A stretch of DNA of 64,000 bases, from the NCBI RefSeq assembly GCF_000949635.1, contig NZ_BAFN01000001.1, forward strand, positions 1,798,001 through 1,862,000. The letters are read 5' to 3'. Made by a program: the position numbers and the translations under genes. Shown in pieces: positions 1 through 64,000 of the stretch (positions are counted from its first letter, which is position 1; each line of letters starts with the position of its first letter). Under the pieces are notes generated by a model. It ran no database searches. It had not been told where the DNA came from and worked only from the letters and a program-made list of their open reading frames with translations. Source of the stretch: Candidatus Brocadia sinica JPN1 (GTDB taxonomy: Bacteria; Planctomycetota; Brocadiia; Brocadiales; Brocadiaceae).

Positions 1-1935
1 TTCTGCATAATTATTATAGACTGCCAATGCCTTTTTATACTGAGCTATGGCTTCGTCTAACATGCCTTTTTTAATATACGCACTGCCGAGGTTGTTAAAG
101 ACCTGGGGATTATGCATGCCCATACTGACCGCTTTCTGAAAATACGTGATGCCGTTATCCAGCAAGCCTTTTTTAATACAGGCATTTCCGAGATTATAGT
201 AAGCCTGGGGAAATACAGGTTTATATTTTATTGCCTCAACATACTCGGCAATTGCCTTGTCGATGAGTTCCTTGTCTATGTACATCGTTCCCAGGCTATT
301 ATGCCCTTCGGGATAATTCTTTTTTAAACGAACGGCTTCTTCTAGTTCGCTAATGGCCCTATCCAATTTTCCTTGCTTGTAAAAATAATTTCCCAGGTTA
401 TTATGCGCATCATAATTTTGGGGCTGTTTTCTCAGAATAGCTGTCCAAAAGGTATACTCGTTCTGCCAGACTTTATTTCTCAAGATGGTTTTTGTTGTAA
501 AAAAAATGCATACGAGTGATAGAAAAAGCAGAGTGAAGAATTTGTTCAATGCAGTTTTGCCCTGGAGAAACCTCTTTTTTACAACAAATTTTTTTGACTT
601 TTCTTCAAAAACATCCCTTAGTTTCCCCAGTTTATAGGGGGATTGAGGGTGATTGCCAGATAATTTGGTTGTTAGCTTGCCTAACAAAAGTCCACTCATG
701 ACAACACAAAATCCAGCAACCGGAAAATAAAGATACCGTTCTGCCATGATATGACCAATGGGGATAATATTTAAAACGGGCAGTAACGCAACAAAGAAAC
801 AAAGCATAAACAGGCCATATATACCCTTTACGGTTTTGAAAATAATGATACCCACGGCAACAAGGAGAAAAACACTGGTAATGAAGGAGAAATTGAAGAC
901 GGATAAGACCGGGGAAATCGTATAATCAGCGCTCAGACGGAACGGGAAGAACATAAGCTTTACATAGGCAGCCAGTATCTTGGTCATCGTCATAAAATTT
1001 ATCGCAATGCTTCCCTTTACATAACCAGGGGATATTTCTAACGGGTTTTTTAAGATGACAAAGCGAATCAATACATAAAAAAGACTTACCAGGATGTATC
1101 CAGAATAATAGGTTAAAAAATCTTTAATCTGACTTGATTTTGTAGGTCTAATGGCCTTATCGTTGTTTGGTTTTACGAGAGAAACCGGATTTACTATTCC
1201 CTCCCCAATTGAGGGAGTGAAAACTGGGTTTTTCCGTTTACAGAAAAACCAGAAGAAGAGGATAAATAACGGCGTAACGATAGCCGTCTCTTTGGAAAAC
1301 AGTCCTATCAGGTAGGTTGTGAGAGCCAGCACATAATAAATCCTCCTGTGCCACTGAGATGCAAGGCGGTGTGGTTGTCTGTTGCTTGTCCCTCTTTTTC
1401 CTTGCTGAGAAAGCGGGAGAGGCGGTGTGGCCGGGTATGCAATAAGATATCTCCGTCCGGATTTCATCAGACAAAGGCACGACAACAGAGAAAACAGGGC
1501 AACGAAGATATCTTCCCGGTAGCTAATGGCATTTACGGCCTCCGTCACGCAGGGGTGGATTGAAAAGAGAACGGACGAGAGCAATGCAACGGAGCGTATT
1601 CTTATAAGCCATAGTAAGAGAGAGTACAGGATGACGCCAGTTATTGCATGGAGAATGACATTGGTCAGATGATATCCGAAGGGTTTGATGCCCCAGACTG
1701 CGTAATCAAGAAAATAGCTGAGGGTAACAACAGGGCGATAGCTTAATTCATTGGAAAGGTGAAAATAATCTCTGCTGAAAATTTTGGGAGTATTATGGAG
1801 TGATCGTATAAAATAATTATCTTCGATCACACCGATGTCGTCGTAAACAAACCCACTATGGAGTGAATTTAGAAAAACACATACGGGTATAAGTACCAGG
1901 AGGATATAGGGGACTTTGGGATTTTGTATTGCCAC
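1..1935 (-). CDS. TMTC-like membrane protein with C-terminal TPRs (3' end cut)
   Basis: The frame is open from a GTG at 1935 (an in-frame TAA lies eight codons upstream) to the left edge: 645 codons, 3' end missing. The N-terminal two thirds is a multi-spanning membrane domain. It has an early FVYDD acidic pair and an HPCVTEAVNAI segment resembling the HPxHTEAV motif of TMTC/DUF1736 GT-C-fold proteins. The C-terminal part, after a last hydrophobic helix, has about four TPR units (NNLGNYFYKQGKLDRAI, NSLGTMYIDKELIDEAI, YNLGNACIKKGLLDN, NNLGSAYIKKGMLDEAI). Such proteins sit in the inner membrane and are thought to glycosylate or scaffold exported proteins; substrate unknown. It follows phoU by 29 bases. 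Two palindromic GC-rich repeats (about 628-660 and 1196-1230) are read in frame. Confidence 0.7.
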   Translation of the reverse strand, partial: MAIQNPKVPYILLVLIPVCVFLNSLHSGFVYDDIGVIEDNYFIRSLHNTPKIFSRDYFHLSNELSYRPVVTLSYFLDYAVWGIKPFGYHLTNVILHAITGVILYSLLLWLIRIRSVALLSSVLFSIHPCVTEAVNAISYREDIFVALFSLLSCLCLMKSGRRYLIAYPATPPLPLSQQGKRGTSNRQPHRLASQWHRRIYYVLALTTYLIGLFSKETAIVTPLFILFFWFFCKRKNPVFTPSIGEGIVNPVSLVKPNNDKAIRPTKSSQIKDFLTYYSGYILVSLFYVLIRFVILKNPLEISPGYVKGSIAINFMTMTKILAAYVKLMFFPFRLSADYTISPVLSVFNFSFITSVFLLVAVGIIIFKTVKGIYGLFMLCFFVALLPVLNIIPIGHIMAERYLYFPVAGFCVVMSGLLLGKLTTKLSGNHPQSPYKLGKLRDVFEEKSKKFVVKKRFLQGKTALNKFFTLLFLSLVCIFFTTKTILRNKVWQNEYTFWTAILRKQPQNYDAHNNLGNYFYKQGKLDRAISELEEAVRLKKNYPEGHNSLGTMYIDKELIDKAIAEYVEAIKYKPVFPQAYYNLGNACIKKGLLDNGITYFQKAVSMGMHNPQVFNNLGSAYIKKGMLDEAIAQYKKALAVYNNYAE

Positions 1936-1964
1936 GGAAGAAGGTTTTAAATTTTCTTAAGAAA

Positions 1965-2636
1965 CTAAGGTTCTTCGAGACTATAACTACGGTGTTTGAC
2001 GACCTTAGCTTTGACAATGTAGACAACTTCTTCGGCAATGTTGGTGGAGTGGTCGGCAATTCTTTCCAGATGGCGGGAAATGAGAAGCAGGTGAACGGCG
2101 CGTGTTATATTTGCCGGGTCTTGCATCATATAGGTCAACAGTTCCCTGAATATCTGGTCATTCAGGGAATCAACCGTGGAATCCCGTTCGTATACCGAAC
2201 GGGCTAGTGCAGTATCCTTGTTTACAAATGCATCAATGCTGTCTTTTACCATGGTTTGAGTAATTGCCGCCATCCTTGGGATATCGATGAGTGGTTTTAG
2301 TTGTGGTTCCTGGTTGAGCGGGATTACTCGTTCTGCAATGTTCACGGCAAGGTCACCCATGCGTTCGAGGTTGTTGGTAATTTTGATTGCCGATGTGATA
2401 AACCGGAGGTCAATAGCCATGGGCTGTCGTAATGCCAATAAATCCACACATTGTTTATCAATCTCCAATTCTAAGGAATCTACCTGTTCATCACTTTTCA
2501 CAACAAGCCGGGCCAGCTCGCTGTTCCTCTCGATAAGGGATTTTACCGCATTGGCGATGGCGGTCTCTACCATAGAAGCCATCTGGATAAGATTCTTTCG
2601 GAGCGCTCCTAATTGTTGATCAAAATGCCTTTCCAT
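1965..2636 (-). CDS. phoU: Phosphate-specific transport regulator PhoU
   Basis: The 223-residue product is the normal PhoU length. It shows the duplicated three-helix-bundle pattern, with MERHFDQQLGALRKNL at the start and two copies of an E/DxxxD metal-binding signature (ERNSELARLVVKSDEQVD and NKDTALARSVYERDSTVD). PhoU links the Pst phosphate transporter to PhoR signalling and limits phosphate uptake. It lies downstream of pstB on the same strand, as expected. No pstS, pstC or pstA is in the window; pstB is preceded by modC rather than pstA, so the rest of the transporter is elsewhere or lost. A palindromic repeat fills the phoU-pstB gap. Confidence 0.93.
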   Translation of the reverse strand: MERHFDQQLGALRKNLIQMASMVETAIANAVKSLIERNSELARLVVKSDEQVDSLELEIDKQCVDLLALRQPMAIDLRFITSAIKITNNLERMGDLAVNIAERVIPLNQEPQLKPLIDIPRMAAITQTMVKDSIDAFVNKDTALARSVYERDSTVDSLNDQIFRELLTYMMQDPANITRAVHLLLISRHLERIADHSTNIAEEVVYIVKAKVVKHRSYSLEEP

Positions 2637-2678
2637 GTAGTATCACACCATAAAAATATTTTTTAAACAAGTTTTTTG

Positions 2679-2720
2679 CCTCCCCATATCCCCTCCTTGC
2701 GAAGGGGAAAGAGGGGTGGT
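2679..2720. repeat. GC-rich palindromic repeat between phoU and pstB
   Basis: Contains the CCCCTCCTTGCGAAGGGG palindrome followed by GAGGGGTGG. It belongs to the interspersed family that recurs across the window, both in intergenic DNA and inside genes. Confidence 0.8.
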
Positions 2721-2752
2721 CTATTTGGTTGCAGCTAGGTGGCACTAGGTTA

Positions 2753-3538
2753 TTACCCAAATCTCCCCGTAATATATTCTTCTGTAACCTGTTTTTCAGG
2801 ATTTGTAAAGATCTCTGTGGTTATATTATACTCTATTAACTGCCCATGCAATAAAAATCCCGTATAATCAGAAATACGCGCCGCCTGTTGCATATTATGG
2901 GTGACAATCACGATTGTATAGTATTTTTTTAAATCTTCAATGAGTTCTTCTATTCTGGCTGTTGCCGTGGGATCCAGTGCGGAACACGGCTCATCCATTA
3001 ACAGGACTTCAGGGTCAACTGCCAGCGCCCGTGCAATGCAAAGCCGTTGCTGCTGTCCGCCGGAAAGTCCCATTGCGCTCTGGTCCAGCCGATCCTTAAC
3101 TTCATTCCATAGGGCGGATTTGGTCAAACTATCCTCCATAATTTCATCTAATCGTTTCCTGTCTTTAATTCCGGATAGTCGGGGTCCAAAGGCCACATTA
3201 TCGTAAATGGTTTTGGGAAATGGATTCGGTCTTTGGAATACCATGCCAACGCGCCGTCTGAGGTCGACCAGGTCGATATCGCGGTCATATACATTTTTGT
3301 TATCCAGCAATACCTTTCCCTTCACCTGTACTTCATTGGTGATTTCGGAGATACGATTGATCGACTTGATCAGGGTCGATTTCCCGCAACCGGAAGGTCC
3401 TATGATTGCCGTAACATTGCATTCAAAAAAATCCATTGAAACATCGTTTATGACTTTGCGATCCCCATAAGAAAAGGTAAGTTCCTCAAGCTTTACCTTT
3501 GCCTTTTGTTGTCCTTTTATGCTGTGTTCAACTTCCAT
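2753..3538 (-). CDS. pstB: Phosphate ABC transporter ATP-binding protein PstB
   Basis: The 261-residue ABC ATPase has Walker A GPSGCGKS near residue 47, ABC signature LSGGQQQRL, Walker [13 protein letters not shown] and the switch His in [13 protein letters not shown]. The [15 protein letters not shown] and [11 protein letters not shown] segments are typical of PstB rather than other ABC importers. It energises high-affinity phosphate import at the inner membrane. Next gene downstream is phoU. The upstream gap of about 130 bases to modC is AT-rich and may hold its promoter; I see no convincing Pho box. Confidence 0.93.
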
Positions 3539-3669
3539 GAGAAAAGACCCTCGGATTTAAATCAGGCATTTGTCGATTTATTATGCCACCAAAAGATAAA
3601 CTACAAAGAAAAATTTCACAAAAATAAAATCTTATACCGTATAATTATTAAGAAATTGTTAAGATTGTG

Positions 3670-4572
3670 TTAAGATTTCGTAAAGACCTTAAATAAGATC
3701 ACGTCGGAAGACTTGGCGCCGATTACCACATCATCTCCGACCGTTAAGTTCAGCCGGTGTATTTCTTCCGTATCAATAAGAGTCTTAAAATACTGGCCCT
3801 CATGCATAACGGTAACGGCGGCCATAATGGAGTCGGATTCTAGATCCACCACCTTTCCTACGATCTGAATACGCGTGCTTAGTCTCTTTCCCATAAATAT
3901 CTCTTCCGGTGTCCCCCGCTTCACTACCTTGCCGGACTCCAGCACGATCACATAATCAGCCAGTTTGTACACCTCCGTCACATCATGGGTTACATAGAGC
4001 GTGGTTATGCGAAGCTGTTTTAGGATCCGTTTTAAATCCTCCTGTAATTGCCTGCGTGTTTCCCAATCCAGCGCTGAAAGCGGTTCATCCAGGAGCAAGA
4101 TATCTGGTTTCCTGGCCAGGGCACGGATCAGGGCAACCCTTTGCTTTTGCCCCCCGGATAATTGAGCGGGATAGTGACGTTCGTAGCCGGATAACCCTAC
4201 CAGGGATAAAAGGTCTTTTGCCTCTTTCAATCTCTCTTTTTCTTTTATCCCATACGCTACGTTTCTTTCCACCGTTAAATGGGGAAATAAGGCAAAGTCC
4301 TGGAATACAAATCCCACGGAACGTTGCTGAGGGAGGATATCAATCGCTTTTGACTCATCATACCACACTTCTTCTCCCTTATGGATCATCCCTCCGTCAG
4401 CCCTTTCCAAACCGGAAATCAGGCGCAATATACTCGACTTTCCCGCCCCTGAAGGACCAAATAAGGCTGTTACTTTTTCATGAGGAATCTCAATATTTAC
4501 ATTCAGTCCGAATTCTCTCCATGTTTTTTTAATACAGACCTTTATCAAGACAAAAGACCCCCACATTCCCAT
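3670..4572 (-). CDS. modC: Molybdate/tungstate ABC transporter ATP-binding protein
   Basis: A 300-residue ABC ATPase: Walker A GPSGAGKSS (residues 39-47), LSGGQKQRV signature, Walker B LLLDEPLSALD and YVTHDVTEV switch. A C-terminal TOBE/Mop-like domain (about residues 225-300, RIQIVGKVVDLESDS onward) is the molybdate-sensing module of ModC. The start codon shares one base with the modB stop (TAATG), so the two are translationally coupled. It is the last gene of the porin-modA-mop-modB-modC run. Tungstate rather than molybdate cannot be excluded from sequence. Confidence 0.9.
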   Translation of the reverse strand: MGMWGSFVLIKVCIKKTWREFGLNVNIEIPHEKVTALFGPSGAGKSSILRLISGLERADGGMIHKGEEVWYDESKAIDILPQQRSVGFVFQDFALFPHLTVERNVAYGIKEKERLKEAKDLLSLVGLSGYERHYPAQLSGGQKQRVALIRALARKPDILLLDEPLSALDWETRRQLQEDLKRILKQLRITTLYVTHDVTEVYKLADYVIVLESGKVVKRGTPEEIFMGKRLSTRIQIVGKVVDLESDSIMAAVTVMHEGQYFKTLIDTEEIHRLNLTVGDDVVIGAKSSDVILFKVFTKS

Positions 4573-5243
4573 TAGAACATGCGCATAAAAAAACGCCTAT
4601 TTATAAAATAAACTACCGTGAGTACGACAAATGAAAATGCCAGTAAAATGGCCGCATAAATATTCGCAGTTCCGTAATTCAACGCCTGCACCTCGTCATA
4701 GATAGCTACTGAGGCAACCTTTGTGATTCCTGGAATATTTCCGCCAATCATCAGGACAACTCCAAATTCACCCACGCAGTGCGCAAAGGAGAGTATGCAG
4801 CCCGTTATAATGCCTTGCCGAGAGAGTGGAAAAATAACGAAAAGGAAGGTATATAATTTAGACCTGCCAAGGCTCCATGATGCCTCGAGCAATCTTTTAT
4901 CTACCCCCGTAAAAGCAGACTGAAAGGGTCGTATAGCAAAGGGCAGGTTATAGATGAATGAACCCACAACAAGTCCTTGAAAGGAGAAGGCCAGTGTCTT
5001 GTTAAAAATACCCTCGTACCAACGCCCAACAAAACTGTTTCCCCCAATGGCCATGAGGAGGTAAAAGCCCAAAACGGTCGGTGGAAGAACAAGGGGCAAG
5101 GCTACCACAGACTCAACGAAGAACTTCCCGCGAAACCTTGAAAAAGCAAGCCAGTTGGCGAAAGGGATGCCCAAGATAAATAATAAGAGTGTTGTAATGG
5201 TAGAAAGCTTTAAGGTTAAGAGAAAAGGTGCCGCAAAATCCAT
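4572..5243 (-). CDS. modB: Molybdate ABC transporter permease
   Basis: The 223-residue polytopic membrane protein has five to six hydrophobic helices and a binding-protein-dependent permease loop (EASWSLGRSKLYTFLFVIF, the EAA motif that contacts ModC). LPLVLPPTVLGFYLL and CVGEFGVVLMIGG are characteristic of ModB/CysW permeases. Length is typical of ModB. It is coupled to modC by an overlapping TAATG. Confidence 0.92.
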   Translation of the reverse strand: MDFAAPFLLTLKLSTITTLLLFILGIPFANWLAFSRFRGKFFVESVVALPLVLPPTVLGFYLLMAIGGNSFVGRWYEGIFNKTLAFSFQGLVVGSFIYNLPFAIRPFQSAFTGVDKRLLEASWSLGRSKLYTFLFVIFPLSRQGIITGCILSFAHCVGEFGVVLMIGGNIPGITKVASVAIYDEVQALNYGTANIYAAILLAFSFVVLTVVYFINRRFFMRMF

Positions 5244-5394
5244 GGAAAGATAGTCCTGTAGTTTAAAAGTATTTAGCCTATTTACGTCTGTACATACGGG
5301 TATTTTACATAATAACGACTAGTATGCAAGGAGTTAACATAATTTAACGTGTATGATTTCTCTCTAATTGGTACGACCTCTTGTTTTCTTCTGG

Positions 5395-5604
5395 TTAGTC
5401 TACCATGATCATCACGTTGGAAGCTTTGATAACGGCGTAAACCTCCTTGCCTTTTGCCAGTTTCAGTGTTTCTGCCGAGTGTTTGGTAATTACCGATATA
5501 ATTTCAGCCCCGCCCGGCAATTCTATATCCACTTCCGTGTCCACCATGCCATGCTTCACCTCTTTGACTTTACCTTTCAAAATATTACGAGCACTGATCT
5601 TCAT
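5395..5604 (-). CDS. Single-domain Mop (molbindin) protein
   Basis: A 69-residue protein that is one complete Mop/TOBE domain: MKISARNILKGKVKEV at the start, DTEVDIELPGGAEIISVIT, then GKEVYAVIKASNVMIMVD. Molbindins of this size assemble into hexamers that bind molybdate or tungstate in the cytoplasm. It lies between modA and modB, so oxyanion storage or buffering is made together with the transporter. A good Shine-Dalgarno (AGGAAAGGAG) precedes the ATG. Confidence 0.88.
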   Translation of the reverse strand: MKISARNILKGKVKEVKHGMVDTEVDIELPGGAEIISVITKHSAETLKLAKGKEVYAVIKASNVMIMVD

Positions 5605-5739
5605 GCCTTTCTCCTTTCCTCCAGAGACGGTTCCAGATCACCAATCTCTATGATAAAATCAGGATATCTGGGTCCTCAGGGGAAACCGTTCCCCATTTAT
5701 AAGCAAGTTAACAATATTTTACCTTGAAATATTGTTACT

Positions 5740-6549
5740 CTATTTTGGGAGTACAAAACCATACTCTGAAAGTATTTTTCTTCCCTTTTTTCCTTGCACA
5801 AACTTCAAAAAAGTCTTTATGTCTGATTTATCTTTACCCCTTTGCAATACTGTACAAACCTGTTCCAGCTTATTATATGATTCATCGGGAATGATCCAAT
5901 AATTTCCGTCATTCACCATCTTGGGTGAAATTGCCAGAGACAGGGCAATAATCCCCGCATCAGCCGCTCCCGTTTGAACAAACTGTGCCGTTTGTGAAAT
6001 GTTTTCGCCAAAGACCAGTTTGTTCTGAACCATATCCCATAATTGATAATATCGAAGCGCCTCCTTGGCTGCGCGACCATACGGTGCGTGCTTTGGGTTT
6101 GCAATGGTCAGTTTTTTTACTTCAGGCTTCAAAACGATATTGAGCCCTTTTTGGGGATTTAAGGCAGGCCTTTTAGGAATCCAGAGCACAATCTTCCCGA
6201 TAGCATAAAGGTATCGCTGGCCTTTTACGGCGAGCCCTTCTTCTTCAAGACGAGTTGGATAGGTAGCATCCGCAGAGAAGAATAGGTCAAAAGGGGCACC
6301 CTGTTTAATCTGTGCATAAAAATTACCAGAGGAGCCATACGATACATCAACGTGAATGTCAGGATTTGCCTGCTCAAAGATATGACAAATATCATCCATG
6401 GCAAACTTTAAATCAGATGCGGCTGCAATAAGGATTTTTTCATCTGCGCGGACGGTATTGTGAAAAGCTATGAATAAAAATAGTAACCAGGTTGCACATG
6501 CTATCGATAGAAAACCCGCAACCCGTCTTTTCGGTATTTCCAAACGCAT
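5740..6549 (-). CDS. modA: Molybdate-binding periplasmic protein
   Basis: The 269-residue protein begins with a signal peptide (basic MRLEIPKRR, a hydrophobic stretch, then the mature start near residue 36). The mature part carries AAASDLKFAMDDI and SYGSSGNFYAQI, the two Ser/Ala-rich oxyanion loops of ModA, plus GAPFDLFFSADATYP and TGAADAGIIALSLA. It would capture molybdate or tungstate in the periplasm. It starts 11 bases after the porin gene, implying a single transcript. Confidence 0.92.
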   Translation of the reverse strand: MRLEIPKRRVAGFLSIACATWLLFLFIAFHNTVRADEKILIAAASDLKFAMDDICHIFEQANPDIHVDVSYGSSGNFYAQIKQGAPFDLFFSADATYPTRLEEEGLAVKGQRYLYAIGKIVLWIPKRPALNPQKGLNIVLKPEVKKLTIANPKHAPYGRAAKEALRYYQLWDMVQNKLVFGENISQTAQFVQTGAADAGIIALSLAISPKMVNDGNYWIIPDESYNKLEQVCTVLQRGKDKSDIKTFLKFVQGKKGRKILSEYGFVLPK

Positions 6550-6560
6550 TATGTCCTCCT

Positions 6561-8060
6561 TTAAAAGATCATTTGATATTGTAATCTGAATCTGTTTTCG
6601 TCTTTATCTTCTACTGCGGTCTCTGTTACGAAGTGTCCTACGTCAGCCTGTACCTGTTGGCGATGTCCGCGCATGTAATAATTGATGCCAACCGTATACT
6701 CCGTCTGAACATCATCCCGTACATCCTCATTAGGATCAAGCATGGAGTAACGGGCAGCAACTTCCAGTTTTTTGGGCAGCACAAAATACCCTGCCTGGGT
6801 ATAGAAACCGTCAGAAGTTATTGAATCGCCGTCACCTTCCGGGTCATTCTCCCGTATATAATATTCACTATCCCAGGTAAATCCCCTGTATCTCACACCC
6901 AGGTCAACATTGCCGATTGCAGAATCGGTGTCTTCCAGCTTTTTATCCCTCTCCTTTGCATTATAAACGAATGATGCGCCAATGACGGCCTTTAAATTTT
7001 CTTCGTATTTCAGGTCAGTTTCATCCCAGCCCGTTGCTAAGTTGTAAGAATTATACCATCCAAAGGGATAATACCGTGCAGTAAGCACATACATGAGTTC
7101 GTTGTCGACGTTTTCATCCCTACCAAACGCCTTTGAGGGATTTTGACCGGCGCCGCGGAAAACGGCTGCGTGGTATTCCGTATGGGCATTAAATGGTCGT
7201 CCAAAGATGTCCAGGCCGTAATCGCGGTCCTGTTTAAATGCATCGCTGGCAATGGATCTGTCCTGAAGCAGGAGCTTAAAACCTGATGAATTCCATTGAC
7301 GGTTAGCCGGAACCTTAAAATATCCGGTCTTTACACTGAACGCTTCCTCGGCTGCCGCTGGCGTCCACCAGATATAATAATCCCTCAGATTTGCCTCAAA
7401 GCTGTCTGCGTCAAGTTCCACGTTATAATACAGATCCTTGCTATAGATATTGCCGCCAAAGCAAAGCCTCGCCCTGCGCACATCGATATCGGTTATATCA
7501 GCTTCGTCAAAATCCTCATCCTTGTCCTTGTAGGTAAAGCGTGTCTGGAATCTGAAACCCACATTTAGGGAATATTTTCCATCTTGTGTTTGAAAACCTA
7601 TGGAGGCCTTTTCCTTGTCGGGCAGATAGTAGCCGTTAACAGGTTCATTTTTGCCAGGTAAACCTAATCCCAGTTTTTCCCGCGCCTCGTCTGATGCAAG
7701 GTAGTTTTCCACTTCTTGTTGTACCTCTTGTTTCATTTCCTGCTTTACCTCTTCTTTGATCTCTTCTTTTGTAGCTGCTACAGGTTTTTCACTTATAGCC
7801 TCGAGACGGTTTTTCAATTCTTTTATTTGCTCTTGCTGGCTTAATGCCAATGCCTCCATCTGTTTCATCATTTTCTGCTGAACGAAAAATGCCTCTTCCA
7901 TCTGTTGTAATTGTCTTTTCAGGTCATCTATTCCACCTTCAAACACTTCCTTGCTCTGAACAACATCCTGGGCAATTGCATTCTGTGCTTTGCCAGCAGA
8001 ACATAGAGCACAAAATACCATAGCCAGCGATAAACCATATTGAAACCATCTATTTCGCAT
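6561..8060 (-). CDS. OprP-like outer-membrane porin of the molybdate operon
   Basis: A 499-residue protein with a signal peptide, a Gln/Glu/Lys-rich coiled-coil stretch (about residues 40-130) and a long beta-barrel of alternating aromatic and charged strands ending in a C-terminal Phe (YQMIF), as outer-membrane barrels do. The GYYLPDKEKASIGFQ and FRFQTRFTYKD segments fit the phosphate-selective porin O/P family. It heads the modA-mop-modB-modC run and has a ModE-box-like site just upstream. I infer it passes molybdate or tungstate through the outer membrane, although the family is best known for phosphate and polyphosphate. Confidence 0.8.
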   Translation of the reverse strand: MRNRWFQYGLSLAMVFCALCSAGKAQNAIAQDVVQSKEVFEGGIDDLKRQLQQMEEAFFVQQKMMKQMEALALSQQEQIKELKNRLEAISEKPVAATKEEIKEEVKQEMKQEVQQEVENYLASDEAREKLGLGLPGKNEPVNGYYLPDKEKASIGFQTQDGKYSLNVGFRFQTRFTYKDKDEDFDEADITDIDVRRARLCFGGNIYSKDLYYNVELDADSFEANLRDYYIWWTPAAAEEAFSVKTGYFKVPANRQWNSSGFKLLLQDRSIASDAFKQDRDYGLDIFGRPFNAHTEYHAAVFRGAGQNPSKAFGRDENVDNELMYVLTARYYPFGWYNSYNLATGWDETDLKYEENLKAVIGASFVYNAKERDKKLEDTDSAIGNVDLGVRYRGFTWDSEYYIRENDPEGDGDSITSDGFYTQAGYFVLPKKLEVAARYSMLDPNEDVRDDVQTEYTVGINYYMRGHRQQVQADVGHFVTETAVEDKDENRFRLQYQMIF

Positions 8061-8079
8061 GTATCCTCCTTTTCGTTAT

Positions 8080-8103
8080 TGTTATATCATTTGTGACATA
8101 ACG
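8080..8103 (-). promoter_or_regulatory. ModE-box-like operator upstream of the porin-mod operon
   Basis: On the given strand the site reads TGTTATAT, eight bases, ACATAACG. It ends up 20 bases from the porin start codon. The half sites and their N8 spacing match the ModE operator architecture known from enterobacterial modA (CGTTATAT-N8-ACATAACG) with one mismatch. Binding of Mo-loaded ModE here would repress the uptake operon. Confidence 0.65.
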
Positions 8104-8217
8104 CATATATAAAAATGGGCATCAGATTCTACCGTAGCCAGCCCTATAAGGTATTTCAAATAATATACCCGAAAACAACGTATTCCCGACTGTACACCTC
8201 CTTTTAATCTCTTCATG

Positions 8218-8625
8218 CTAAATTTCCTTTGATAATATCAATTCCGTTGATTTTACAATGGCCGTTACTTCATTTCCTTCCTGAAGGTTCATTTCTTTAA
8301 GAGAGGTATTGGTAATGATGGCATGGAGCATATCACCCTGAGATTCCAGATAAATCTTTGACAATACGTCCCCCTGAACGATCTCCCTGACAACCCCTTT
8401 AGTCCTATTCCTTGCACTCAGCATCCCCGAAAAGGATTTTGCAAGCATGATATCCGTACCCTTGATGAGCACAGATATAGCATCACCCACCGATAGATGC
8501 ATATCTTCACATGATGCCCTTGTGATGATGACGCTCAGAGGTATGTCCTTCCATAAGATTTGCACATGGGCATGGATCTGTCCTTGTGTTATGCTGACAA
8601 TTGTTCCGCAAAGTCTATTCGCCAT
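8218..8625 (-). CDS. Di-Mop molybdate-binding protein
   Basis: The 135-residue protein is two tandem Mop domains: residues 1-67 (RLCGTIVSITQGQIHAHVQI ... IKGTDIMLAKSF) and 68-135 (RTKGVVREIVQGDVLSKIYL ... VKSTELILSKEI). This matches the C-terminal half of classical ModE or a free di-Mop storage protein. It sits between a stand-alone ModE DNA-binding domain and the porin gene, so the sensory and DNA-binding halves of ModE are separate genes here. It could sense molybdate for that HTH protein or store the oxyanion. Confidence 0.82.
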   Translation of the reverse strand: MANRLCGTIVSITQGQIHAHVQILWKDIPLSVIITRASCEDMHLSVGDAISVLIKGTDIMLAKSFSGMLSARNRTKGVVREIVQGDVLSKIYLESQGDMLHAIITNTSLKEMNLQEGNEVTAIVKSTELILSKEI

Positions 8626-8655
8626 CCACCACTACCAGAGAATTTCAATATCAGT

Positions 8656-8735
8656 TCATCCCCTCTTTCCAGCGGTGGGGAAAAACGTTTCCTCCGTCTG
8701 TCCCCTCCGTGAGGGGGTAAAAGGGGGAGGTGGAT
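8656..8735. repeat. Pair of GC-rich palindromic repeats
   Basis: Two imperfect units, CCCCTCTTTCCAGCGGTGGGG and CCCCTCCGTGAGGGGG followed by AAAGGGGGAGG, lie in the gap between the HTH gene and the di-Mop gene. Same family as the other CCCCTC/GAGGGG repeats. Confidence 0.7.
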
Positions 8736-8785
8736 GAATTGATACGAATTTTACAATAAAATACAGACACGAAAAACGGCAAGTT

Positions 8786-9130
8786 TTATGAGGATTTCTT
8801 GCTTCCAAACATATGTTTGAATTCCTTTTCCATCAATGAGGTCATCCGATCTGTGAACTTTTGGTATTTCAGGAGCAGTACCTTTGCATCCGGTGTCAGG
8901 GTTGCCCCCCCTCCACCCTTCCCCCCGGTAGTAACCTCCAGTAATTTTATCCCAAGTGCCTTTTCTGTTGCCTTGATCTTTCCCCAGGCAGCCCGATACG
9001 ACATGCCCAGTTCCTTTGCCGCAGCATTCAAAGAACCCAGACGGTCTACAGCTTCCAGCAACATCCTGCGCCCCTCAGCAAAGGCCACGCCGCCATTTTT
9101 TTCAAACCATATCTTAAATTTTACGTTCAT
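8786..9130 (-). CDS. ModE-type winged-helix regulator lacking Mop domains
   Basis: A 114-residue protein matching the N-terminal DNA-binding domain of ModE (LysR-like winged helix): FAEGRRMLLEAVDRLGSLN, helix-turn-helix AAAKELGMSYRAAWGKIKA, then the wing TTGGKGGGGATLTPDA. Full ModE is about 260 residues with two C-terminal Mop domains. Here those are absent and a di-Mop gene follows. A second ModE-box-like site overlaps its upstream region, suggesting autoregulation. It is the likely repressor of the adjacent porin-mod operon. Confidence 0.85.
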   Translation of the reverse strand: MNVKFKIWFEKNGGVAFAEGRRMLLEAVDRLGSLNAAAKELGMSYRAAWGKIKATEKALGIKLLEVTTGGKGGGGATLTPDAKVLLLKYQKFTDRMTSLMEKEFKHMFGSKKSS

Positions 9131-9140
9131 ATTTGCAATG

Positions 9141-9164
9141 CATTATGTCGAAATAGATACAACG
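9141..9164 (-). promoter_or_regulatory. Second ModE-box-like site upstream of the ModE HTH gene
   Basis: On the minus strand the site reads CGTTGTAT, eight bases, ACATAATG: the same half-site spacing as the porin operator, with two mismatches to CGTTATAT/ACATAACG. It ends 10 bases before the start codon at 9130, so it would overlap the leader and allow autorepression. Confidence 0.5.
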
Positions 9165-9283
9165 ATGTCAAGGAAAAATTTGTTTAAATGGGGAAAGCCA
9201 TGCGTATTTCCTCCCTAAAAAGGGGATGCAGGGATGTGTTCTCACTGAAAAACTTCGTTCAGAGAAATAGTTACGTTTTTCCT

Positions 9284-9625
9284 TCAGACTCCGGTCTTCT
9301 GACTAATGACCAGGAGTTGCCGGAAAACCGGGATGAAATCGATAGATATAATACGGCGGCTCATCTTAATCTGCTTTGCGGATTTCATCATAACATCTTG
9401 AAGGGCGCTATCGGTAAAGTAGAGAACTCCACCGGGCACGAAACTAAAACCATCAGGGCAGTGAAATTTTCTAGGATCCTTAAATAATGTCTGGAGTTTG
9501 CCTCCTTGGTCAATCCTATGGATGGCAGCATTCTCCATATCGGTAATATAGATATTTCCTGCATCATCGGTGGTAAGGCCGTCACTCATTGTTATGTCGG
9601 CAAGCTTACCATAAACAGTTTGACA
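9284..9625 (-). pseudogene. Remnant of an SMP-30/major-royal-jelly-like beta-propeller gene
   Basis: The frame opens directly after a stop at 9626-9628 and encodes a C-terminal piece: MSDGLTTDDAGNIYITDMEN, then CPDGFSFVPGGVLYFTDSAL. These are repeat blades of the L-dopachrome tautomerase-related/gluconolactonase-like family. The propeller N-terminus and signal peptide are missing, and the end (after KMSRRIISIDF) does not match the family. A gene fragment left by rearrangement, probably non-functional. Confidence 0.6.
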
Positions 9626-9646
9626 TTATTTTGGTATTAGATAAAA

Positions 9647-9907
9647 TTGTTACTTGACATTTTTTATCGATCATACTATTGTTTTACAGGAGATTTATCG
9701 ACGGAATCAGTAAAAGTTTCCCCAAAATATCAGGTAGTTATCCCACAATCAATCCGTGAAGCATTGAAAATCCATCCGGGAGAAAAATTCCATATTTTGC
9801 AATATGAGAGCCGGATAGAATTTATTCCTGAAAAAGAGATGAAATCAATGCGTGGCTTTCTCAAAGGAATTGATACAACAGTAAAATGGGATAACGATCG
9901 GATATGA
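9647..9907 (+). CDS. AbrB/MazE-type antitoxin (VapB-like), start codon apparently lost
   Basis: The swapped-hairpin AbrB domain is clear: VKVSPKYQVVIPQSIREALKIHPGEKF. Family members start a few residues before this. The Shine-Dalgarno AGGAG (9688-9692) is well placed for a start near 9697-9702, but no ATG, GTG or TTG occurs in frame there (codons TTA, TCG, ACG). The only upstream start, a TTG at 9647, lies inside the predicted promoter. So the true start may be a non-standard codon (ACG at 9701) or may have been lost. The stop overlaps the PIN start by four bases. The partner toxin also carries a lesion. Confidence 0.72.
   Translation: MLLDIFYRSYYCFTGDLSTESVKVSPKYQVVIPQSIREALKIHPGEKFHILQYESRIEFIPEKEMKSMRGFLKGIDTTVKWDNDRI
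9654..9682 (+). promoter_or_regulatory. Sigma-70-type promoter of the AbrB/PIN pair
   Basis: TTGACA at 9654-9659, a 17-base spacer, and TATTGT at 9677-9682. A strong AGGAG Shine-Dalgarno follows at 9688-9692. Confidence 0.55.
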
Positions 9908-10296
9908 ATCTTGTCGATTCCTGTGGATGGCTCGAATACTTTGCTGATGGCCCTAATGCAGACTTCTTTACCCCTCCAATTGAAGACACAAAGAATCTTA
10001 TCGTTCCTACCATATGCATTTATGAAGTATTTAAGCGAGTCTACCAGCAACGTGGTGAAGGCGCAGCATTACAAGCTATTGCATTAATGCATCAGGGTAA
10101 AATTATATCATTAGATGACACCTCTGCTCTTCATGCTGCCAAATGTAGTATAGACCATAACCTTCCAATGGCTGATAGTACTATACTTGCAATTTCTCGA
10201 TTGAAAAAAGCCACCATATGAACTCAGGATGCGAATTTTAACGGTATCAGGGGCGTCAAATATATCGAGGCACAAAGGAAAAGAAAAAGTAACTAA
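9904..10296 (+). pseudogene. PIN-domain toxin (VapC-like) with an in-frame TGA
   Basis: Residues 1-105 are a PIN ribonuclease: MNLVDSCGWLEYF (first Asp), E in TICIYEVFKR and MADSTILAIS (third acidic site). A TGA at 10219-10221 then interrupts KKATI-stop-TQDANFNGIRGVKYIEA, exactly where the family usually has Trp (TLWTQDADF). After the TGA the frame stays open for 24 codons to TAA at 10294 and encodes the last conserved Asp and the C-terminal strand. A TGG-to-TGA nonsense mutation that inactivates the toxin is the simplest reading; low-level readthrough would restore it. Confidence 0.75.
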
Positions 10297-10336
10297 TCCG
10301 GCGCTCAACGCGGACGAACAAAAAGTGTGAGCGGTA

Positions 10337-10513
10337 TTTTTGTCTTGATTTATTCCAGTGAGAAGGGTATTTTTACCGGACAAAGGGGAGAAGTACGCCT
10401 TTTTCGAGCATACGATTTTAAAGAATATCAGAGTTCTCAAAATATTTCCGTGAAAACATGATGTCCTATGGAGTTTTATTGAAAAACCATAGAATGTGGA
10501 GTTGTACAAAAAA
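10337..10513. repeat. Copy 1 of a ~177-bp diverged direct repeat
   Basis: From TTTTGTCTTGATTTATTCCA to GGAGTTGTACAAAA; aligns without large gaps to 11190-11366 at roughly 85% identity by eye. This copy ends directly before the Shine-Dalgarno of hicB, so it supplies the hicB leader and perhaps its promoter. Both copies are open in one plus frame over the first about 40 codons (SSEK-IFTGQRGEVR, then DFKEYQSSQNISVK), so they may descend from a small coding segment. Confidence 0.7.
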
Positions 10514-10529
10514 ATATAGGAGAAATAAC

Positions 10530-10721
10530 ATGGAAAGGAAAAAATATGTATATTGGCAAGATGGTGATACGTGGCTGGGTTACCTTGAAGAATATCCAGA
10601 TTATCAGACTCAAGGAGAATCACTTGAAGAATTAAAAGAGAATTTAAAAGATATTTATCAAGAATTAACTAGCGGTAACATTCCATGCATACGTAAGGTT
10701 GCTGAGCTTGAAGTTGCATGA
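10530..10721 (+). CDS. hicB: HicB-type antitoxin
   Basis: A 63-residue protein with the partial RNase-H-like HicB fold: WQDGDTWLGYLEEYPDYQTQGESLEELKENL. The start at 10530 is chosen for the AGGAG Shine-Dalgarno at 10517-10521 and homologue length. The stop overlaps the next ATG (ATGA), coupling it to the HicA-like gene. HicB binds and neutralises HicA. Confidence 0.82.
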   Translation: MERKKYVYWQDGDTWLGYLEEYPDYQTQGESLEELKENLKDIYQELTSGNIPCIRKVAELEVA

Positions 10722-10894
10722 AAAGAAGAGATTTAATAAAGCAAATTGAAAAGATGGGGTGTATTTTAATCCGTCACGGTGGAAAACACGATTGGTACCA
10801 GAATCCTACAACAAAAGTGTCGCAGCCTGTACCAAGACACAACGAAATTAAAGAATATTTAGCCAAACATATAATAAAAATGCTTGAAAACTAA
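10718..10894 (+). CDS. hicA: HicA-type mRNA interferase toxin
   Basis: A 58-residue protein: MKRRDLIKQIEKMGCILIRH, then GGKHDWYQNP and PVPRHNEIKEYLAKHIIK. It is a double-stranded-RNA-binding-like HicA with the catalytic His in GGKHDWY and the typical PRHNEI motif. It overlaps hicB by four bases. The antitoxin-first order is seen in many hicBA pairs. Both genes look intact. Confidence 0.85.
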   Translation: MKRRDLIKQIEKMGCILIRHGGKHDWYQNPTTKVSQPVPRHNEIKEYLAKHIIKMLEN

Positions 10895-11000
10895 GCGCCG
10901 AATAAGGTACTCCACCTGACAGCTATTCCGCGCAAGGCCTTTAAGAATAGAATAGATGACGTAATTTTCTGTGTCACTTCAAGAAGTAGTGCAAGTTTTG

Positions 11001-11072
11001 TAGGTTGGGTGAAGCAAGGCGCACCCAACAAACCATTGTGCCGATGGGTTCACTTCGTTTAACCCATCCTAC
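11001..11072. repeat. GTAGGTTGGGTGAAG-type imperfect inverted repeat
   Basis: Starts TAGGTTGGGTGAAGC and ends CGTTTAACCCATCCTAC; the arms are imperfect reverse complements. Repeats of this type are scattered in many bacterial genomes, and a related GTAGGGTGGATTAAGG element occurs at 20545-20630. Confidence 0.6.
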
Positions 11073-11189
11073 TCGAATACTCGCCTTAACGGGGTTGGCC
11101 CAAGGTTATATCCTTGTTGTGGAAAGAACCGGATAGTGCGGGTGGAAACATTACTCCTCCGCACTCATTCACCGCCTAGAAAGGGGTAA

Positions 11190-11366
11190 TTTTGTCTTGA
11201 TTTATTCCAGTGAGAAGAGTATTTTTACCGGACAAAGGGGAGAAGTGCGCCCTCTTCGAAAGGATGACTTTAAAGAATACCAGAGTTCCCAAAATATCTC
11301 TGTGAAAATATGTTATCCTCTGAAGTTGTTGTATTGAAAACCATCGAATGTGGAGTTGTATAAAAA
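11190..11366. repeat. Copy 2 of the ~177-bp direct repeat
   Basis: Counterpart of 10337-10513. It is not followed by a toxin-antitoxin gene; the next coding-like DNA is the GC-rich cassette remnant at 11567. Confidence 0.7.
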
Positions 11367-11566
11367 CGTATTTCTGACTGCAGCCGTGTGATTGAATCCC
11401 CAAGGGTTGGGAACGGCGGCTTCGTTCAACTATATTTTATCGGTAATTAAGCTTGTGAAGAGGAATCATAAGATTATTACTTTGCATAGCAGATTCTGAT
11501 AAAATAGGTACGGTTTTATTCCACTGTTCAACTACGGATAATATACTTAATGTTGGCAAGAGCTGA

Positions 11567-12072
11567 ATGACCATCCACTTGAGCGAGATCCCTTGGGAGG
11601 CGGTCGCGGCAATCGCAACCTTTTTAGCGGTCGTCGCTGCGCTGGTTCCAATCTGGCGTGCGCACGGCGACGAAAGGCGCACGCCAAAAGCCTCAGAATT
11701 CGTCTGTGATCGAAGCTCATCCTCTTGCGGCCAAGCCTGGGCCGGGTTGTGCAGGGAGGCCATATCAATTACCCGGCAGCGGTCCTAAAGAAGGAGGAAT
11801 TCCGCGAGGCGGTTCGCTCGATTGGCGCCATGATGCAGGAGTCATCCGTTCTGGAGCCGGAGGATCAGGATCGGCTCGGCATGGCATTCGCGAACCTAGA
11901 AATGACCGCAGGGCTCTACGACACCCCTGAGCTGACCGTGGACAGCACCAAGGACGTACTGGCATTGATCGACAAGGCGGTTTCAGTCATGGAGAAGTGT
12001 GGCCTATTGCACGGCCCCGTCCAGGCGCCCTGGGAAAACGGTGGGAAGGAACAAAGTAGCCGTGCAGGCTAA
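11567..12072 (+). pseudogene. GC-rich frameshifted cassette-like gene of unknown function
   Basis: Two overlapping frames form one interrupted gene. The first (ATG near 11567) gives a hydrophobic helix, WEAVAAIATFLAVVAALVPI, then basic residues. The second (about 11710-12072) continues with LGRVVQGGHINYPAAVLKKE and QDRLGMAFANLEMTAGLYDT to a TAG inside the attC-like site. The frame changes between about 11700 and 11725. Base composition is much richer in G+C than the flanks. Single-TM proteins of this kind are common in integron cassettes. Horizontally acquired and broken, unless the frameshift is an assembly error. Confidence 0.5.
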
Positions 12073-12132
12073 TCTTGCGTTCGAGCGGATCGCCGGCCCG
12101 CCTCCGCTTGCCGCTCAAGCGCGGCGTTAGAC
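12067..12132 (+). other. attC-like integron recombination site
   Basis: A 66-bp imperfect inverted repeat starts GGCTAAT and ends with the core-type site GTTAGAC (12126-12132). Internal arms GCGTTCGAGCGG and CCGCTCAAGCGC pair with small offsets, giving the L/R stem layout of an attC site. It follows directly the stop of the GC-rich gene, where a cassette attC belongs. No integrase gene is in the window. Confidence 0.5.
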
Positions 12133-12242
12133 ACTAGAGAATATGGGTGCGAATGCTTTTGATTGCTCTATGAGAGAGTTAGTTATGGCCAATTCAACTG
12201 CTTTGATTCCACCGCAATAAAAAACCAAAAGCTATTCGATAA

Positions 12243-13310
12243 TCAACAGAACAATCTCTTGATAAACATGGTGCCATAGCATCCCCTCGGCAGGAAAAAC
12301 TTCAGGGTTAACTTTTTCTTGCCCTGGTAAATCTCATCCTCCGCATAATCAACAACAAGATCTTCAGGAGTGACTATTGCCTTCCTTTCGATACCCTTGA
12401 AAAAGGCCTGTCTTAATTTTCTTATATTAAACATGGGGGATTTTAAGTTGTTTTCTTTCAAAACCTCTGAAAAAAGGTTTTTTGTAAAATCGTCGGGCAT
12501 CCTGATATTGGAAGCGGGCATGGGAATGACTAACGTGCTTAAATACGCTTTGTTTTTATCGTCTAATTGCGTGTAAAATAAATAATCCCCTGCAATTCCC
12601 TTAGAAATTTTTAAATCAGGCCTTCGGCAGCTAATTTCCCCTCCCTTGATGGGACTTCGTCGTGAGCGCTCAGTCGAACGAGGGGAGAGGGGAGGGTGAT
12701 TCTTTTTTTCTCTCCACTCAACCTCCCCCATTCCTTTGGCTTTGCTCAGGACAGGCAAGGGGGAGGAATTGATCGTTTTGGAAGTCCCGAACATGAAACT
12801 ATCGTTGCTGACTAATCGAATAATTTTCCGTAAAAATTCATTCCAAATGTGCGATTGATATGCAGAAAAAAAGAGGACCATTTTTTCATGGGATATCCTT
12901 TGAAGAATGGGAATAAATCCCTTCGGATGCTTCTCCAGGTATCTGAACGTTTCCTTTTCAAACTTGCTCGTGGCTCCTTTTAGACACACTTGCCAGTTAC
13001 CCCAGTTTTCATAAAAGAATTTTCTGTGTTCCTTTTCTTCTTTACTGTCCTCCGGATGGATACTGGAAAAATATATCTTTAATGCCCCGTTATAGTGTTT
13101 CTTAAGAATTTTTTCGGCGATAAATCCCTGCCTGGCATCAAAACTGCCAAATCGCTGATCATCAAAATAGTTAGGGTAACCGTCCCGTTTTACACGGTCA
13201 ATCTCATGTAATGCTGACGTTAAATCATTTTCTGCAAGATTCCTGACAACAATTTGAAATCTGTTCCCCGTTATGAGGTCGGGTCCCATAGGCCTGTCCA
13301 TATAACCCAC
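12243..13310 (-). CDS. truD: tRNA pseudouridine synthase TruD, C-terminal part (frameshifted gene)
   Basis: Carries MDRPMGPDLITGNRFQIV and the TruD hallmark NYFDDQRFGS, then the TRUD-specific insertion and a C-terminal return of the catalytic fold (KNNLKSPMFNIRKLRQAFFKG). The frame is open upstream of 13310 to about 13430 and matches family sequence there (NSISLHEYPVPQ), so it is the continuation of the N-terminal part in another frame. TruD makes pseudouridine 13 in tRNA-Glu. Two GC-rich repeats (12637-12701 and 12716-12772) are translated in frame and add about 45 extra residues. Confidence 0.8.
   Translation of the reverse strand: MGYMDRPMGPDLITGNRFQIVVRNLAENDLTSALHEIDRVKRDGYPNYFDDQRFGSFDARQGFIAEKILKKHYNGALKIYFSSIHPEDSKEEKEHRKFFYENWGNWQVCLKGATSKFEKETFRYLEKHPKGFIPILQRISHEKMVLFFSAYQSHIWNEFLRKIIRLVSNDSFMFGTSKTINSSPLPVLSKAKGMGEVEWREKKNHPPLSPRSTERSRRSPIKGGEISCRRPDLKISKGIAGDYLFYTQLDDKNKAYLSTLVIPMPASNIRMPDDFTKNLFSEVLKENNLKSPMFNIRKLRQAFFKGIERKAIVTPEDLVVDYAEDEIYQGKKKLTLKFFLPRGCYGTMFIKRLFC
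12637..12772. repeat. Two palindromic repeats inserted in frame in truD
   Basis: Unit 1 (12637-12701) has CCCCTCCCTTGATGGG ... CGAGGGGAGAGGGGAGGG. Unit 2 (12716-12772) has CCTCCCCCATTCCTTTGG ... GGCAAGGGGGAGG. Both lie where TruD homologues have a variable surface insertion, and neither breaks the reading frame. Confidence 0.75.
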
Positions 13311-13336
13311 AAAGCTCAGGGAATAGTTTTCTTCGT

Positions 13337-13738
13337 CTACCTTTTGCGGGACGGGATATTCATGCAGTGATATTGAATTTGATAGTACTTCTTTGTCGTT
13401 TGTATGAAACCGTGAATTCGGGGGCTTAATCCGGGATTTTTTTCTCCTCTCTCTATCCTCCCCTTGCGAAGGGGAGGATAAAGGAGGGGTTGTTTTTTAT
13501 CGCCCTGCCGTGCGATTGTTATATATTGCGATGTAAAGGCATATTTATCCTTTTTGCCGCCATAGGAAAAATACGAGTGCGGTATGCTGAATTTTCTGGA
13601 AAGCATCTTTAAGATGTCAACAGTGTTCCACCCCCTCTTTCTGAGGAGATAGACACGGAAATTTCCGTCTTTTTGTAATGGAAGGTCTGCGACCTCTTCC
13701 ACAATAAAATCTTCTGGTTTAACCTTTACTTTAATCAT
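13337..13738 (-). CDS. truD: tRNA pseudouridine synthase TruD, N-terminal part
   Basis: MIKVKVKPEDFIVEEVADLP and SYGGKKDKYAFTSQYITI are TruD N-terminal signatures; the Asp of KKDKYA is the catalytic one. After GDKK the frame enters a palindromic repeat (13444-13492) and loses family similarity. The correct continuation appears in another frame immediately after the repeat. The insertion therefore frameshifted the gene. The ATG overlaps the stop of the upstream urea transporter by four bases. Either truD is a pseudogene here or two subunits are made from separate starts. Confidence 0.8.
   Translation of the reverse strand: MIKVKVKPEDFIVEEVADLPLQKDGNFRVYLLRKRGWNTVDILKMLSRKFSIPHSYFSYGGKKDKYAFTSQYITIARQGDKKQPLLYPPLRKGRIERGEKNPGLSPRIHGFIQTTKKYYQIQYHCMNIPSRKR
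13444..13492. repeat. Palindromic repeat that frameshifts truD
   Basis: Core TCCTCCCCTTGCGAAGGGGAGGA palindrome (arms TCCTCCCCTT), with CTCCTCT and AAGGAGGGG flanks. The copy coincides with the point where the TruD frame changes. Confidence 0.8.
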
Positions 13739-14637
13739 GTATTATTTCTTCTTATTTTGCTATTGATCAACAAAATCAACCACGTGGATATCACGAACGG
13801 TGCGGTCAGAGTAATTATACCAAGATTCATAATTCCATAGGTTATGAAAACAGAAACAATACTGGATACTGTTGCCAGAATTATATGATGCCACTTTTTA
13901 TCTGAAAATGCCATGCCGCATAAAACTCCATTAAAACCAAACAACCCTACGTTTATCATAGTGAGGGGAAGTGAAAACAGAAAAGCTATAATAGCCCCAA
14001 TCAAAGACCCCAGGAGTACATAGAACGCAGATATCCTTGAACTTACCAATATTCCAATAAATACTATGATACCAGAAATCATATTTTCCTGAAACATTAC
14101 CTGCCCAATACCCTTACTCACAGCGGTAATAATTTTTAGGTTACTTGCATCTGATAATGATGCTGCTTGTAAAGGAACAATCCTGAATGTTACGAGAAAG
14201 AACATTACGATCCAGGTTGAGACAATGAACGGTGCGGTATAAGGAGGCAATTTCCACGTGCTCATTACCTTTCTGATGATTGATGATAGGATAGAACCGA
14301 AAACTAAGGCAATAGCAGATGAGATGTTGAGTCCGAAGAAACAAACAATCGCCAAACCCACCAGGGCGCCGTTATACCCGTAGAGACCTTGTTCAATATC
14401 ACTTTTGTTATATTTAAGGAATAGTGCCGTGAACGTACCAACGAAAACACCTATGATAGCACCAATACCCATGGTCCAGGAGTTACAAAAAATCCCTGCC
14501 AAAAACAAGATGCCCGTTGTTACATTATTGAGTAAAAATACCTGACTAATTCCCCGGAAAAGGATTTCTGCAAAATTTTTAACATTTATTAAAATCTGTG
14601 TCATCTGTGCAATCTGTGGTTTTCGAGAGATTTTCAT
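13735..14637 (-). CDS. Urea transporter (UT family)
   Basis: A 300-residue polytopic protein with an internal duplication. Each half has a YGYNGALVGLA / FGFNGVLCGMA motif and a LPPYTAPFIVSTWI / LTAPFVISTWLIL motif, the selectivity-filter helices of UT channels. It would move urea across the inner membrane. Urea can feed ammonium to anammox metabolism, but no urease or cyanase is in the window. The stop overlaps the truD start. The start is uncertain: the upstream Shine-Dalgarno is weak and an internal ATG (MTQILINVKN) lies 11 codons in. Confidence 0.85.
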   Translation of the reverse strand: MKISRKPQIAQMTQILINVKNFAEILFRGISQVFLLNNVTTGILFLAGIFCNSWTMGIGAIIGVFVGTFTALFLKYNKSDIEQGLYGYNGALVGLAIVCFFGLNISSAIALVFGSILSSIIRKVMSTWKLPPYTAPFIVSTWIVMFFLVTFRIVPLQAASLSDASNLKIITAVSKGIGQVMFQENMISGIIVFIGILVSSRISAFYVLLGSLIGAIIAFLFSLPLTMINVGLFGFNGVLCGMAFSDKKWHHIILATVSSIVSVFITYGIMNLGIITLTAPFVISTWLILLINSKIRRNNT

Positions 14638-14657
14638 AGGTCTGAGGCAATACGGTA

Positions 14658-15293
14658 TCAGCCATATATTACTTCACCATCTTTGACATAATCCACAACC
14701 GATGATTCTTTTTTTTCCCATTCTTCCAGGGTCATAGCGACAGCTTCTATTGGCTCAAAGACCTTATAAATGGCATCAGAGAGGATGTCTATTCTCTCCC
14801 AATAATCCTTGCCTGAAAAGTCCTCGGATATAACAACCACATCGATATCGCTTCCTTCCTTGTATGTACCCGTGGCATAAGAACCAAATAGTATCATTTT
14901 TGCTATTCTTATATCTTTGGATTCTAAGGCTTTTCTAAAACGAGACAAAATCTCTAAAACTGCGTTTTTATCCATTCCAACGCCTTCCTTGCTCCTTAAA
15001 AGTATATCCTTTACAATAGGCCGTGTAAAATCCTTTTGTAGCTTGTCTAATTCCTCAGGGTATCTCGTAACGATACTGGCTTCGTTAAGTTTTACAAGAA
15101 ATCTTCCAACAGGTTCTGAAGGTTTAATACCAATTTTGTTTAGCAGGTAAACAAGATTATGAACCTTTGGCGGTATTTCTTTCAATCTTTGAAGGTAAAG
15201 TCCTTTTAAGGCCTTTTCAATGGATAAATGACACATAAAGACGGCATAAATATACCTATTGCTGTCAAAATTTCTCTGCCGTGTCCATATCAT
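14658..15293 (-). CDS. HEPN-MNT fusion (toxin-antitoxin-like), frameshifted near its start
   Basis: Residues 1-85 are a HEPN domain (AVFMCHLSIEKALKGLYLQR). Residues 110-211 are a minimal nucleotidyltransferase (MILFGSYATGTYKEGSDIDV: GS-x9-DxD). HEPN RNases and MNT antitoxins are usually two genes; here they read as one chain, joined at KEGVGMDKNAVLEIL, where the Met may once have been the MNT start. The expected HEPN N-terminus (MTKNPQEWLKQADYDMDTAE) is present upstream in another frame from an ATG at 15333, with the shift in a TTTT run near 15275. The RX4-6H motif is not obvious. Confidence 0.7.
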   Translation of the reverse strand: MIWTRQRNFDSNRYIYAVFMCHLSIEKALKGLYLQRLKEIPPKVHNLVYLLNKIGIKPSEPVGRFLVKLNEASIVTRYPEELDKLQKDFTRPIVKDILLRSKEGVGMDKNAVLEILSRFRKALESKDIRIAKMILFGSYATGTYKEGSDIDVVVISEDFSGKDYWERIDILSDAIYKVFEPIEAVAMTLEEWEKKESSVVDYVKDGEVIYG

Positions 15294-15466
15294 AATCAGC
15301 TTGTTTCAGCCATTCTTGAGGATTTTTAGTCATTTTCTTCTTCTACTATTTCGTGTTATCGGGATTTCCCTTATCAAATTTCATTCAAGCGTTTTTTGTT
15401 GCCGCCTTGAACGACGAATTATCGTTGGGATAGAATTGGACGTTGGCCTGCCAAATTGTTCAAATG

Positions 15467-15688
15467 TCAGTTTTTCTTTAAACTATTTACCAATCGTTCT
15501 TTTACCCCGATAAGCGTTAAGCCAACAACCTCTCCTATATCTTCTCTATACCTTACAATAGCCCCTTCTCCAATATCAACTCCGACTGCTTTTTGAGGCT
15601 CACCAATACTGATATAGAGGACATCGGCCTCCTCATCATAATCCCAGCTGAGGTTTTCTTTTTTATCAAGTATTTTTATGGCTTCCAT
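15467..15688 (-). CDS. DUF2283 protein, probable antitoxin
   Basis: A 73-residue protein with the DUF2283 pattern: WDYDEEADVLYISIGEPQKA, then VGVDIGEGAIVRYRED and IGLT-like VVGLTLIGVKERL. DUF2283 genes usually follow a DUF4258-type toxin gene, as here: its start overlaps the end of the upstream gene by 13 bases. A small regulatory or neutralising partner is inferred. Confidence 0.75.
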   Translation of the reverse strand: MEAIKILDKKENLSWDYDEEADVLYISIGEPQKAVGVDIGEGAIVRYREDIGEVVGLTLIGVKERLVNSLKKN

Positions 15689-15987
15689 AGAATTTTTCTC
15701 CTCTCCGAAGGTTTAGGGGTGTAATAGCCTGTTATTATAAAACCATCTGTATCCGTGACTTCCTTGTATACTACAACCAGATACTTGGTAGTAAGAGGAC
15801 TTTTCTCATAGAATCTCATCGCGATTAGTTCACCAAAATCACCTTGCTGTATAAGATGTGGCTCGGTTACGGTTTCCAGCACACGTTCCTTCTGGTTGTC
15901 CATTTCGGGATGCCTCATAATTATATGCTTCCACCTTTCCGTTGTTAGCCTTATGGGTACATTGTTTTTTGACGTAACAATTATCAT
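15676..15987 (-). CDS. DUF4258/PBECR-like putative toxin
   Basis: A 103-residue protein: LTTERWKHIIMRHPEM near the start, then FYEKSPLTTKYLVVVYKEV and GFIITGYYTPKPSERRKILW. The H..RHPE pattern and the terminal YYT-x-R motif are typical of small RNase-like toxins paired with DUF2283. Overlap with DUF2283 suggests one transcript. Function is inferred from context only. Confidence 0.6.
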   Translation of the reverse strand: MIIVTSKNNVPIRLTTERWKHIIMRHPEMDNQKERVLETVTEPHLIQQGDFGELIAMRFYEKSPLTTKYLVVVYKEVTDTDGFIITGYYTPKPSERRKILWKP

Positions 15988-16158
15988 CGATTTTGCTTAT
16001 CCCACGAATATGATTTGGTATTCCAATAAATTTCTTTAATTGTTATAAAATATGCGCCTGCCCTGGAATAATCATGTTCCTTCAATCGGATTGACCGTCG
16101 GTGGTGTTTGTCCGGGTCGTAGGTCATTTTTTTCCCCCGATTGTACCGTTATGCCGAT

Positions 16159-16186
16159 GTAGGGACACGGTGCACCGTGTCCCTAC
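16159..16186. repeat. Perfect 28-bp palindrome
   Basis: Each arm is GTAGGGACACGGTG and its complement, with no unpaired centre. It abuts the truncated HEPN fragment, whose stop codon lies in its right arm. Confidence 0.85.
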
Positions 16187-16302
16187 GGTGTGGATAAATG
16201 ACACATAAAGACTGTGTAAAAATATCGGTTATTGTCGAACATTATTTCTGCTGTTTTAATATCATAATCAGCCTGTTTCAGCCACTCTTGATGACATTCA
16301 CC
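16183..16302 (-). pseudogene. N-terminal remnant of a second HEPN gene
   Basis: Encodes QEWLKQADYDIKTAEIMF, then NNRYFYTVFMCHLS, and ends in the palindrome. It is a close copy of the HEPN N-terminus at 15210-15333, including the part that is out of frame there. An AAGGAG Shine-Dalgarno remains upstream. Confidence 0.65.
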
Positions 16303-16408
16303 TATAAGTCTTTCTCCTTTTGCTCATTAAGCCCCATTACCTGTATGTGTGTTGAAGACGCAGAAAGGCGTGTTTAATAAGGTGCTTTAATGATATCTAT
16401 TTTAATAA

Positions 16409-17044
16409 TCAATATACTATGTCGTCGAATATTACAGGTATCCGCTTTTTGAATTGATCCAGTAAAGGGCAGGCTACTTCTCTTATTTGTGGATGAGCAG
16501 CATTCGATGTTCTGAGTTTAAAGAAATGTCGCCATTCTCGCAAATTCATTGTGACAACTATTTCTGTCTTTAAGGAATTAGGCAAAACATTTCTTGCCTC
16601 TTGGGGGGTAGCACCCAAATTAATAAGTTCAAGATAGGCTTTTTCAGCTTCCTTCATTGCCTTTTCCCATACTTCATATTTCTTTTTATCTGCTTCACTA
16701 GCAGAATTCCAAAAACACGGATTAATTACAGTAATTTCTCCACCAAATTTGCCTGCTGAATAATTACAATACCGAGTGGACTCCTGGGTGTAACTTGCCA
16801 TTCTATGACGGACAATCTCGTGGGTTATACCTCTATCACATATTATACGTACCGTTATATTATAATGTTCGATTACCGATTCATGGTTCATATCCAAAAT
16901 TTTTTTAACAAACTTCCTTGCAGAATCAGGGGTAATCTTATCTTCTGTTTTATAAGCTGTCCTGCCAGCCTTTTCGATATTCTTTAAAATTATTTCTCCA
17001 TCAACATCACTTTCGATAATAAATGATGGTTTTATACTTTTCAT
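16409..17044 (-). CDS. thyX: FAD-dependent thymidylate synthase
   Basis: A 211-residue ThyX with the signature RHRMASYTQESTRY (RHRx7S) and the C-terminal substrate loop NLREWRHFFKLRTSNAAHPQ. It converts dUMP to dTMP using methylene-tetrahydrofolate and NADPH through FAD. The start at 17044 is preferred: an AAAAGGAG Shine-Dalgarno overlaps the stop of the preceding gene two bases upstream, so it is co-transcribed with the CARF-like gene. A thymidylate kinase gene lies 30 kb away. Unclear whether this is the cell's housekeeping ThyX or a passenger of the defence-like locus. Confidence 0.93.
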   Translation of the reverse strand: MKSIKPSFIIESDVDGEIILKNIEKAGRTAYKTEDKITPDSARKFVKKILDMNHESVIEHYNITVRIICDRGITHEIVRHRMASYTQESTRYCNYSAGKFGGEITVINPCFWNSASEADKKKYEVWEKAMKEAEKAYLELINLGATPQEARNVLPNSLKTEIVVTMNLREWRHFFKLRTSNAAHPQIREVACPLLDQFKKRIPVIFDDIVY

Positions 17045-17045
17045 G

Positions 17046-17351
17046 TTACTCCTTTTTAGAATCAATTTCAGTTGGAAGTATCCAGGTCTTTCCTATGCCT
17101 TCTGAATAAAAGAGATCATTATGCCTTAATGGTGCATTGTAAATCAGTGAAGTATTTGTGGGATTTGTTGCCCAATAAAGATACAGTCCAAATATTTGAG
17201 GTTTTGTTCCCATAGGAGAAATCAGACAATTGTATTTTGAACAACTTTCAGAAAGAATAGTTTTTAGTTGCTTAGCTACTAAAACAGGATTTTTCGAATT
17301 AATGTATTGAATATTGGAATCTCCAACTATATTTATAATTTCTTTATTCAT
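17046..17351 (-). CDS. C-terminal half of a CARF/Rossmann-like protein (frameshifted)
   Basis: Starts ATG AAT overlapping the stop of the N-terminal half (ATGA). Encodes NKEIINIVGDSNIQYI and then SPMGTKPQIFGLYLYWA, a GTK-containing loop like the nucleotide-sensing motif of CARF/SAVED-type Rossmann domains. Upstream in this frame the reading GGRTEEMNKEI joins smoothly to the end of the first half, so the two halves are one gene split near 17365-17375 by a one-base change, or they are translationally coupled. Directly precedes thyX. Confidence 0.5.
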   Translation of the reverse strand: MNKEIINIVGDSNIQYINSKNPVLVAKQLKTILSESCSKYNCLISPMGTKPQIFGLYLYWATNPTNTSLIYNAPLRHNDLFYSEGIGKTWILPTEIDSKKE

Positions 17352-18022
17352 CTCTTCCGTCCTTCCTCCCATTTTGAATGATATGCGGGCTTTGGAATTA
17401 AAAGAAGGCATTCCGTTGGGTCTATATTTTCTAATAATGCCATTGCTCGACTTCCTTCGTAACCCAAAAAAATGACTAATAAACAATCTTTTGCAAAATC
17501 ATAGTTCCCAGAAAAAAGTGGAATAGGAAAGATTTGTTTTATACCAAAAGAAAGAGGTTGAAAGAGATCGATAATATATTCTTTGGGTTCTGTATATAAA
17601 AACCTGCACTTATGGAAAAGACCTTTTTTGTCCAACATATTGAGCAAAATAAGAATATGCCATTTTATTAAAGTACTAACATCAATCGTAATTCTGGGAG
17701 ATTCAGAATTACAAATTTGTTTCTCGATTTTTTGAATAATTTCATTCATCATCGGCATGGTAGATTCTTCATCGATTAAAAGTTCTTCGATTGGGCCAAC
17801 TTTATTTAATATATCATGCATTTCTTTAAGATTTTCTTCTCTTTTCTTATTTTTATGAGAATATTTTAAAATGAGCACTTGCTTTGCTTTATAGTTTTTA
17901 TCTAATTTTTTAAGAGTACCTAAGCATCTTATTTCCGGACTTCCGGATGATATAAATATGTTGTCAGCTACATTGTTTACAATCGTTGTTATTGTTTGAA
18001 TTTCTAAAAGTTCTTTACTCAA
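17348..18022 (-). CDS. N-terminal half of a CARF/Rossmann-like protein
   Basis: A 224-residue product with alternating strands and helices: KAKQVLILKYSHKN, SPRITIDVSTLIKW, CLLVIFLGYEGSRAMALLE, ECLLLIPKPAYHSKWEEG. It looks like a two-lobed Rossmann protein whose second lobe is the following ORF. No exact family recognised; comparison with CARF/SAVED-like ligand sensors is inference. It overlaps the upstream gene by eight bases. The locus sits with an IS insertion and a thymidylate synthase, which suggests a damaged defence or nucleotide-sensing cassette. Confidence 0.5.
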   Translation of the reverse strand: MSKELLEIQTITTIVNNVADNIFISSGSPEIRCLGTLKKLDKNYKAKQVLILKYSHKNKKREENLKEMHDILNKVGPIEELLIDEESTMPMMNEIIQKIEKQICNSESPRITIDVSTLIKWHILILLNMLDKKGLFHKCRFLYTEPKEYIIDLFQPLSFGIKQIFPIPLFSGNYDFAKDCLLVIFLGYEGSRAMALLENIDPTECLLLIPKPAYHSKWEEGRKR

Positions 18023-18857
18023 GAGTCATCCCCTTAAACATTGGGTAAGTTGTTTCACTTGTTCTTTGTCTTTGCTGAAGTATTTTCTTTGTTTCTGCAC
18101 GGCTATCGGAATCTAAAAGGTACGATAATTCTTTGACGGTAAAATTGCATCTTCCCCATCTTGCTCTATAACTAATTTCTAAAGCTGGTGAATAAATTCT
18201 ATTTAAAACATAATCTTTAGTTCGTATTGTAGTCGTATGTTTTGGACGATAAGAACTCGTTTCTTCCCTTTTATAAAGAATAGATTCTCTTACTGAATGG
18301 ATTAGAAAATTGTTAAGAAGGCGACTTTCATCCGTATTTAAATTCTGAGGATCTTTTATACTAATGCTTAAAGTCTCAGGTTCGCTTGAGTGGAATAACA
18401 ATCTTTCTCTAAATATATCACCAATATCGGTTACAAACTGGTACATCATTTCACCATTGATACCACCGTATGCCTCTATATTTTTATGAATTTTTTCCAA
18501 ATAGCCTTTAGAAACAATATGGGCTGCCCAGTTTTGATCTTCTACCGAAATCTTTTCTCCCTTTTTCACATTTGTACCTTGTCCTTCAGCTCGATAAAAT
18601 GCCATACCAACTAAATTTAAGAAGATTCTGATTATTCCTGATGACAGATAAGTATATGTATCAAAACCAGCATAAATTTTTCTTCTTGATTTTCTTCCCT
18701 CAACTTTTCCCTTTTCTCTTAGAAGTCTGAAAATTGCAGCGACTTCTAATTTATTACGATATTCGCTCATTTTATCTTCTTGAAATTTATCGCCTTTAAT
18801 TTTTTTTATAAATTCGTCTATTATGGTTTGAGGTATTTCTGGTTCAGAAAGATTTTC
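18015..18857 (-). CDS. C-terminal part of an IS-disrupted gene, ORC/Cdc6-ATPase-associated type
   Basis: Open from the edge of the IS element (18857; first internal ATG at 18770) for about 280 codons. Features: KLEVAAIFRLLREKGKVEGR, YAGFDTYTYLSSGIIRIFLN, then a C-terminal FTVKELSYLLDSDSRAE helix-turn-helix-like end. The YAGFDT...LSSGIIR pattern reminds me of the C-terminal region of bacterial ORC-CDC6-type AAA ATPases from defence-like loci, from memory and with low confidence. The 5' end of the gene lies beyond the IS (20176-20248). The ATPase domain expected between the two pieces is missing. Confidence 0.45.
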   Translation of the reverse strand, partial: ENLSEPEIPQTIIDEFIKKIKGDKFQEDKMSEYRNKLEVAAIFRLLREKGKVEGRKSRRKIYAGFDTYTYLSSGIIRIFLNLVGMAFYRAEGQGTNVKKGEKISVEDQNWAAHIVSKGYLEKIHKNIEAYGGINGEMMYQFVTDIGDIFRERLLFHSSEPETLSISIKDPQNLNTDESRLLNNFLIHSVRESILYKREETSSYRPKHTTTIRTKDYVLNRIYSPALEISYRARWGRCNFTVKELSYLLDSDSRAETKKILQQRQRTSETTYPMFKGMTLE

Positions 18858-20175
18858 TCAGCATTGTCCGGTTAAGTTTTTGCGTGGTCATAATTTTTAG
18901 CATGTTCTTTGAAATTGTAGTTACCAAAAGGAGAAAAGTTTAAGTTTCTGGCTTCATTATTTATTTTGATTCTCAACTCTCTGACTCTTTTGATAGAAAC
19001 TTTTTCTTTGAAATTATTGTGACAGTAAATAGCAAGTAGAAGATAGGTAATTAACCCTGCAAGTATTTGAACCATTAATCCGTGCTGTGATCGTGCGATA
19101 AGATGATAGACCTTGAGGTGGCGCTTCCACCAACCAAAGAATATTTCAATATTCCAGCGAAGCTTGTAAAGAGAAGCGATATCTTCAGCAGTAAGGTCAT
19201 GGCGGTCAGTTGCAACCCAATACTCTTTAGCGTCTATCCAATACCCGATAAGGCGAACAGGTTTTTCTGTCTGATTCACCTGGGGTGTTCCAAGCAGGAC
19301 AAGGGCATCATAAAAGACTATGCTCCCTGGCTTGAGAGGATTGGTTTTTATAACGGATTTATTTGTATTCTCTTTGATACGGCAGACAAAATGCTTTCCT
19401 TCTGTCTGCCATAGGTCAAAGTCTTTATGGCACTGATAATAACGGTCCATGATTCCCGTCTGACCAGGGGAGAGTATTTTGTTTACGAAAGGGCGTTCGT
19501 CACCTTTACCATCGGTAAGGTAAATTTTTGATGGAATAGAATGGTTAAGATTAAAACCAAGGTGGGCTTTTGCTTTTTTTGCCCCCTTTCGGTAATCTGC
19601 CCAATGCATGGAAAGGACTGCGTCAATGAATGAACCATCAATACTGACGAGTTCCCCCAGATGTTCATATTCCTGGGGGAGCACCTTTGTGGCATCGGCT
19701 TGAAGTTTCGTGAAAATAAAGAGGAGTTGCTCGATGCCTCTGTGGTTGATGGCCTCGAAAAAGCTGCTCTTTTTGATACCGTCGGGAGGCGCTATTTCGG
19801 TTCTGGCAAAATCATCCTCTTGGAGTTCCTGAAGGAGATCTCTGCCTGAGGAATGTTCTTGGAGATGGTAATAAATAAGTGCTTTGAGTTGTTGTTCGAA
19901 ATTCATCTGCAACGGCCTGTTTCCTTTTGATTCAAGAGGTGGCACCGAATGAAAAATATTCTGTACAGGACTAAACAGTTCATGAAACGTGGGAATTTTT
20001 TGCTGTTTGCAAAACGGATCAATGGTATATGGCATTTTTATAACTCCTTTATAGTTAAAGTGTTATAAAAATTTTGCCATCATTGACTATTTCAAAAAGT
20101 CAAGCAAAAAATACCTCTTTCTAAAAAAATTTATTGTCTTTTGTTTTACGCAAATTTCTAACCGGACAATGCTGA
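18858..20175 (-). mobile_element. IS4-family insertion sequence, 1318 bp
   Basis: Terminal inverted repeats of 17 bp, TCAGCATTGTCCGGTTA at 18858-18874 and its exact complement at 20159-20175. One transposase gene fills the element; its stop lies inside the left repeat. No target-site duplication is visible (flanks ...GATTTTC and ACTTTAATG), which suggests a deletion next to the element after insertion. It splits an accessory gene. Confidence 0.88.
18872..20035 (-). CDS. IS4-family DDE transposase
   Basis: A 387-residue transposase. First Asp in LVSIDGSFIDAVLS, second in QTGIMDRYYQCHKDF, and the IS4 signature Y-x2-R-x3-E-x6-K in YKLRWNIEIFFGWWKRHLK with the catalytic Glu. An N-terminal DUF4372-like segment precedes the catalytic core. 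The frame is intact, so the element may still be active. Confidence 0.92.
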   Translation of the reverse strand: MPYTIDPFCKQQKIPTFHELFSPVQNIFHSVPPLESKGNRPLQMNFEQQLKALIYYHLQEHSSGRDLLQELQEDDFARTEIAPPDGIKKSSFFEAINHRGIEQLLFIFTKLQADATKVLPQEYEHLGELVSIDGSFIDAVLSMHWADYRKGAKKAKAHLGFNLNHSIPSKIYLTDGKGDERPFVNKILSPGQTGIMDRYYQCHKDFDLWQTEGKHFVCRIKENTNKSVIKTNPLKPGSIVFYDALVLLGTPQVNQTEKPVRLIGYWIDAKEYWVATDRHDLTAEDIASLYKLRWNIEIFFGWWKRHLKVYHLIARSQHGLMVQILAGLITYLLLAIYCHNNFKEKVSIKRVRELRIKINNEARNLNFSPFGNYNFKEHAKNYDHAKT

Positions 20176-20248
20176 ACTTTAATGCAGTTTTTTTACCGGA
20201 GTATTTTTTTTTTAATTCTTGAAATTTTTTTGCTACTTTATCAGACAT
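20176..20248 (-). pseudogene. 5' end of the gene interrupted by the IS
   Basis: From ATG at 20248: MSDKVAKKFQELKKKYSGKK, then TALK, and the IS begins. The remaining part on the far side (18857 down) is not in the same frame by direct joining, so sequence was lost at the insertion. Confidence 0.5.
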
Positions 20249-20674
20249 TTTATCCTACTTTTTTACGTCTTTTGAAACAATACATTCAATAGTCTAAAAC
20301 ACCTTTCCTAAGTTCGGCAAAGGTATTCTCACGTATACCACTCACAAATCTTGATAATGGAATTGATTTCTTTTCTCGATAAGTGCTTTTTGATTAACCA
20401 TAAATTTCAATTTATTTATTTGCGGATTCTTTTTTAGTAAGAGTTATAATTGCATCAAGTAATACCCGTCCCTAAAAGACAATTAATTTAAGCTGGTCAA
20501 TTTATAGCTCATATTCTTTTTCTTTGCAATGTATTTTCAATTTAGTGGATTCGCGTACTCTTAATACACCCTACCCCAAAAAATAATATGTGACGTGTAG
20601 GGTGGATTAAGGCCGATAGGTCGAATCCACCTTTTTATAATGATGTCCGTGTAATAAATAGGTGCTACCTGCTG
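20249..20674. other. AT-rich intergenic stretch with an inverted repeat
   Basis: No gene seen in about 425 bases. The right part (20545-20630) is an interspersed inverted repeat abutting the truncated dinB. Confidence 0.5.
20545..20630. repeat. GTAGGGTGGATTAAGG-type inverted repeat
   Basis: Left arm GTGGATTCGCG...ACACCCTAC (20545-20574) pairs imperfectly with right arm GTAGGGTGGATTAAGG...GAATCCAC (20596-20630). Such repeats are often genome-wide. The dinB stop lies about 45 bases away. Confidence 0.6.
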
Positions 20675-21424
20675 CTACGTATTTTCTTTTCTGATAGATT
20701 TTGTTTTACGGTGGGTAGTAATAAGAGGACTCTCATCTATTCCCCTTGATGCCTCATAGAGACATCTCCCCTGAGACTTCCCAAATTTCTCAGAAAGTTT
20801 ATCCAGAGGTATTGCAGCAAGGTCTCCGATGGTTTCTACACCCATCTCCTTTAAAGATTGCTCAGTCTTCGGTCCTACCCCTAAAAGCCTTCCTACCGGT
20901 AATGGCCAGATACGACTTTCTATATCGGCTTTGGTAATGATCGTGATTCCATCCGGTTTTTGCATATCGGAGGCCATCTTTGCAAGGAGTTTGTTGGGGG
21001 CTATTCCAATGGAACAGGTAAGACTTGTCTCATCTATAATTATCTTCTTGATCTCCTTTGCAATCTCCTCCGCCGGTTTGTCTATGCGCGATATATCAAG
21101 AAATGCCTCATCAATGCCCGCATCTTCCATGATGGGACAGAATTTTCCCAGAATATCTTTTATTCTTTCAGAGACCCTTGCATATTCCTTATGATCTGCG
21201 GGGAGGAAGATGGCATGGGGACATAACTCGCGTGCCGTCTTTAATGGCATCTTAAAATAGATCCCAAATTTTCTGGCCTCATAGGATGCAGTTGATACCA
21301 AATCCATCTTTGTGGGGTCTCCGCTGTCACCGATTACCAAGGGCTTGCCCCTCAGTTCCGGGTGTCTCTGCTGCTCAACTGCTGCAAAAAACGCATCCAT
21401 ATCTACGTGAAGTATGCGTCTCAT
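20675..21424 (-). CDS. dinB: DNA polymerase IV, truncated before the little-finger domain
   Basis: Y-family polymerase palm, fingers and thumb are present: RILHVDMDAFFAAVEQQ, ASYEARKFGI, DAGIDEAFLDIS (catalytic acids), CSIGIAPNKLLAKMASD and the helix-hairpin-helix LLGVGPKTEQSLKEMGV. It ends at HRKTKSIRKENT after about 249 residues, where family members continue for roughly 100 more into the DNA-clamping little finger. The start at 21424 is set by the conserved MRRILHVDMD. A repeat lies just downstream, so the gene was probably cut by rearrangement and is likely impaired. Confidence 0.85.
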   Translation of the reverse strand: MRRILHVDMDAFFAAVEQQRHPELRGKPLVIGDSGDPTKMDLVSTASYEARKFGIYFKMPLKTARELCPHAIFLPADHKEYARVSERIKDILGKFCPIMEDAGIDEAFLDISRIDKPAEEIAKEIKKIIIDETSLTCSIGIAPNKLLAKMASDMQKPDGITIITKADIESRIWPLPVGRLLGVGPKTEQSLKEMGVETIGDLAAIPLDKLSEKFGKSQGRCLYEASRGIDESPLITTHRKTKSIRKENT

Positions 21425-21885
21425 AAATAATTCGTAATAATTTAGCTTTTTGAAAAACATCTTTCAACTGCGTAAATCGCAGAAAATCTATTAGCATAAT
21501 TGCCACATTACAACAATATAGTATAGCGTTTCATAAAAAGGTAAACACAGAAAAAAATGTCATTGCAAGGAGCAGTTGTATAAAAAGGCTTGAGATTGCT
21601 TCGCTATCGCTCGCAATGACAAAAGGGTGTATGACTTTTCATGAAACGATAGAGAGAGTATTGCCCCGTAAAAACCTCTTTTATTAGGAAGTTTTTTACC
21701 TCCCCTTCATCGTTCGACTGATTCCTCGACTCCGCATTTTATATAATTCTTGACTCTCCTGAATAAAGTATTCAATAATAGTAGTAATAATTCGTATTAT
21801 TGGCGTTGTACTTTTTCTGATGTGTGAGGTTAATGCCGGGCATGATTGTTAGGCGGATAGTGAAAATTGTTTAATATGATGATCT
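21425..21885. other. Intergenic region with an interspersed repeat
   Basis: About 460 bases between divergent dinB and the exonuclease gene; no gene seen. Holds the CATTGC-type repeat (21558-21625) and probably the promoters of both neighbours. Confidence 0.5.
21558..21625. repeat. CATTGCAAGGAG...CGCAATGAC-type interspersed repeat
   Basis: Starts TGTCATTGCAAGGAGC, contains GAGATTGCTTCGCTATCGC and ends CTCGCAATGACA; ends are inverted. This repeat type occurs in many unrelated bacterial genomes and often forms a hairpin. Confidence 0.65.
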
Positions 21886-22776
21886 ATGAGTATTAAAATG
21901 GCTATTTTGTCCTCTCTGAGGAGAGACACGCTCAAGCGCATCATTCATGCTTTTCAGATAAGAGGCATCGACATTCAGAATAAGAAAAAAATGTGCGAGG
22001 CCTTATGCGATCTGCCTGGTGTGTCGGCGAAAATTATTCTCCCCTATCTGAGCGATGCTAAAGTTCAGGCAATTTGTAAGAGCTGTGGTATATCAGGCAA
22101 GGGTTGTCGTGAGGAACTCATGGAACTGTTGCTGCAAGAAGAGAGCCGAGGTGCTGGGAATTCTTTTCGGGATAACGTATTTAGTGATAAAGGGATTCCA
22201 TTAAAGAATCGCCTGCATCCGGCCCGGCCGGAATCGGTTTCTTTGGTACAACCAAAATTAGCAAATAGTCCGGATGCCAATAACTGCTTTGTTGCGATTG
22301 ATTTTGAGACCGCAGATTATGGCCCTGACAGCGCCTGTTCGGTCGCATTAGTCAGGGTGTTGAACAACCGGATCATTGATAAGGTGCACTTCCTCATCCG
22401 CCCGCCACGCCGTACGTTTGTGTTTACGTATCTCCACGGAATTTCATGGAAACACGTTGCCAATGAGCCTACATTCGGTGAACTGTGGCCGCATATAACT
22501 GAGAAACTTGCAGGCGCCGAATTTATTGCGGCACATAATGCAGCCTTCGATCGTTCAGTCTTCATGGCATGCTGCCAGACCGCTGCCCTGCCGCCACCGG
22601 TACTGCCGTTTCAATGCACGGTACGGCTTGCCCGCAAGACATGGAATCTCCGCCATGCAAATTTGCCCAGCGTTTGCACTTATCTTGGCATTCCCCTGAA
22701 GCACCATGATGCGGTATCTGATGCTGAGGCTTGTGCCGGGATTGTAATTGCGTCAAGATTGCACATGAATTCCTGA
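21886..22776 (+). CDS. DEDDh-family 3'-5' exonuclease
   Basis: The C-terminal half (about residues 128-296) is a DnaQ-like exonuclease: FVAIDFETADYGPDS (Asp-x-Glu), FIAAHNAAFDRSVF (Asp) and HHDAVSDAEACA (His...Asp). These are the DEDDh metal ligands. The N-terminal 80 residues (IIHAFQIRGIDIQNKKKMCE) are helical and resemble a SAP or rho-N-like nucleic-acid-binding region, which is an inference. First plus-strand gene of the 21.9-29.3 kb block; its 3' end is followed by a 240-base gap before the kinase. Confidence 0.82.
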   Translation: MSIKMAILSSLRRDTLKRIIHAFQIRGIDIQNKKKMCEALCDLPGVSAKIILPYLSDAKVQAICKSCGISGKGCREELMELLLQEESRGAGNSFRDNVFSDKGIPLKNRLHPARPESVSLVQPKLANSPDANNCFVAIDFETADYGPDSACSVALVRVLNNRIIDKVHFLIRPPRRTFVFTYLHGISWKHVANEPTFGELWPHITEKLAGAEFIAAHNAAFDRSVFMACCQTAALPPPVLPFQCTVRLARKTWNLRHANLPSVCTYLGIPLKHHDAVSDAEACAGIVIASRLHMNS

Positions 22777-23017
22777 CAGCCCTTCAAATCCTGAGATAAT
22801 AGTGTGATGCCTCCGCCAGCCTGTAAGAAAATAGCAATGTGTTTGTTTCTGTTTTTTGACATTTACTTTTATTGAAATTTTGATAGTCTTAATAAATGGA
22901 ATGAGGTTGTTTGGTTAGTCGCTGAATAAAAATATTTTGACATTATTTTTCTCAATTCTCCCTTTCTTCTTTTATTTTTGCTTCCGACTTATTCGGGTCA
23001 GGATAAAACGCAAATAT

Positions 23018-24115
23018 ATGGATAACAATAGTAATGCAATAACTCAGATCTTGAATTATGCGCTGGACTATACCAGCAAGGGGATTATGATACAGGATAC
23101 GAACAGGAAGGTGGTGTTTTTTAATCGTGCCTGTGAGGAGATCACAAAATGGCGGAAAGAGGAGATCGTTGGCAAGGATTGCGGTGATATTTTTCAATGT
23201 CATACCTCGACAGGTATGTGTCTGACGGAGAAATATTGTCCAGGCATGGAGATTTTCAAGGGCAGGCTTTCTCAAGCTTCCAGAGAGCTGTTGATCCGGC
23301 GGGGCGACGGCAGTGAATCCTGGGTGGAGACGAGCGCTGCGGCTATCGCTGATAGCGAAGGGAAGGTGACCCATATTGTTACCGTTATAGAGGATATTGG
23401 TGAACGGAAAAGGTTCTCTGATGAAGTCCTCAGGTCAAAAACCTTGTCTACCCTGGGCGCATTTACTGCAGAATTGGCGCACGAAATCAAAAATCCTTTA
23501 AATGCCATGCACATCCAGATGATGGTGCTGGAGCGGGAAATACGGGATATTCCAAAAATACATGAAAAATCAAAAAAGGAATTGCTTGAGACGGTTTCTG
23601 TGGTTCAAAAGGAACTTACCCGTTTGAGTGGATTTGTCGAAGAGTGCCTGCATTTTTCAAAGACAGGGGAACTCAACAAACGGTATGTCGATATTCATGG
23701 GGTACTCGACGAAATTGTTTCTTTGCTCTTGCCTCAGGCGCAATTGAGCGGTATTCAGGTGGAATTAGCAGTTGCTTCTGAACTGCCAAAAATAAATGTG
23801 GACAGGGATAAGATCAAGCAAGCAATCCTGAATGTCATGATTAACGGCGTCGAGGCAATGCCTGACGGCGGGAAGCTGCTGGTAAGTGCGAAACAGGTGG
23901 AACATGAGATACGGATTTCCTGTCAGGATACCGGTCCGGGCATTCCGGATGAGGTGAAAGACAAAATATTTGATCTGTTTTATACCACCAAGGACGGGGG
24001 CACCGGGATAGGGCTTTCTTTTGCCCAGAATGTTGTTCAGGCCCATGGAGGAGCGATACGGCTGGAACCATCGAAAAAAGGCAGCAAATTTGTGATTGCG
24101 ATTCCAATAAACTAG
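23018..24115 (+). CDS. PAS-domain sensor histidine kinase
   Basis: About 365 residues from ATG 23018; an upstream extension would add a hydrophobic helix (FFSILPFFFYFCFRLI), so a membrane-anchored form from 22937 is possible. PAS/PAC domain at residues 8-120 with a Cys cluster (FQCHTSTGMCLTEKYCPGM). HisKA with AELAHEIKNPLNAMHIQ (phospho-His). HATPase with N-box NVMINGVEAM, G1 DTGPGIPDE and G2 GGTGIGLSFA. It is the obvious partner of the NtrC-type regulator 40 bases downstream. Signal unknown; the PAS cysteines could bind a metal or sense redox. Confidence 0.88.
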   Translation: MDNNSNAITQILNYALDYTSKGIMIQDTNRKVVFFNRACEEITKWRKEEIVGKDCGDIFQCHTSTGMCLTEKYCPGMEIFKGRLSQASRELLIRRGDGSESWVETSAAAIADSEGKVTHIVTVIEDIGERKRFSDEVLRSKTLSTLGAFTAELAHEIKNPLNAMHIQMMVLEREIRDIPKIHEKSKKELLETVSVVQKELTRLSGFVEECLHFSKTGELNKRYVDIHGVLDEIVSLLLPQAQLSGIQVELAVASELPKINVDRDKIKQAILNVMINGVEAMPDGGKLLVSAKQVEHEIRISCQDTGPGIPDEVKDKIFDLFYTTKDGGTGIGLSFAQNVVQAHGGAIRLEPSKKGSKFVIAIPIN

Positions 24116-24156
24116 TTTATCTTTGATTTTTGAGATTCAAGGTATTTGCGATTTTT

Positions 24157-25503
24157 ATGACAAAGCCACGGTTGTTACTTATAGATGATGACAAAAATGC
24201 GCTGAACGGATTGGTGAAGATATTGACGCATGATGGGTATTCCGTTTCAGGTGTCCTATCGGGTTATGAGGCATTAAATCTTCTCTCCCGGAAAAATTTT
24301 GATATCATCATCACGGATATGAAGCTGCCGGGGATGGGGGGATTATCGCTGATCCATGAGATACGAAAGAAAGAAGTGTCGGCTGCAATTGTGGTTATTA
24401 CCGCTTACAGTTCCGTAAAAACGGCTGTGGAAGCGATAAAATGCGGTGCCGATGACTATCTGACCAAACCAATCAATCTGGAAGAATTACATGTAGTCTT
24501 GGAAAAATTATGGGAGAGACAGCAGCTGATTGCCCAAAACCACATATTAAGGGAGAAGCTCAAAGATAAGTATAAATCTTTCGAACTTGTTGGAAGTACG
24601 CTGCAGATGCAGCAAATATTTCATATGATAGAGGATGTTGCCCCCAGCACGGCTTCGATCCTGATTTTAGGTGAAACGGGGACGGGGAAAGAACTCATTG
24701 CCAATGCTATTTATTCCCGAAGCGAAAGGGCGAGCATGCCTTTTGTCGCCTTACATTGTGCTGCATTGTCAGAAGGCGTGCTGGAAAGCGAGCTTTTTGG
24801 CCATGAAAAAGGAGCATTTACCGGCGCCGTTCAGTCCAGAAAAGGACGGTTTGAGATGGCAGACGGAGGCACACTTTTCCTGGACGAGGTGGGTGAAATG
24901 AGTTTAAAGGTACAGGTGAAACTCCTTCGCGTTCTGGAGAAGGGTGAGTTTGAGCGAGTTGGTGGTGAAAAAACCCTGAAGGTTGATGTGCGGCTGATTG
25001 CTGCGACGAACCGGGATCTTGAAAAAGAGGTCTCAGAGGGAAGATTTCGCGAAGACCTGTTTTATCGGTTAAATGTTATTACTATCCATTTGCCGTCACT
25101 GAGGGAGAGAAGAGACGATATCCCCATCCTTTCCAATTTCTTTGTTATTAAATATGCCAAAAAGTATAAAAAAGAAATCGACGGTTTTGCCCCTGAGGCA
25201 ATGGAGGCGCTTTGTGCGTATCACTGGCCCGGGAATGTAAGGGAACTGGAAAACGTTGTAGAAAGGGCTATTGTGTTGTGTAAAAAAAATATGATCTCTG
25301 TAGATCATTTACCGAAAAATATTATTCCGGTCAAGGAAGATGTTTCAACTATCAAAATTCCTTTAGGAACCTCGTTAAAAGAAGCTGAAAAGGAAATTAT
25401 CCAGAAGACACTTCAGATGGCGCAGGGAAGCAAGAGAGAAGCCGCCAAAATACTGGGCATATCGAGCAGAAAAATCGAATACAAAGTAAAAGAGTGGAGT
25501 TAG
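24157..25503 (+). CDS. NtrC-family sigma-54-dependent response regulator
   Basis: About 448 residues. Receiver at 1-120 (LLLIDDDKNAL, phospho-Asp in DIIITDMKLPGMGG, Lys in YLTKPINLEEL). AAA+ domain with Walker A GETGTGKELIANAIY, the sigma-54-contacting GAFTGAVQ loop and Walker B GGTLFLDEVGEMS. C-terminal Fis-type HTH (REAAKILGISSRKIEYKV). The start at 24157 agrees with the receiver fold. It should activate sigma-54 promoters, plausibly the downstream globin-oxidase genes. Confidence 0.92.
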   Translation: MTKPRLLLIDDDKNALNGLVKILTHDGYSVSGVLSGYEALNLLSRKNFDIIITDMKLPGMGGLSLIHEIRKKEVSAAIVVITAYSSVKTAVEAIKCGADDYLTKPINLEELHVVLEKLWERQQLIAQNHILREKLKDKYKSFELVGSTLQMQQIFHMIEDVAPSTASILILGETGTGKELIANAIYSRSERASMPFVALHCAALSEGVLESELFGHEKGAFTGAVQSRKGRFEMADGGTLFLDEVGEMSLKVQVKLLRVLEKGEFERVGGEKTLKVDVRLIAATNRDLEKEVSEGRFREDLFYRLNVITIHLPSLRERRDDIPILSNFFVIKYAKKYKKEIDGFAPEAMEALCAYHWPGNVRELENVVERAIVLCKKNMISVDHLPKNIIPVKEDVSTIKIPLGTSLKEAEKEIIQKTLQMAQGSKREAAKILGISSRKIEYKVKEWS

Positions 25504-25946
25504 AAACGAAATTTTTTCAAATCATTTTTATCCCCATATCCAGATTCCCGCAAAATTTTCACATAACGCATATTTTTCATTAAATCATTTCTTTCACTTA
25601 ATCACACAGACGAATAATACGGATAGGTCAAGTGCCTTTTAAAAAAGGTGTTTATGACTTTTGTTTGGCTGGAAATTCCGGTTGGCATCTCTTTTGTTGT
25701 TGAAGATATGCGACATCAATGTCAGTCGTAAAGATACATGCATTGAAGTTCTTTGTATTGTGTGTTTTTCCTTTGGAGGTATACAGTTAAATGTTTTCAT
25801 TGGAGGGGAGGTGCAGATGTAGCTCAGTGTATATTTTGTGTGTTGAGCGTCATGTCGATCAACGCATTGTTGTTACGTTGTACGTGCAGATAAACACAGT
25901 AATCTTAAGTAAACATTTTTCGGTTTTTAGAGGAGGTTAAAATAAT
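25504..25946 (+). other. Long leader region upstream of the protoglobin gene
   Basis: About 440 AT-rich bases without a gene. A sigma-54-like GG-N10-G element lies at 25682-25698 and a strong AGGAGG Shine-Dalgarno at 25931-25936. Confidence 0.5.
25682..25698 (+). promoter_or_regulatory. Candidate sigma-54 (-24/-12) promoter
   Basis: TTGGCATCTCTTTTGTT: GG and the -12 G are 10 bases apart as in TGGCAC-N5-TTGC, but the final C is T. It lies about 250 bases before the protoglobin start and just after a sigma-54 activator gene. Weak on sequence alone. Confidence 0.3.
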
Positions 25947-26600
25947 ATGTCAATCATGTCAAATGCTTATATGAAAATGTTTCCGATGGAAGCGGAGAAG
26001 AAGGTTTCGGCTGGCAAGCGCAATCCCGTTTTGGATGTCCCTGAATTTAACAAGGCATGGAACCTTTACCGGGATACGAGCCTGGACATCATGAAGCGTT
26101 ACGAATATATGGCCCAGTGTGTTAATTTTACGGATAAGGATACTGCGGCTATTAAGGAATCAAAAGATATCATAGTCGCAAATCTGAAGGCGATTCTTGA
26201 CCACATTTATTATGAAAAGCTGATAAATGATCCGTGGTTATCCAGATGGTTCAGGGATGAAAATGGGAAGATAGCCAAGGAATACGTCGACATCCGGAGG
26301 GCGAGGCAGCAAAGATTTTTGGTTAAGATACTGGAATGCAAATGGGATGAAGAGTTCTGGAATTTTGTCCGTTGGGTTGGCGCAGTGCATGTGCCCATCT
26401 TTGGTTTTGAAGACCTGTATATACCGATAAGGCTGAATCTTGCCCTGTGGGGGTATATACATCAGTATTTGTTTAATCTCTTTGCCAACGAATTAAAAAA
26501 TGATCCGGAGAAGTTGCGCAGGATCACAACTGCCTGGACAAAGCTTTTTTGGATAATTATAGATGTTTATCACATCGATTATTTTGGGCCATGGATGTAA
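25947..26600 (+). CDS. Protoglobin-type haem protein
   Basis: A 217-residue single-domain globin of the protoglobin/globin-coupled-sensor type. An N-terminal extension (about 45 residues) precedes the helical core. The proximal His lies in FVRWVGAVHVPIFGFEDLYI, where the family has GxxHxxxG/P, followed by the long G and H helices rich in Trp and Tyr (LALWGYIHQYLFNLF, WTKLFWIIIDVYHIDYF). There is no kinase or cyclase output domain, so it likely binds or converts O2, NO or CO rather than signalling alone. A strong AGGAGG site precedes ATG. The ferredoxin gene follows 51 bases later. Confidence 0.8.
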   Translation: MSIMSNAYMKMFPMEAEKKVSAGKRNPVLDVPEFNKAWNLYRDTSLDIMKRYEYMAQCVNFTDKDTAAIKESKDIIVANLKAILDHIYYEKLINDPWLSRWFRDENGKIAKEYVDIRRARQQRFLVKILECKWDEEFWNFVRWVGAVHVPIFGFEDLYIPIRLNLALWGYIHQYLFNLFANELKNDPEKLRRITTAWTKLFWIIIDVYHIDYFGPWM

Positions 26601-26651
26601 CGATGCAGGGCTCAGAGGTGAGTTTCCAGTTTCATGAAGGAGGTTTTGGGT

Positions 26652-26858
26652 ATGAAGATGAAAACAGTCTGGTTTGAGGGCGATTGTATTAAGTGTTCAA
26701 TGTGTGTTGAGGAGGCATCCGGGGCATTTGATTTTGTGAAAGAACTTGGGCCTCAGGTGAAATCCGGTGTCGATGTTGCCCTCCATGCTGAGGATATAAA
26801 ACGAGCTGCTGATATCTGCCCGACCCAGTGCATAAAATATCATGTATTGCTTTCTTAA
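26652..26858 (+). CDS. Small single-cluster ferredoxin
   Basis: A 68-residue protein with one iron-sulfur site: CIKCSMC (C-x2-C-x2-C) and the distal CPTQC (Cys-Pro). This is the layout of one-cluster [4Fe-4S] or [3Fe-4S] ferredoxins. The second cluster's cysteines are absent. The start at 26652 follows an AAGGAGG site. Located directly after the protoglobin gene, it could donate electrons to the haem or to the multicopper oxidase; this is inferred from position. Confidence 0.83.
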   Translation: MKMKTVWFEGDCIKCSMCVEEASGAFDFVKELGPQVKSGVDVALHAEDIKRAADICPTQCIKYHVLLS

Positions 26859-26880
26859 ATGGTAAGAAAGTAAACGGTCA

Positions 26881-26919
26881 TGCCACAAGTCACAGAGTTT
26901 GTTTTTGTGACTTGTGGCA
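26881..26919. repeat. Perfect 14-bp inverted repeat after the ferredoxin gene
   Basis: TGCCACAAGTCACA and TGTGACTTGTGGCA with an 11-base loop, 22 bases after the ferredoxin stop. It is followed by A's rather than T's, so it is not a standard intrinsic terminator on the plus strand. An mRNA-stabilising hairpin or protein-binding palindrome is possible. Confidence 0.7.
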
Positions 26920-27526
26920 AAAATTTGAATTTTGAATCAATTGTTATCCTGGTCCGAACGAGTTTGAATGGCAAAATAAAAATTGCAGTGAAAAATATTT
27001 CTTCGCTGGTTCAATCGCCTCTGATAGAACCGGAACATGTGGTGTCATTCCATCCTCACGGCGCGTTTTCAGGCTTTAGGGCGCCGTTCAAATATATGGT
27101 TCAATCTACAAATTGAATCAGCTATGAGATGTATAATTGGTATACTTTCCTCCTTCTTCCTCCCTGCCTTCAAATGTATTCTCTACAGCTAATGAAGATC
27201 CAATAGAATTTCCTCCTGAAAATTAGCTATCAGTAAATTTTCCTTGCTCATGAATTCATCGAAATTGTATCAACGGGAATCGAAAAATTTTCAAGCAATT
27301 TTCTTGTAAAATCCATATTCCCGTAAATTTTTCGTTAGCAATGCCCTTTTTCTTACGAACCAACCAATTTCTGTGATGGGGAAATTGAGAAAGTCAGTTT
27401 TTCTAACAATTGAATTTATAGATAGATACACCAATTATGGTAATCGTTAAATACCTGATTGGTATGCGACTTGTTATCTACGTAATAACAAGTAATTTTT
27501 CTAGTCCCTCTTATTTATTCTCAGTT
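26920..27526. other. AT-rich non-coding stretch
   Basis: About 600 bases between the hairpin and the receiver gene. No gene or known RNA recognised. A short open frame on the plus strand has no family features. Confidence 0.4.
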
Positions 27527-27931
27527 ATGGTAAAACCTCGATTATTACTGATAGATGACAACAAAAATACATTGGATGGGCTGGTAAAGATTCTGAAGGG
27601 TGATGGTTATCTTGTTTCCGGCGCTTTATCCGGTCATGATGCATTAAAACTGCTCTCCGAAAAAAGTTTTGATATCATTGTTACAGACATGAATATGTCC
27701 GGAATGAATGGATTGGCGCTGATCCATGAAGTGAGAAAGAGGAATACATCAATAGCGATTGTGGTTGTTACCGGGAGTAAATCGATAAAAACCGCTGTAG
27801 AAGCTATGAAGTATGGCGCTGACGACTACCTCACGAAACCGGTAAACGTAAATGAGTTAATCCTGGCATTGAAAAAAATATGGGACAAAAGACAGTTAAC
27901 AATACAAACCCAATTATTAAAGGAGGAATAA
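27527..27931 (+). CDS. Receiver-only response regulator, paralogue of the NtrC-type receiver
   Basis: About 134 residues, MVKPRLLLIDDNKNTLDGLV onward, with phospho-Asp in DIIVTDMNMSGMNG and Lys in YLTKPVNVNELI. It is strongly similar over its whole length to the receiver of the regulator at 24157, including the linker helix, and stops where the AAA+ domain would begin (LLKEE). A truncated duplicate that may compete for the kinase or work as a phosphate sink. The Thr position differs (VVVTGSK against VVITAYS). It lies 140 bases before the oxidase gene. Confidence 0.85.
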   Translation: MVKPRLLLIDDNKNTLDGLVKILKGDGYLVSGALSGHDALKLLSEKSFDIIVTDMNMSGMNGLALIHEVRKRNTSIAIVVVTGSKSIKTAVEAMKYGADDYLTKPVNVNELILALKKIWDKRQLTIQTQLLKEE

Positions 27932-28070
27932 AGGATGATCGAAAAGAAAATGATGCCATTTTTTCAGGATTGATGGAGGTATTCCCATTGGTCATTAAGA
28001 CAGGAAATTTGAATTGTGCAATAGTAATGGTATATTTTGTTTCACGTAATTTTTGAAGAAAGGGAATGTC

Positions 28071-29345
28071 ATGAAAGCGTCAAAGTTATTGGGGTGGACG
28101 ACTGCAATAATGCTGGCAGGTATTGCAACCTATACTGTTATGCCGGATGTATCTGGTGAAGAGGCAAAACAAGCCGAGGCCTGGGGTCTCAGCCAGGAGG
28201 AACAGGAATTAATCAATGTGACAAATGGAGATCTCATTGGGGATCGCGCCAAAGATGGGGCATGGGAATTCCACCTGTACACCACCGATGGATATATAGA
28301 GATGGCCAATGGCGAATTGGTGTGGGTGATGGGTTATACTCACGCCAGGGGAAGCTTCAAGGACGTGGGAGAAGTAAAAACAAAAGAAGAGGTGGAACGA
28401 CTGTTAGAGCCCGTTAAAGTACCCAGTGACACACTTCACCTTTTTGTCGGAGAAAAGGCACGGATTACGTTACATAATACGGGTATACACTCCTGCGATG
28501 AACACTCAGGGATTAACCACGTGGCGCATACTATTCACTTTCACGGCCTGGATTTGACACCAGCGGTTGACGGTGTGCCTTCGCTGCCGGTTGACCCTGT
28601 GCTGGAACATAAAGCTTTTACCTACGAATTGACTCCACAATACGAAGGCTCTTTTTTGGGTCATTGCCATGTGGACAGTTTTAATCATATCCTGGCCGGT
28701 ATGTATTTCCCAATTATTATCCATCAGGACAAGACAAAGACGGCGTATGGGTACAAGTATGACCGTGATTACACGTTATTTTTTAGCGAGCTGTCTTCAA
28801 CGGCAAATGAACAGTTGCAGGAGACAGGCATTGTTCACGGACTCCAGGACTGGAAGGCCGATTATTTCCTGATTAATGGCAGGACTTTTACCGATAACCT
28901 CTATCATCCCCGTTCAATAATAAACGATCCCCGTTCGAGGATTGTTGCATACGAGGACGAGACAGTCCTGTTGCGTCTCATGGCTATTGGCGCAGATCAT
29001 GTGTTTGCTCCTCATCCGCATGGATACCATATGGAAGTAATCGCATTGGATGGAAGGAAATTGAAGAGTTCGTATGAAAAAGATACCCTCTGTCTTGCAA
29101 GTGGGGAACGAGTTGATGTGCTGGTGAAAATACCTCACTTTGCCAGCCAGAGGAAATGCATGTCTTGCAATTTAGGCGCGGGGATTACCATCATGCATGA
29201 CCATAATCTTCGAGGCATGGTTTCAACCGGCAAGTATCCTATGGGTGCATTGACGATATTTGATGTGCGGTCAAAAACAAAGGTTGCAAAGCCTGAAGAA
29301 CCTCTCATCAAGGAGGGTAAACCGTATAATCCTCTGGAACACTGA
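28071..29345 (+). CDS. Two-domain laccase-like multicopper oxidase
   Basis: About 424 residues with a signal peptide (KLLGWTTAIMLAGIATYTVM). Copper motifs: HTIHFHGLDL, GHCHVDSFNHILAGM, HVFAPHPHGYH and IMHDHNLRGM. The four HxH pairs for the trinuclear cluster are present. The type-1 Cys-His-Met set is in the first cupredoxin domain (HCH...H...GM); the second has HDH without Cys. This is the layout of two-domain oxidases with T1 in domain 1. An extra CMSC pair precedes the last motif. It probably acts in the periplasm or anammoxosome lumen on a metal or electron donor that cannot be read from sequence. It could also be a NirK-like reductase, but the HxH complement favours an oxidase. Confidence 0.82.
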   Translation: MKASKLLGWTTAIMLAGIATYTVMPDVSGEEAKQAEAWGLSQEEQELINVTNGDLIGDRAKDGAWEFHLYTTDGYIEMANGELVWVMGYTHARGSFKDVGEVKTKEEVERLLEPVKVPSDTLHLFVGEKARITLHNTGIHSCDEHSGINHVAHTIHFHGLDLTPAVDGVPSLPVDPVLEHKAFTYELTPQYEGSFLGHCHVDSFNHILAGMYFPIIIHQDKTKTAYGYKYDRDYTLFFSELSSTANEQLQETGIVHGLQDWKADYFLINGRTFTDNLYHPRSIINDPRSRIVAYEDETVLLRLMAIGADHVFAPHPHGYHMEVIALDGRKLKSSYEKDTLCLASGERVDVLVKIPHFASQRKCMSCNLGAGITIMHDHNLRGMVSTGKYPMGALTIFDVRSKTKVAKPEEPLIKEGKPYNPLEH

Positions 29346-29382
29346 GTTTTATTATTACGATCTTTCCTCTGAACCTCCCCTG

Positions 29383-29422
29383 ACCTCCCGTGGGGTCTTT
29401 CGTCCTGCGGGAGGTTTTTTTT
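29383..29422 (+). terminator. Rho-independent terminator of the oxidase gene
   Basis: Stem ACCTCCCG / CGGGAGGT with a GC-rich loop, followed by eight T's. It stands between convergent genes. Confidence 0.85.
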
Positions 29423-29512
29423 ATTGTGGATGTATGTTGTTTTGGCTTTTTACGCGATCACTTTGTAAAACCCGCATTTTTAGAATTATGAATTCATCAA
29501 AATTATGGGATA

Positions 29513-30271
29513 TTATTTTCGGAGAAGAGGAACAAATCGGACGGGAATAATGGACTCTTTTACAACCTTTGAGGATGCATCCTTGGTGATCAACATGAGG
29601 TCCTGAACTGCGTAAACACCACCTACAGGAATAACCATCCGACCACCGGCTTTCAGCTGGTCAATAAGGGGCTGGGGTATATGTTCTGCAGCCGCGGTGA
29701 CGATAATCGCATCAAAAGGTGCATGTTCCGCCCATCCCTTATAACCATCGCCAATCATGACTTCTATATTTGCATATCCCAATTGTTTTAACCGTTGCCT
29801 GGCTTCTTCTCCCAAATCTTTTATAATTTCAATGGAGTAGACCTGTTTCACCAGCCTGGCAAGGACGGCTGCCTGATATCCCGAACCAGTTCCCACCTCT
29901 AATATAACATCGTTATTTCCTGTCTGTAACAATTCCGTCATAAAGGCCACGATATAAGGCTGGGAGATGGTCTGTCCGTAACCAATGGGTACAGGTTGAT
30001 CGTAGTAACTATACGAACGGGCTTCTTCAGGGATAAACAAATGGCGGGGTACAGACTCCATGGCTTCTAATACCCTTTTATCTCTTACCCCCCGGTATGC
30101 GATTTGTTCTTCTACCATGCGCTTCCGCTGCCGTGTAAACGTATCTTCATCCACGACGGAGTGCATGCCGCCCATGGCAAAGATCATGTTTTTGTCTGGT
30201 ATGAAACGGGCGGCACAAGAAATTGCAATAATTGTGAATAGAGTAATAAACACGATATGCACGATCTTCAC
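29513..30271 (-). CDS. pcm: Protein-L-isoaspartate O-methyltransferase
   Basis: A 252-residue protein with an N-terminal hydrophobic anchor or signal (IVFITLFTIIAISCAARF). The PCMT core follows: MVEEQIAYRGVRDKRVLEAM, ISQPYIVAFMTELL, SAM motif I LEVGTGSGYQAAVLA and DAIIVTAAAEHIPQPL. It repairs isoaspartyl residues by carboxyl methylation. The exported or membrane-bound form is unusual against the cytosolic enzyme and suggests repair of periplasmic or anammoxosome proteins. Confidence 0.92.
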   Translation of the reverse strand: MKIVHIVFITLFTIIAISCAARFIPDKNMIFAMGGMHSVVDEDTFTRQRKRMVEEQIAYRGVRDKRVLEAMESVPRHLFIPEEARSYSYYDQPVPIGYGQTISQPYIVAFMTELLQTGNNDVILEVGTGSGYQAAVLARLVKQVYSIEIIKDLGEEARQRLKQLGYANIEVMIGDGYKGWAEHAPFDAIIVTAAAEHIPQPLIDQLKAGGRMVIPVGGVYAVQDLMLITKDASSKVVKESIIPVRFVPLLRK

Positions 30272-30735
30272 AGAATTTCTTTCTTCCGACCTCTGAAAAA
30301 ATTTTTTTGAGAAGGTTTTTACTATTCCCTTATCCCATAGAGTTAAGTTAAGGAATCAGTAATCACGGTTAATCTCTTCTTTGTATTGAATCCTCCATGT
30401 CCCCCGCTGGCGGGGGACAATGGATTGCAATATCTCCAGCAGTTTTCATATCCTTGTGAGTCATAAGCAGGCACGGACAAACACGGCTTGTCCATGCACC
30501 TCAAATCGCTTAACTTAACACCTATGTCCTTTATCCCCTCCCTGCGAAGGGGAGGGAATAAGGATGGTTAATTGAGTTGTGGCTGTGCAGTACGATAGTA
30601 TTGCTCTGAAAAAACTCCTTTTTCCCGAAAATTTTCATGAACCATAAGGGACAAAAAAAGTTTGAATCAGGAGGTACGATTTTAGATTTGAGATTTAAAT
30701 CGTACATCTTTGCGCCAACTTATTCCAGGCATGGT
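30272..30735. other. Repeat-bearing intergenic stretch between pcm and selD
   Basis: No gene. It contains the 22-bp palindrome TGTCCCCCGC-TG-GCGGGGGACA (30398-30419) and a CCCCTCCCTGCGAAGGGGAGGG unit (30528-30567). Otherwise featureless. Confidence 0.6.
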
Positions 30736-31794
30736 TCATGATATAACGATGATAGACACATTCCTCCTTTCAACTACCTCGCCAACGATATTTGCAGTCA
30801 TAACGCCTCTTTTCTGGAGTTTTGCACAGAGCGCCTCCGCCTTTTCTCTTGGAAGCGAGATAAGCAGCCCGCCTGAGGTCTGCGCATCAAATAGAATGTC
30901 AATCAACGCTTCCGGCACCGTGGAATCTATGGTAATGGCGCCCTTCAAATATTTTTTACTGAGCTTTGATACCCCCGGTATCAATCCCATCTTGACATAG
31001 CGTTCGCAACCTTCAAATACTGGTATGCGTTCAGCGAAGAAGGACAGTGTCGCCTTGCTGGCCTCTGCCATCTCATATGCGTGACCCAGAAGGCCAAATC
31101 CGGTGATATCCGTACAGGCGCTGACTCCTACCTCCAGCATCGTTTCAGAAGCCGTTTTGTTTAACTGGCACATGCTTCTGGTAACAAGGTTTATATCTTC
31201 CTCAAAAACCTTACTGGCCTTGATCGCCGAGATAATCAATCCTGTGCCAAGAGGCTTTGTCAATACCAGCACATCACCTGCCCTGGCGCCTGCATTGGTT
31301 ACGATCCTATCGGGGTGAATGGTTCCTGTAACGGATAATCCATATTTGATCTCATTATCCTGGAGGGTGTGGCCTCCAACAATCGTTGCGCCTGCCTCAT
31401 TGACCTTGTCAGCTCCGCCCTTGAGTATTTCCACCAAAATATCTTTATCCAGAAATTTTAAGGGATAACAGAGGATATTCATGGCCGTAAGGGGCTTGCC
31501 ACCCATGGCATAAATATCACTTAAGGCATTGGCAGCGGCTATTTGTCCATAATCATACGGATTGTTTACCACCGGTGTAAAAAAATCCAGGGTCTCTACC
31601 AGCGCCAGCTCTTCGTTAATCTTATAAATGCCGGCATCGGCGAAGGTCTTTGGGCCAACCAATACCCGATCATTTGGGTAATCGGGTAAATGTTTGACCA
31701 CGTACGCCATGTCTTCGACAGGGATCTTGCCTGCTCACCCACCGCAGGTGGCATAATCAATCAATCGCTTTTTCCCCCAAACCACAGAGATCAC
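30736..31794 (-). CDS. selD: Selenide, water dikinase with in-frame UGA (selenoprotein SelD)
   Basis: From ATG 31710 downward the product is SelD: VGPKTFADAGIYKINEELAL, GGHTLQDNEIKYGLSV and CTDITGFGLLGHAYEM, with a C-terminal AIRS fold. That start would omit the essential N-terminal loop. Upstream in the same frame, a GTG at 31794 (or 31785) leads to IDYATCGG-TGA-AGKIPVED, so the TGA at 31737-31735 occupies the catalytic Cys/Sec position of SelD (xxG-C/U-xxK). The frame is open to a TAA at 31806-31804. SelD makes selenophosphate from selenide and ATP for selenocysteine and tRNA selenouridine. A truncated SelD with a true nonsense codon is less likely. Confidence 0.85.
31708..31722 (-). promoter_or_regulatory. 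Candidate bacterial SECIS hairpin in selD
   Basis: Downstream of the TGA the mRNA can form TGTC-GAA-GACA, extended by an outer CC/GG after one mismatch. The apical loop starts with G 18 bases after the UGA, within the distance known for bacterial SECIS elements. The stem is short, so the call is tentative. Confidence 0.4.
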
Positions 31795-31855
31795 CCCCCT
31801 CTCTTAAAAATGGCAAATACCAATATATAGGTTTTTATGAAATTTTACCTATTGT

Positions 31856-32350
31856 TTACTGAAACCACGAAGTAGATTCCTCTTTGGGATTGAATTTGGC
31901 ATGGCATTCGTCGCAACTGTTTACTACCTTAAAAAAGGCAGCCGTGACCTTGTCTTTGTTCTTTTCCTGGCAGGCGCTGATTAACTCCAGTGCGCTCATG
32001 TGGAATTTGACATCAAGGTTGACAAACTCTTTCGGCAGGTCTTTTTTGTTAGCTTCTGTGAAGGCCACAGGGCTTGCATTTTTGAGTTTTTTTGTATCCT
32101 TTTTAATAGCCTCCCAGTCCTGCTGATGAATCGATGATGACAAATGTTTTAACAACACCTTGATGTCTTTCATGTGCACGATGAAACCTTGCTCATTCTT
32201 GATAAAACCAAGTTCTTCGCGTGGTCCTGATTCAGTTTGCTTTTTTTCGGGAGAAACACGGTTTTCCTCTGACACTTTCGTTTCTTCTTTGCCACAACCA
32301 AACATGTTCATACTTACGATTGCAATTGTTACAATAATGAATTTCTTCAT
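31856..32350 (-). CDS. Lipoprotein with a single haem c site (cytochrome c'/c556-like)
   Basis: A 164-residue protein with a lipoprotein signal (IVSMNMFGCGKEE; lipidated Cys near residue 19), a charged linker and a four-helix-like body. The C-terminal CDECH haem-binding motif follows VVNSC. A single CxxCH near the C-terminus of a helical bundle is typical of cytochromes c' and c556. The probable axial ligand is upstream (HMKDIKVLLKHL). It would be a membrane-anchored electron carrier or gas-binding haem protein. The neighbouring selD and kbl are unrelated. Confidence 0.78.
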   Translation of the reverse strand: MKKFIIVTIAIVSMNMFGCGKEETKVSEENRVSPEKKQTESGPREELGFIKNEQGFIVHMKDIKVLLKHLSSSIHQQDWEAIKKDTKKLKNASPVAFTEANKKDLPKEFVNLDVKFHMSALELISACQEKNKDKVTAAFFKVVNSCDECHAKFNPKEESTSWFQ

Positions 32351-32462
32351 ATGAAAACACCCAAAACCTTATGAAAAAAACCAAAAAGTAATAATTTACG
32401 AAAACAGATATACTTTTGCATACTAAATACTTTTCTCCGAAAAATCAACAGAAAGAATATCT

Positions 32463-33737
32463 TCACGGTAGTATTCCCAGGAATTTTCCAATTTTTTTAA
32501 AGCGTTCAATTGCCCATGTAAGATCTTCCCTGGTGTGTGTGGCTGAAAGCATCACGCGAATACGGGCGTGGTCTAGGGGCACTGTAGGATAACCAATAGC
32601 CTGAGCAAAGATGCCATCTTCAAATAACCGTTGGCTAAAATCTTTTGCTATTTTAGCGTCCCCTATCATAACTGGGGTAATAGGTGTTTTTGTGTTTCCG
32701 AGGTTAAACCCTGCCTGCCTCATCTTTTCCTGGAAAAAAGCGGTATTTTCCCAGAGCTGCCGGACCAGTGAGTCTGAAGCGGTTAAAGTATCTACTGCCG
32801 CAATGCAAGCTGCCACGTCGGGCGCAGTAACAGCGCTGGAAAAAAGGAAGGGACGACCCTTTTGTGCCAGAAAATCCGTCAATTTTTTGCTTCCTGCAAT
32901 GTATCCCCCCACCACGCCGAATGCCTTTGACATTGTGCCCACCTCGATATCAACTCTGCCGTGCAAATTAAAGTGGTCGGCAATGCCCCTGCCGCCTCTT
33001 CCCAGCACCCCTTCGCCGTGTGCGTCATCCACCATAGTAATGGCCCCGAAATTTTCAGCAATATCCACGATTTCAGGTAATGGTGCAATATCCCCCTCCA
33101 TACTGAAAACCCCATCTGTGATAACAAGGAATCGCCCGGTTCTCTTTTCGTTATGAGATACTTTTCTCTCCCCCCCTTGCGAAGGGGGGGATTGAGGGGG
33201 TGTATTTTCAGCCTCCTTTGTGAGTCTCTGGTTCATGCGGATTTCATCGGAAATCTTTGACTGAAGATCTTGGGGGTTACAGTGTTCATATCGGACAATC
33301 CTGGCCTTAGAAAGGCGACATCCATCAATGATACTTGCATGGTTGAGTTCGTCAGAAAAGACAACGTCGCCTTCCCCAACGATTGCAGGGATAACCGCCA
33401 GGTTTGCGCAGAACCCGGATTGAAAGGATACCGTGCTTTCGGTGCCCTTAAAGAAGGCAAGTTTCCGTTCCAGCTCTTTATGGAGGGTCGTCGTCCCCGC
33501 AATAGTCCTCACCGCAGCAGGTCCTACGCCATAATCCTCAATTGCTTTTTGCGCGGCTGATTTTAACTGAGGATTATTGGCAAAACCCAGGTAATTATTT
33601 GAACAGAGATTAAATACCTTCTTCCCGTCAACAGTAATCCATGATCCCTGAGGCCCTTCAATTGTACGGATGTGAACCAACAATCCCGTTTCTCTTAACT
33701 TGCCGAGTTCTTCGGTAATAAAATGAAGTTTGTCCAT
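32463..33737 (-). CDS. kbl: Glycine C-acetyltransferase (2-amino-3-ketobutyrate CoA ligase)
   Basis: An alpha-oxoamine synthase with [64 protein letters not shown] and the PLP-Lys in [17 protein letters not shown]. The start at 33737 ([14 protein letters not shown]) matches the family; an upstream in-frame start would overlap tdh. It cleaves 2-amino-3-ketobutyrate with CoA to glycine and acetyl-CoA. A palindromic repeat (33163-33208) is translated in frame as [15 protein letters not shown] in a loop before [17 protein letters not shown]. Adjacent to tdh, completing threonine degradation. Confidence 0.92.
33163..33208. repeat. Palindromic repeat inserted in frame in kbl
   Basis: CTCTCCCCCCCTTGCGAAGG core, then GGGGGGATTGAGGGGGTG. 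The surrounding Kbl sequence is intact on both sides, so the insertion kept the frame. Confidence 0.85.
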
Positions 33738-33748
33738 GATAATATTCC

Positions 33749-34777
33749 TTAAACAGTTAAAATAACCTTCCCGCACTTCCCATCCTTCATGAGTTTCATG
33801 CCCTTTTCATAGTCTTTCAAGGAAAACTGATGGGTAATAATCGGGCTTGGGTCGACGAGTTCTGAGGATAAGAAGCGCGAGGTCTTGTACCAGGTAGAAA
33901 ATACTTTCCGCCCCGTTATTCCATAAATACGGATCTTTTTGAAAATAACTTCCTTGTTCAGGTCGATGTTAACGCGCCTTTCATAAATACCTAAGATTGA
34001 GATTCTCCCCCCAGGGGTAATGACTTTCAGACCTTGATTGAGTGCCTGGTTATTGCCAGAAAATTCAAGGACAACGTCCACACCGTTATTTTTTGTTGCC
34101 TCAAGGGCAATTTGGGTCACATCCTGCTTTCTTGGATTGATAACGATATGTGCCCCCATCTTTTTGCCGATAGCCAGACGGTAATTGTTTGGGTCAGAAA
34201 TGATAATCAATGAAGCGCCACATGCCCTGGCAATACCGGCAGCGAAGAGCCCGATCGGTCCCGCGCCGAGGATTAAGACCGTCTTTGCCGATATATCCTC
34301 GGCCAGAACGGTATCGACGGCATTTCCAAAGGGTTCCTGGATGGTTGCCCATTCATCGGGGATTTTTTCATCGTTTTTCCACAAGACGTGCTCTGGTAGA
34401 ACGAGGAACTCGGCAAAGGTACCATCATGATCAACACCCAACAATTTGAAATTCCTGCAAACCTCCGAATATCCGTTTGCACATTGGTAACAATACCCAC
34501 AGGTGAGATGGCTTTCGGCAGAAACCCGGTCCCCGACCTTTACCCGCGTTACTTCCTCCCCCATCTTTAAAACATTCCCCACGAATTCATGTCCTATAAT
34601 GCGCGGCGGTGTGAAGCGGTGTTGTGCCCAGCGCGTCCAGTCGTAGATATGCACATCCGTGCCGCAGATCGAGGCAATCCTGACCTTGATAATCACGTCT
34701 CCTGGCCCCATCTTTGGGGTGGGCACTTCAACAAATTCCATACCTTTTGTACGTTTTGTTTTGACAACGGCCTTCAT
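33749..34777 (-). CDS. tdh: L-threonine 3-dehydrogenase
   Basis: A 342-residue zinc MDR dehydrogenase: catalytic zinc ligands in [11 protein letters not shown] and GHEFVG, structural zinc Cys cluster [15 protein letters not shown] and NAD-binding [11 protein letters not shown]. It oxidises threonine to 2-amino-3-ketobutyrate, the substrate of Kbl. Its start overlaps the stop of the upstream HIRAN gene (ATGA) and its stop is 11 bases before the kbl start, so tdh-kbl form an operon. Confidence 0.94.
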
Positions 34778-37179
34778 CTGTGAAAATCTCTTTCTGTCTG
34801 AGTTTTCATTTTGAGAAAAATTGTTGTATCGGTTTCATTCGTATAATAACGAGCAAAGATTTCTGCTTGTAATTTTACCTCATTATCCATGATGGGCGCT
34901 AGTATCTTTGCGACTGAACGTTTTATGTAGCCAAGTCTGCCAAAACTTTCTGTTTCAGCAGCTATTGCATTTTCATCATGTTGATTATTTGGTTCACGAA
35001 TAAGTGTAACCATTTTATCATTAAGATATTCATCAAGTCTTAAATATTTTGCCCATTCTATAAATCGCATCCCCACAATATTAGTGATTATATTGCCTTT
35101 GTGTAACATGTCCATAAATTTTGGAATACAAACATTCGCTTTTAACCATGCAAGCAAGTCTCTATTACATTCGAGCCCGAATCCAAAGCCAGAGTAATTT
35201 CCTTCACAGAACAGTTCGTATTCCACTATCGCCCATTCCATACTATTATCCGTAATTATGTTTGATAAATCTTCTTTTTTTGAGATGAGAAATACCTTAT
35301 CTTTTTGCCATATTTTCTGTATTGTTTTAAGGAATAGGTAAATATCTTTTATCCTTGCGGCATCAAGAACTCGCTGGAATTCGCTGGCAGGGTCAAATTC
35401 AAACACCTTCACTTGCGAAATTGCAAGTGTTTTCACCTTTTTATCGTTAACAGAAACTTCTTCAATGAGAAACTCTCGAAGGACATCAATTTTAAAGACA
35501 AGCGACATTTCCTTGATTTTATCGGGGTTTTCCAGCAGACCCAGATCTTTGATCATTTCCTTATTGCTATGAAACCCTGGAAGGTAAATGGTCTGTGGCT
35601 TTTCTTTAAGGTCTATGAGTTTATCTTTTTTTTCATCACGTTTGTATTGATTGTTGTAAAGGTAACAAGCCTTATGAACAGCATATCCAAGTATCTCTTT
35701 TACCGAAGCGCTCACGCCAATTTTTCTCAGCCGGTTTTTCACATACAACGTCCTATCGAGAATTCTTTTGATAACTTCGTCCTTGTCATCGTTTAAAATG
35801 GCAAGAAAAAGTAAAGAAACTGGTTGAGTATTTTTAGAATAATTTATGATTTCATCCCCTGTTTGAAATTCTTTGCCTCTGAGAAATGCCCAGGCTTTAC
35901 TTTCTTCAGCAAATAGTTCTCTCCAATAAACTTTTTCAATTTTATTTTTCCCGTAAGCGCGCGGCGCAGCCATATCTTCATCTTTTCTGCATCTGTAGCA
36001 AACATTAGGTCTGATGAAGACTTCCTTAAAAACACGATAGGGGATAAAATCCGACAACGCAGAAGGCCGAACGCTGATATATTGATTCACCGGCCATGAA
36101 TTTGGATTCCTAAAGAAACACGTGCAACCAACATATGCACCACAGCATCTGCAATTATACAGTGGAGCAAACCCATTACTATCTGTTATTAATTCAAGAT
36201 GCAAATGGCTACATATCTTAACATTCTCAAGCCATTTCCAAAAACTGTCTTGTGCTTTCACAATAAATTCCACGTCATTGATGCTTTCAGCCTTGAGAAG
36301 CCAATACCGTATTTGTTCATCCTTAATTTTGCCTAAAGCATCAGACCTGGCATTGCAATAATTTTCCTGAGATCTTTTGTTGCAACGTCTTATATCCTTT
36401 TTTTCATTTCTGCATCTGTTTAATTTCTTCTTAAAAAAAAGAAATGATATTGACTTGAAAAGGTTTACCGGTAAATCTCTGTTTTTTTCGAATTCCTTTT
36501 GCAGGGTAAGTATGTTTTCTTGAATTTGGTGAAGCGGTAACCAGGTAGAATCACGAATATCCCACAGGCTGGGTGGTTGAACATAACTCAAACATTCCTG
36601 GTCAGAGGCACCGTAAAGGATAAAGTTTAACTGCGCCTGTCTTAGTGAAGGTGAATTTGGGCCACCTTCGAGGTCTGGGTCTTCATATTGTGAGGGATCA
36701 TCTTCCCAGTAACATATTGGGCACAGGTCATAATTACCTGACTCTGCCAACGTTTTGTATCCACAGCATGGGCAGGTACACTTTACTTCAATTCTAAAAC
36801 CCCCGATAATTCCCCCGGCAATTAATTTGCTTAAGTCGTCTTCGTCATCATCAGTCCAATACTCATTATCATATTCTGTCGTAAGAAAGTGACGGAACTT
36901 ATAACTAAATTCTGCTCTAAATTCCCCTTTGTTGAAAAGACCTTCCAGATAAATTTTGTTGTCCTTGTTATAGGTATTTTCAATAATCAAGTAAAACTGT
37001 TCCTTGTTATCCACAGGATAAGCTTTCAATTTGAAAATGTCAGATTCATCGTCAATATCGATCTGACAGGGCAATTTACCCTGGTTAATATTTTCGATCC
37101 ATGTAACTAAGCTTTTGTAAGGTGAATATACCGACGAGGTGTTTATCGTTATTTCATCATTATCCCATTTTAAAGCCAT
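34774..37179 (-). CDS. Large multidomain protein with zinc ribbons and C-terminal HIRAN domain
   Basis: About 801 residues from ATG 37179 (the frame extends to 37281). Order of parts: N-terminal alpha/beta region resembling WapI-type immunity folds (KWDNDEITINTSSVYSPYKS); a CPCC zinc-finger domain (CTCPCCGYKTLAESGNYDLC, then PICYWEDDP); a helical middle with two more Cys clusters (YNCRCCGAYVGCTC and CYRCRKDEDMAAP); and a C-terminal HIRAN domain (VGMRFIEWAKYL ... LIREPNNQHDENAIA ... FGRLGYIKRSVA). HIRAN domains bind DNA ends, and CPCC domains occur in immunity proteins. Family not recognised as a whole. Coupled by ATGA to tdh, which is probably incidental. Confidence 0.6.
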   Translation of the reverse strand: MALKWDNDEITINTSSVYSPYKSLVTWIENINQGKLPCQIDIDDESDIFKLKAYPVDNKEQFYLIIENTYNKDNKIYLEGLFNKGEFRAEFSYKFRHFLTTEYDNEYWTDDDEDDLSKLIAGGIIGGFRIEVKCTCPCCGYKTLAESGNYDLCPICYWEDDPSQYEDPDLEGGPNSPSLRQAQLNFILYGASDQECLSYVQPPSLWDIRDSTWLPLHQIQENILTLQKEFEKNRDLPVNLFKSISFLFFKKKLNRCRNEKKDIRRCNKRSQENYCNARSDALGKIKDEQIRYWLLKAESINDVEFIVKAQDSFWKWLENVKICSHLHLELITDSNGFAPLYNCRCCGAYVGCTCFFRNPNSWPVNQYISVRPSALSDFIPYRVFKEVFIRPNVCYRCRKDEDMAAPRAYGKNKIEKVYWRELFAEESKAWAFLRGKEFQTGDEIINYSKNTQPVSLLFLAILNDDKDEVIKRILDRTLYVKNRLRKIGVSASVKEILGYAVHKACYLYNNQYKRDEKKDKLIDLKEKPQTIYLPGFHSNKEMIKDLGLLENPDKIKEMSLVFKIDVLREFLIEEVSVNDKKVKTLAISQVKVFEFDPASEFQRVLDAARIKDIYLFLKTIQKIWQKDKVFLISKKEDLSNIITDNSMEWAIVEYELFCEGNYSGFGFGLECNRDLLAWLKANVCIPKFMDMLHKGNIITNIVGMRFIEWAKYLRLDEYLNDKMVTLIREPNNQHDENAIAAETESFGRLGYIKRSVAKILAPIMDNEVKLQAEIFARYYTNETDTTIFLKMKTQTERDFHR

Positions 37180-37509
37180 GTCTATCCAGCCATACATATA
37201 CCCAAATCTTCCATGCAAATGGTAGCCTTTTTTGGGTAAACGATATTTGTATATGGGCAATATCCTTCTTTGAAATATCAACCTTTATATTTTGAGGATA
37301 TGAAACATACCTGTAAGGATTTTTCTCCATGAGCGAGTATTCCGTTAACGAAGAATTGTGAAACAACTTATCCTTCAATTACTACTGTTTTAAGGCAGGA
37401 GAGAAGTATTTGGCTGTGTTTTGTACAACCCTTTATGTTTCTATCTTTTATGCAGGTAAACTTGAGCCCGTTTAAGAAAGAGGAACGCAACCCAACTTTC
37501 TGCCTACTT

Positions 37510-38283
37510 TTACGACCATACCTCATCCAAAGCAGATATAAATAAACCGTTCAACTGATCTGTTGAGCGTTGATCTGTATCATCTGTAAATTGTTTGCCT
37601 TCAAATCGTTCAATTTCCCTGTCTATAAAATTACTTATTACCGGAATACGAGGTCCGTAATCTAATTCTTCACCCTGCTCTTTAGATTTTATCAGTTTTT
37701 CGATCTCCTGTTTCAATTCCCCCGAGTTAAAGAGTTGATTGACCATTACCCTAAACTCCGTTGGTACAACACCCCACCCTCTTTCAAGCCAGTTGATAGC
37801 CAATATGGGGCGAAGCACGTAAAAATACTTTTTTATCCAAACCTGTTCTCCTCTCAGATATTCACGATAGTTGCCGCGCGCCATATGCAAGTAATGATAC
37901 ATGCATGTTTTTGGGGAATAATAGGTCTCTACCAATTGACTCATCTGTGTGACAGTTGAATACTTTTCCCAATAAACGATTGGCGAACCCAGCCATTCTA
38001 TAAGCGGCGGATTCGATTTGCGAAACAGCCTCAAAGCCTTGCGTAAATCCCAACCACTCAAATCTATCTGGTCATTGATCGGTCGTTCAATAACATCCCG
38101 TTTCTGTTCCAGGTCAATGGACAAGTACCAATTTTTGGGATGAAGGTATAAAAAGCGCACATCAAAATCACTATTGGTTGAAGGAAAACCCCAAGCCCGG
38201 CTTCCCGATTCACAAGCGTACAGTATTTTTACACATTCTTCGTTTTCAACATTGTTTAATCTGGTTATTATTTCTTCTTTCAT
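37510..38283 (-). CDS. Predicted nucleotidyltransferase (COG3541/YcgL type)
   Basis: A 257-residue protein with a pol-beta-type active site: LYACESGSRAWGFPSTNSDF, then DVRFLYLHP, giving GS-x9-DxD. WDLRKALRLFRKSNPPLIEW and YMHYLHMARGN-like segments follow this family of DNA-polymerase-beta-superfamily proteins. The reaction is unknown. Its first codons overlap the truncated end of the DUF1016 gene by 38 bases, a junction that looks like a deletion or insertion point. Confidence 0.8.
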   Translation of the reverse strand: MKEEIITRLNNVENEECVKILYACESGSRAWGFPSTNSDFDVRFLYLHPKNWYLSIDLEQKRDVIERPINDQIDLSGWDLRKALRLFRKSNPPLIEWLGSPIVYWEKYSTVTQMSQLVETYYSPKTCMYHYLHMARGNYREYLRGEQVWIKKYFYVLRPILAINWLERGWGVVPTEFRVMVNQLFNSGELKQEIEKLIKSKEQGEELDYGPRIPVISNFIDREIERFEGKQFTDDTDQRSTDQLNGLFISALDEVWS

Positions 38284-39046
38284 ATCCCGGCTTGAACCTA
38301 CCGATCTTTAATTCTACTGCTACAAGACACCTCAGGAGTCTATGATAAAATAACAAATCCACTTTATAATCCTCATTGCCAACAGTCAGCTTTTGTTCTT
38401 CTCCTACAAAGGTAAAATACTTACCAAATTCGAGAAAGAATTGTTTTAAATTCCCTAGAATAGCTTTCCGTAAATCTTTCTCAACGAAATCGTCTTTTAA
38501 TCCAAGAAAGTCAAAAACATATTCATCTTTAAAGTGTGCCAGAAAACCCTTTTCTTTTGTATGAGGTATTAACTTATCTGCCTTTTTGGAAAGCATAAAC
38601 CTCTCGTAGAGCGATGAGTTTATCTGCCTTTCAAGTTCTCGGCGTGACCATCTCTCTTTTAGACAGGTTTTAAGATAAAATTCTTTCTCTTCTATGCTCT
38701 GAGTCTGAAACAATATTAAAAGATTATGTGTCCATGATAATTCTGTCACCAGTGGTGACAGTTTTGGATAGCCTTTATATGTTTCGTATAATTTTTTCAT
38801 TCTCCAGAGGTTTTCCTTAGAAAACCCCTTCATATCAGGAAATGCTTTTTGTAAATCCTTTGCCAGTGTCTCCACAATACCTTCGCCCCACTTAGAGACC
38901 TCTATCTTCTCATGCATGCCCCTTCCTATGAGAAGATACAATTCCGTTAATTGTTTGTTAACAGCCTGGTAGGCCTTCTGTCTTGCAAAAGAAATTTCTC
39001 TTTTTAACCTGCCCAGGAATGCACTGTATTCGTTCTTTTTTATCAT
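38246..39046 (-). CDS. DUF1016/YhcG-like PD-(D/E)xK nuclease, C-terminally truncated
   Basis: 266 residues. N-terminal DUF1016 region (LKREISFARQKAYQAVNKQL, GFSKENLWRMKKLYETY, SWTHNLLIL) and nuclease core (GNEDYKVDLLFYHRLLRCLV, then AVELKIGRFKPGY; D...ExK). Intact relatives have about 80 more residues after FKPxY; here the frame runs into unrelated NNNQIKQC and stops inside the next gene. So the protein lost its C-terminal domain at the junction with the nucleotidyltransferase gene. Such proteins accompany restriction-modification loci. Activity uncertain. Confidence 0.75.
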   Translation of the reverse strand: MIKKNEYSAFLGRLKREISFARQKAYQAVNKQLTELYLLIGRGMHEKIEVSKWGEGIVETLAKDLQKAFPDMKGFSKENLWRMKKLYETYKGYPKLSPLVTELSWTHNLLILFQTQSIEEKEFYLKTCLKERWSRRELERQINSSLYERFMLSKKADKLIPHTKEKGFLAHFKDEYVFDFLGLKDDFVEKDLRKAILGNLKQFFLEFGKYFTFVGEEQKLTVGNEDYKVDLLFYHRLLRCLVAVELKIGRFKPGYERRNNNQIKQC

Positions 39047-39297
39047 ACAGTTTTAATATCTTGTTTGAGTATTTTGTTTATCTTCATACGAACTTCAATA
39101 TTCAAAATATACTCATGAAGCAATCTATACAAATCGAAACCGGTTGCAGAGGCAGCAGACATATTGTTAATCAAGACTAATGCAACAATACCTTCATCGA
39201 TGCCTTGTCCCGTTAACTTTTCATGATATTTTTCATGAGAAATGCGCTCTTTTGTAAATACAGGAAAATCTGGCTCACAATTGTGAAATTCTTTCAA
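39043..39297 (-). CDS. Hypothetical protein upstream of DUF1016
   Basis: 84 residues: FHNCEPDFPVFTKERISHEK, then GFDLYRLLHEYILNIEV. No family recognised. The same frame shift pattern suggests a slightly longer gene: an ATG near 39353 (MTLTKQSQKEK) leads into it after a shift in a run of seven A's on the coding strand (39322-39328), which would give KKARDLLYEALKEFHNCEP. It overlaps the DUF1016 gene by four bases, so the two are coupled. Confidence 0.45.
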   Translation of the reverse strand: MKEFHNCEPDFPVFTKERISHEKYHEKLTGQGIDEGIVALVLINNMSAASATGFDLYRLLHEYILNIEVRMKINKILKQDIKTV

Positions 39298-39475
39298 AGC
39301 CTCGTATAGTAAGTCTCTGGCTTTTTTTCTTTTTGGCTTTGCTTAGTTAATGTCATAACATTACCTTTCATAAAGAGATTAAGGACAATAAATGTCAAAA
39401 ATAGTGTCAGGAATTAAAACTGACGGATAAATCAAATTGTTGGGTCAAGTTGCAAACCTGAACCCGCTTTGTGTT

Positions 39476-39916
39476 TCAAGGTTTATTACTGATTACATCT
39501 TCATTAATTTTGCTTATAATAACTTTTACTTCTGACAAACAGATGTAAGCTTCAGATTTCCATTTTTCTATTGGCCAACGTGGTAAGCAATCAATATAAG
39601 GATCGCCCAGCAGTACAACATCAAGAAAATTAAGTTCAGAGAGTACATTAGAAATTTTTAACCATAGAGTTTCTGGAGCATATTCACGAAACTGCATCCT
39701 CATAGAACCCCAATTGCTGAAATCGGATGAATAACCATGAGCTAATAACCATGCCTCCATTGCCCACATCAGAGCAGAACCCATTTCATTACATACCCAG
39801 TTAATCATACTACCAGAATTCAAGCCATAGTTGGCATAATCAATACAGCTATTAGCTGTTTGTAACTTTTGTAAGGCTTTTTTATAAGATGATTCGCAGT
39901 TGTTTGGGTTTTTCAT
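39476..39916 (-). CDS. Small helical protein paired with the type IIG enzyme (HEPN-like?)
   Basis: 146 residues, mostly helical: YKKALQKLQTANSCIDYANY, MGSALMWAMEAWLLAHGYSS, then a polar C-terminus. Its start overlaps the end of the restriction-modification gene (ATGA), so the two are made together. Helical content and context resemble HEPN-type partners, but the RX4-6H motif is not seen. Function unknown. Confidence 0.5.
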   Translation of the reverse strand: MKNPNNCESSYKKALQKLQTANSCIDYANYGLNSGSMINWVCNEMGSALMWAMEAWLLAHGYSSDFSNWGSMRMQFREYAPETLWLKISNVLSELNFLDVVLLGDPYIDCLPRWPIEKWKSEAYICLSEVKVIISKINEDVISNKP

Positions 39917-42900
39917 AAATTTCCCTTTTCAACAATCACGATTTCATCTTCCGTCAATCCATATGATTCATACACCAACTGGTCAATCAGACGGTCGGTG
40001 ACGTCTATCTGGCGCTGGATGACAGTTTTGTCATGATTCGTCTTTGACGATACAAGTTGTTTGTGCAGTTCAAGCATCTGTCTAACAAGAGCAACCATAT
40101 GGCCATGGTACGACTTGTCCGATGGGTTGGATGAGTTGATTGTATGAATGGGAATTTGTGAAAAATACATGGGTTTATATTCAAAATAACCTCCCTGTTT
40201 GGTAGAGGAAATCGAATGCATGACGAAATCGGCCACCCTTGAATTCAATATTCCAAGCAGGTATAAATCGTCCGTGGCAATAATAGATGTTTTGTCATTC
40301 GAATAAAAACCTGAATTATCTACGGTATATGAGGCGCTTTGCACAATAGTTGGAATAATTATCTTTGGTTTTTCAAATTCCGCATAGTAATCGCAGGCCC
40401 TTAGTTCCCACCAGTATTCGCCTTTATCATAACGCTTTTCGGCCTTTTCTTTGAATGGCAACAAATGAGTTGCTATTGATGGGTAATTTTGTTTAAACCA
40501 CTTCCATGCATCTGCAAAACTGGAAGACTTTTGGCCAGTCCAACCTTTCGGGATAAGAATCAGGTAGCGCCCTTCGTCTTCTATACAATACCTCTTTACG
40601 TCTCGCCCAATTAGGAATGGCTTTATAATCTCTCTGCTTTTGGGGTCTTCAGAAATGAGCCTATTTCTTGTTTCTGCATCTATCACAAATGCCTCATTGA
40701 GTCCTGTTAAAACACCTCGATAGATTTTACCTTTTACATATTCTTTCAAAGGAATTCCGGCCTTTTTCAGCTTGTTAAGCAACGCAGCGCTTCGTTCATC
40801 TGCAAGCGACCAGCCCGTGTCATCAAGGATGGATAGTTTTACAGAATGGCGGTTTTCTTTTACATAGTCCTCCAGACTTTCAAATTCAAGTGTCTTTACC
40901 TTGACTGCGGTAAAGGCAGATGAAGGTTTACCTTTCCCGATGACAAGAATGCATGGATACGTCGTAGCTTGCTGGAATACCGGCAAGTCCCCAAAATCGA
41001 CAATTTGTTCAATACATTGTCGTTTTAACCACTTTCTGAGTGGCTCACCATAATTAGCCCGCATCCACTTGTTTGCAACTATGTAGCCGAAAATCCCTTT
41101 ATCCCTGAGCAACGAAACACCTTTCTCAATAAAGTACGCATAGAGATCGGCCATCCCATGGTACACAGTGTATTTACACCGGAGATATTCTTTCAGGTCG
41201 CCTAAGCCTTCCTGCCTTACGTATGGTGGATTCCCAATTACTACATCAAACCCACCATTCTCCATGATCTCAGGGAACTCGGTCTCCCAGTCGAATGGAT
41301 TGATCCGGTAGCGTTCCTCGTCTGAGGCCTCCCCCTGTATCCCCCTCCGTGAGGGGGACAAAGGAGGAGGGGATGTGTTATAAAAATCTGTGCCTATGAG
41401 CGAGTTGCCACACTTGATGTTGTTGCCGAGATCAGGCAGGGCACGTTCGTGGAAGAGTTTGAGTTGTCTTACAATAGTTTGCTCGGACTCGCCTTCCAGC
41501 ACCTTCAAAAGGAGGGACAGCTTGGTTACCTCTACGGCCTGTAGGTCGATGTCCACACCATAGATGTTGTTGAGCAGGATGCGCTTGCGCTCGGCGGTGG
41601 TTAGACGCCAGTCACCACCCATGCCCTGGTATAATGTTGGAGAGCGTCCGGTTGACCATTTCTCAGGGCCATCAGCTACGTACCAGTCACAATGCCAGTC
41701 AAGCAGATATTTATAAGCACCCAGGAGAAAAGAGCCGGAGCCGCAGGCAGGGTCGAGGATTTTTAGGTTGGATACCTGTTTTGGATTTTTGAACACACCC
41801 CTAGCCCCTCTCAAGAGGGGAATAGAAAATCCCCTCCCGGGAGGGGATTTAGGGGTGGGTAAATCCCCTCGTGTTTTCCCGTAAGCGGGCGAGACAACCC
41901 CACCCTGACCCTTCCCGCAAACAGGGAGGGAAATATTTTTCCCCCTGTTTTCTGGGGAAGTAAAGGGGGGAACAAGGCGGCCAACGGTATTCTTTACGAT
42001 GTAATCAACGATATAGATCGGTGTGTAGTAAACTCCTCCTGCCTTCTTGACCTCAGGCTTGTCCTCCACCACCGCGCGATGACCAGCCGTAAGGCGGATT
42101 ACCTTGCCCAGGAATTGCTCGTAGACCTGACCAAGAATGTCGGCAGAGAGGACGGAGAATTCGTACGGGCTATCGGGATAGTACAGATTTTTGATGATAT
42201 CCTTGAGTACGCCGTCGTCAATGGTCAAGCTCGGCGTGAGGGTATCAGGAAATTCAGAACGTCCCTTTTCCTTTTGGAAATGAAACAAACCGGAGTTGTA
42301 ACGTTCATCGGCACGGTGGAATATTTCGCAGAGGCGTGCATATACACGGTCGCCGTTCTGCAAGGCCATGAGGCGACCATACCTTTCAATGCCTCGATCC
42401 TCGCAGATGCGCAGGAAGATGATGCGGTCAATGATGCGCTGAATGGCAAAGTTCAGGTCATGCTGGGTCAAGTCTGGATTGCGCAGCGCCAGGTTGCGGG
42501 CAAGCACGTCACGCCAGGATTCGATTTCTTTTAGAAATGCAGTATCAACCTCAGCGGTGCCTTTTTTGGCCTTGCCCGTTTCGGCATATTTATCAAAAGC
42601 GCCCTTGAGTACCGCATCGCGTGAGAAGATGGATGCGATCTCATCCCAGCGCTGTGCATACTCGGTGTAGTTCAGGTAGAGGATGCGGGCAGTAGAAGGT
42701 TTGTCAGTCTTGTCCGGTTTTACCCGGCAGTCGTATACGACGAACTCCTCAAAATCAGTAAGGATACTGAGCGGGAGCTTGGCAGACCATGCGTATCGGC
42801 GCAATTGAAATGCGGGGTCGACATCCTCTTTGAGATTGACCGCGGGCTTCTTTGTCTCCACAAAAAACTTGCGGACGCCACCGGTGCGGAAGCAATAATC

Positions 42901-43125
42901 CGGGGCCTTGGTCATACCGCCGACCTTGATGGAGTCCTCGTGTATTACGTCTTTGTAAGCCTCGGCGTAACCCTTCTCGTTGTTCACGTCCCAGCCCAGT
43001 ATCTTAAAAAACGGATCGACAAATTCACGCCGAAGCTGGGTTTCGTTGTATGTACCGGAGCGATATGCCTCGCGATTGTTGTCGAATCGTCCGATCAGCC
43101 CAAGAATTTCCTGAGGAACAGTCAT
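39913..43125 (-). CDS. Type IIG restriction-modification enzyme (nuclease plus N6-adenine methylase)
   Basis: A 1070-residue fusion. N-terminal HSDR_N-like nuclease (LRREFVDPFFKILGWDVNNE, KAPDYCFRTGG, FFVETKKPAV: D...ExK). Helical linker with FLRICEDRGIERYG. Eco57I-type methylase with motif I LDPACGSGSFLLGAYKYL and motif IV NPPYVRQEG. C-terminal target-recognition region ending in a coiled coil (MLELHKQLVSSKTNHDKTVI). It would methylate and cleave from one polypeptide. Several palindromic repeats are translated in frame between KNTVGRLVPPF and the methylase, and after NTSPPP. The 4-base overlap with the small partner suggests an operon. Confidence 0.86.
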   Translation of the reverse strand: MTVPQEILGLIGRFDNNREAYRSGTYNETQLRREFVDPFFKILGWDVNNEKGYAEAYKDVIHEDSIKVGGMTKAPDYCFRTGGVRKFFVETKKPAVNLKEDVDPAFQLRRYAWSAKLPLSILTDFEEFVVYDCRVKPDKTDKPSTARILYLNYTEYAQRWDEIASIFSRDAVLKGAFDKYAETGKAKKGTAEVDTAFLKEIESWRDVLARNLALRNPDLTQHDLNFAIQRIIDRIIFLRICEDRGIERYGRLMALQNGDRVYARLCEIFHRADERYNSGLFHFQKEKGRSEFPDTLTPSLTIDDGVLKDIIKNLYYPDSPYEFSVLSADILGQVYEQFLGKVIRLTAGHRAVVEDKPEVKKAGGVYYTPIYIVDYIVKNTVGRLVPPFTSPENRGKNISLPVCGKGQGGVVSPAYGKTRGDLPTPKSPPGRGFSIPLLRGARGVFKNPKQVSNLKILDPACGSGSFLLGAYKYLLDWHCDWYVADGPEKWSTGRSPTLYQGMGGDWRLTTAERKRILLNNIYGVDIDLQAVEVTKLSLLLKVLEGESEQTIVRQLKLFHERALPDLGNNIKCGNSLIGTDFYNTSPPPLSPSRRGIQGEASDEERYRINPFDWETEFPEIMENGGFDVVIGNPPYVRQEGLGDLKEYLRCKYTVYHGMADLYAYFIEKGVSLLRDKGIFGYIVANKWMRANYGEPLRKWLKRQCIEQIVDFGDLPVFQQATTYPCILVIGKGKPSSAFTAVKVKTLEFESLEDYVKENRHSVKLSILDDTGWSLADERSAALLNKLKKAGIPLKEYVKGKIYRGVLTGLNEAFVIDAETRNRLISEDPKSREIIKPFLIGRDVKRYCIEDEGRYLILIPKGWTGQKSSSFADAWKWFKQNYPSIATHLLPFKEKAEKRYDKGEYWWELRACDYYAEFEKPKIIIPTIVQSASYTVDNSGFYSNDKTSIIATDDLYLLGILNSRVADFVMHSISSTKQGGYFEYKPMYFSQIPIHTINSSNPSDKSYHGHMVALVRQMLELHKQLVSSKTNHDKTVIQRQIDVTDRLIDQLVYESYGLTEDEIVIVEKGNL
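41328..41374. repeat. Palindromic repeat in frame in the type IIG methylase
   Basis: CCCCCTCCGTGAGGGGG core with AAAGGAGGAGGGG. Translated as PPPLSPSRRGIQGEAS between TDFYNTS and DEERYRINPF, away from the catalytic motifs. Confidence 0.8.
41793..41974. repeat. Cluster of four palindromic repeats in frame in the type IIG gene
   Basis: Tandem units: CCCCTAGCCCCTCTCAAGAG, CCCCTCCCGGGAGGGG, CCCACCCTGACCC...CAGGGAGGG and CCCCCTGTTTTCTGGGG. They are read through as about 60 added residues just before the methylase motif I. Confidence 0.75.
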
Positions 43126-43154
43126 CTTTTTCTTAGTGTGTTCAATTTAATTTA

Positions 43155-44327
43155 CTATCTTTCAAATAAATTCAGATACTCCGACAAGGAAAATAATCGG
43201 TTGCGGGCAAATCCAGTAATTTCCTGGAAAAGACCCAATCGTTGAAAATCTTTTACAAGCGCATTGGCAGAAGGGAATGTTATTTTAAGCTTTTCAGCAA
43301 TTTGATTAGCATTCACTATTGGTTTGGAAAATAAGAGTTTTAACAACTCCTGTGCTATTTTTGCCCGTCTTCCAAGGGTTAATATCTTCGCTTCGTAATT
43401 CTGACGGAGTGTAATAATTCTTTCAAATGTCAGCGTTCCATTTTTTGCGGTTTCTATAATTCCGGACAAAAAAAATCTGATCCATTGTTCAATGTTATTC
43501 GATGATCGAACCAGTGTCAGTGAATCATAGTAAGCACCTTTGTTCCGTTCGAAAAAATCAGAAAGATATAATGTGGGCCTGCGCAAAATTCCCCGCTCGA
43601 CAAGTTGCAGGGTAATAAGCAGTCTCCCGATTCTCCCATTACCGTCTAAAAAGGGATGGATAGTTTCAATTTGATAATGGCTCATTGCGATGTTAATCAG
43701 ATGAGGAATGTTCAATTCCTGATTATGCCAGAATTTTTCCAGGTCACTTAACAATCCAGGAAGCTCATTTTGATGAGGGGGGATAAAGAAGGCATCCTGT
43801 AAACTTGATCCACCGATCCAATTCTGACTGGTTCTTATTTCACCCGGATTTTTATGTTTTCCTCGCACGCCTGAAAGCAGTATATTATGAGTCTCTTTCA
43901 AAAGTCGCATAGAGAGCGGTAACTTCTCAAGTTCGGCAATAGCATAGTTCATTGCCTTGATATAGTTTTGCACTTCTTCCCAATCATTGCGTCTTTCAGG
44001 GTCAATTTCTTCTTCCGGTAACAGCGCCTCGTCGATTCCTGTTCGAGTACCTTCAATACGGCTTGAAGTAGTGGCTTCCTTAACCACATGCATTTGAATA
44101 AAAAAATTTACATCCGGCACAAGGAGTGAATAGACATTAAGTTCGCCTAACAACCGTCCCGCCTCCTCCAAAAGAATAGTAATTTTTGCATCACGCCATT
44201 CAAAAGGTTTATTGATAAGTGAAGGGCTAAAACTTTTATCATGGTATTTCTGTTTGTAAGTACCGGACAAAAATGTGTTTTCTTTCATATTTAATGGTTG
44301 ATAAAAACTTTTAATAACAAAATTCAT
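43155..44327 (-). CDS. Fic family protein (class II, auto-inhibited)
   Basis: 390 residues. An N-terminal Fic_N region carries the inhibitory helix TSSRIEGT (S-x3-E-G). The Fic core has [14 protein letters not shown] (HPFx[D/E]GNGRxxR). A C-terminal winged helix ([20 protein letters not shown]) fits a DNA-binding tail. Fic proteins transfer AMP to target proteins; with the inhibitory helix in the same chain it should be self-restrained. Family members often accompany restriction loci. An in-frame start at MKENTFLSG, 14 codons in, is an alternative. Confidence 0.88.
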
Positions 44328-44765
44328 ATTAAAAATATATCAAATATTTTTTAATATGCCAATATCTATTAAATATTACAGCGCTATTATTTAATAGATG
44401 TTTTGTTAATATCGAGAAGATTGCAGCACTTTTAGAAAATTGCCCTTGCGCGGTTACACCCCAACCGGTTTTAAAGGCATCTCTCAATCGTGCATATCTG
44501 ATTTGAAGTGAGATCCTGACCACGGGAATCACCCGATAGAGAAATGCACAAAAGGTAAGGGAAATGACCCCGAGAAAAGTTTTTGATTAAATTCCGCAGA
44601 TAATATCTGCGGTTTTTCTCTTGCTATCTGGTTTTTTTGTATCTCCCTCTGATTCCTCAAATTTGCCAGACACTGTCTGGCAAATCTTATCTGGTGGATA
44701 AACCCGGTAGAATTGTCGCATTTGCTGAAGATTTTGTCGGGAAAAACCACGACCAAACCTCTTTA
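44328..44765. other. Region of degraded coding sequence upstream of fic
   Basis: About 440 bases; only a DUF1016 N-terminal fragment is recognisable (44529-44769). The rest is AT-rich without a gene. Confidence 0.5.
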
Positions 44766-44769
44766 TCAA
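44529..44769 (-). pseudogene. N-terminal fragment of a DUF1016 nuclease gene
   Basis: One frame encodes RFGRGFSRQNLQQMRQFYRV, then YPPDKICQTVSGKFEES, a hallmark of the DUF1016 N-terminus, before frameshift and stop. The nuclease core is absent. One of three DUF1016 copies in the window. Confidence 0.65.
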
Positions 44770-45722
44770 ATTGAATTTTTTATAATTTTTGTACCAGTAC
44801 GGCCATCCAGGGCATCTTTGACCTTATCAATGGACGTGATGATTGCCAGCTCACCGCCCCAGGTTAAAAAATTCATGGCCGCCTGAATCTTTGGTCCCAT
44901 GCTTCCCGGCGGGAAATGGCCCTCCTGGAAATATCTTTGGGCTTCATTTACTGTTAACCTGCTTAATGCCTGCTCATTCGATTGCTTGAAGTTTAAAAAG
45001 GCGTGTTCTACTCCGGTAAGCATCATGAGACAATCAGCTTTCGTATCCCGTGCCAGGACACTGGAGGCAAGGTCTTTATCAATAACAACGTCAACCCCCT
45101 CTAAATCTCCGTCTTCTTTCAGAATAACAGGGATACCACCTCCACCAGCGGCTATGACAATTTCGCCAGCCCCTAATAGGGTTTTTATAGCCCTTTCTTC
45201 CACAATTTTCAACGGGTTTGGTGAAGGAACCACCCGACGGTATCCCCTGTGGCTGTCTTCAACAATGTGCCAGCCTTTCTCCCGGCGAAAGTTCTCTGCT
45301 TCTTCTTTCGTAAAAAAGGGTCCAATGGGTTTGGTGGGATTTGAAAATGCCTTGTCATCTTTATCGACTATGACCTGCGTCAAAACGGTGACGACACATC
45401 TGTCGATTTTTTCTTTTCGTAATCGATTTGTTAAGGATTGTTGAATCATATACCCTATCGCGCCTTCGGTGTCTGCCACACAGACGCCCAGGGAAATCTC
45501 GGGTACCTGATTCCGGCTGGCCTCTACCATGAGTAACAGATTACCTACCTGGGGTCCATTTCCATGGGTAATGACCACCTCAAAGCCCTGCTTTAAGCAA
45601 TAGATAATGCCATCCAGACTCTTCTGGACATTCTCAAATTGCTCTGCAATCGTGCCCTGTTGTCCCTCCCTGATAAGGGCATTTCCTCCTAAGGCAATGA
45701 CGACAGCTTTGGTTTTCTTCAT
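44766..45722 (-). CDS. arcC: Carbamate kinase
   Basis: 318 residues of the amino-acid-kinase fold: VIALGGNALIREGQQGT, VITHGNGPQVGNLLL, AGGGGIPVILKEDGD, VDVVIDKDLASSVLA and PGSMGPKIQAAMNFL. It interconverts ATP plus carbamate with ADP plus carbamoyl phosphate. The start overlaps the stop of the COG2403 GTPase gene, giving a tmk-COG2403-arcC operon. It could make ATP from carbamoyl phosphate in ureide or purine breakdown, or supply carbamoyl phosphate from ammonia and CO2. Confidence 0.94.
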   Translation of the reverse strand: MKKTKAVVIALGGNALIREGQQGTIAEQFENVQKSLDGIIYCLKQGFEVVITHGNGPQVGNLLLMVEASRNQVPEISLGVCVADTEGAIGYMIQQSLTNRLRKEKIDRCVVTVLTQVIVDKDDKAFSNPTKPIGPFFTKEEAENFRREKGWHIVEDSHRGYRRVVPSPNPLKIVEERAIKTLLGAGEIVIAAGGGGIPVILKEDGDLEGVDVVIDKDLASSVLARDTKADCLMMLTGVEHAFLNFKQSNEQALSRLTVNEAQRYFQEGHFPPGSMGPKIQAAMNFLTWGGELAIITSIDKVKDALDGRTGTKIIKNSI

Positions 45723-47038
45723 CGTAGCCTTGTTTCAAGGAGTTCTTTGAGTGTAGGTGTGCTTATTTCCTGTAAATTATACCGAACACGGTCGGTGGGT
45801 TTGTCAATGGATATGAGCTTTCTCAGGTCGATAGGGGTGCCGATAATTACCGTGTCGCAGGGAACTCGGTGTATCGTTTCGCTCAACTCTTCCATCTGCG
45901 AATGACCATAACCCATAGCCGGTAAGAGGCCGCCGATGTGTGGATGTTTCTCAAAGGTTTCGGCAATCGACCCTATGGCATAAGGTCTTGGGTCGATGAT
46001 CTCTTTTGCTCCATAACGTTCTGCTGCAAGGGTTCCGGCGCCAAAAGCCATACCTCCATGTGTCAGGGTTGGGCCATCCTCGATGATTAATACACGCTTG
46101 CCTTGTATGCGATCAGGGTTTTCAACCGTTACAGGCAATGCAGCATCTACGATAATAGCATTGGGATTTGACTGTTTTGCATGCCCTTTAACAAGGCTTA
46201 TATTTTCTGGCTTTGCAGTATCTTCCTTGCTGATGACGACAATATCTGCCAGGAGAAGATTGGTTTCTCCTGGATAGTAGCTAATCTCATGTCCAGGCCT
46301 GTGCGGGTCTGCAAGGGTAATATGAATATCGGGTACATAGAAAGGGGTGTCATTATTGCCACCATCCCATACGATAATATCCGCCTCCTTTTCAGCCTCC
46401 GTAAGAATTGCTGCATAATCCACACCTGCATACACGATCGTGTGTTGTTCCAGATGAGGCTCATATTCTTCGATTTCTTCAATGGTACAATCGTGTTTTT
46501 TCAAGTCATCATATGAAGCGAATCGTTGCAGGCGCTGTCGGGAAAGGTCACCATAAGGCATCGGATGTCTTATAACAACAACCTTTTTCCTCATTCCTTT
46601 TAGAATCTCGCAGACCCTTCGTGAAGCGGGACTCTTGCCACTGCCGGTTCTGACTGCGCAGACAGCAATGACTGTCCTTTTGCTTTTTATCATGGTTTGT
46701 TTTGGACTAAGGAGGGTAAATTGCGCGCCTGCTGCATTTACAAGGCTGGCCTTGTGCATAACGTACTCGTGCGATACGTCGCTATAAGAGAATACCACCT
46801 CATCAATCGCATGGAGTTTGATGAGGGATGCCAGGTTTTCTTCAGGTTCAATGGGAATTCCGCCGGGGTATAACTTGCCTGCCAGAGAAGGAGGGTATTG
46901 CCTTTGTGCAATATTCGGTATCTGTGCTGCTGTAAATAAAATTACTTCATATTCGGGATTATCACGGAAGTGGACATTGAAATTATGGAAATCTCTCCCG
47001 GCAGCCCCCATAATGATGATTCTTTTTCTGTTTGTCAT
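45719..47038 (-). CDS. COG2403 P-loop GTPase (cyclic 2,3-diphosphoglycerate synthetase-like)
   Basis: About 439 residues from ATG 47038 (RKRIIIMGAAGRDFHNFNVH). P-loop AVRTGSGKSPASRRV, DADIIVWDGGNNDTPFY, then VLIIEDGPTLTHGGMAFGAG. The family is annotated from similarity to archaeal cyclic-diphosphoglycerate synthetase, but its bacterial role is unproven. Overlaps tmk upstream (ATGA) and arcC downstream. A conserved partnership with carbamate kinase suggests a role in carbamoyl phosphate or nucleotide metabolism. Confidence 0.82.
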   Translation of the reverse strand: MTNRKRIIIMGAAGRDFHNFNVHFRDNPEYEVILFTAAQIPNIAQRQYPPSLAGKLYPGGIPIEPEENLASLIKLHAIDEVVFSYSDVSHEYVMHKASLVNAAGAQFTLLSPKQTMIKSKRTVIAVCAVRTGSGKSPASRRVCEILKGMRKKVVVIRHPMPYGDLSRQRLQRFASYDDLKKHDCTIEEIEEYEPHLEQHTIVYAGVDYAAILTEAEKEADIIVWDGGNNDTPFYVPDIHITLADPHRPGHEISYYPGETNLLLADIVVISKEDTAKPENISLVKGHAKQSNPNAIIVDAALPVTVENPDRIQGKRVLIIEDGPTLTHGGMAFGAGTLAAERYGAKEIIDPRPYAIGSIAETFEKHPHIGGLLPAMGYGHSQMEELSETIHRVPCDTVIIGTPIDLRKLISIDKPTDRVRYNLQEISTPTLKELLETRLR

Positions 47039-47736
47039 AAGGTATCCTGTTGCTGTTTTTGTAAGGTGCTTTTTACCGCGTGCCATACCTTATCCGCAAT
47101 GAACTGTGTGGATAACAACATACCGTTTCCTGTGCAATCAATAGTTATCCAGTCCTTTTTTCCTTTGGCAATTTCCAGAAAAGTTTGTTGTGCGTATCGT
47201 AAGTGATTGATGTCCTCTTCGTGGATATCCTTCTTTTCGCCTGACAGATAAGAGCGTTGTTCTTTTTTTTCTATAAGATGATAAGCGATCTCGGCTGGCA
47301 CGTATAACAGGATGTTTAAGTTTGATCGCGGAACGGCGAATACCTGGTGTTCCAATTTGTCCAGCCACTGGAAAAAACTTTCTTTCTCCGCAGGGTTACT
47401 GATTTTACCGCCCTGGTGGGCCATGTTGTCGCACACATAGCGGTTTGATACGATAATCTTGCCTTCACCAAGCCAGTTGTTTATCTGTTCCTTGCACTCC
47501 CAGCGGTCTCCCGCGTAGAGAAGTGAGGCCAGATAAGGACTCACGGAGTCTGCGCTACCGAATTTACCCTTGAGGTATTTTGCGACCATGTCAGCAAAGA
47601 AAGTTTTTCCATACTGAGGGAAGTCAGTGATAACGGCGGGGTATCCCTCTTTTAGCAAGCGCTCGTACAAAAGTTTTGTCTGTACCGTCTTACCGCTGCC
47701 ATCGATACCTGTAATGACCATAAGCTTTCCCTGCAT
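47035..47736 (-). CDS. tmk: Thymidylate kinase
   Basis: 233 residues with P-loop VITGIDGSGKTVQTKLLYER, the TMP-kinase DFPQYG segment and SNRYVCDNMAHQG (DR[YF]-like). The HEEDINHLRYAQQTFLEIAK part is typical of archaeal-type thymidylate kinases. It phosphorylates dTMP to dTDP, the step after ThyX. First gene of the tmk-COG2403-arcC run. Confidence 0.88.
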   Translation of the reverse strand: MQGKLMVITGIDGSGKTVQTKLLYERLLKEGYPAVITDFPQYGKTFFADMVAKYLKGKFGSADSVSPYLASLLYAGDRWECKEQINNWLGEGKIIVSNRYVCDNMAHQGGKISNPAEKESFFQWLDKLEHQVFAVPRSNLNILLYVPAEIAYHLIEKKEQRSYLSGEKKDIHEEDINHLRYAQQTFLEIAKGKKDWITIDCTGNGMLLSTQFIADKVWHAVKSTLQKQQQDTL

Positions 47737-48054
47737 TCAATTTACTCCAGTTAGTTTAAAAGATTATTCAGCGTATTTTCAAACACTACTGCTGTAAGCA
47801 AACAAAATCAGGCAATTCACCCTTTAATGCCCGTTTCGTCAACAGGGGGCAAATCTGAGCCGGCTAGTTCCGCATTGACTTTTTCCTCAAAGGTTTCCTA
47901 CTGCAAAGCCATAACGAAATCGACCTTATTTTATGGAAAACTGAAGGTTGAATCAATCTTTTAATTTGAAATATTCCGGGCTGCACGGTAAGATTATTAC
48001 GATTGTTTTAACGTTTTCATTATCAAATTTTTAGTTACTTTTAAAAAAATTCTT
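47737..48054. other. Divergent intergenic region
   Basis: About 320 bases between tmk and the M20 peptidase gene. No gene seen; AT-rich near both ends, probably carrying both promoters. Confidence 0.4.
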
Positions 48055-49245
48055 ATGAATAATTCATCTTCGAACAATCTCGTGAATCGTGTGAAAAACT
48101 ACATGCAAAATGAGGAAAAGGAAATTGTCGACCTTACCTGCAAATTAATAAACGCAAGGACCGAGAATCCCCCCGGCGATGAAATCCTTGCGGTACGTAT
48201 TGTTGAGGACTTCTTTCAATCATTGCGGATTCCATATAAAATTTTTGAGAAGGTAAAGAACAGGGCAAATATCGTTGGATACATAGGCAAAGGCTCTCCT
48301 GCATTGCTGGTTGCATGCCATTTAGACGTTGTACCGGCGGGTGACGACTGGAAACGGAACCCCTTTGATGCGTGGATAGAAAATGGACGCATCTACGGAA
48401 GGGGTGCCTCTGACAATAAGGGACAAATGGCATCCATGATGGCCGTTGCAAGATTTCTCAAAGAGAATGAATCCAGATTAAAAGGGCAATTCATATTAGC
48501 AGGTGTTGCCGATGAGGAACGGGGTTCCACCCTTGGCTTGGAATATTTAGTGAATGAATGCGGCATCAAAGCCGATTACGCTATTATTCCTGACGTTGCG
48601 CATAATATGCAGTTAATCGATGTAACAGAAAAAGGAGCATTATTTTTAGAAATCACGTCACATGGCAAACAGGCACACGGCTCCCGGCCGGAAACAGGGA
48701 TAAATGCCATATGGAATATGATACCCTTGCTGGAACGTATAAAACAATTAAAGTTCCAAAAAACATCACATCCGCTCCATACCCCACCTACTTTTAATCT
48801 TGGATCAATCCAGAGTGGAACAGCCCCGAATATAGTACCTGCCCTCTGCAAGGCACAGATTGACATTCGCTATTTGCCGGATGATTCAGCCGATAACATT
48901 GTCAACAATATAAAAAATATTATTAAAGAAGTAGAGGCCCAGTATTCCGCAAAATTTGACTTAAGAGTCATCTCAAACCAGATACCCACTGTCGTCCCTA
49001 TCGACAATCCTTTGGTGGGGTTAATTTCAAAGCACACTTTAGCAGTATTGGGAACCAGGCCACAACCGAAAGGAATGTCTGGCGCGACGGTAACAAAGCA
49101 ACTCATTCAAAAGGGTATAATAGCCGTTGGGTTTGGCCCGGGCGATGAGACCGAGGCACATGCAACAAACGAATCCATCAATATTAAGGAACTGGTTGAT
49201 TTTGCTCAAATTATGTCATTGATTGCCCTTGATATATTATCGTAA
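48055..49245 (+). CDS. M20-family metallopeptidase/deacylase (ArgE/DapE type)
   Basis: 396 residues. Metal ligands in LLVACHLDVVPAGDDW (H, D), YGRGASDNKGQMASMM (D) and VADEERGSTLGLEYL (EE), with a later AHATNESI (H). A dimerisation lid follows LEITSHGKQAHGSRP. It hydrolyses an N-acyl amino acid or dipeptide-like substrate. YgeY-like enzymes of purine or ureide clusters are in this family, and carbamate kinase lies just beyond the divergent promoter region, but substrate assignment is not possible. Confidence 0.88.
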   Translation: MNNSSSNNLVNRVKNYMQNEEKEIVDLTCKLINARTENPPGDEILAVRIVEDFFQSLRIPYKIFEKVKNRANIVGYIGKGSPALLVACHLDVVPAGDDWKRNPFDAWIENGRIYGRGASDNKGQMASMMAVARFLKENESRLKGQFILAGVADEERGSTLGLEYLVNECGIKADYAIIPDVAHNMQLIDVTEKGALFLEITSHGKQAHGSRPETGINAIWNMIPLLERIKQLKFQKTSHPLHTPPTFNLGSIQSGTAPNIVPALCKAQIDIRYLPDDSADNIVNNIKNIIKEVEAQYSAKFDLRVISNQIPTVVPIDNPLVGLISKHTLAVLGTRPQPKGMSGATVTKQLIQKGIIAVGFGPGDETEAHATNESINIKELVDFAQIMSLIALDILS

Positions 49246-49310
49246 CTATTTTAATTTCATGAAATATTCACGCCACCCACTCTGCACAACAAGGTATGGG
49301 ATTTTATCAC

Positions 49311-49396
49311 CATCTCCTTACCTCTCCCATCAAGGGAGAGGAATAATGAGGGGAAGCCCCGTCTCCCCTTGCGGAAGAGGGTTAGGGTAAGGGGTA
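49311..49396. repeat. Palindromic repeats upstream of the mannosyltransferase gene
   Basis: CCTCTCCCATCAAGGGAGAGG and CTCCCCTTGCGGAAGAGG with GGGGAAGCCCC between. It ends a few bases before the Shine-Dalgarno region of the next gene. Confidence 0.7.
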
Positions 49397-49402
49397 TTTT
49401 AG

Positions 49403-50140
49403 ATGAAAACATACGTAATGATCCCGACTTATAATGAACGGGAAAACATAGGAAAATTAATCCAGGAAATAGTAAATCTCAAAATTCAAGACCTTCATAT
49501 TGTCGTTGTGGATGACAACTCACCTGACGGCACATCTGAGGTGGTAACAAATCTGTCAAAAAAACATCCTGAGGTGGAACTGCTTCTCAGGGCAACCGAA
49601 AGAGGACGGGGCTCGGCTGGTATCGCCGGTTTCAAATATGCCCTGGAACACGGGGCCGACTCTGTAATCGAAATGGATGCAGATTTCTCTCATCACCCCA
49701 AATACATTCCTCACTTATTAGAAGCGCTCCATGATGCCGATATGGTCATTGGTTCCCGGTTTATAAGCGGCGGGAAAGATGTCAACAGGGGTATCATACG
49801 CAAGGCAATCACAATCCTGGCGGGTATCTATGTAAGAGTTCTGTTAGGATTAAAGATCAAAGACGTTTCTTCAGGTTACCGATGCTTTAAACGAAAGGTA
49901 CTGGAGGCAATAGAGCTGGACTCCGTGGTCTCAACCGGCCCGTCCATCGTATCTGAGGTATTTTACCGGGCACACTTGAAGGGCTTTTCGATCAAGGAAA
50001 TCCCCATTGAATTTGAAGATCGTACACACGGTCAAACAAAACTCAATTACAAAATCCTTGTAAAAACCCTCCTCATGGTCTTAAAATTCAAACGATTGAA
50101 TAAAAAGGGATTGTTGTTTAAACCATCCATAGGAAACTAA
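49403..50140 (+). CDS. Polyprenyl-phosphate mannosyltransferase-like GT2 (DPM1 type)
   Basis: 245 residues: VMIPTYNERENIGKLIQEI, VVDDNSPDGTSEVV, the metal-binding VIEMDADFSHHPKYIP, IGSRFISGGKDVNRG and DVSSGYRCFKRKVL. This matches single-domain dolichol-phosphate-mannose synthases with no C-terminal membrane domain. It would load mannose or another sugar on a polyprenyl phosphate, the donor for GT-C enzymes such as the TMTC-like protein at the left edge (inferred link). Confidence 0.9.
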   Translation: MKTYVMIPTYNERENIGKLIQEIVNLKIQDLHIVVVDDNSPDGTSEVVTNLSKKHPEVELLLRATERGRGSAGIAGFKYALEHGADSVIEMDADFSHHPKYIPHLLEALHDADMVIGSRFISGGKDVNRGIIRKAITILAGIYVRVLLGLKIKDVSSGYRCFKRKVLEAIELDSVVSTGPSIVSEVFYRAHLKGFSIKEIPIEFEDRTHGQTKLNYKILVKTLLMVLKFKRLNKKGLLFKPSIGN

Positions 50141-50325
50141 TCTGCAGATTAAACACAACTCTTTGTTTTCTTAAACGTAAGACCGGCATCCTGCCTCTGC
50201 GTCTAATTCTTTACCCATGTTTTAGGAGATGAACAGTTTTTGTTAATTTCTCCTGCATGGACAAAGAAATTATTCGCTTTGATACTCATAACTCTTTACC
50301 AATGTATCAAAACTCATATTTACCA

Positions 50326-52809
50326 TTACCGCATTATGCGGAATTGGTTAGACGCAGGTCTTAGCCACTTAATCACTGCTCTGTCCTGCTCTAAAATGAC
50401 CGAAAAATCTTTTTCTGTCTTGAAATCAAATTTATACAGATTGTGGTATGCCTTTCTGAAACCACTGAATACCTTATTGGGAATGGCATTGGTTGGAGTG
50501 ATTGTCTCGGTAAAATGATGAATGCTGTCTTTCGTGTATTTTGAAAAATTATGTTCTTCTATTCTTGTAAAAGGCCTTACCAGGGGTTTTTCATAACTTG
50601 GCGCTTCAAAGTAAAAATGTTGCATTAACTGTGCATAGATATATCCTCCAATCTCTTTTTTATTATATTGAACGACATTCATCAATTTATCGTCATCAAG
50701 GTGCATCCTGAATTTCTCAATTGCCTGACCAGTTAATCTAAAAAGCAAATCAGACTGTTCATCATAATCTATTTTAGGGTAATTCATGAGTTCATTCACA
50801 ACGATATTTTCCGGACTGTCATGTATACCCCTGCCCTTCCCGCTTATAATATCAACACTATTTTCCTGCTCACGAAGCTTTTTTACCAAAATTTCTTCCG
50901 ATACCGGTTGGTAATTAAGACTCCTCGTATCAAGGTCAAAATCCTTGAAGCCCGACCTTACTTCATTGCTTTGCTGAATAGTAATTCTTGGAATTTCTAT
51001 AATGTTCTGCACAAAATCATGTACCACCGTTTCATAAGCTGCCTCAACTTCTTTTATCATTTCTGCGGCAAATAAATTTTTCTGTGGTGAACTGAAGATA
51101 TTTTGCTTAATCTTTTCTACCGCTATTCGTTTGATTTCTGACTTTGTCAATTCATTAACGTTAGTTACCGCATTATTGAGTTCTGGAAGCGTAGAAAGAA
51201 TGGTCTTTCTGAGTTCTAAATTAATCTGTGCTTTTTGCTGGCTTTCAGGTTCGGCAATAAGCTTAATCTTTTTTTGCTCTTCCTCAAATTTTTGTTCAAT
51301 GTTTGAAATGGAAGTGATTACCTCTTTTTGCCCAATAATTTCCTGTGGATCAATTTCTATAATATTTTGCCTTTTGATAATAGAATCGGGTTGATTGGCC
51401 GCGTCAATTATTTCCTGAAATTTATCATGGGCGACAATCGTAAGTTTATCCACTTTATCAATACCCGTTCTTTTCCCATACGGCAAGCGTAAACCCCTGC
51501 CAATAGTCTGTTCTCTCAAGGTCATGGACGTAGCCGTTCTTAAGGGAATAATCGTATAGAGATTAGTTACGTCCCAGCCTTCTTTCAGCATATTGACATG
51601 AATAACAATTTCGATTTTATTTTCTGGCTTTTCCAAAGAAATCAGCTGTGCAATATTTTCTTCTTTTTCCGTACCCGTCTGGCTGGAGTGGATTTCCATT
51701 ACCTTATCGGCGTAATACCCTTCAAAGAATGCGTCTGAAATGATCAAATGCTTTAATTTACCGGCATGGGTCGTATCCTGGGCAACAACCAGCACAAAAG
51801 GCTTTACAGGTTTTACTTTATTATCACGTGCATAAATATCCAAGGCCACTTTCGTGTCTTCGTGGATACGAATGCCGTCTTCCAGTTTTATCCTGTCCAG
51901 TTCATCATTGGAATATTGGGAAGGGTAAAAGTCTTTGCGGGTAGCCACTGCTGGCTCTTTCACAAAACCGTCTTGGATAGCCTTTGCTAATGAATATTCA
52001 AACACGACATTTTTAAACTTAATAGCACCTCCGCTTCGTTCTACTTGTGGGGTTGCGGTAAGTTCTAATCCTAAAATGGGGTTTAATTCATTAATAACCT
52101 GCATTCCCCTATCTGCCCTATAGTGATGTGATTCGTCCATCAGCAAAACCAGATCATCAAGGCTGGAAAGGTAATTGAAATAAGAATCTCCTAAATATTC
52201 TGAAAGCCTTTTTACTCGTGGAAGCTTACCGCCCTTTGTTTCGGCATTTATTTTCGAGATGTTAAAGATATTGATATGGATATCGGATACAAACATTTTT
52301 TTCTGACGTAGTACATTATAACTATAATTATCACCGGTAATAATACGAGGCTGGTTATGAACAAACTCTTCAATGCCCTGAAATACGTATTTTGGGCAAT
52401 TCGGATTGGAAAAATCCTCAATAAGCTTATTATAAATGGTAATATTCGGCGCTAACACGAAATAGTGCTTTATCCCCTTTGAAAGATACGAATAGGCAAC
52501 AAACGCCCCCATCAGTCGGGTCTTGCCAACCCCTGTGGCCAGCGAAAAACAGATTGACGGGAAATTTCTCTCAAAGTCAACGCAGGTAGGATAGGCGCTT
52601 TTAACTTTCTCCAATTCTTGTTGAAGGAAAGAACCCACCCCTGAATCCCCTCCCAAGAGGGGACTTTTATGCTCCCCTCTCGAGAGGGGATTGGGGGTGT
52701 GTTTTTTTAACGTTAGTTTGTCCGTCAGCTCTGCCAGTATATTCAGGCTGTCAGCCTGTGGCGGACGAAGGCTTAAGCGATTTTTAATTGCAATGGCTAC
52801 GCGGTTCAT
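50326..52809 (-). CDS. Type III restriction enzyme, Res-like helicase-nuclease subunit
   Basis: 827 residues. Superfamily 2 helicase with SLATGVGKTRLMGAFVAY (Walker A), LLMDESHHYRADRG (DEAH-like), ELTATPQVERSGG (motif III) and TMLREQTIGRGLRLPYGK-like motif VI. A C-terminal region is rich in charged helices. It pairs with the Mod gene at 54646. In the N-terminus a palindromic repeat (52633-52703) is translated in frame as NPLSRGEHKSPLLGGDSG. It overlaps the preceding small gene by four bases. The PD-ExK nuclease at the C-terminus is not clear to me. Confidence 0.86.
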   Translation of the reverse strand: MNRVAIAIKNRLSLRPPQADSLNILAELTDKLTLKKHTPNPLSRGEHKSPLLGGDSGVGSFLQQELEKVKSAYPTCVDFERNFPSICFSLATGVGKTRLMGAFVAYSYLSKGIKHYFVLAPNITIYNKLIEDFSNPNCPKYVFQGIEEFVHNQPRIITGDNYSYNVLRQKKMFVSDIHINIFNISKINAETKGGKLPRVKRLSEYLGDSYFNYLSSLDDLVLLMDESHHYRADRGMQVINELNPILGLELTATPQVERSGGAIKFKNVVFEYSLAKAIQDGFVKEPAVATRKDFYPSQYSNDELDRIKLEDGIRIHEDTKVALDIYARDNKVKPVKPFVLVVAQDTTHAGKLKHLIISDAFFEGYYADKVMEIHSSQTGTEKEENIAQLISLEKPENKIEIVIHVNMLKEGWDVTNLYTIIPLRTATSMTLREQTIGRGLRLPYGKRTGIDKVDKLTIVAHDKFQEIIDAANQPDSIIKRQNIIEIDPQEIIGQKEVITSISNIEQKFEEEQKKIKLIAEPESQQKAQINLELRKTILSTLPELNNAVTNVNELTKSEIKRIAVEKIKQNIFSSPQKNLFAAEMIKEVEAAYETVVHDFVQNIIEIPRITIQQSNEVRSGFKDFDLDTRSLNYQPVSEEILVKKLREQENSVDIISGKGRGIHDSPENIVVNELMNYPKIDYDEQSDLLFRLTGQAIEKFRMHLDDDKLMNVVQYNKKEIGGYIYAQLMQHFYFEAPSYEKPLVRPFTRIEEHNFSKYTKDSIHHFTETITPTNAIPNKVFSGFRKAYHNLYKFDFKTEKDFSVILEQDRAVIKWLRPASNQFRIMR
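52633..52703. repeat. 70-bp compound palindromic repeat in frame in res
   Basis: CCCACCCCTGAATCCCCTCC, then AAGAGGGGACTTTTATGCTC and CCCTCTCGAGAGGGGATTGG, with GGGTGTGT at the end. The same 70-bp compound unit occurs in mod (56442-56514) and at 58764-58832. Confidence 0.85.
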
Positions 52810-53069
52810 TTTTTGTCCTTGCTCAGTTTTATTTCCATTTCTATGAGTTCCTTTTCACGTAATATTTCAGTTTTCAATTCTTCTTCTGTCGGCAAATAGG
52901 GAATATATCTGGAAATATATATCTGCTTTTGTCCTTCCGGTAAAGTGTACTTTACAACAGCTTTGTTTTTCTCAGCACAAAGGAGTATGCCGATAGGTTC
53001 ATTTTCTCCCTCTACCATCTGGGTTCTTTTATAATAATTGACATACATCTTTACCCAGTTAGATAACAT
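52806..53069 (-). CDS. C-terminal part of the split DUF1016 nuclease
   Basis: 87 residues, restarting at an ATG supplied by the inserted element (53069) inside the end of the GIY-YIG gene. MYVNYYKRTQMVEGENEPIG, then LLCAEKNKAVVKYTLPEG and RYIPYLPTEEELKTEI are the conserved C-terminus of DUF1016 proteins. The residues MLSNWVK before it are encoded by the element. It overlaps res by four bases. Whether the two halves fold together as a two-chain enzyme is unknown. Confidence 0.8.
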   Translation of the reverse strand: MLSNWVKMYVNYYKRTQMVEGENEPIGILLCAEKNKAVVKYTLPEGQKQIYISRYIPYLPTEEELKTEILREKELIEMEIKLSKDKK

Positions 53070-53361
53070 CGCCTACCTCCTCTACGTAGTTCGCTATTCG
53101 ATTTTTTAAATATCGTTTACCCCAAGAGGATTTTAGGTACTTTTCCCGTTTTGTTGCATCTTGTTGGTTTAAACATGCTTCGTAATAGACAAGTATAACT
53201 GGCAATCGGGATTTGGTTGAATGAACCTTTCCTTTATTATGTTCGTTCATCCGCTTAAGAAGATTATTAGTATAGCCAACGTAATAATAACCATCCTTTT
53301 CAGAAAGCAAAGTATATACATAATAAAAACTCATGCAGCTACCTCATATCTAACAGGGTAA
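53051..53361 (-). mobile_element. 311-bp GIY-YIG-encoding mini-element with TIRs and 4-bp duplication
   Basis: Ends are inverted: TTACCCAGTTAGATA at 53051-53065 and TATCTAACAGGGTAA at 53347-53361 (15 bp, one mismatch). Immediately outside, ATCT occurs at 53047-53050 and again at 53362-53365, a 4-bp target duplication. Deleting the element and one ATCT joins the DUF1016 halves in frame as DIGQ-MYVNYYKR. About 90% of the element is one nuclease gene. Its 5' end gives the host N-part a stop overlapping the nuclease ATG, and its 3' end carries a new ATG for the host C-part. I know no described transposon of this form. Confidence 0.8.
53059..53334 (-). CDS. GIY-YIG nuclease inside the mini-element
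   Basis: 91 residues forming one GIY-YIG domain: YYVYTLLSEKDGYYYVGYTN (both Tyr of the motif), NLLKRMNEHN (catalytic Arg), YYEACLNQQDATKREKYLKS (Glu). This is the UPF0213/stand-alone UvrC-N-like subfamily, without a DNA-binding extension. It starts by ATGA overlap with the truncated DUF1016 N-part. It may mobilise the element by cutting the empty host site, as homing endonucleases do. Confidence 0.88.
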   Translation of the reverse strand: MSFYYVYTLLSEKDGYYYVGYTNNLLKRMNEHNKGKVHSTKSRLPVILVYYEACLNQQDATKREKYLKSSWGKRYLKNRIANYVEEVGDVI

Positions 53362-54155
53362 ATCTGTCCAATATCCTGATGGGTCAGTTTCCCTACCTTC
53401 AGGTCTATTAGCACAAAACAACGTGTGAGCCTGTTATAAAAAACAAGATCAATATAAAAATGGTCTCCATCGAGAGTAATCCTCTGCTGGCGTGCAACAA
53501 AAGAAAAACCTTTTCCCAATTCAAGCAAAAATTGCTGAAGCTTGTCTATCAATGCCTGCTCAATATCCTTTTCCAAATACCTCTCTTGTTTCTCTAAACC
53601 GAGGAACTCAAGCACATAGGGGTCTTTTACAATGTCCGCAGGAGATGCAATATGATGGCCCTTTTTTGCAAGTTCGAGCACTCCTTTTTTGTCCTTGCTC
53701 AATGCAAGCCGCTCAAAAAGCAGAGAGTTTATCTGTCTCTCAAGCTCTCTTGTACTCCAATTGCTTGTAATTGTTTCTTTTATGTAAAATTCACGGGCTT
53801 CCGGCTTTTCTATTTTTAACAACAACCTGTAATGTGTCCATGTCAATTCTCCACGCAGTGCGTGGAGATTCTGGAAGGAAAGATAAAATTGTCTCATGTA
53901 CCAGAGATTGGTTTTATTAAATCCCTGACCGTATTCAACCGTCAGTCTTTTAGCAAGCTCTTCGATAAGAGATGCGCCATATTCAGCCCGCTGCTTACCT
54001 TGCTGTTCTTCCTCTATAATAATTTTACCAATATACCAATAGGCCCGTACCATTGCTGCATTAACAGCTTTGAAAGATTTTGACCGCGCCTTTTCAAGAA
54101 CTGTCTTTATGCTTTTATACGTCTGTTCAATCGTGGATGCTGGACTATTTTTCAT
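53331..54155 (-). CDS. N-terminal part of the split DUF1016/YhcG-like nuclease
   Basis: 274 residues: MVRAYWYIGKIIIEEEQQGK, GFNKTNLWYMRQFYLSF and ELTWTHYRLLLKI (N-terminal DUF1016), then DHFYIDLVFYNRLTRCFV and LIDLKVGKLTHQDIGQ (D...DxK nuclease core). The last residues IYPVRYEVAA are encoded by the inserted mini-element. Without the element the gene would encode about 344 residues, the family's normal size. Lies between the DUF559 gene and res in a type III-like operon. Confidence 0.82.
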   Translation of the reverse strand: MKNSPASTIEQTYKSIKTVLEKARSKSFKAVNAAMVRAYWYIGKIIIEEEQQGKQRAEYGASLIEELAKRLTVEYGQGFNKTNLWYMRQFYLSFQNLHALRGELTWTHYRLLLKIEKPEAREFYIKETITSNWSTRELERQINSLLFERLALSKDKKGVLELAKKGHHIASPADIVKDPYVLEFLGLEKQERYLEKDIEQALIDKLQQFLLELGKGFSFVARQQRITLDGDHFYIDLVFYNRLTRCFVLIDLKVGKLTHQDIGQIYPVRYEVAA

Positions 54156-54211
54156 ATGCTTCTTCCTTTGGAAAAAGGCTTTTTTGTCCGCTCATTTTTT
54201 TTGTTCGACCA

Positions 54212-54649
54212 TTACTCTTCTTTAGTAATGGGAGAATGTCTCTTAAAATTCCCCTCTTGGGAGGGGTTAGGGGTGGGTAATGTTGCGTGTTCTTTAATCC
54301 AATTTTCGATAACCCACAAAACACCTTGCATATTCTTCTTTATGTCTGAATCATAAAACCTCAGAAACCTTATTCCGAGAGATTCCAATTTTGATTGTCT
54401 TATTCTATCTTCTTCACTCTTGTTTTCGTGACTGATACCGTCAATTTCGATTGCTAACATCAATTCATTACAGAAAAAATCCACAATATAATTATCTATC
54501 GGCTTCTGACGGTCAAAGTCATACCCGCACATCTTTTTCTTCTTTAAATACCTCCATAACAATGCCTCAGATAAAGTGCTGCTTTTTCTTAATCGTCTTG
54601 CCACTTCCTTCAATTTAGGGTTATAGGGTATGATGATCTTCCGTTTCAT
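54212..54649 (-). CDS. DUF559 (Vsr-like) endonuclease-domain protein
   Basis: 145 residues: RRLRKSSTLSEALLWRYLKK, FDRQKPIDNYIVDFFCNELM, LAIEIDGISHENKSEEDRIR and LGIRFLRFYDSDI. This PD-(D/E)xK fold is related to very-short-patch-repair endonucleases. The start overlaps the end of mod (ATGA). A palindromic repeat (54250-54280) supplies the last 20 residues (TPNPSQEGNFKRHSP). Probably nicks DNA; role within the mod/res operon unproven. Confidence 0.82.
   Translation of the reverse strand: MKRKIIIPYNPKLKEVARRLRKSSTLSEALLWRYLKKKKMCGYDFDRQKPIDNYIVDFFCNELMLAIEIDGISHENKSEEDRIRQSKLESLGIRFLRFYDSDIKKNMQGVLWVIENWIKEHATLPTPNPSQEGNFKRHSPITKEE
54250..54280. repeat. Palindromic repeat at the 3' end of the DUF559 gene
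   Basis: CCCCTCTTGGGAGGGG core followed by TTAGGGGTGGGT. Read in frame. Confidence 0.8.
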
Positions 54650-56613
54650 TTGAATAATTTTCTTTGTTTCACATTTTTTCCTGTGGAATTATCTTTGTTG
54701 GGCTTTTTATCTCTACCCGATTTACCCACCCCTAAATCCCCTCCCGAGAGGGGACTTTCATGCTCTCCTCTTGAGAGGTGGTTGGGCGTGTGTTTATTCC
54801 CCTCTTGAGATATTCCCATCTTATTCCCCTCCTTGGAGGGATTCTTCAAATTCCCATCCTGGGAGGTCTCTTTCTTTATATTCCCCTCTTGGGAGGGGTC
54901 AGGGGTGGGTTCAGGCAAATTGATGATATTTAGGCTATAATCCTCTTTTCCAAATTCACACCTGCCAAGCAACATCTTGGGAATCTTTTTTATGGTAATA
55001 GCAGCGTAACGATTTTCGCAGGCTTTCTGAAAAGATTTACAACAAATCAGCAGGCTTTCGTCCGGTTTCATTTCTTCGTGAATCTTATCCAGAGACTGTA
55101 CCGTAACAAACTGTGTAGTAATAAAAATATAATCCTTTTCCGTAGAACGACCCTGTTTCCAGTAAATATGCTCGTCCGGGCAGTATCTAAAGCCTTCGTG
55201 TTTTGCCATCGCTGCGGCAAGCATATCGGCATTATAACGTTCGTCAATAATCCAGTTATCATGTTTATCCTTTTTCAGTAAACTCGGGGCTAAATAGTAA
55301 TATTTGAAACCACCGCCGCCCTGCCAACCCACCCCTTTCTCCCCTCCCAGGAGGGGACTTTTTTTATTCCCCTCTTGGGAGGGGCTGGGGGTGGGTTCAT
55401 TCCCCTCTTGAGAGGGGTAAGGGGTGTGTACAATTCTTGATATGCCGCCCTGATCCGTTCCGTCAACAACCTTTTTCAACCGCGGCAGACAATGGGTATG
55501 GCAATGTTCGCCAAGTTCAATACTTATCCACCTGCGCCCCATCTTATGAGCAACAGCGACAGTCGTGCCTGAACCTAAGAAGGAGTCCAAAACCCAATCG
55601 CCGGGGTTCGTAGCTAAGGTTAGAATGCGCTGGATTAAGCGTTCAGGCTTTGGCGTTGCAAAAACATCATCGTCATTAAATACCTTTACTTCACGCTTCG
55701 CTTCCTGATTATCTCCGACCTCTGTTCTGTACCAAATTGTTTTTGATACAATCCCTTTTTGAACCTCTGATAAAAATCGTTTAAATCTTGGTTTATTATT
55801 TCCTGATGCACCAAACCAAATTCTTTTATCTGCAATAAGTTCTTCCATCTTTTCTTTACCATAAACCCAATGACGATTATTACCTGGCGAAAACACTTTG
55901 CCTGTCGGACCTACAATTTCGTATACGCCATATTCAAAAGGTTCTTGAGCGGTTAAATCAGACGATGTCCATGACCCTCTTGGGTCATTGTCTGGATTAG
56001 AATAACGGAAATCCATATCCTCAGTTCTTGGCAATAAATTAGGCCTCCAAATGTCTTTATTCTTGGCATAGACCAAAATATGATCGTGACTGTCAGAAAG
56101 CCATTTCGCGTCATTTTGCGGTGAAAACTTCTTTTCCCAAACGACATTGCTCACAAAATTCCTTCTTCCAAAAATCTCATCACAAAGCACTTTCAGATAA
56201 TGACATTCATCATTGTCAATTGTTATCCATAGTGTTCCGTCATCACGTAACAGCCTGTGCAGTATTTCAATTCTTGGCTTCATCAGACTCAGCCAGATGG
56301 AATGTTCCAGCCCGTCATCGTAATGTTCAAAGGCATTGCCGGTATTATAAGGCGGGTCAATGCATGCGCACTTTATCTGTCCTGCAAAGTCCTGCTCAAG
56401 GGCTTTCAGGGCAAGCAGGTTATCACCATAGATAAGCATATTACCCACCCCTGAATCCCCTCCCAGGAGGGGACTTTTATACTCCCCTCTCGAGAGGGGG
56501 TTGGGGGTGTGTCCATACGACTTTTCAGGATCTTCAATCAATATACACGGCTCTAGCTTTGGCTGATTATCCTTGTCTATCCACGTGAGTTCAAGTTTTT
56601 GGTTTTTGTTCAT
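54646..56613 (-). CDS. Type III DNA methyltransferase, Mod-like (adenine N6)
   Basis: 655 residues. Beta-class methylase with motif IV CIDPPYNTGNAFEHYDDGLE and the SAM motif DSFLGSGTTVAVAHKMGRRW near the middle, and a target-recognition region between them. MLIYGDNLLALKALEQDF is the family entry segment. It partners with the Res subunit four genes downstream. At least three blocks of palindromic repeats are translated in frame: after EDPEKSYG (56442-56514), after GGISRIV (55326-55430), and most of the C-terminal tail (54724-54911). The tail has lost sequence similarity to other Mod proteins. Confidence 0.88.
   Translation of the reverse strand: MNKNQKLELTWIDKDNQPKLEPCILIEDPEKSYGHTPNPLSRGEYKSPLLGGDSGVGNMLIYGDNLLALKALEQDFAGQIKCACIDPPYNTGNAFEHYDDGLEHSIWLSLMKPRIEILHRLLRDDGTLWITIDNDECHYLKVLCDEIFGRRNFVSNVVWEKKFSPQNDAKWLSDSHDHILVYAKNKDIWRPNLLPRTEDMDFRYSNPDNDPRGSWTSSDLTAQEPFEYGVYEIVGPTGKVFSPGNNRHWVYGKEKMEELIADKRIWFGASGNNKPRFKRFLSEVQKGIVSKTIWYRTEVGDNQEAKREVKVFNDDDVFATPKPERLIQRILTLATNPGDWVLDSFLGSGTTVAVAHKMGRRWISIELGEHCHTHCLPRLKKVVDGTDQGGISRIVHTPYPSQEGNEPTPSPSQEGNKKSPLLGGEKGVGWQGGGGFKYYYLAPSLLKKDKHDNWIIDERYNADMLAAAMAKHEGFRYCPDEHIYWKQGRSTEKDYIFITTQFVTVQSLDKIHEEMKPDESLLICCKSFQKACENRYAAITIKKIPKMLLGRCEFGKEDYSLNIINLPEPTPDPSQEGNIKKETSQDGNLKNPSKEGNKMGISQEGNKHTPNHLSRGEHESPLSGGDLGVGKSGRDKKPNKDNSTGKNVKQRKLFK
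54724..54911. repeat. Array of palindromic repeats in the mod 3' end
   Basis: Five or more tandem units of CCCCTCxxGAGAGGGG and CCCATCCTGGGAGG type. They code for repeated PSQEGN- and SRGE-like peptides in the C-terminal tail. Confidence 0.8.
55326..55430. repeat. Three palindromic repeats in frame in mod
   Basis: CCCCTCCCAGGAGGGG, CCCCTCTTGGGAGGGG and CCCCTCTTGAGAGGGG in tandem. Translated as a PSQEGN-rich linker followed by SPLLGGEKGVG. Confidence 0.82.
56442..56514. repeat. 70-bp compound palindromic repeat in frame near the mod N-terminus
   Basis: Nearly identical to the res copy at 52633-52703 (CCCTCTCGAGAGGGGGTTGG; one or two differences by eye). Inserted in a similar place, near the start of the protein before the first catalytic segment. 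Confidence 0.85.
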
Positions 56614-56687
56614 GTTTTTTACAGTTCAGCCTTTTATTATTCCTGCAGGATAATAAGATTTTTTGTAAGTTATTGTTAATATTAAAA

Positions 56688-57677
56688 TTATAACGATGGA
56701 GACTTCTTATTATCCGAGAGCCAGGATAATAAACTAATAAATTTTCTCTCTGCCGCAGAACCAGCTTTTCGATAGCATGCATTTTTCTTACCTTTACTCA
56801 TATCCACTTCAAGCATTTCCATGTCAACCCACTTCTTAAGCATTTTTGAAGCTTTCAGCGTGTCAACAGAAGCAATCCTGCACAATTGTCCGTTTGTAAT
56901 AAATCCATTGCGGTCAATCCAGTTGCTGACCTGCTCCCATATTGGAGGTCGTTCTTCGTTGAGCAGCAGGACAACTATCGAATCCCTCCGCGAAAAATAA
57001 AACGGAGGATAAAGTCCCTCTGCACGCATGGTTGCAAACATCATTCTCACTCCTTCTCCGGCATCGATATTAGGTGGTTCGGGAAACTCCCTGAGACAGT
57101 TTACGATAAGAGGATTGCGGTTGAAAGAACCTGCGAACTCAATGGTATCTGTCGTTATATCTCCGGGAAAGAGTCCAGGGCTTTCCACTTCAATGCGATT
57201 ATCGAAAATCCTTATATGGACATCACGATTTATATGATAGTCTCTGTGAATAACGGCATTGGTTATCGCTTCTCTGATTACTCGTGTCGGATAACGATGC
57301 ACTGTTTCAAACCCCGACTTTGCAAGAGTCAGACCTTTTGCTATTTCATTGATTACGTAAGCATATGCATCGGCAATTTGTTTTATCAGCGGTCCGGTAA
57401 TTGTTTTCGGCGGCTTGAGCAGATTAGGAACAGCTCCATGTTCGATACGTGTTCCGGCATAATGAAACACTCTCACAGCAGTTTTTGAAGATAAAATGCC
57501 TGAAGGGTCTTCTGCAAAACAAAGGATAGCGGCTCTTGTAGGTAAGATAACATCATTTTCTTTCCGTGCTAGGCCGGTTCTGAACATCCTATCCTTAATG
57601 TCGCCTGAACTAATCCCTCTGTTTTCGCAGTAGCTTTTCCATGAGTTGGTATGAAGAAGTTCAAATGGAACGTCCAC
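56688..57677 (-). CDS. Schlafen/AlbA_2-type ATP-binding protein, C-terminal part (frameshifted)
   Basis: 329 residues with the HATPase-like C-terminal half of AlbA_2 helicase-regulator proteins: REAITNAVIHRDYHINRDVH, NRIEVESPGLFPGDI, EPPNIDAGEGVRMMFATMRA. A winged helix (NGQLCRIASVDTLKASKMLK) follows. The frame continues upstream as VISAESELVDVPFELL, which would join the N-terminal part if two bases near 57690 (GGGGTGTAATT) were removed. So this is one gene of about 475 residues with a frameshift. Confidence 0.75.
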   Translation of the reverse strand: MDVPFELLHTNSWKSYCENRGISSGDIKDRMFRTGLARKENDVILPTRAAILCFAEDPSGILSSKTAVRVFHYAGTRIEHGAVPNLLKPPKTITGPLIKQIADAYAYVINEIAKGLTLAKSGFETVHRYPTRVIREAITNAVIHRDYHINRDVHIRIFDNRIEVESPGLFPGDITTDTIEFAGSFNRNPLIVNCLREFPEPPNIDAGEGVRMMFATMRAEGLYPPFYFSRRDSIVVLLLNEERPPIWEQVSNWIDRNGFITNGQLCRIASVDTLKASKMLKKWVDMEMLEVDMSKGKKNACYRKAGSAAERKFISLLSWLSDNKKSPSL

Positions 57678-57697
57678 GAGTTCGCTCTCGGCGCTAA

Positions 57698-58135
57698 TTA
57701 CACCCCTTCGGAAGCGGTCATCTCACGATTGCCTTTATCGAGACGCTTACATGTACCGTCTTCGACAATAGAATGAACCTTCGGACTCTTCGGAACGTTG
57801 ATAATAATAATCTCTCCAGGATTACCGTCATGCAGTCCGCACTTGAGAGGCGTCCATGTAAGAGCATCTATAGGAGGAGTAATTTGGTGTTGTACTTTTT
57901 GTCTGAGTTCATCAACAGCTTCAGCATTCTCATGGATGCCTAGAAGTCGATCGGTTCCCTTTGCCTTTGAGTAATCCTCCATCCCTAAAACTAAAAAGCC
58001 TCCTTTTGTATTTGCAAAGGCAACGATGGTTTCCAGGGCTTTCCGAACCATTTTACCTGAAACACGCTTTGCCTCAAAGGATATGCTTTCATCCCATGAA
58101 ATAAGTGTTTCGATGATTGATTGGTTATTTTCCAT
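57698..58135 (-). CDS. Schlafen/AlbA_2-type protein, N-terminal AlbA_2 domain
   Basis: About 145 residues from MENNQSIIETLISWDESISF. Core AlbA_2 features: SFEAKRVSGKMVRKALETIV, AFANTKGGFLVLGMED, ending CKRLDKGNREMTASEG, where intact relatives continue into the partner half. Such proteins (transcriptional regulator or putative DNA-binding, Schlafen-like) often sit in defence islands. The frame breaks near 57690. Confidence 0.76.
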   Translation of the reverse strand: MENNQSIIETLISWDESISFEAKRVSGKMVRKALETIVAFANTKGGFLVLGMEDYSKAKGTDRLLGIHENAEAVDELRQKVQHQITPPIDALTWTPLKCGLHDGNPGEIIIINVPKSPKVHSIVEDGTCKRLDKGNREMTASEGV

Positions 58136-58155
58136 TTTTAAACTCTTCTGATGTA

Positions 58156-58236
58156 TCATACAGTTTTATCATACGAGGTCCTCATTAGTTTAATCTCAGT
58201 CTGGCATTTCGGACAAGTAATCATGGGCTCTGTCAT
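58156..58236 (-). pseudogene. N-terminal remnant of a DUF2130 gene
   Basis: A 26-codon frame, MTEPMITCPKCQTEIKL, then an unrelated end. The CPxCxTEIKL start is characteristic of DUF2130 proteins, whose coiled coil is missing here. Confidence 0.5.
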
Positions 58237-58355
58237 AAATCTCTCCTTGATGGTCTCAACAAATCGGCATACCAATGAGCAACGCTGTCCAGAGCCAATT
58301 CTCCTTGCCTATTCATGTGAGTTCTAATCATTTGTTGTTTTGCATTATTGGCATT

Positions 58356-59188
58356 TTAAATAAGTTTCCATCTAATTGTAAATAACTCTGATTTTTCAAC
58401 CTTTTGTTGTAAGCGTGCCTCTATCTCATCTATCAGTCTTTCCTTCCTGTTATCTACTTCATCCTGTGTCTGATACAAATTTAAACGCATGGCGTTACGT
58501 TTCTTCTCCATTTCTTTTATCTGCCGATGTGCCGTTACCTTCTCTTCGAGATTCAGTATCTTTTTCGCCTCTGTCTTTCGGCATTTTATCTCTTTATCTA
58601 ATTCTTTCAATTCAATTTCCATGCTGCTTTTCACATTTTCTGCCCACCTGTTTAATTTTTCCATCTCGGTATCGAAGAAGCCTGCGTTACGTTCAGCATT
58701 CATTTGCAAGATTTCGGCTTGCTGTTTTTGGGCTATTTGATTGATAAGATTCTTAACATGAAAACCCACCCCTGAATCCCCTCCCAAGAGGAGACTTTTA
58801 TACTCCCCTCTTGAGAGGGGCAAGGGGTGTGTTCGTTTTCAACTTTACCATTACCTATCAAATCAGAAATGGGGTTTATCGTTGCAGGTAGGGAAAGTAG
58901 CCTTTTACATTGCTCAATAATACGTTGTGCTAAAGGATGGCCAAGCCTGTAAATATTGATATCTTCGGTGTTCCTTCCAAGCCTATAGAGGCCAGGATGT
59001 ATCTTTTCTTCTGGAAAAGGATTTTTCTGCGGAGTAAAAGAATAATCATCTGCTACAAAATCAGCATAAGGTTCAAGGTAGTATTTGGTAATCTGTCATA
59101 GCCAGTTTTCGTATCGTGTCAGGTATTCTTTGCTTTCACTTAGGCTTACCTTTAATTTCTTTTGGTTTATGTACGGAGTATAAGTCAT
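58356..59188 (-). pseudogene. Degraded C-terminal region of a SNF2/DEAD-type helicase
   Basis: A chain of frames: MTYTPYINQKKLKVSLSESK, then TGA, QITKYYLEPYADFVADDYSF, YRLGHPLAQRIIEQCKRLL, a palindromic repeat (58764-58832) that shifts the frame, and finally a charged coiled coil (NRWAENVKSSMEIELKELDK). The coiled coil with KRNAMRLNLYQTQDEVDNRK matches the C-terminal tail of large helicases of restriction-like loci. No helicase motifs remain. An inactive remnant. Confidence 0.6.
58764..58832. repeat. 70-bp compound palindromic repeat in the helicase remnant
   Basis: Same unit as in mod and res (CCCTGAATCCCCTCCCAAGA ... CTCCCCTCTTGAGAGGGG). Here it coincides with a frame change. Confidence 0.8.
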
Positions 59189-59490
59189 TCAAAAACGTAA
59201 TTCAATACTATTTTAAGCAAATTCACGTGCTGAATGAGCCTGATAAAAACTTGCTCAGGCATTAGAGGCAAAACGCAGAGTCGACATTCTCGAAGGCAAA
59301 TACTTTGTAATGCTAAATAAACAACCCAAGGTGTCTGTTTATCACCGACATGAAGGATTATACCCTCAAAGGACAAACCGGATAATTTTAGTTTTTTATT
59401 GCATGTTTTGGCATTTTATTGAATTATTTAAGTTCAATTACATGAAAATTACCGTAATTAGAAAAAATTGTTTTTGTGATGGTATGCTTT

Positions 59491-60909
59491 ATGGCATCGG
59501 ATATTCACTTCATACTTAACGATAAAGAAACATGCACTTCAGAGAGTCCTGGGATGCTCGTGTTAGACTATCTGCGGAGAATACAGCGATTGACGGGCAC
59601 GAAAGAAGGATGCAAGGAAGGGGACTGTGGGGCATGCACGGTATTGATCGGTGAGTTTGAAGGCGATAAGGTAGTTTACAAACCTGTTACCTCATGCCTG
59701 ATGCCTTTGGGCGAACTCCACGGAAAACACCTGGTTACTATTGAGGGTTTGAACACGACACACCTTTCGCCGGTACAGCAGGCAATAGTTGATGACGGAG
59801 CTACTCAATGCGGTTTTTGTACACCGGGCATCGTTGTTTCTCTGACAGGTTATTTGATGAAAGAGAAAACGGAAATACATGAAGAGGGTGTAAAAAAGAC
59901 CCTCAGTGGTCATCTCTGTCGTTGTACAGGCTATCGTTCCCTGAAGCAAAGCGCATCCTTCCTGAAGGATACCGTCAACGATCATACGGGAATAGACGCC
60001 CTCGTTGCGAACAGGATGCTTCCCGATTATTTCCCCCAAATTTCCGATCGGCTACGCAAGATTCAATCCCCTGTCAGAGGACCAGGGGATACATCAACTG
60101 ACTATTGCATTGCCGGTGGCACTGATCTCTATGTACAAAAGGGAGAATTGTTGCCGGAATCCAAGGTGTATCTTTTGAATTTGTATCCCGAAATGAAAGC
60201 CATCTCGAAAAAGAACGGTTCCATACACGTTGGGGCGCTGACAACTTTTGAGGCATTTGCGAATCATGCTGAAATAATAAATATACTCCCTGAGATTCAA
60301 GTGTATATGTCTCGTATAGCCTCCTTGCAGATTCGTAACCGGGCTACTCTGGGAGGAAACATAATCAATGCCTCACCCATAGGGGATCTGACGATCCTTC
60401 TCCTGGCCCTGGAAGCAGTATTGGTTCTGAAAAATGATGCAAAAAGCCGAACCGTCCCAATTACCTCTTTTTTTAAGGGATACAAACAACTCGATAAAAT
60501 GCCATCAGAAATTTTGACAGATATTGTAATACCGGAATTCCCGGTACATACGAAAATTCATTTTGAAAAAGTTTCCAAGCGGAAATATCTGGATATTGCA
60601 TCGGTGAATAGTGCAATAAAAATTCGTTGTGAAGATGGGATCATTTGCGAGGTTGGTCTGTCAATGGGCGGTGTTGCTCCGATCCCCTTATTTTTACGGG
60701 CAACCTCTCACTATTTCACCGGCAAGCGAATTTGCAGGGAAGTCGTTGAAGGAGCATTTCCCATTATTCAGCAAGAAATTTGTCCAATCGGCGATATCCG
60801 GGGAAGTGTGGATTACAAAAGGCTTTTGGCCCGACAACTCATCATTGCCCATTTTACAAAACTTTTTCCGGACAGAATGACGGTAAAGGATTTTTATGAA
60901 ACAGAGTGA
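59491..60909 (+). CDS. xdhA: Xanthine dehydrogenase small subunit (2x[2Fe-2S] and FAD)
   Basis: About 472 residues. Plant-type [2Fe-2S] CKEGDCGACTVLIG (residues 36-49), second [2Fe-2S] CGFCTPG ... CRCTGYRSLKQ, and an FAD-binding domain (CIAGGTDLYVQ, RNRATLGGNIINASPIGD). A C-terminal CO_deh_flav domain follows. It carries electrons from the molybdenum site to NAD. Start set at ATG 59491 (MASDIHFIL) because of the fold; GTG/ATG codons up to 15 bases upstream are possible. No clear Shine-Dalgarno. Overlaps xdhB by 14 bases. Confidence 0.9.
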   Translation: MASDIHFILNDKETCTSESPGMLVLDYLRRIQRLTGTKEGCKEGDCGACTVLIGEFEGDKVVYKPVTSCLMPLGELHGKHLVTIEGLNTTHLSPVQQAIVDDGATQCGFCTPGIVVSLTGYLMKEKTEIHEEGVKKTLSGHLCRCTGYRSLKQSASFLKDTVNDHTGIDALVANRMLPDYFPQISDRLRKIQSPVRGPGDTSTDYCIAGGTDLYVQKGELLPESKVYLLNLYPEMKAISKKNGSIHVGALTTFEAFANHAEIINILPEIQVYMSRIASLQIRNRATLGGNIINASPIGDLTILLLALEAVLVLKNDAKSRTVPITSFFKGYKQLDKMPSEILTDIVIPEFPVHTKIHFEKVSKRKYLDIASVNSAIKIRCEDGIICEVGLSMGGVAPIPLFLRATSHYFTGKRICREVVEGAFPIIQQEICPIGDIRGSVDYKRLLARQLIIAHFTKLFPDRMTVKDFYETE

Positions 60910-63151
60910 CGCCGTCTCCCACACACGGGGTGAATCTCAATATGTGGATGATATGCCACCGCCTTCAGAGATGTTGTACGCCGCCGTATTTTCTTCCCCG
61001 GTAATGCATGGGAAGATCACAGCGCTCCGCATTCAGGACGCATGCTCGATGGATGGGATCGTTGCGGTATTAACGTCAAAGGACATTCCCGGCGAGAACC
61101 AAATAGGGCCGATTATTCAGGATGAAGAGCTGCTCGCCGGCGAGGAGGTTTGTTATGTAGGACAGCCCGTGGTGTTGGTAATCGGCACGAGTCCCGAAAT
61201 TGCCAGAAAAGGCGTCAGGAAAATTACCCTGGACATTGATGAACTCCCTGCTGTTACCGATCCGAAAGAGGCCTTTTTAAAAGGGAAAACTATCGGCTTA
61301 CCCAGAACCCTTATTCTTGGTGATGTAGAAACTACCTGGCAACAATGCGATCTCGTTCTGGAGGGTTCTTGTGACATTGGCGGTCAGGAACACGTTTACC
61401 TGGAAACACAGCGGGCACGCGCAATTCCTCTCGAAGAAAATAATTTCTGCATTTATTCTGCTACGCAGGGCCCGTCGGCGGTACAGAAGCATGCAGCAAA
61501 GGTATTGGGATTGCCAAGTCACAACATCGAGGTTGAGGTAAAACGGTTGGGAGGAGCTTTTGGCGGTAAGGAGGATCAGGCAACATCATGGGCCTGCATG
61601 GCTGCACTTGCAGCATGGCATACCAAAAAACCGGTAGAACTGGTACTTGGGCGTGCAGATGATATCAAAATGACCGGGAAACGGCACCCGTATAAATCGG
61701 ATTTCAAAATTGGTGTAACCAAAGAAGGTAAAATACTGGCGTATGAGGTAAAACATTACCAGAATTCAGGAGCCACTGCGGATTTATCACCTGCTGTTTT
61801 AGAACGGACACTGTTTCACAGCACGAATAGTTATTTTATACCAAATGTGAAAATTTTTGGTGTCTGCTGCCGGACCAATCTGCCTTCGAATACCGCTTTT
61901 CGGGGATTCGGCGGGCCACAAGGAATGTTTGTCATTGAAAGCGCTATCGCAAAAGTTGCAGAAAAACTGGATATGCCCCGTGAAGAAATTCAGGCAAAAA
62001 ACCTGCTCAGGGAAAACGATCTGTTTCCCTATGGACAACGAGCCGGAAATTGCAAGAGTCTTTTGACATGGAATAAAGCCGTGGAGAAGTATAAACTGAG
62101 TGAAATCCGTAAAAGGGTGAATGACTATAACAAAACTCACTTTGAGACAAAAAAAGGCATAGCAGTAATGCCCATCTGCTTTGGCATCTCATTTACCACG
62201 ACCTATATGAATCAGGCAAGTGCATTAGTCCACGTATACACAGATGGCAGCATAAGTGTTTCTACCGGTGGGGTGGAGATGGGACAAGGATTGAAATCAA
62301 ATATTGCAAGTATTGCCGCAAAAGGGTTCGGGGTAGGGGAACATCGTGTTAAGATTGAGAGCACAAACACCACCCGGATTGCCAATATGTCGCCGAGCGC
62401 CGCCAGCGCTACCACGGTATTGAATGGAAATGCAACACTGGTAGCGATTGAACAAGTGCTTGACCGTTTAAAATCTGCGGTTGCCAAAGAACTCGGCGTG
62501 CAGGATAAAGGGAGAATTACCATTGTTGACGAAAAGGTGCTCTGCGATGGATGCAAAACAGACTGGACGTGGGATCGGCTGATTCAAACAGCACACCTGA
62601 ACCGCATCGGTCTTTCTGCTCACGGGTTCTTTGCGACACCTGACATATATTTTGACAAGGTAAAAGAAAAGGGGCATCCGTTTGCCTATCATATTTTTGG
62701 GACAGCAATTATTGAGGTAACCCTGGATTGCTTACGTGGTACGTACGATATTGATTCTATCAGGATCGTACACGATTTGGGCAGGCAACTGAGTGAACTT
62801 GCGGATAGAGGTCAAATTGAAGGTGGTCTGGCTCAGGGATTGGGGTGGATGACTATTGAAGACCTGCGTTTTAATGAAAAGGGGCAATTACTTTCAGGTG
62901 CGCTGGCAACGTATAAGGTCCCCGATGTGTATTTTATGCCCGACGATATAGAGCTAACGCTCCTCGAAGATGAAGGAAATGCCTTGGGACCCTATGGGAA
63001 CAAGGCAGTTGGCGAGCCGCCTCTCATGTATGGAATTGGTGTATTCTTTGCGATCCGGTGCGCCATGCGTGCCTTCAGACCGCAAAAAGAATTTGCCTTT
63101 GTCTCGCCTTTAACACCGGAACGTGTTTTATTGCAACTCTATGTTGATTAG
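60896..63151 (+). CDS. xdhB: Xanthine dehydrogenase large subunit (molybdenum-binding)
   Basis: 751 residues with both purine-binding residues of the XDH family: Glu in LGGAFGGKEDQAT and Arg in AFRGFGGPQGMFVIE. The catalytic Glu is in GNKAVGEPPLMYG. GGQEHVYLETQRARA and GGVEMGQGLKSN are cofactor-contacting segments. The set fits hydroxylation of hypoxanthine or xanthine; a selenium-dependent relative with the same fold cannot be excluded. Overlaps xdhA and precedes xdhC, an operon. Confidence 0.92.
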   Translation: MKQSDAVSHTRGESQYVDDMPPPSEMLYAAVFSSPVMHGKITALRIQDACSMDGIVAVLTSKDIPGENQIGPIIQDEELLAGEEVCYVGQPVVLVIGTSPEIARKGVRKITLDIDELPAVTDPKEAFLKGKTIGLPRTLILGDVETTWQQCDLVLEGSCDIGGQEHVYLETQRARAIPLEENNFCIYSATQGPSAVQKHAAKVLGLPSHNIEVEVKRLGGAFGGKEDQATSWACMAALAAWHTKKPVELVLGRADDIKMTGKRHPYKSDFKIGVTKEGKILAYEVKHYQNSGATADLSPAVLERTLFHSTNSYFIPNVKIFGVCCRTNLPSNTAFRGFGGPQGMFVIESAIAKVAEKLDMPREEIQAKNLLRENDLFPYGQRAGNCKSLLTWNKAVEKYKLSEIRKRVNDYNKTHFETKKGIAVMPICFGISFTTTYMNQASALVHVYTDGSISVSTGGVEMGQGLKSNIASIAAKGFGVGEHRVKIESTNTTRIANMSPSAASATTVLNGNATLVAIEQVLDRLKSAVAKELGVQDKGRITIVDEKVLCDGCKTDWTWDRLIQTAHLNRIGLSAHGFFATPDIYFDKVKEKGHPFAYHIFGTAIIEVTLDCLRGTYDIDSIRIVHDLGRQLSELADRGQIEGGLAQGLGWMTIEDLRFNEKGQLLSGALATYKVPDVYFMPDDIELTLLEDEGNALGPYGNKAVGEPPLMYGIGVFFAIRCAMRAFRPQKEFAFVSPLTPERVLLQLYVD

Positions 63152-63157
63152 GAGACC

Positions 63158-64000
63158 ATGAAAGAAGTTATCGAGGAAGCGCTCGGTTTAATGGAAAAAG
63201 GTGAACCTTGTGTACTGGCAACTGTTATCCATACAAAAGGATCCACCCCGCAAAAGGCAGGTGCAAAACTATTAATTCGCAAGGACGGAAGCTGTGCTGG
63301 CACTCTTGGCGGCGGATGCGTTGAAGGAGAAATCTGGTCTGTGGCCAAACAGCTATTAAGCACACAAGGAGACCCGTTGTACCGCAAATACGATTTAAAC
63401 GAAGCGTTTACCGCAAGGGATGGACTTGTCTGTGGCGGCACCATGTTTTTCTTTATTGATCCCCTTGCAAGTACCGGTAATTTTCAGTCATTTGCAACAG
63501 AAATTGTACGGGCATATCGTGGTGAAATGCCGGCAGCATTGGCTACGGTGGTAAACTCTCCCACGGGAAGACCCAAATTGGGGTCCAAATTGCTCATTCG
63601 GGAAGATGGTACTGTTCAGGGAAGTTTTGACAACCGTAAGCTGGAACTGGAAACTATTGCCATAGGAAAAATACTGGCAATTCATGGGGGAAGCAGACAT
63701 TTCAAGACCGCGGACGATACAGAAATATTTCTTGAGGGTTTTACTTCTCCACCCACACTGATTTTAATAGGCGGCGGACATGTAAACCAGGCGGTTTCGA
63801 AATTGGCTTCACTCCTGGGATTTCGCATGTATGTTATTGATGACCGGGTTGAATTTGCCGATAAAGAACGTTTCCCGGAAGCAGAAACCCTGGTAATTTC
63901 TGATTACAGCAGAGGACTCGAAAATGTATCTGTCAATTCAAACACATATATTGTTGTGGCCACACGCGGTCATCGGTATGACGATTTGGCTTTGGCTGCA
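63158..64000 (+). CDS. xdhC: XdhC-family molybdenum cofactor chaperone (3' end cut)
   Basis: 281 codons to the window edge. The XdhC/CoxI N-domain VLATVIHTKGSTPQKAGAKL, LGGGCVEGEIW and CGGTMFFFIDPL is followed by a Rossmann domain LILIGGGHVNQAVSKLASLL, then YVIDDRVEFADKERFPEAET. It delivers sulfurated Mo cofactor to XdhB. ATG 63158 has an AGGAG site that overlaps the xdhB stop. Confidence 0.9.
   Translation, partial: MKEVIEEALGLMEKGEPCVLATVIHTKGSTPQKAGAKLLIRKDGSCAGTLGGGCVEGEIWSVAKQLLSTQGDPLYRKYDLNEAFTARDGLVCGGTMFFFIDPLASTGNFQSFATEIVRAYRGEMPAALATVVNSPTGRPKLGSKLLIREDGTVQGSFDNRKLELETIAIGKILAIHGGSRHFKTADDTEIFLEGFTSPPTLILIGGGHVNQAVSKLASLLGFRMYVIDDRVEFADKERFPEAETLVISDYSRGLENVSVNSNTYIVVATRGHRYDDLALAA

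Follow-up and report, generated by a model that had tools for sequence, protein, structure and literature searches.

In the window, a stretch of 64,000 nucleotides of the genome of Candidatus Brocadia sinica JPN1, the minus strand carries selD, a gene for selenide, water dikinase (SelD), whose reading frame contains one internal TGA and stays open before and after it (Table 1). A plain ORF caller starts this gene at ATG 31710 and gives a product of 324 aa in which the catalytic loop is missing, as the original prediction had said of the usual start. When the UGA is read through, positions 31785 to 30736 are translated into 349 residues beginning VVWGKKRLIDYATCGGUAGKIPVED..., and the gene scores 369.8 bits against the TIGR00476 cut-off of 125, covering model positions 1-310 of 311. 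The likely start codon is GTG 31785, which is preceded by AGAGAGGGGGG, and GTG 31794 is a possible alternative. In the gene model corrected in this way, the real N-terminus and the catalytic residue of SelD lie upstream of the naive start.

Table 1. Features of the selD locus (positions in the window) and related genes elsewhere in the genome (contigs C1 and C2).
Feature	Position	Strand	Basis or remark
selD, selenide, water dikinase, 349 aa with predicted Sec17	30736..31785	-	TIGR00476; translation with TGA = U
UGA predicted to be read as selenocysteine, codon 17 counted from GTG 31785	31735..31737	-	E. coli SelD Cys17 position; conservation
selD stop codon TGA	30738-30736	-	read from sequence
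AGAGAGGGGGG, ribosome-binding-like, ~8 nt upstream of GTG 31785	31794..31804	-	read from sequence
Putative SECIS hairpin CC-C-UGUC-GAA-GACA-U-GG	31707..31723	-	structure; synonymous codon conservation
SelB	C1:2873576-2875549		384.7 bits, cut-off 242
SelA	C2:9561-10991		564 bits, cut-off 268
tRNA-Sec, anticodon UCA	C1:3982773-3982865		67.8 bits, gathering score 47
Formate dehydrogenase-type molybdopterin oxidoreductase (FdhA)	C1:1597376-1598641		in-frame UGA at known Sec position
Secreted redoxin and barrel-like fusion	L134:2638-5007; C1 ~524.1-526.5 kb	-	in-frame UGA; outside the window
Multihaem cytochrome, ExtKL-like, next gene of the operon	L134:1345-2505; C1:522847-524004	-	UGA at codon 280

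The TGA had been predicted to lie in frame at the Cys/Sec position, and an alignment with a Cys-type SelD, which had been proposed as a check, places the UGA opposite Cys17 of E. coli SelD with the loop aligned free of gaps (phmmer, PDB 3u0o). The catalytic loop is then GGUAGK, with the predicted Sec at position 17 in a Gly-rich stretch followed by Lys (UxxK). The two proteins are homologous over nearly their full length and differ in that Cys17 is replaced by Sec, and the neighbouring Cys19 by Gly, in the protein described here. Among 77 fetched SelD loci with an alignable loop (from planctomycetes, Firmicutes, Chloroflexi, and others), 75 have UGA and two have a Cys codon at this position (UGA in 29/30 planctomycete loci and in 46/47 further loci from several phyla). 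The column holds UGA or a Cys codon and no other codon, and such Sec/Cys exchange is what a selenoprotein should show. One internal TGA per gene is also present in most full-length SelD matches in 149 genomes of the phylum, and the UGA is conserved at the genus, family, and phylum level; among named relatives, Ca. Brocadia species have the closest SelD (84-86%). This conservation bears on the alternative that the UGA is a true stop, with either a short SelD without the loop being made from ATG 31710 or the gene being broken by a mutation or a sequencing error. The ORF from ATG 31710 is indeed open, yet independent genomes share the TGA at the same codon and the flanking peptide is conserved on both sides of it.

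Downstream of the UGA lies a putative SECIS hairpin, in which a UGUC/GACA stem is extended by CC/GG and the loop GAA starts 18 nt past the UGA. This matches the bacterial SECIS geometry used here (G within the first two loop bases and loop about 16-37 nt after the UGA). A hairpin with a G-starting loop had been predicted to begin 18 bases after the UGA; the hairpin is present and its spacing fits a SECIS, but it is the loop, and not the stem, that starts there. The statistical case from the single sequence failed, since folding is no better than chance against dinucleotide shuffles (z +0.24) or synonymous-codon shuffles (p about 0.7), and this lack of significance is a point in favor of a true stop. 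When 75 loci were pooled with kinship ignored, folding after the UGA gave a mean z of -0.66, and six control offsets farther downstream ranged from -0.30 to +0.01. Synonymous conservation among 23 Brocadiaceae loci reaches 0.87 at codons 5-10 past the UGA, against 0.69 in the rest of the gene, with 3 of 98 other windows equally high, and the sole variable stem codon, for Val, is only GUC or GUU, each able to pair with G. The SelD hairpin, weak alone, is supported as a putative SECIS by synonymous-site conservation and by a modest pooled folding signal.

In the whole genome (4,077,002 bases in three contigs), one copy each of SelD, SelA, SelB, and tRNA-Sec(UCA) was found, and the complete Sec-decoding set (selA, selB, selC, and selD) is thus present. 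The original prediction had implied SelA, SelB, and tRNA-Sec, all of which score above their curated cut-offs, and it had named the absence of selB or selC, or a second intact SelD, as evidence against itself; both selB and selC are present, and no other gene exceeds the SelD cut-off. The best other SelD match (96 bits, below the cut-off) is a HypE-like AIR-synthase paralogue without the Cys/Sec loop, and the remaining matches are ThiL, HypE, and PurM. A second Rfam tRNA-Sec match above the gathering score, at C1:221532, was identified as tRNA-Ser(TGA), and the next lower matches examined are ordinary tRNAs. The selD gene is located apart from selA and selB. Since selA sits on a separate 26-kb contig (C2), its membership of this genome depends on the assembly; selA was also found in every SelD-bearing relative of the order searched. 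SelU (selenouridine synthase) was not found in the genome, so that selenouridine was rejected as a further use of SelD, and because of this absence the selenophosphate is probably destined for Sec. The true-stop reading would leave SelA, SelB, tRNA-Sec, and a UGA-containing FdhA, all of which require selenophosphate, with a sole SelD lacking its catalytic loop or broken, and we consider it very improbable.

Further UGA-containing genes, whose presence had been suggested as a check, were sought via PF00384, PF00578, and PF01521, and the result besides SelD, one gene of a known selenoprotein family (FdhA) and two candidates, is a lower bound for that reason. The FdhA gene has a UGA at the known Sec position in the motif ARTUHAPSVAGL, followed by the hairpin CGUCGCC-GGUCU-GGCGAUG, which has a 7-bp stem and places its loop about 18-19 nt past the UGA. 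In both its UHxP motif and its GGUCU-loop SECIS, this gene is like those of Sec-containing formate dehydrogenases. The five other genomes of the order that carry SelD and were searched all have its UGA too. A HesB-like selenoprotein, the other candidate suggested, was ruled out, as a PF01521 member was not found in the genome. One relative from this order carries a second molybdopterin oxidoreductase whose reading frame includes a TGA (G122:C108:5431-7068).

The search with PF00578 detected a secreted redoxin (match at C1:526063-526419, 63.8 bits) in a two-gene operon outside the window. The redoxin domain is followed by about 600 residues with no Pfam match, a part that looks like a beta barrel. 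The UGA of this fusion gene stands directly before the cis-Pro position (ISETUPQTNTF), is kept in five orthologues with 86-88% identity, and is followed by a perfect 8-bp hairpin, CUUUUGUC-GUG-GACAAAAG, with the loop GUG 21 nt past the UGA. The next gene codes for a multihaem cytochrome, in which the UGA has the context GHRVPTGUPVRG and a strong hairpin, and is kept in six orthologues with 87-89% identity. This cytochrome is a divergent relative of the family NF040886, "multiheme c-type cytochrome (seleno)protein ExtKL"; the match has an E-value of 1e-21 but falls short of the model's cut-off. ExtKL is among the 119 prokaryotic selenoprotein families tabulated in a review (PMC13188914), and the gene cluster that contains extKL in Geobacter also encodes a porin-like protein linked to the reduction of selenite (PMC5877670). 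A redoxin with Sec at the position of the fusion is absent from the same table of 119 families (PMC13188914), and the fusion is a candidate selenoprotein subfamily outside the published families. The two operon genes are more novel than seleno-SelD itself.

A relative of the same family (G088; 4,406,153 bp in one contig, probably Kuenenia) provides a comparison, as neither SelD nor SelA was found in it and none of the molybdopterin oxidoreductases found there contains UGA. SelD, SelA, and the formate dehydrogenase UGA are all missing from this genome, which is the expected joint loss. Two of its molybdopterin oxidoreductases carry Cys at the Sec position; since they are closest to a Cys-type paralogue that is also present in Sec users, they give no proof of a UGA-to-Cys change. 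Its cytochrome orthologue has the Cys codon TGC where the others have UGA, and in its fusion gene (L165, G088:C1:2860500-2865400) an in-frame deletion has removed the redoxin domain and the barrel-like part is fragmented. The Sec machinery of Brocadia, including SelD, quite probably also serves the operon of the ExtKL-like cytochrome and the unlisted redoxin/barrel-like fusion (ETUP), with the relative showing an exit from Sec use in which selA and selD are gone, the cytochrome UGA has become Cys, and the redoxin domain is deleted. A Sec user and a Sec-free relative of the same family constitute a natural experiment on trait loss. The comparison also bears on whether an amino acid other than Sec is inserted at the UGA, by general read-through or an altered code. 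The inserted residue cannot be told from sequence alone, but the stop codon of selD is itself TGA, the in-frame TGAs lie at known Sec positions (SelD and FdhA), a dedicated tRNA-Sec is present along with SelA and SelB, and UGA is missing from the corresponding sites in the relative that lacks SelA and SelD; insertion of another amino acid is thus highly unlikely.

That SelD is itself a selenoprotein with its N-terminus behind an in-frame UGA was the central claim of the original prediction, and the aligned Cys17, the conserved UGA, and the full machinery agree with it. With a probability of roughly 96%, selD is predicted to encode a full-length selenophosphate synthetase with selenocysteine as its catalytic residue 17, where both Sec insertion at codon 17 and SelD activity are inferred. 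SelD would convert selenide and ATP into selenophosphate, SelA would use this to convert Ser-tRNA-Sec into Sec-tRNA-Sec, and SelB would bring the latter to the ribosome at a UGA preceding a SECIS hairpin, so that SelD would be needed for its own synthesis. It would also be needed to make formate dehydrogenase and probably at least two further selenoproteins.

Seleno-SelD is known in other bacteria, as had been stated: it accounts for 38 of 285 bacterial selenoproteins (PMC1794560), its Sec is always at the same position (PMC4561486), and among prokaryotic selenoprotein families it ranks second in how widely it is distributed (PMC13188914). Since seleno-SelD has long been known, Brocadia SelD belongs to an established kind of protein. 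Compared with known Sec-containing SelD (TIGR00476), the residue position, the family, and the in-frame UGA closely followed by a hairpin are all alike and nothing essential differs; the host here is an anammox planctomycete, and the gene is separate from both selA and selB. In the literature searched, no work on how anammox bacteria use selenocysteine was found. Anammox bacteria of the Brocadia type very probably insert selenocysteine at UGA, and such decoding bears on anammox formate metabolism and on the selenium demand of reactors. Sec machinery in other planctomycetes has already been reported (PMC4807772). In another planctomycete genome (G062:C3:82612-86248), we observed two SelD genes flanking selA, one with UGA and one stop-free.
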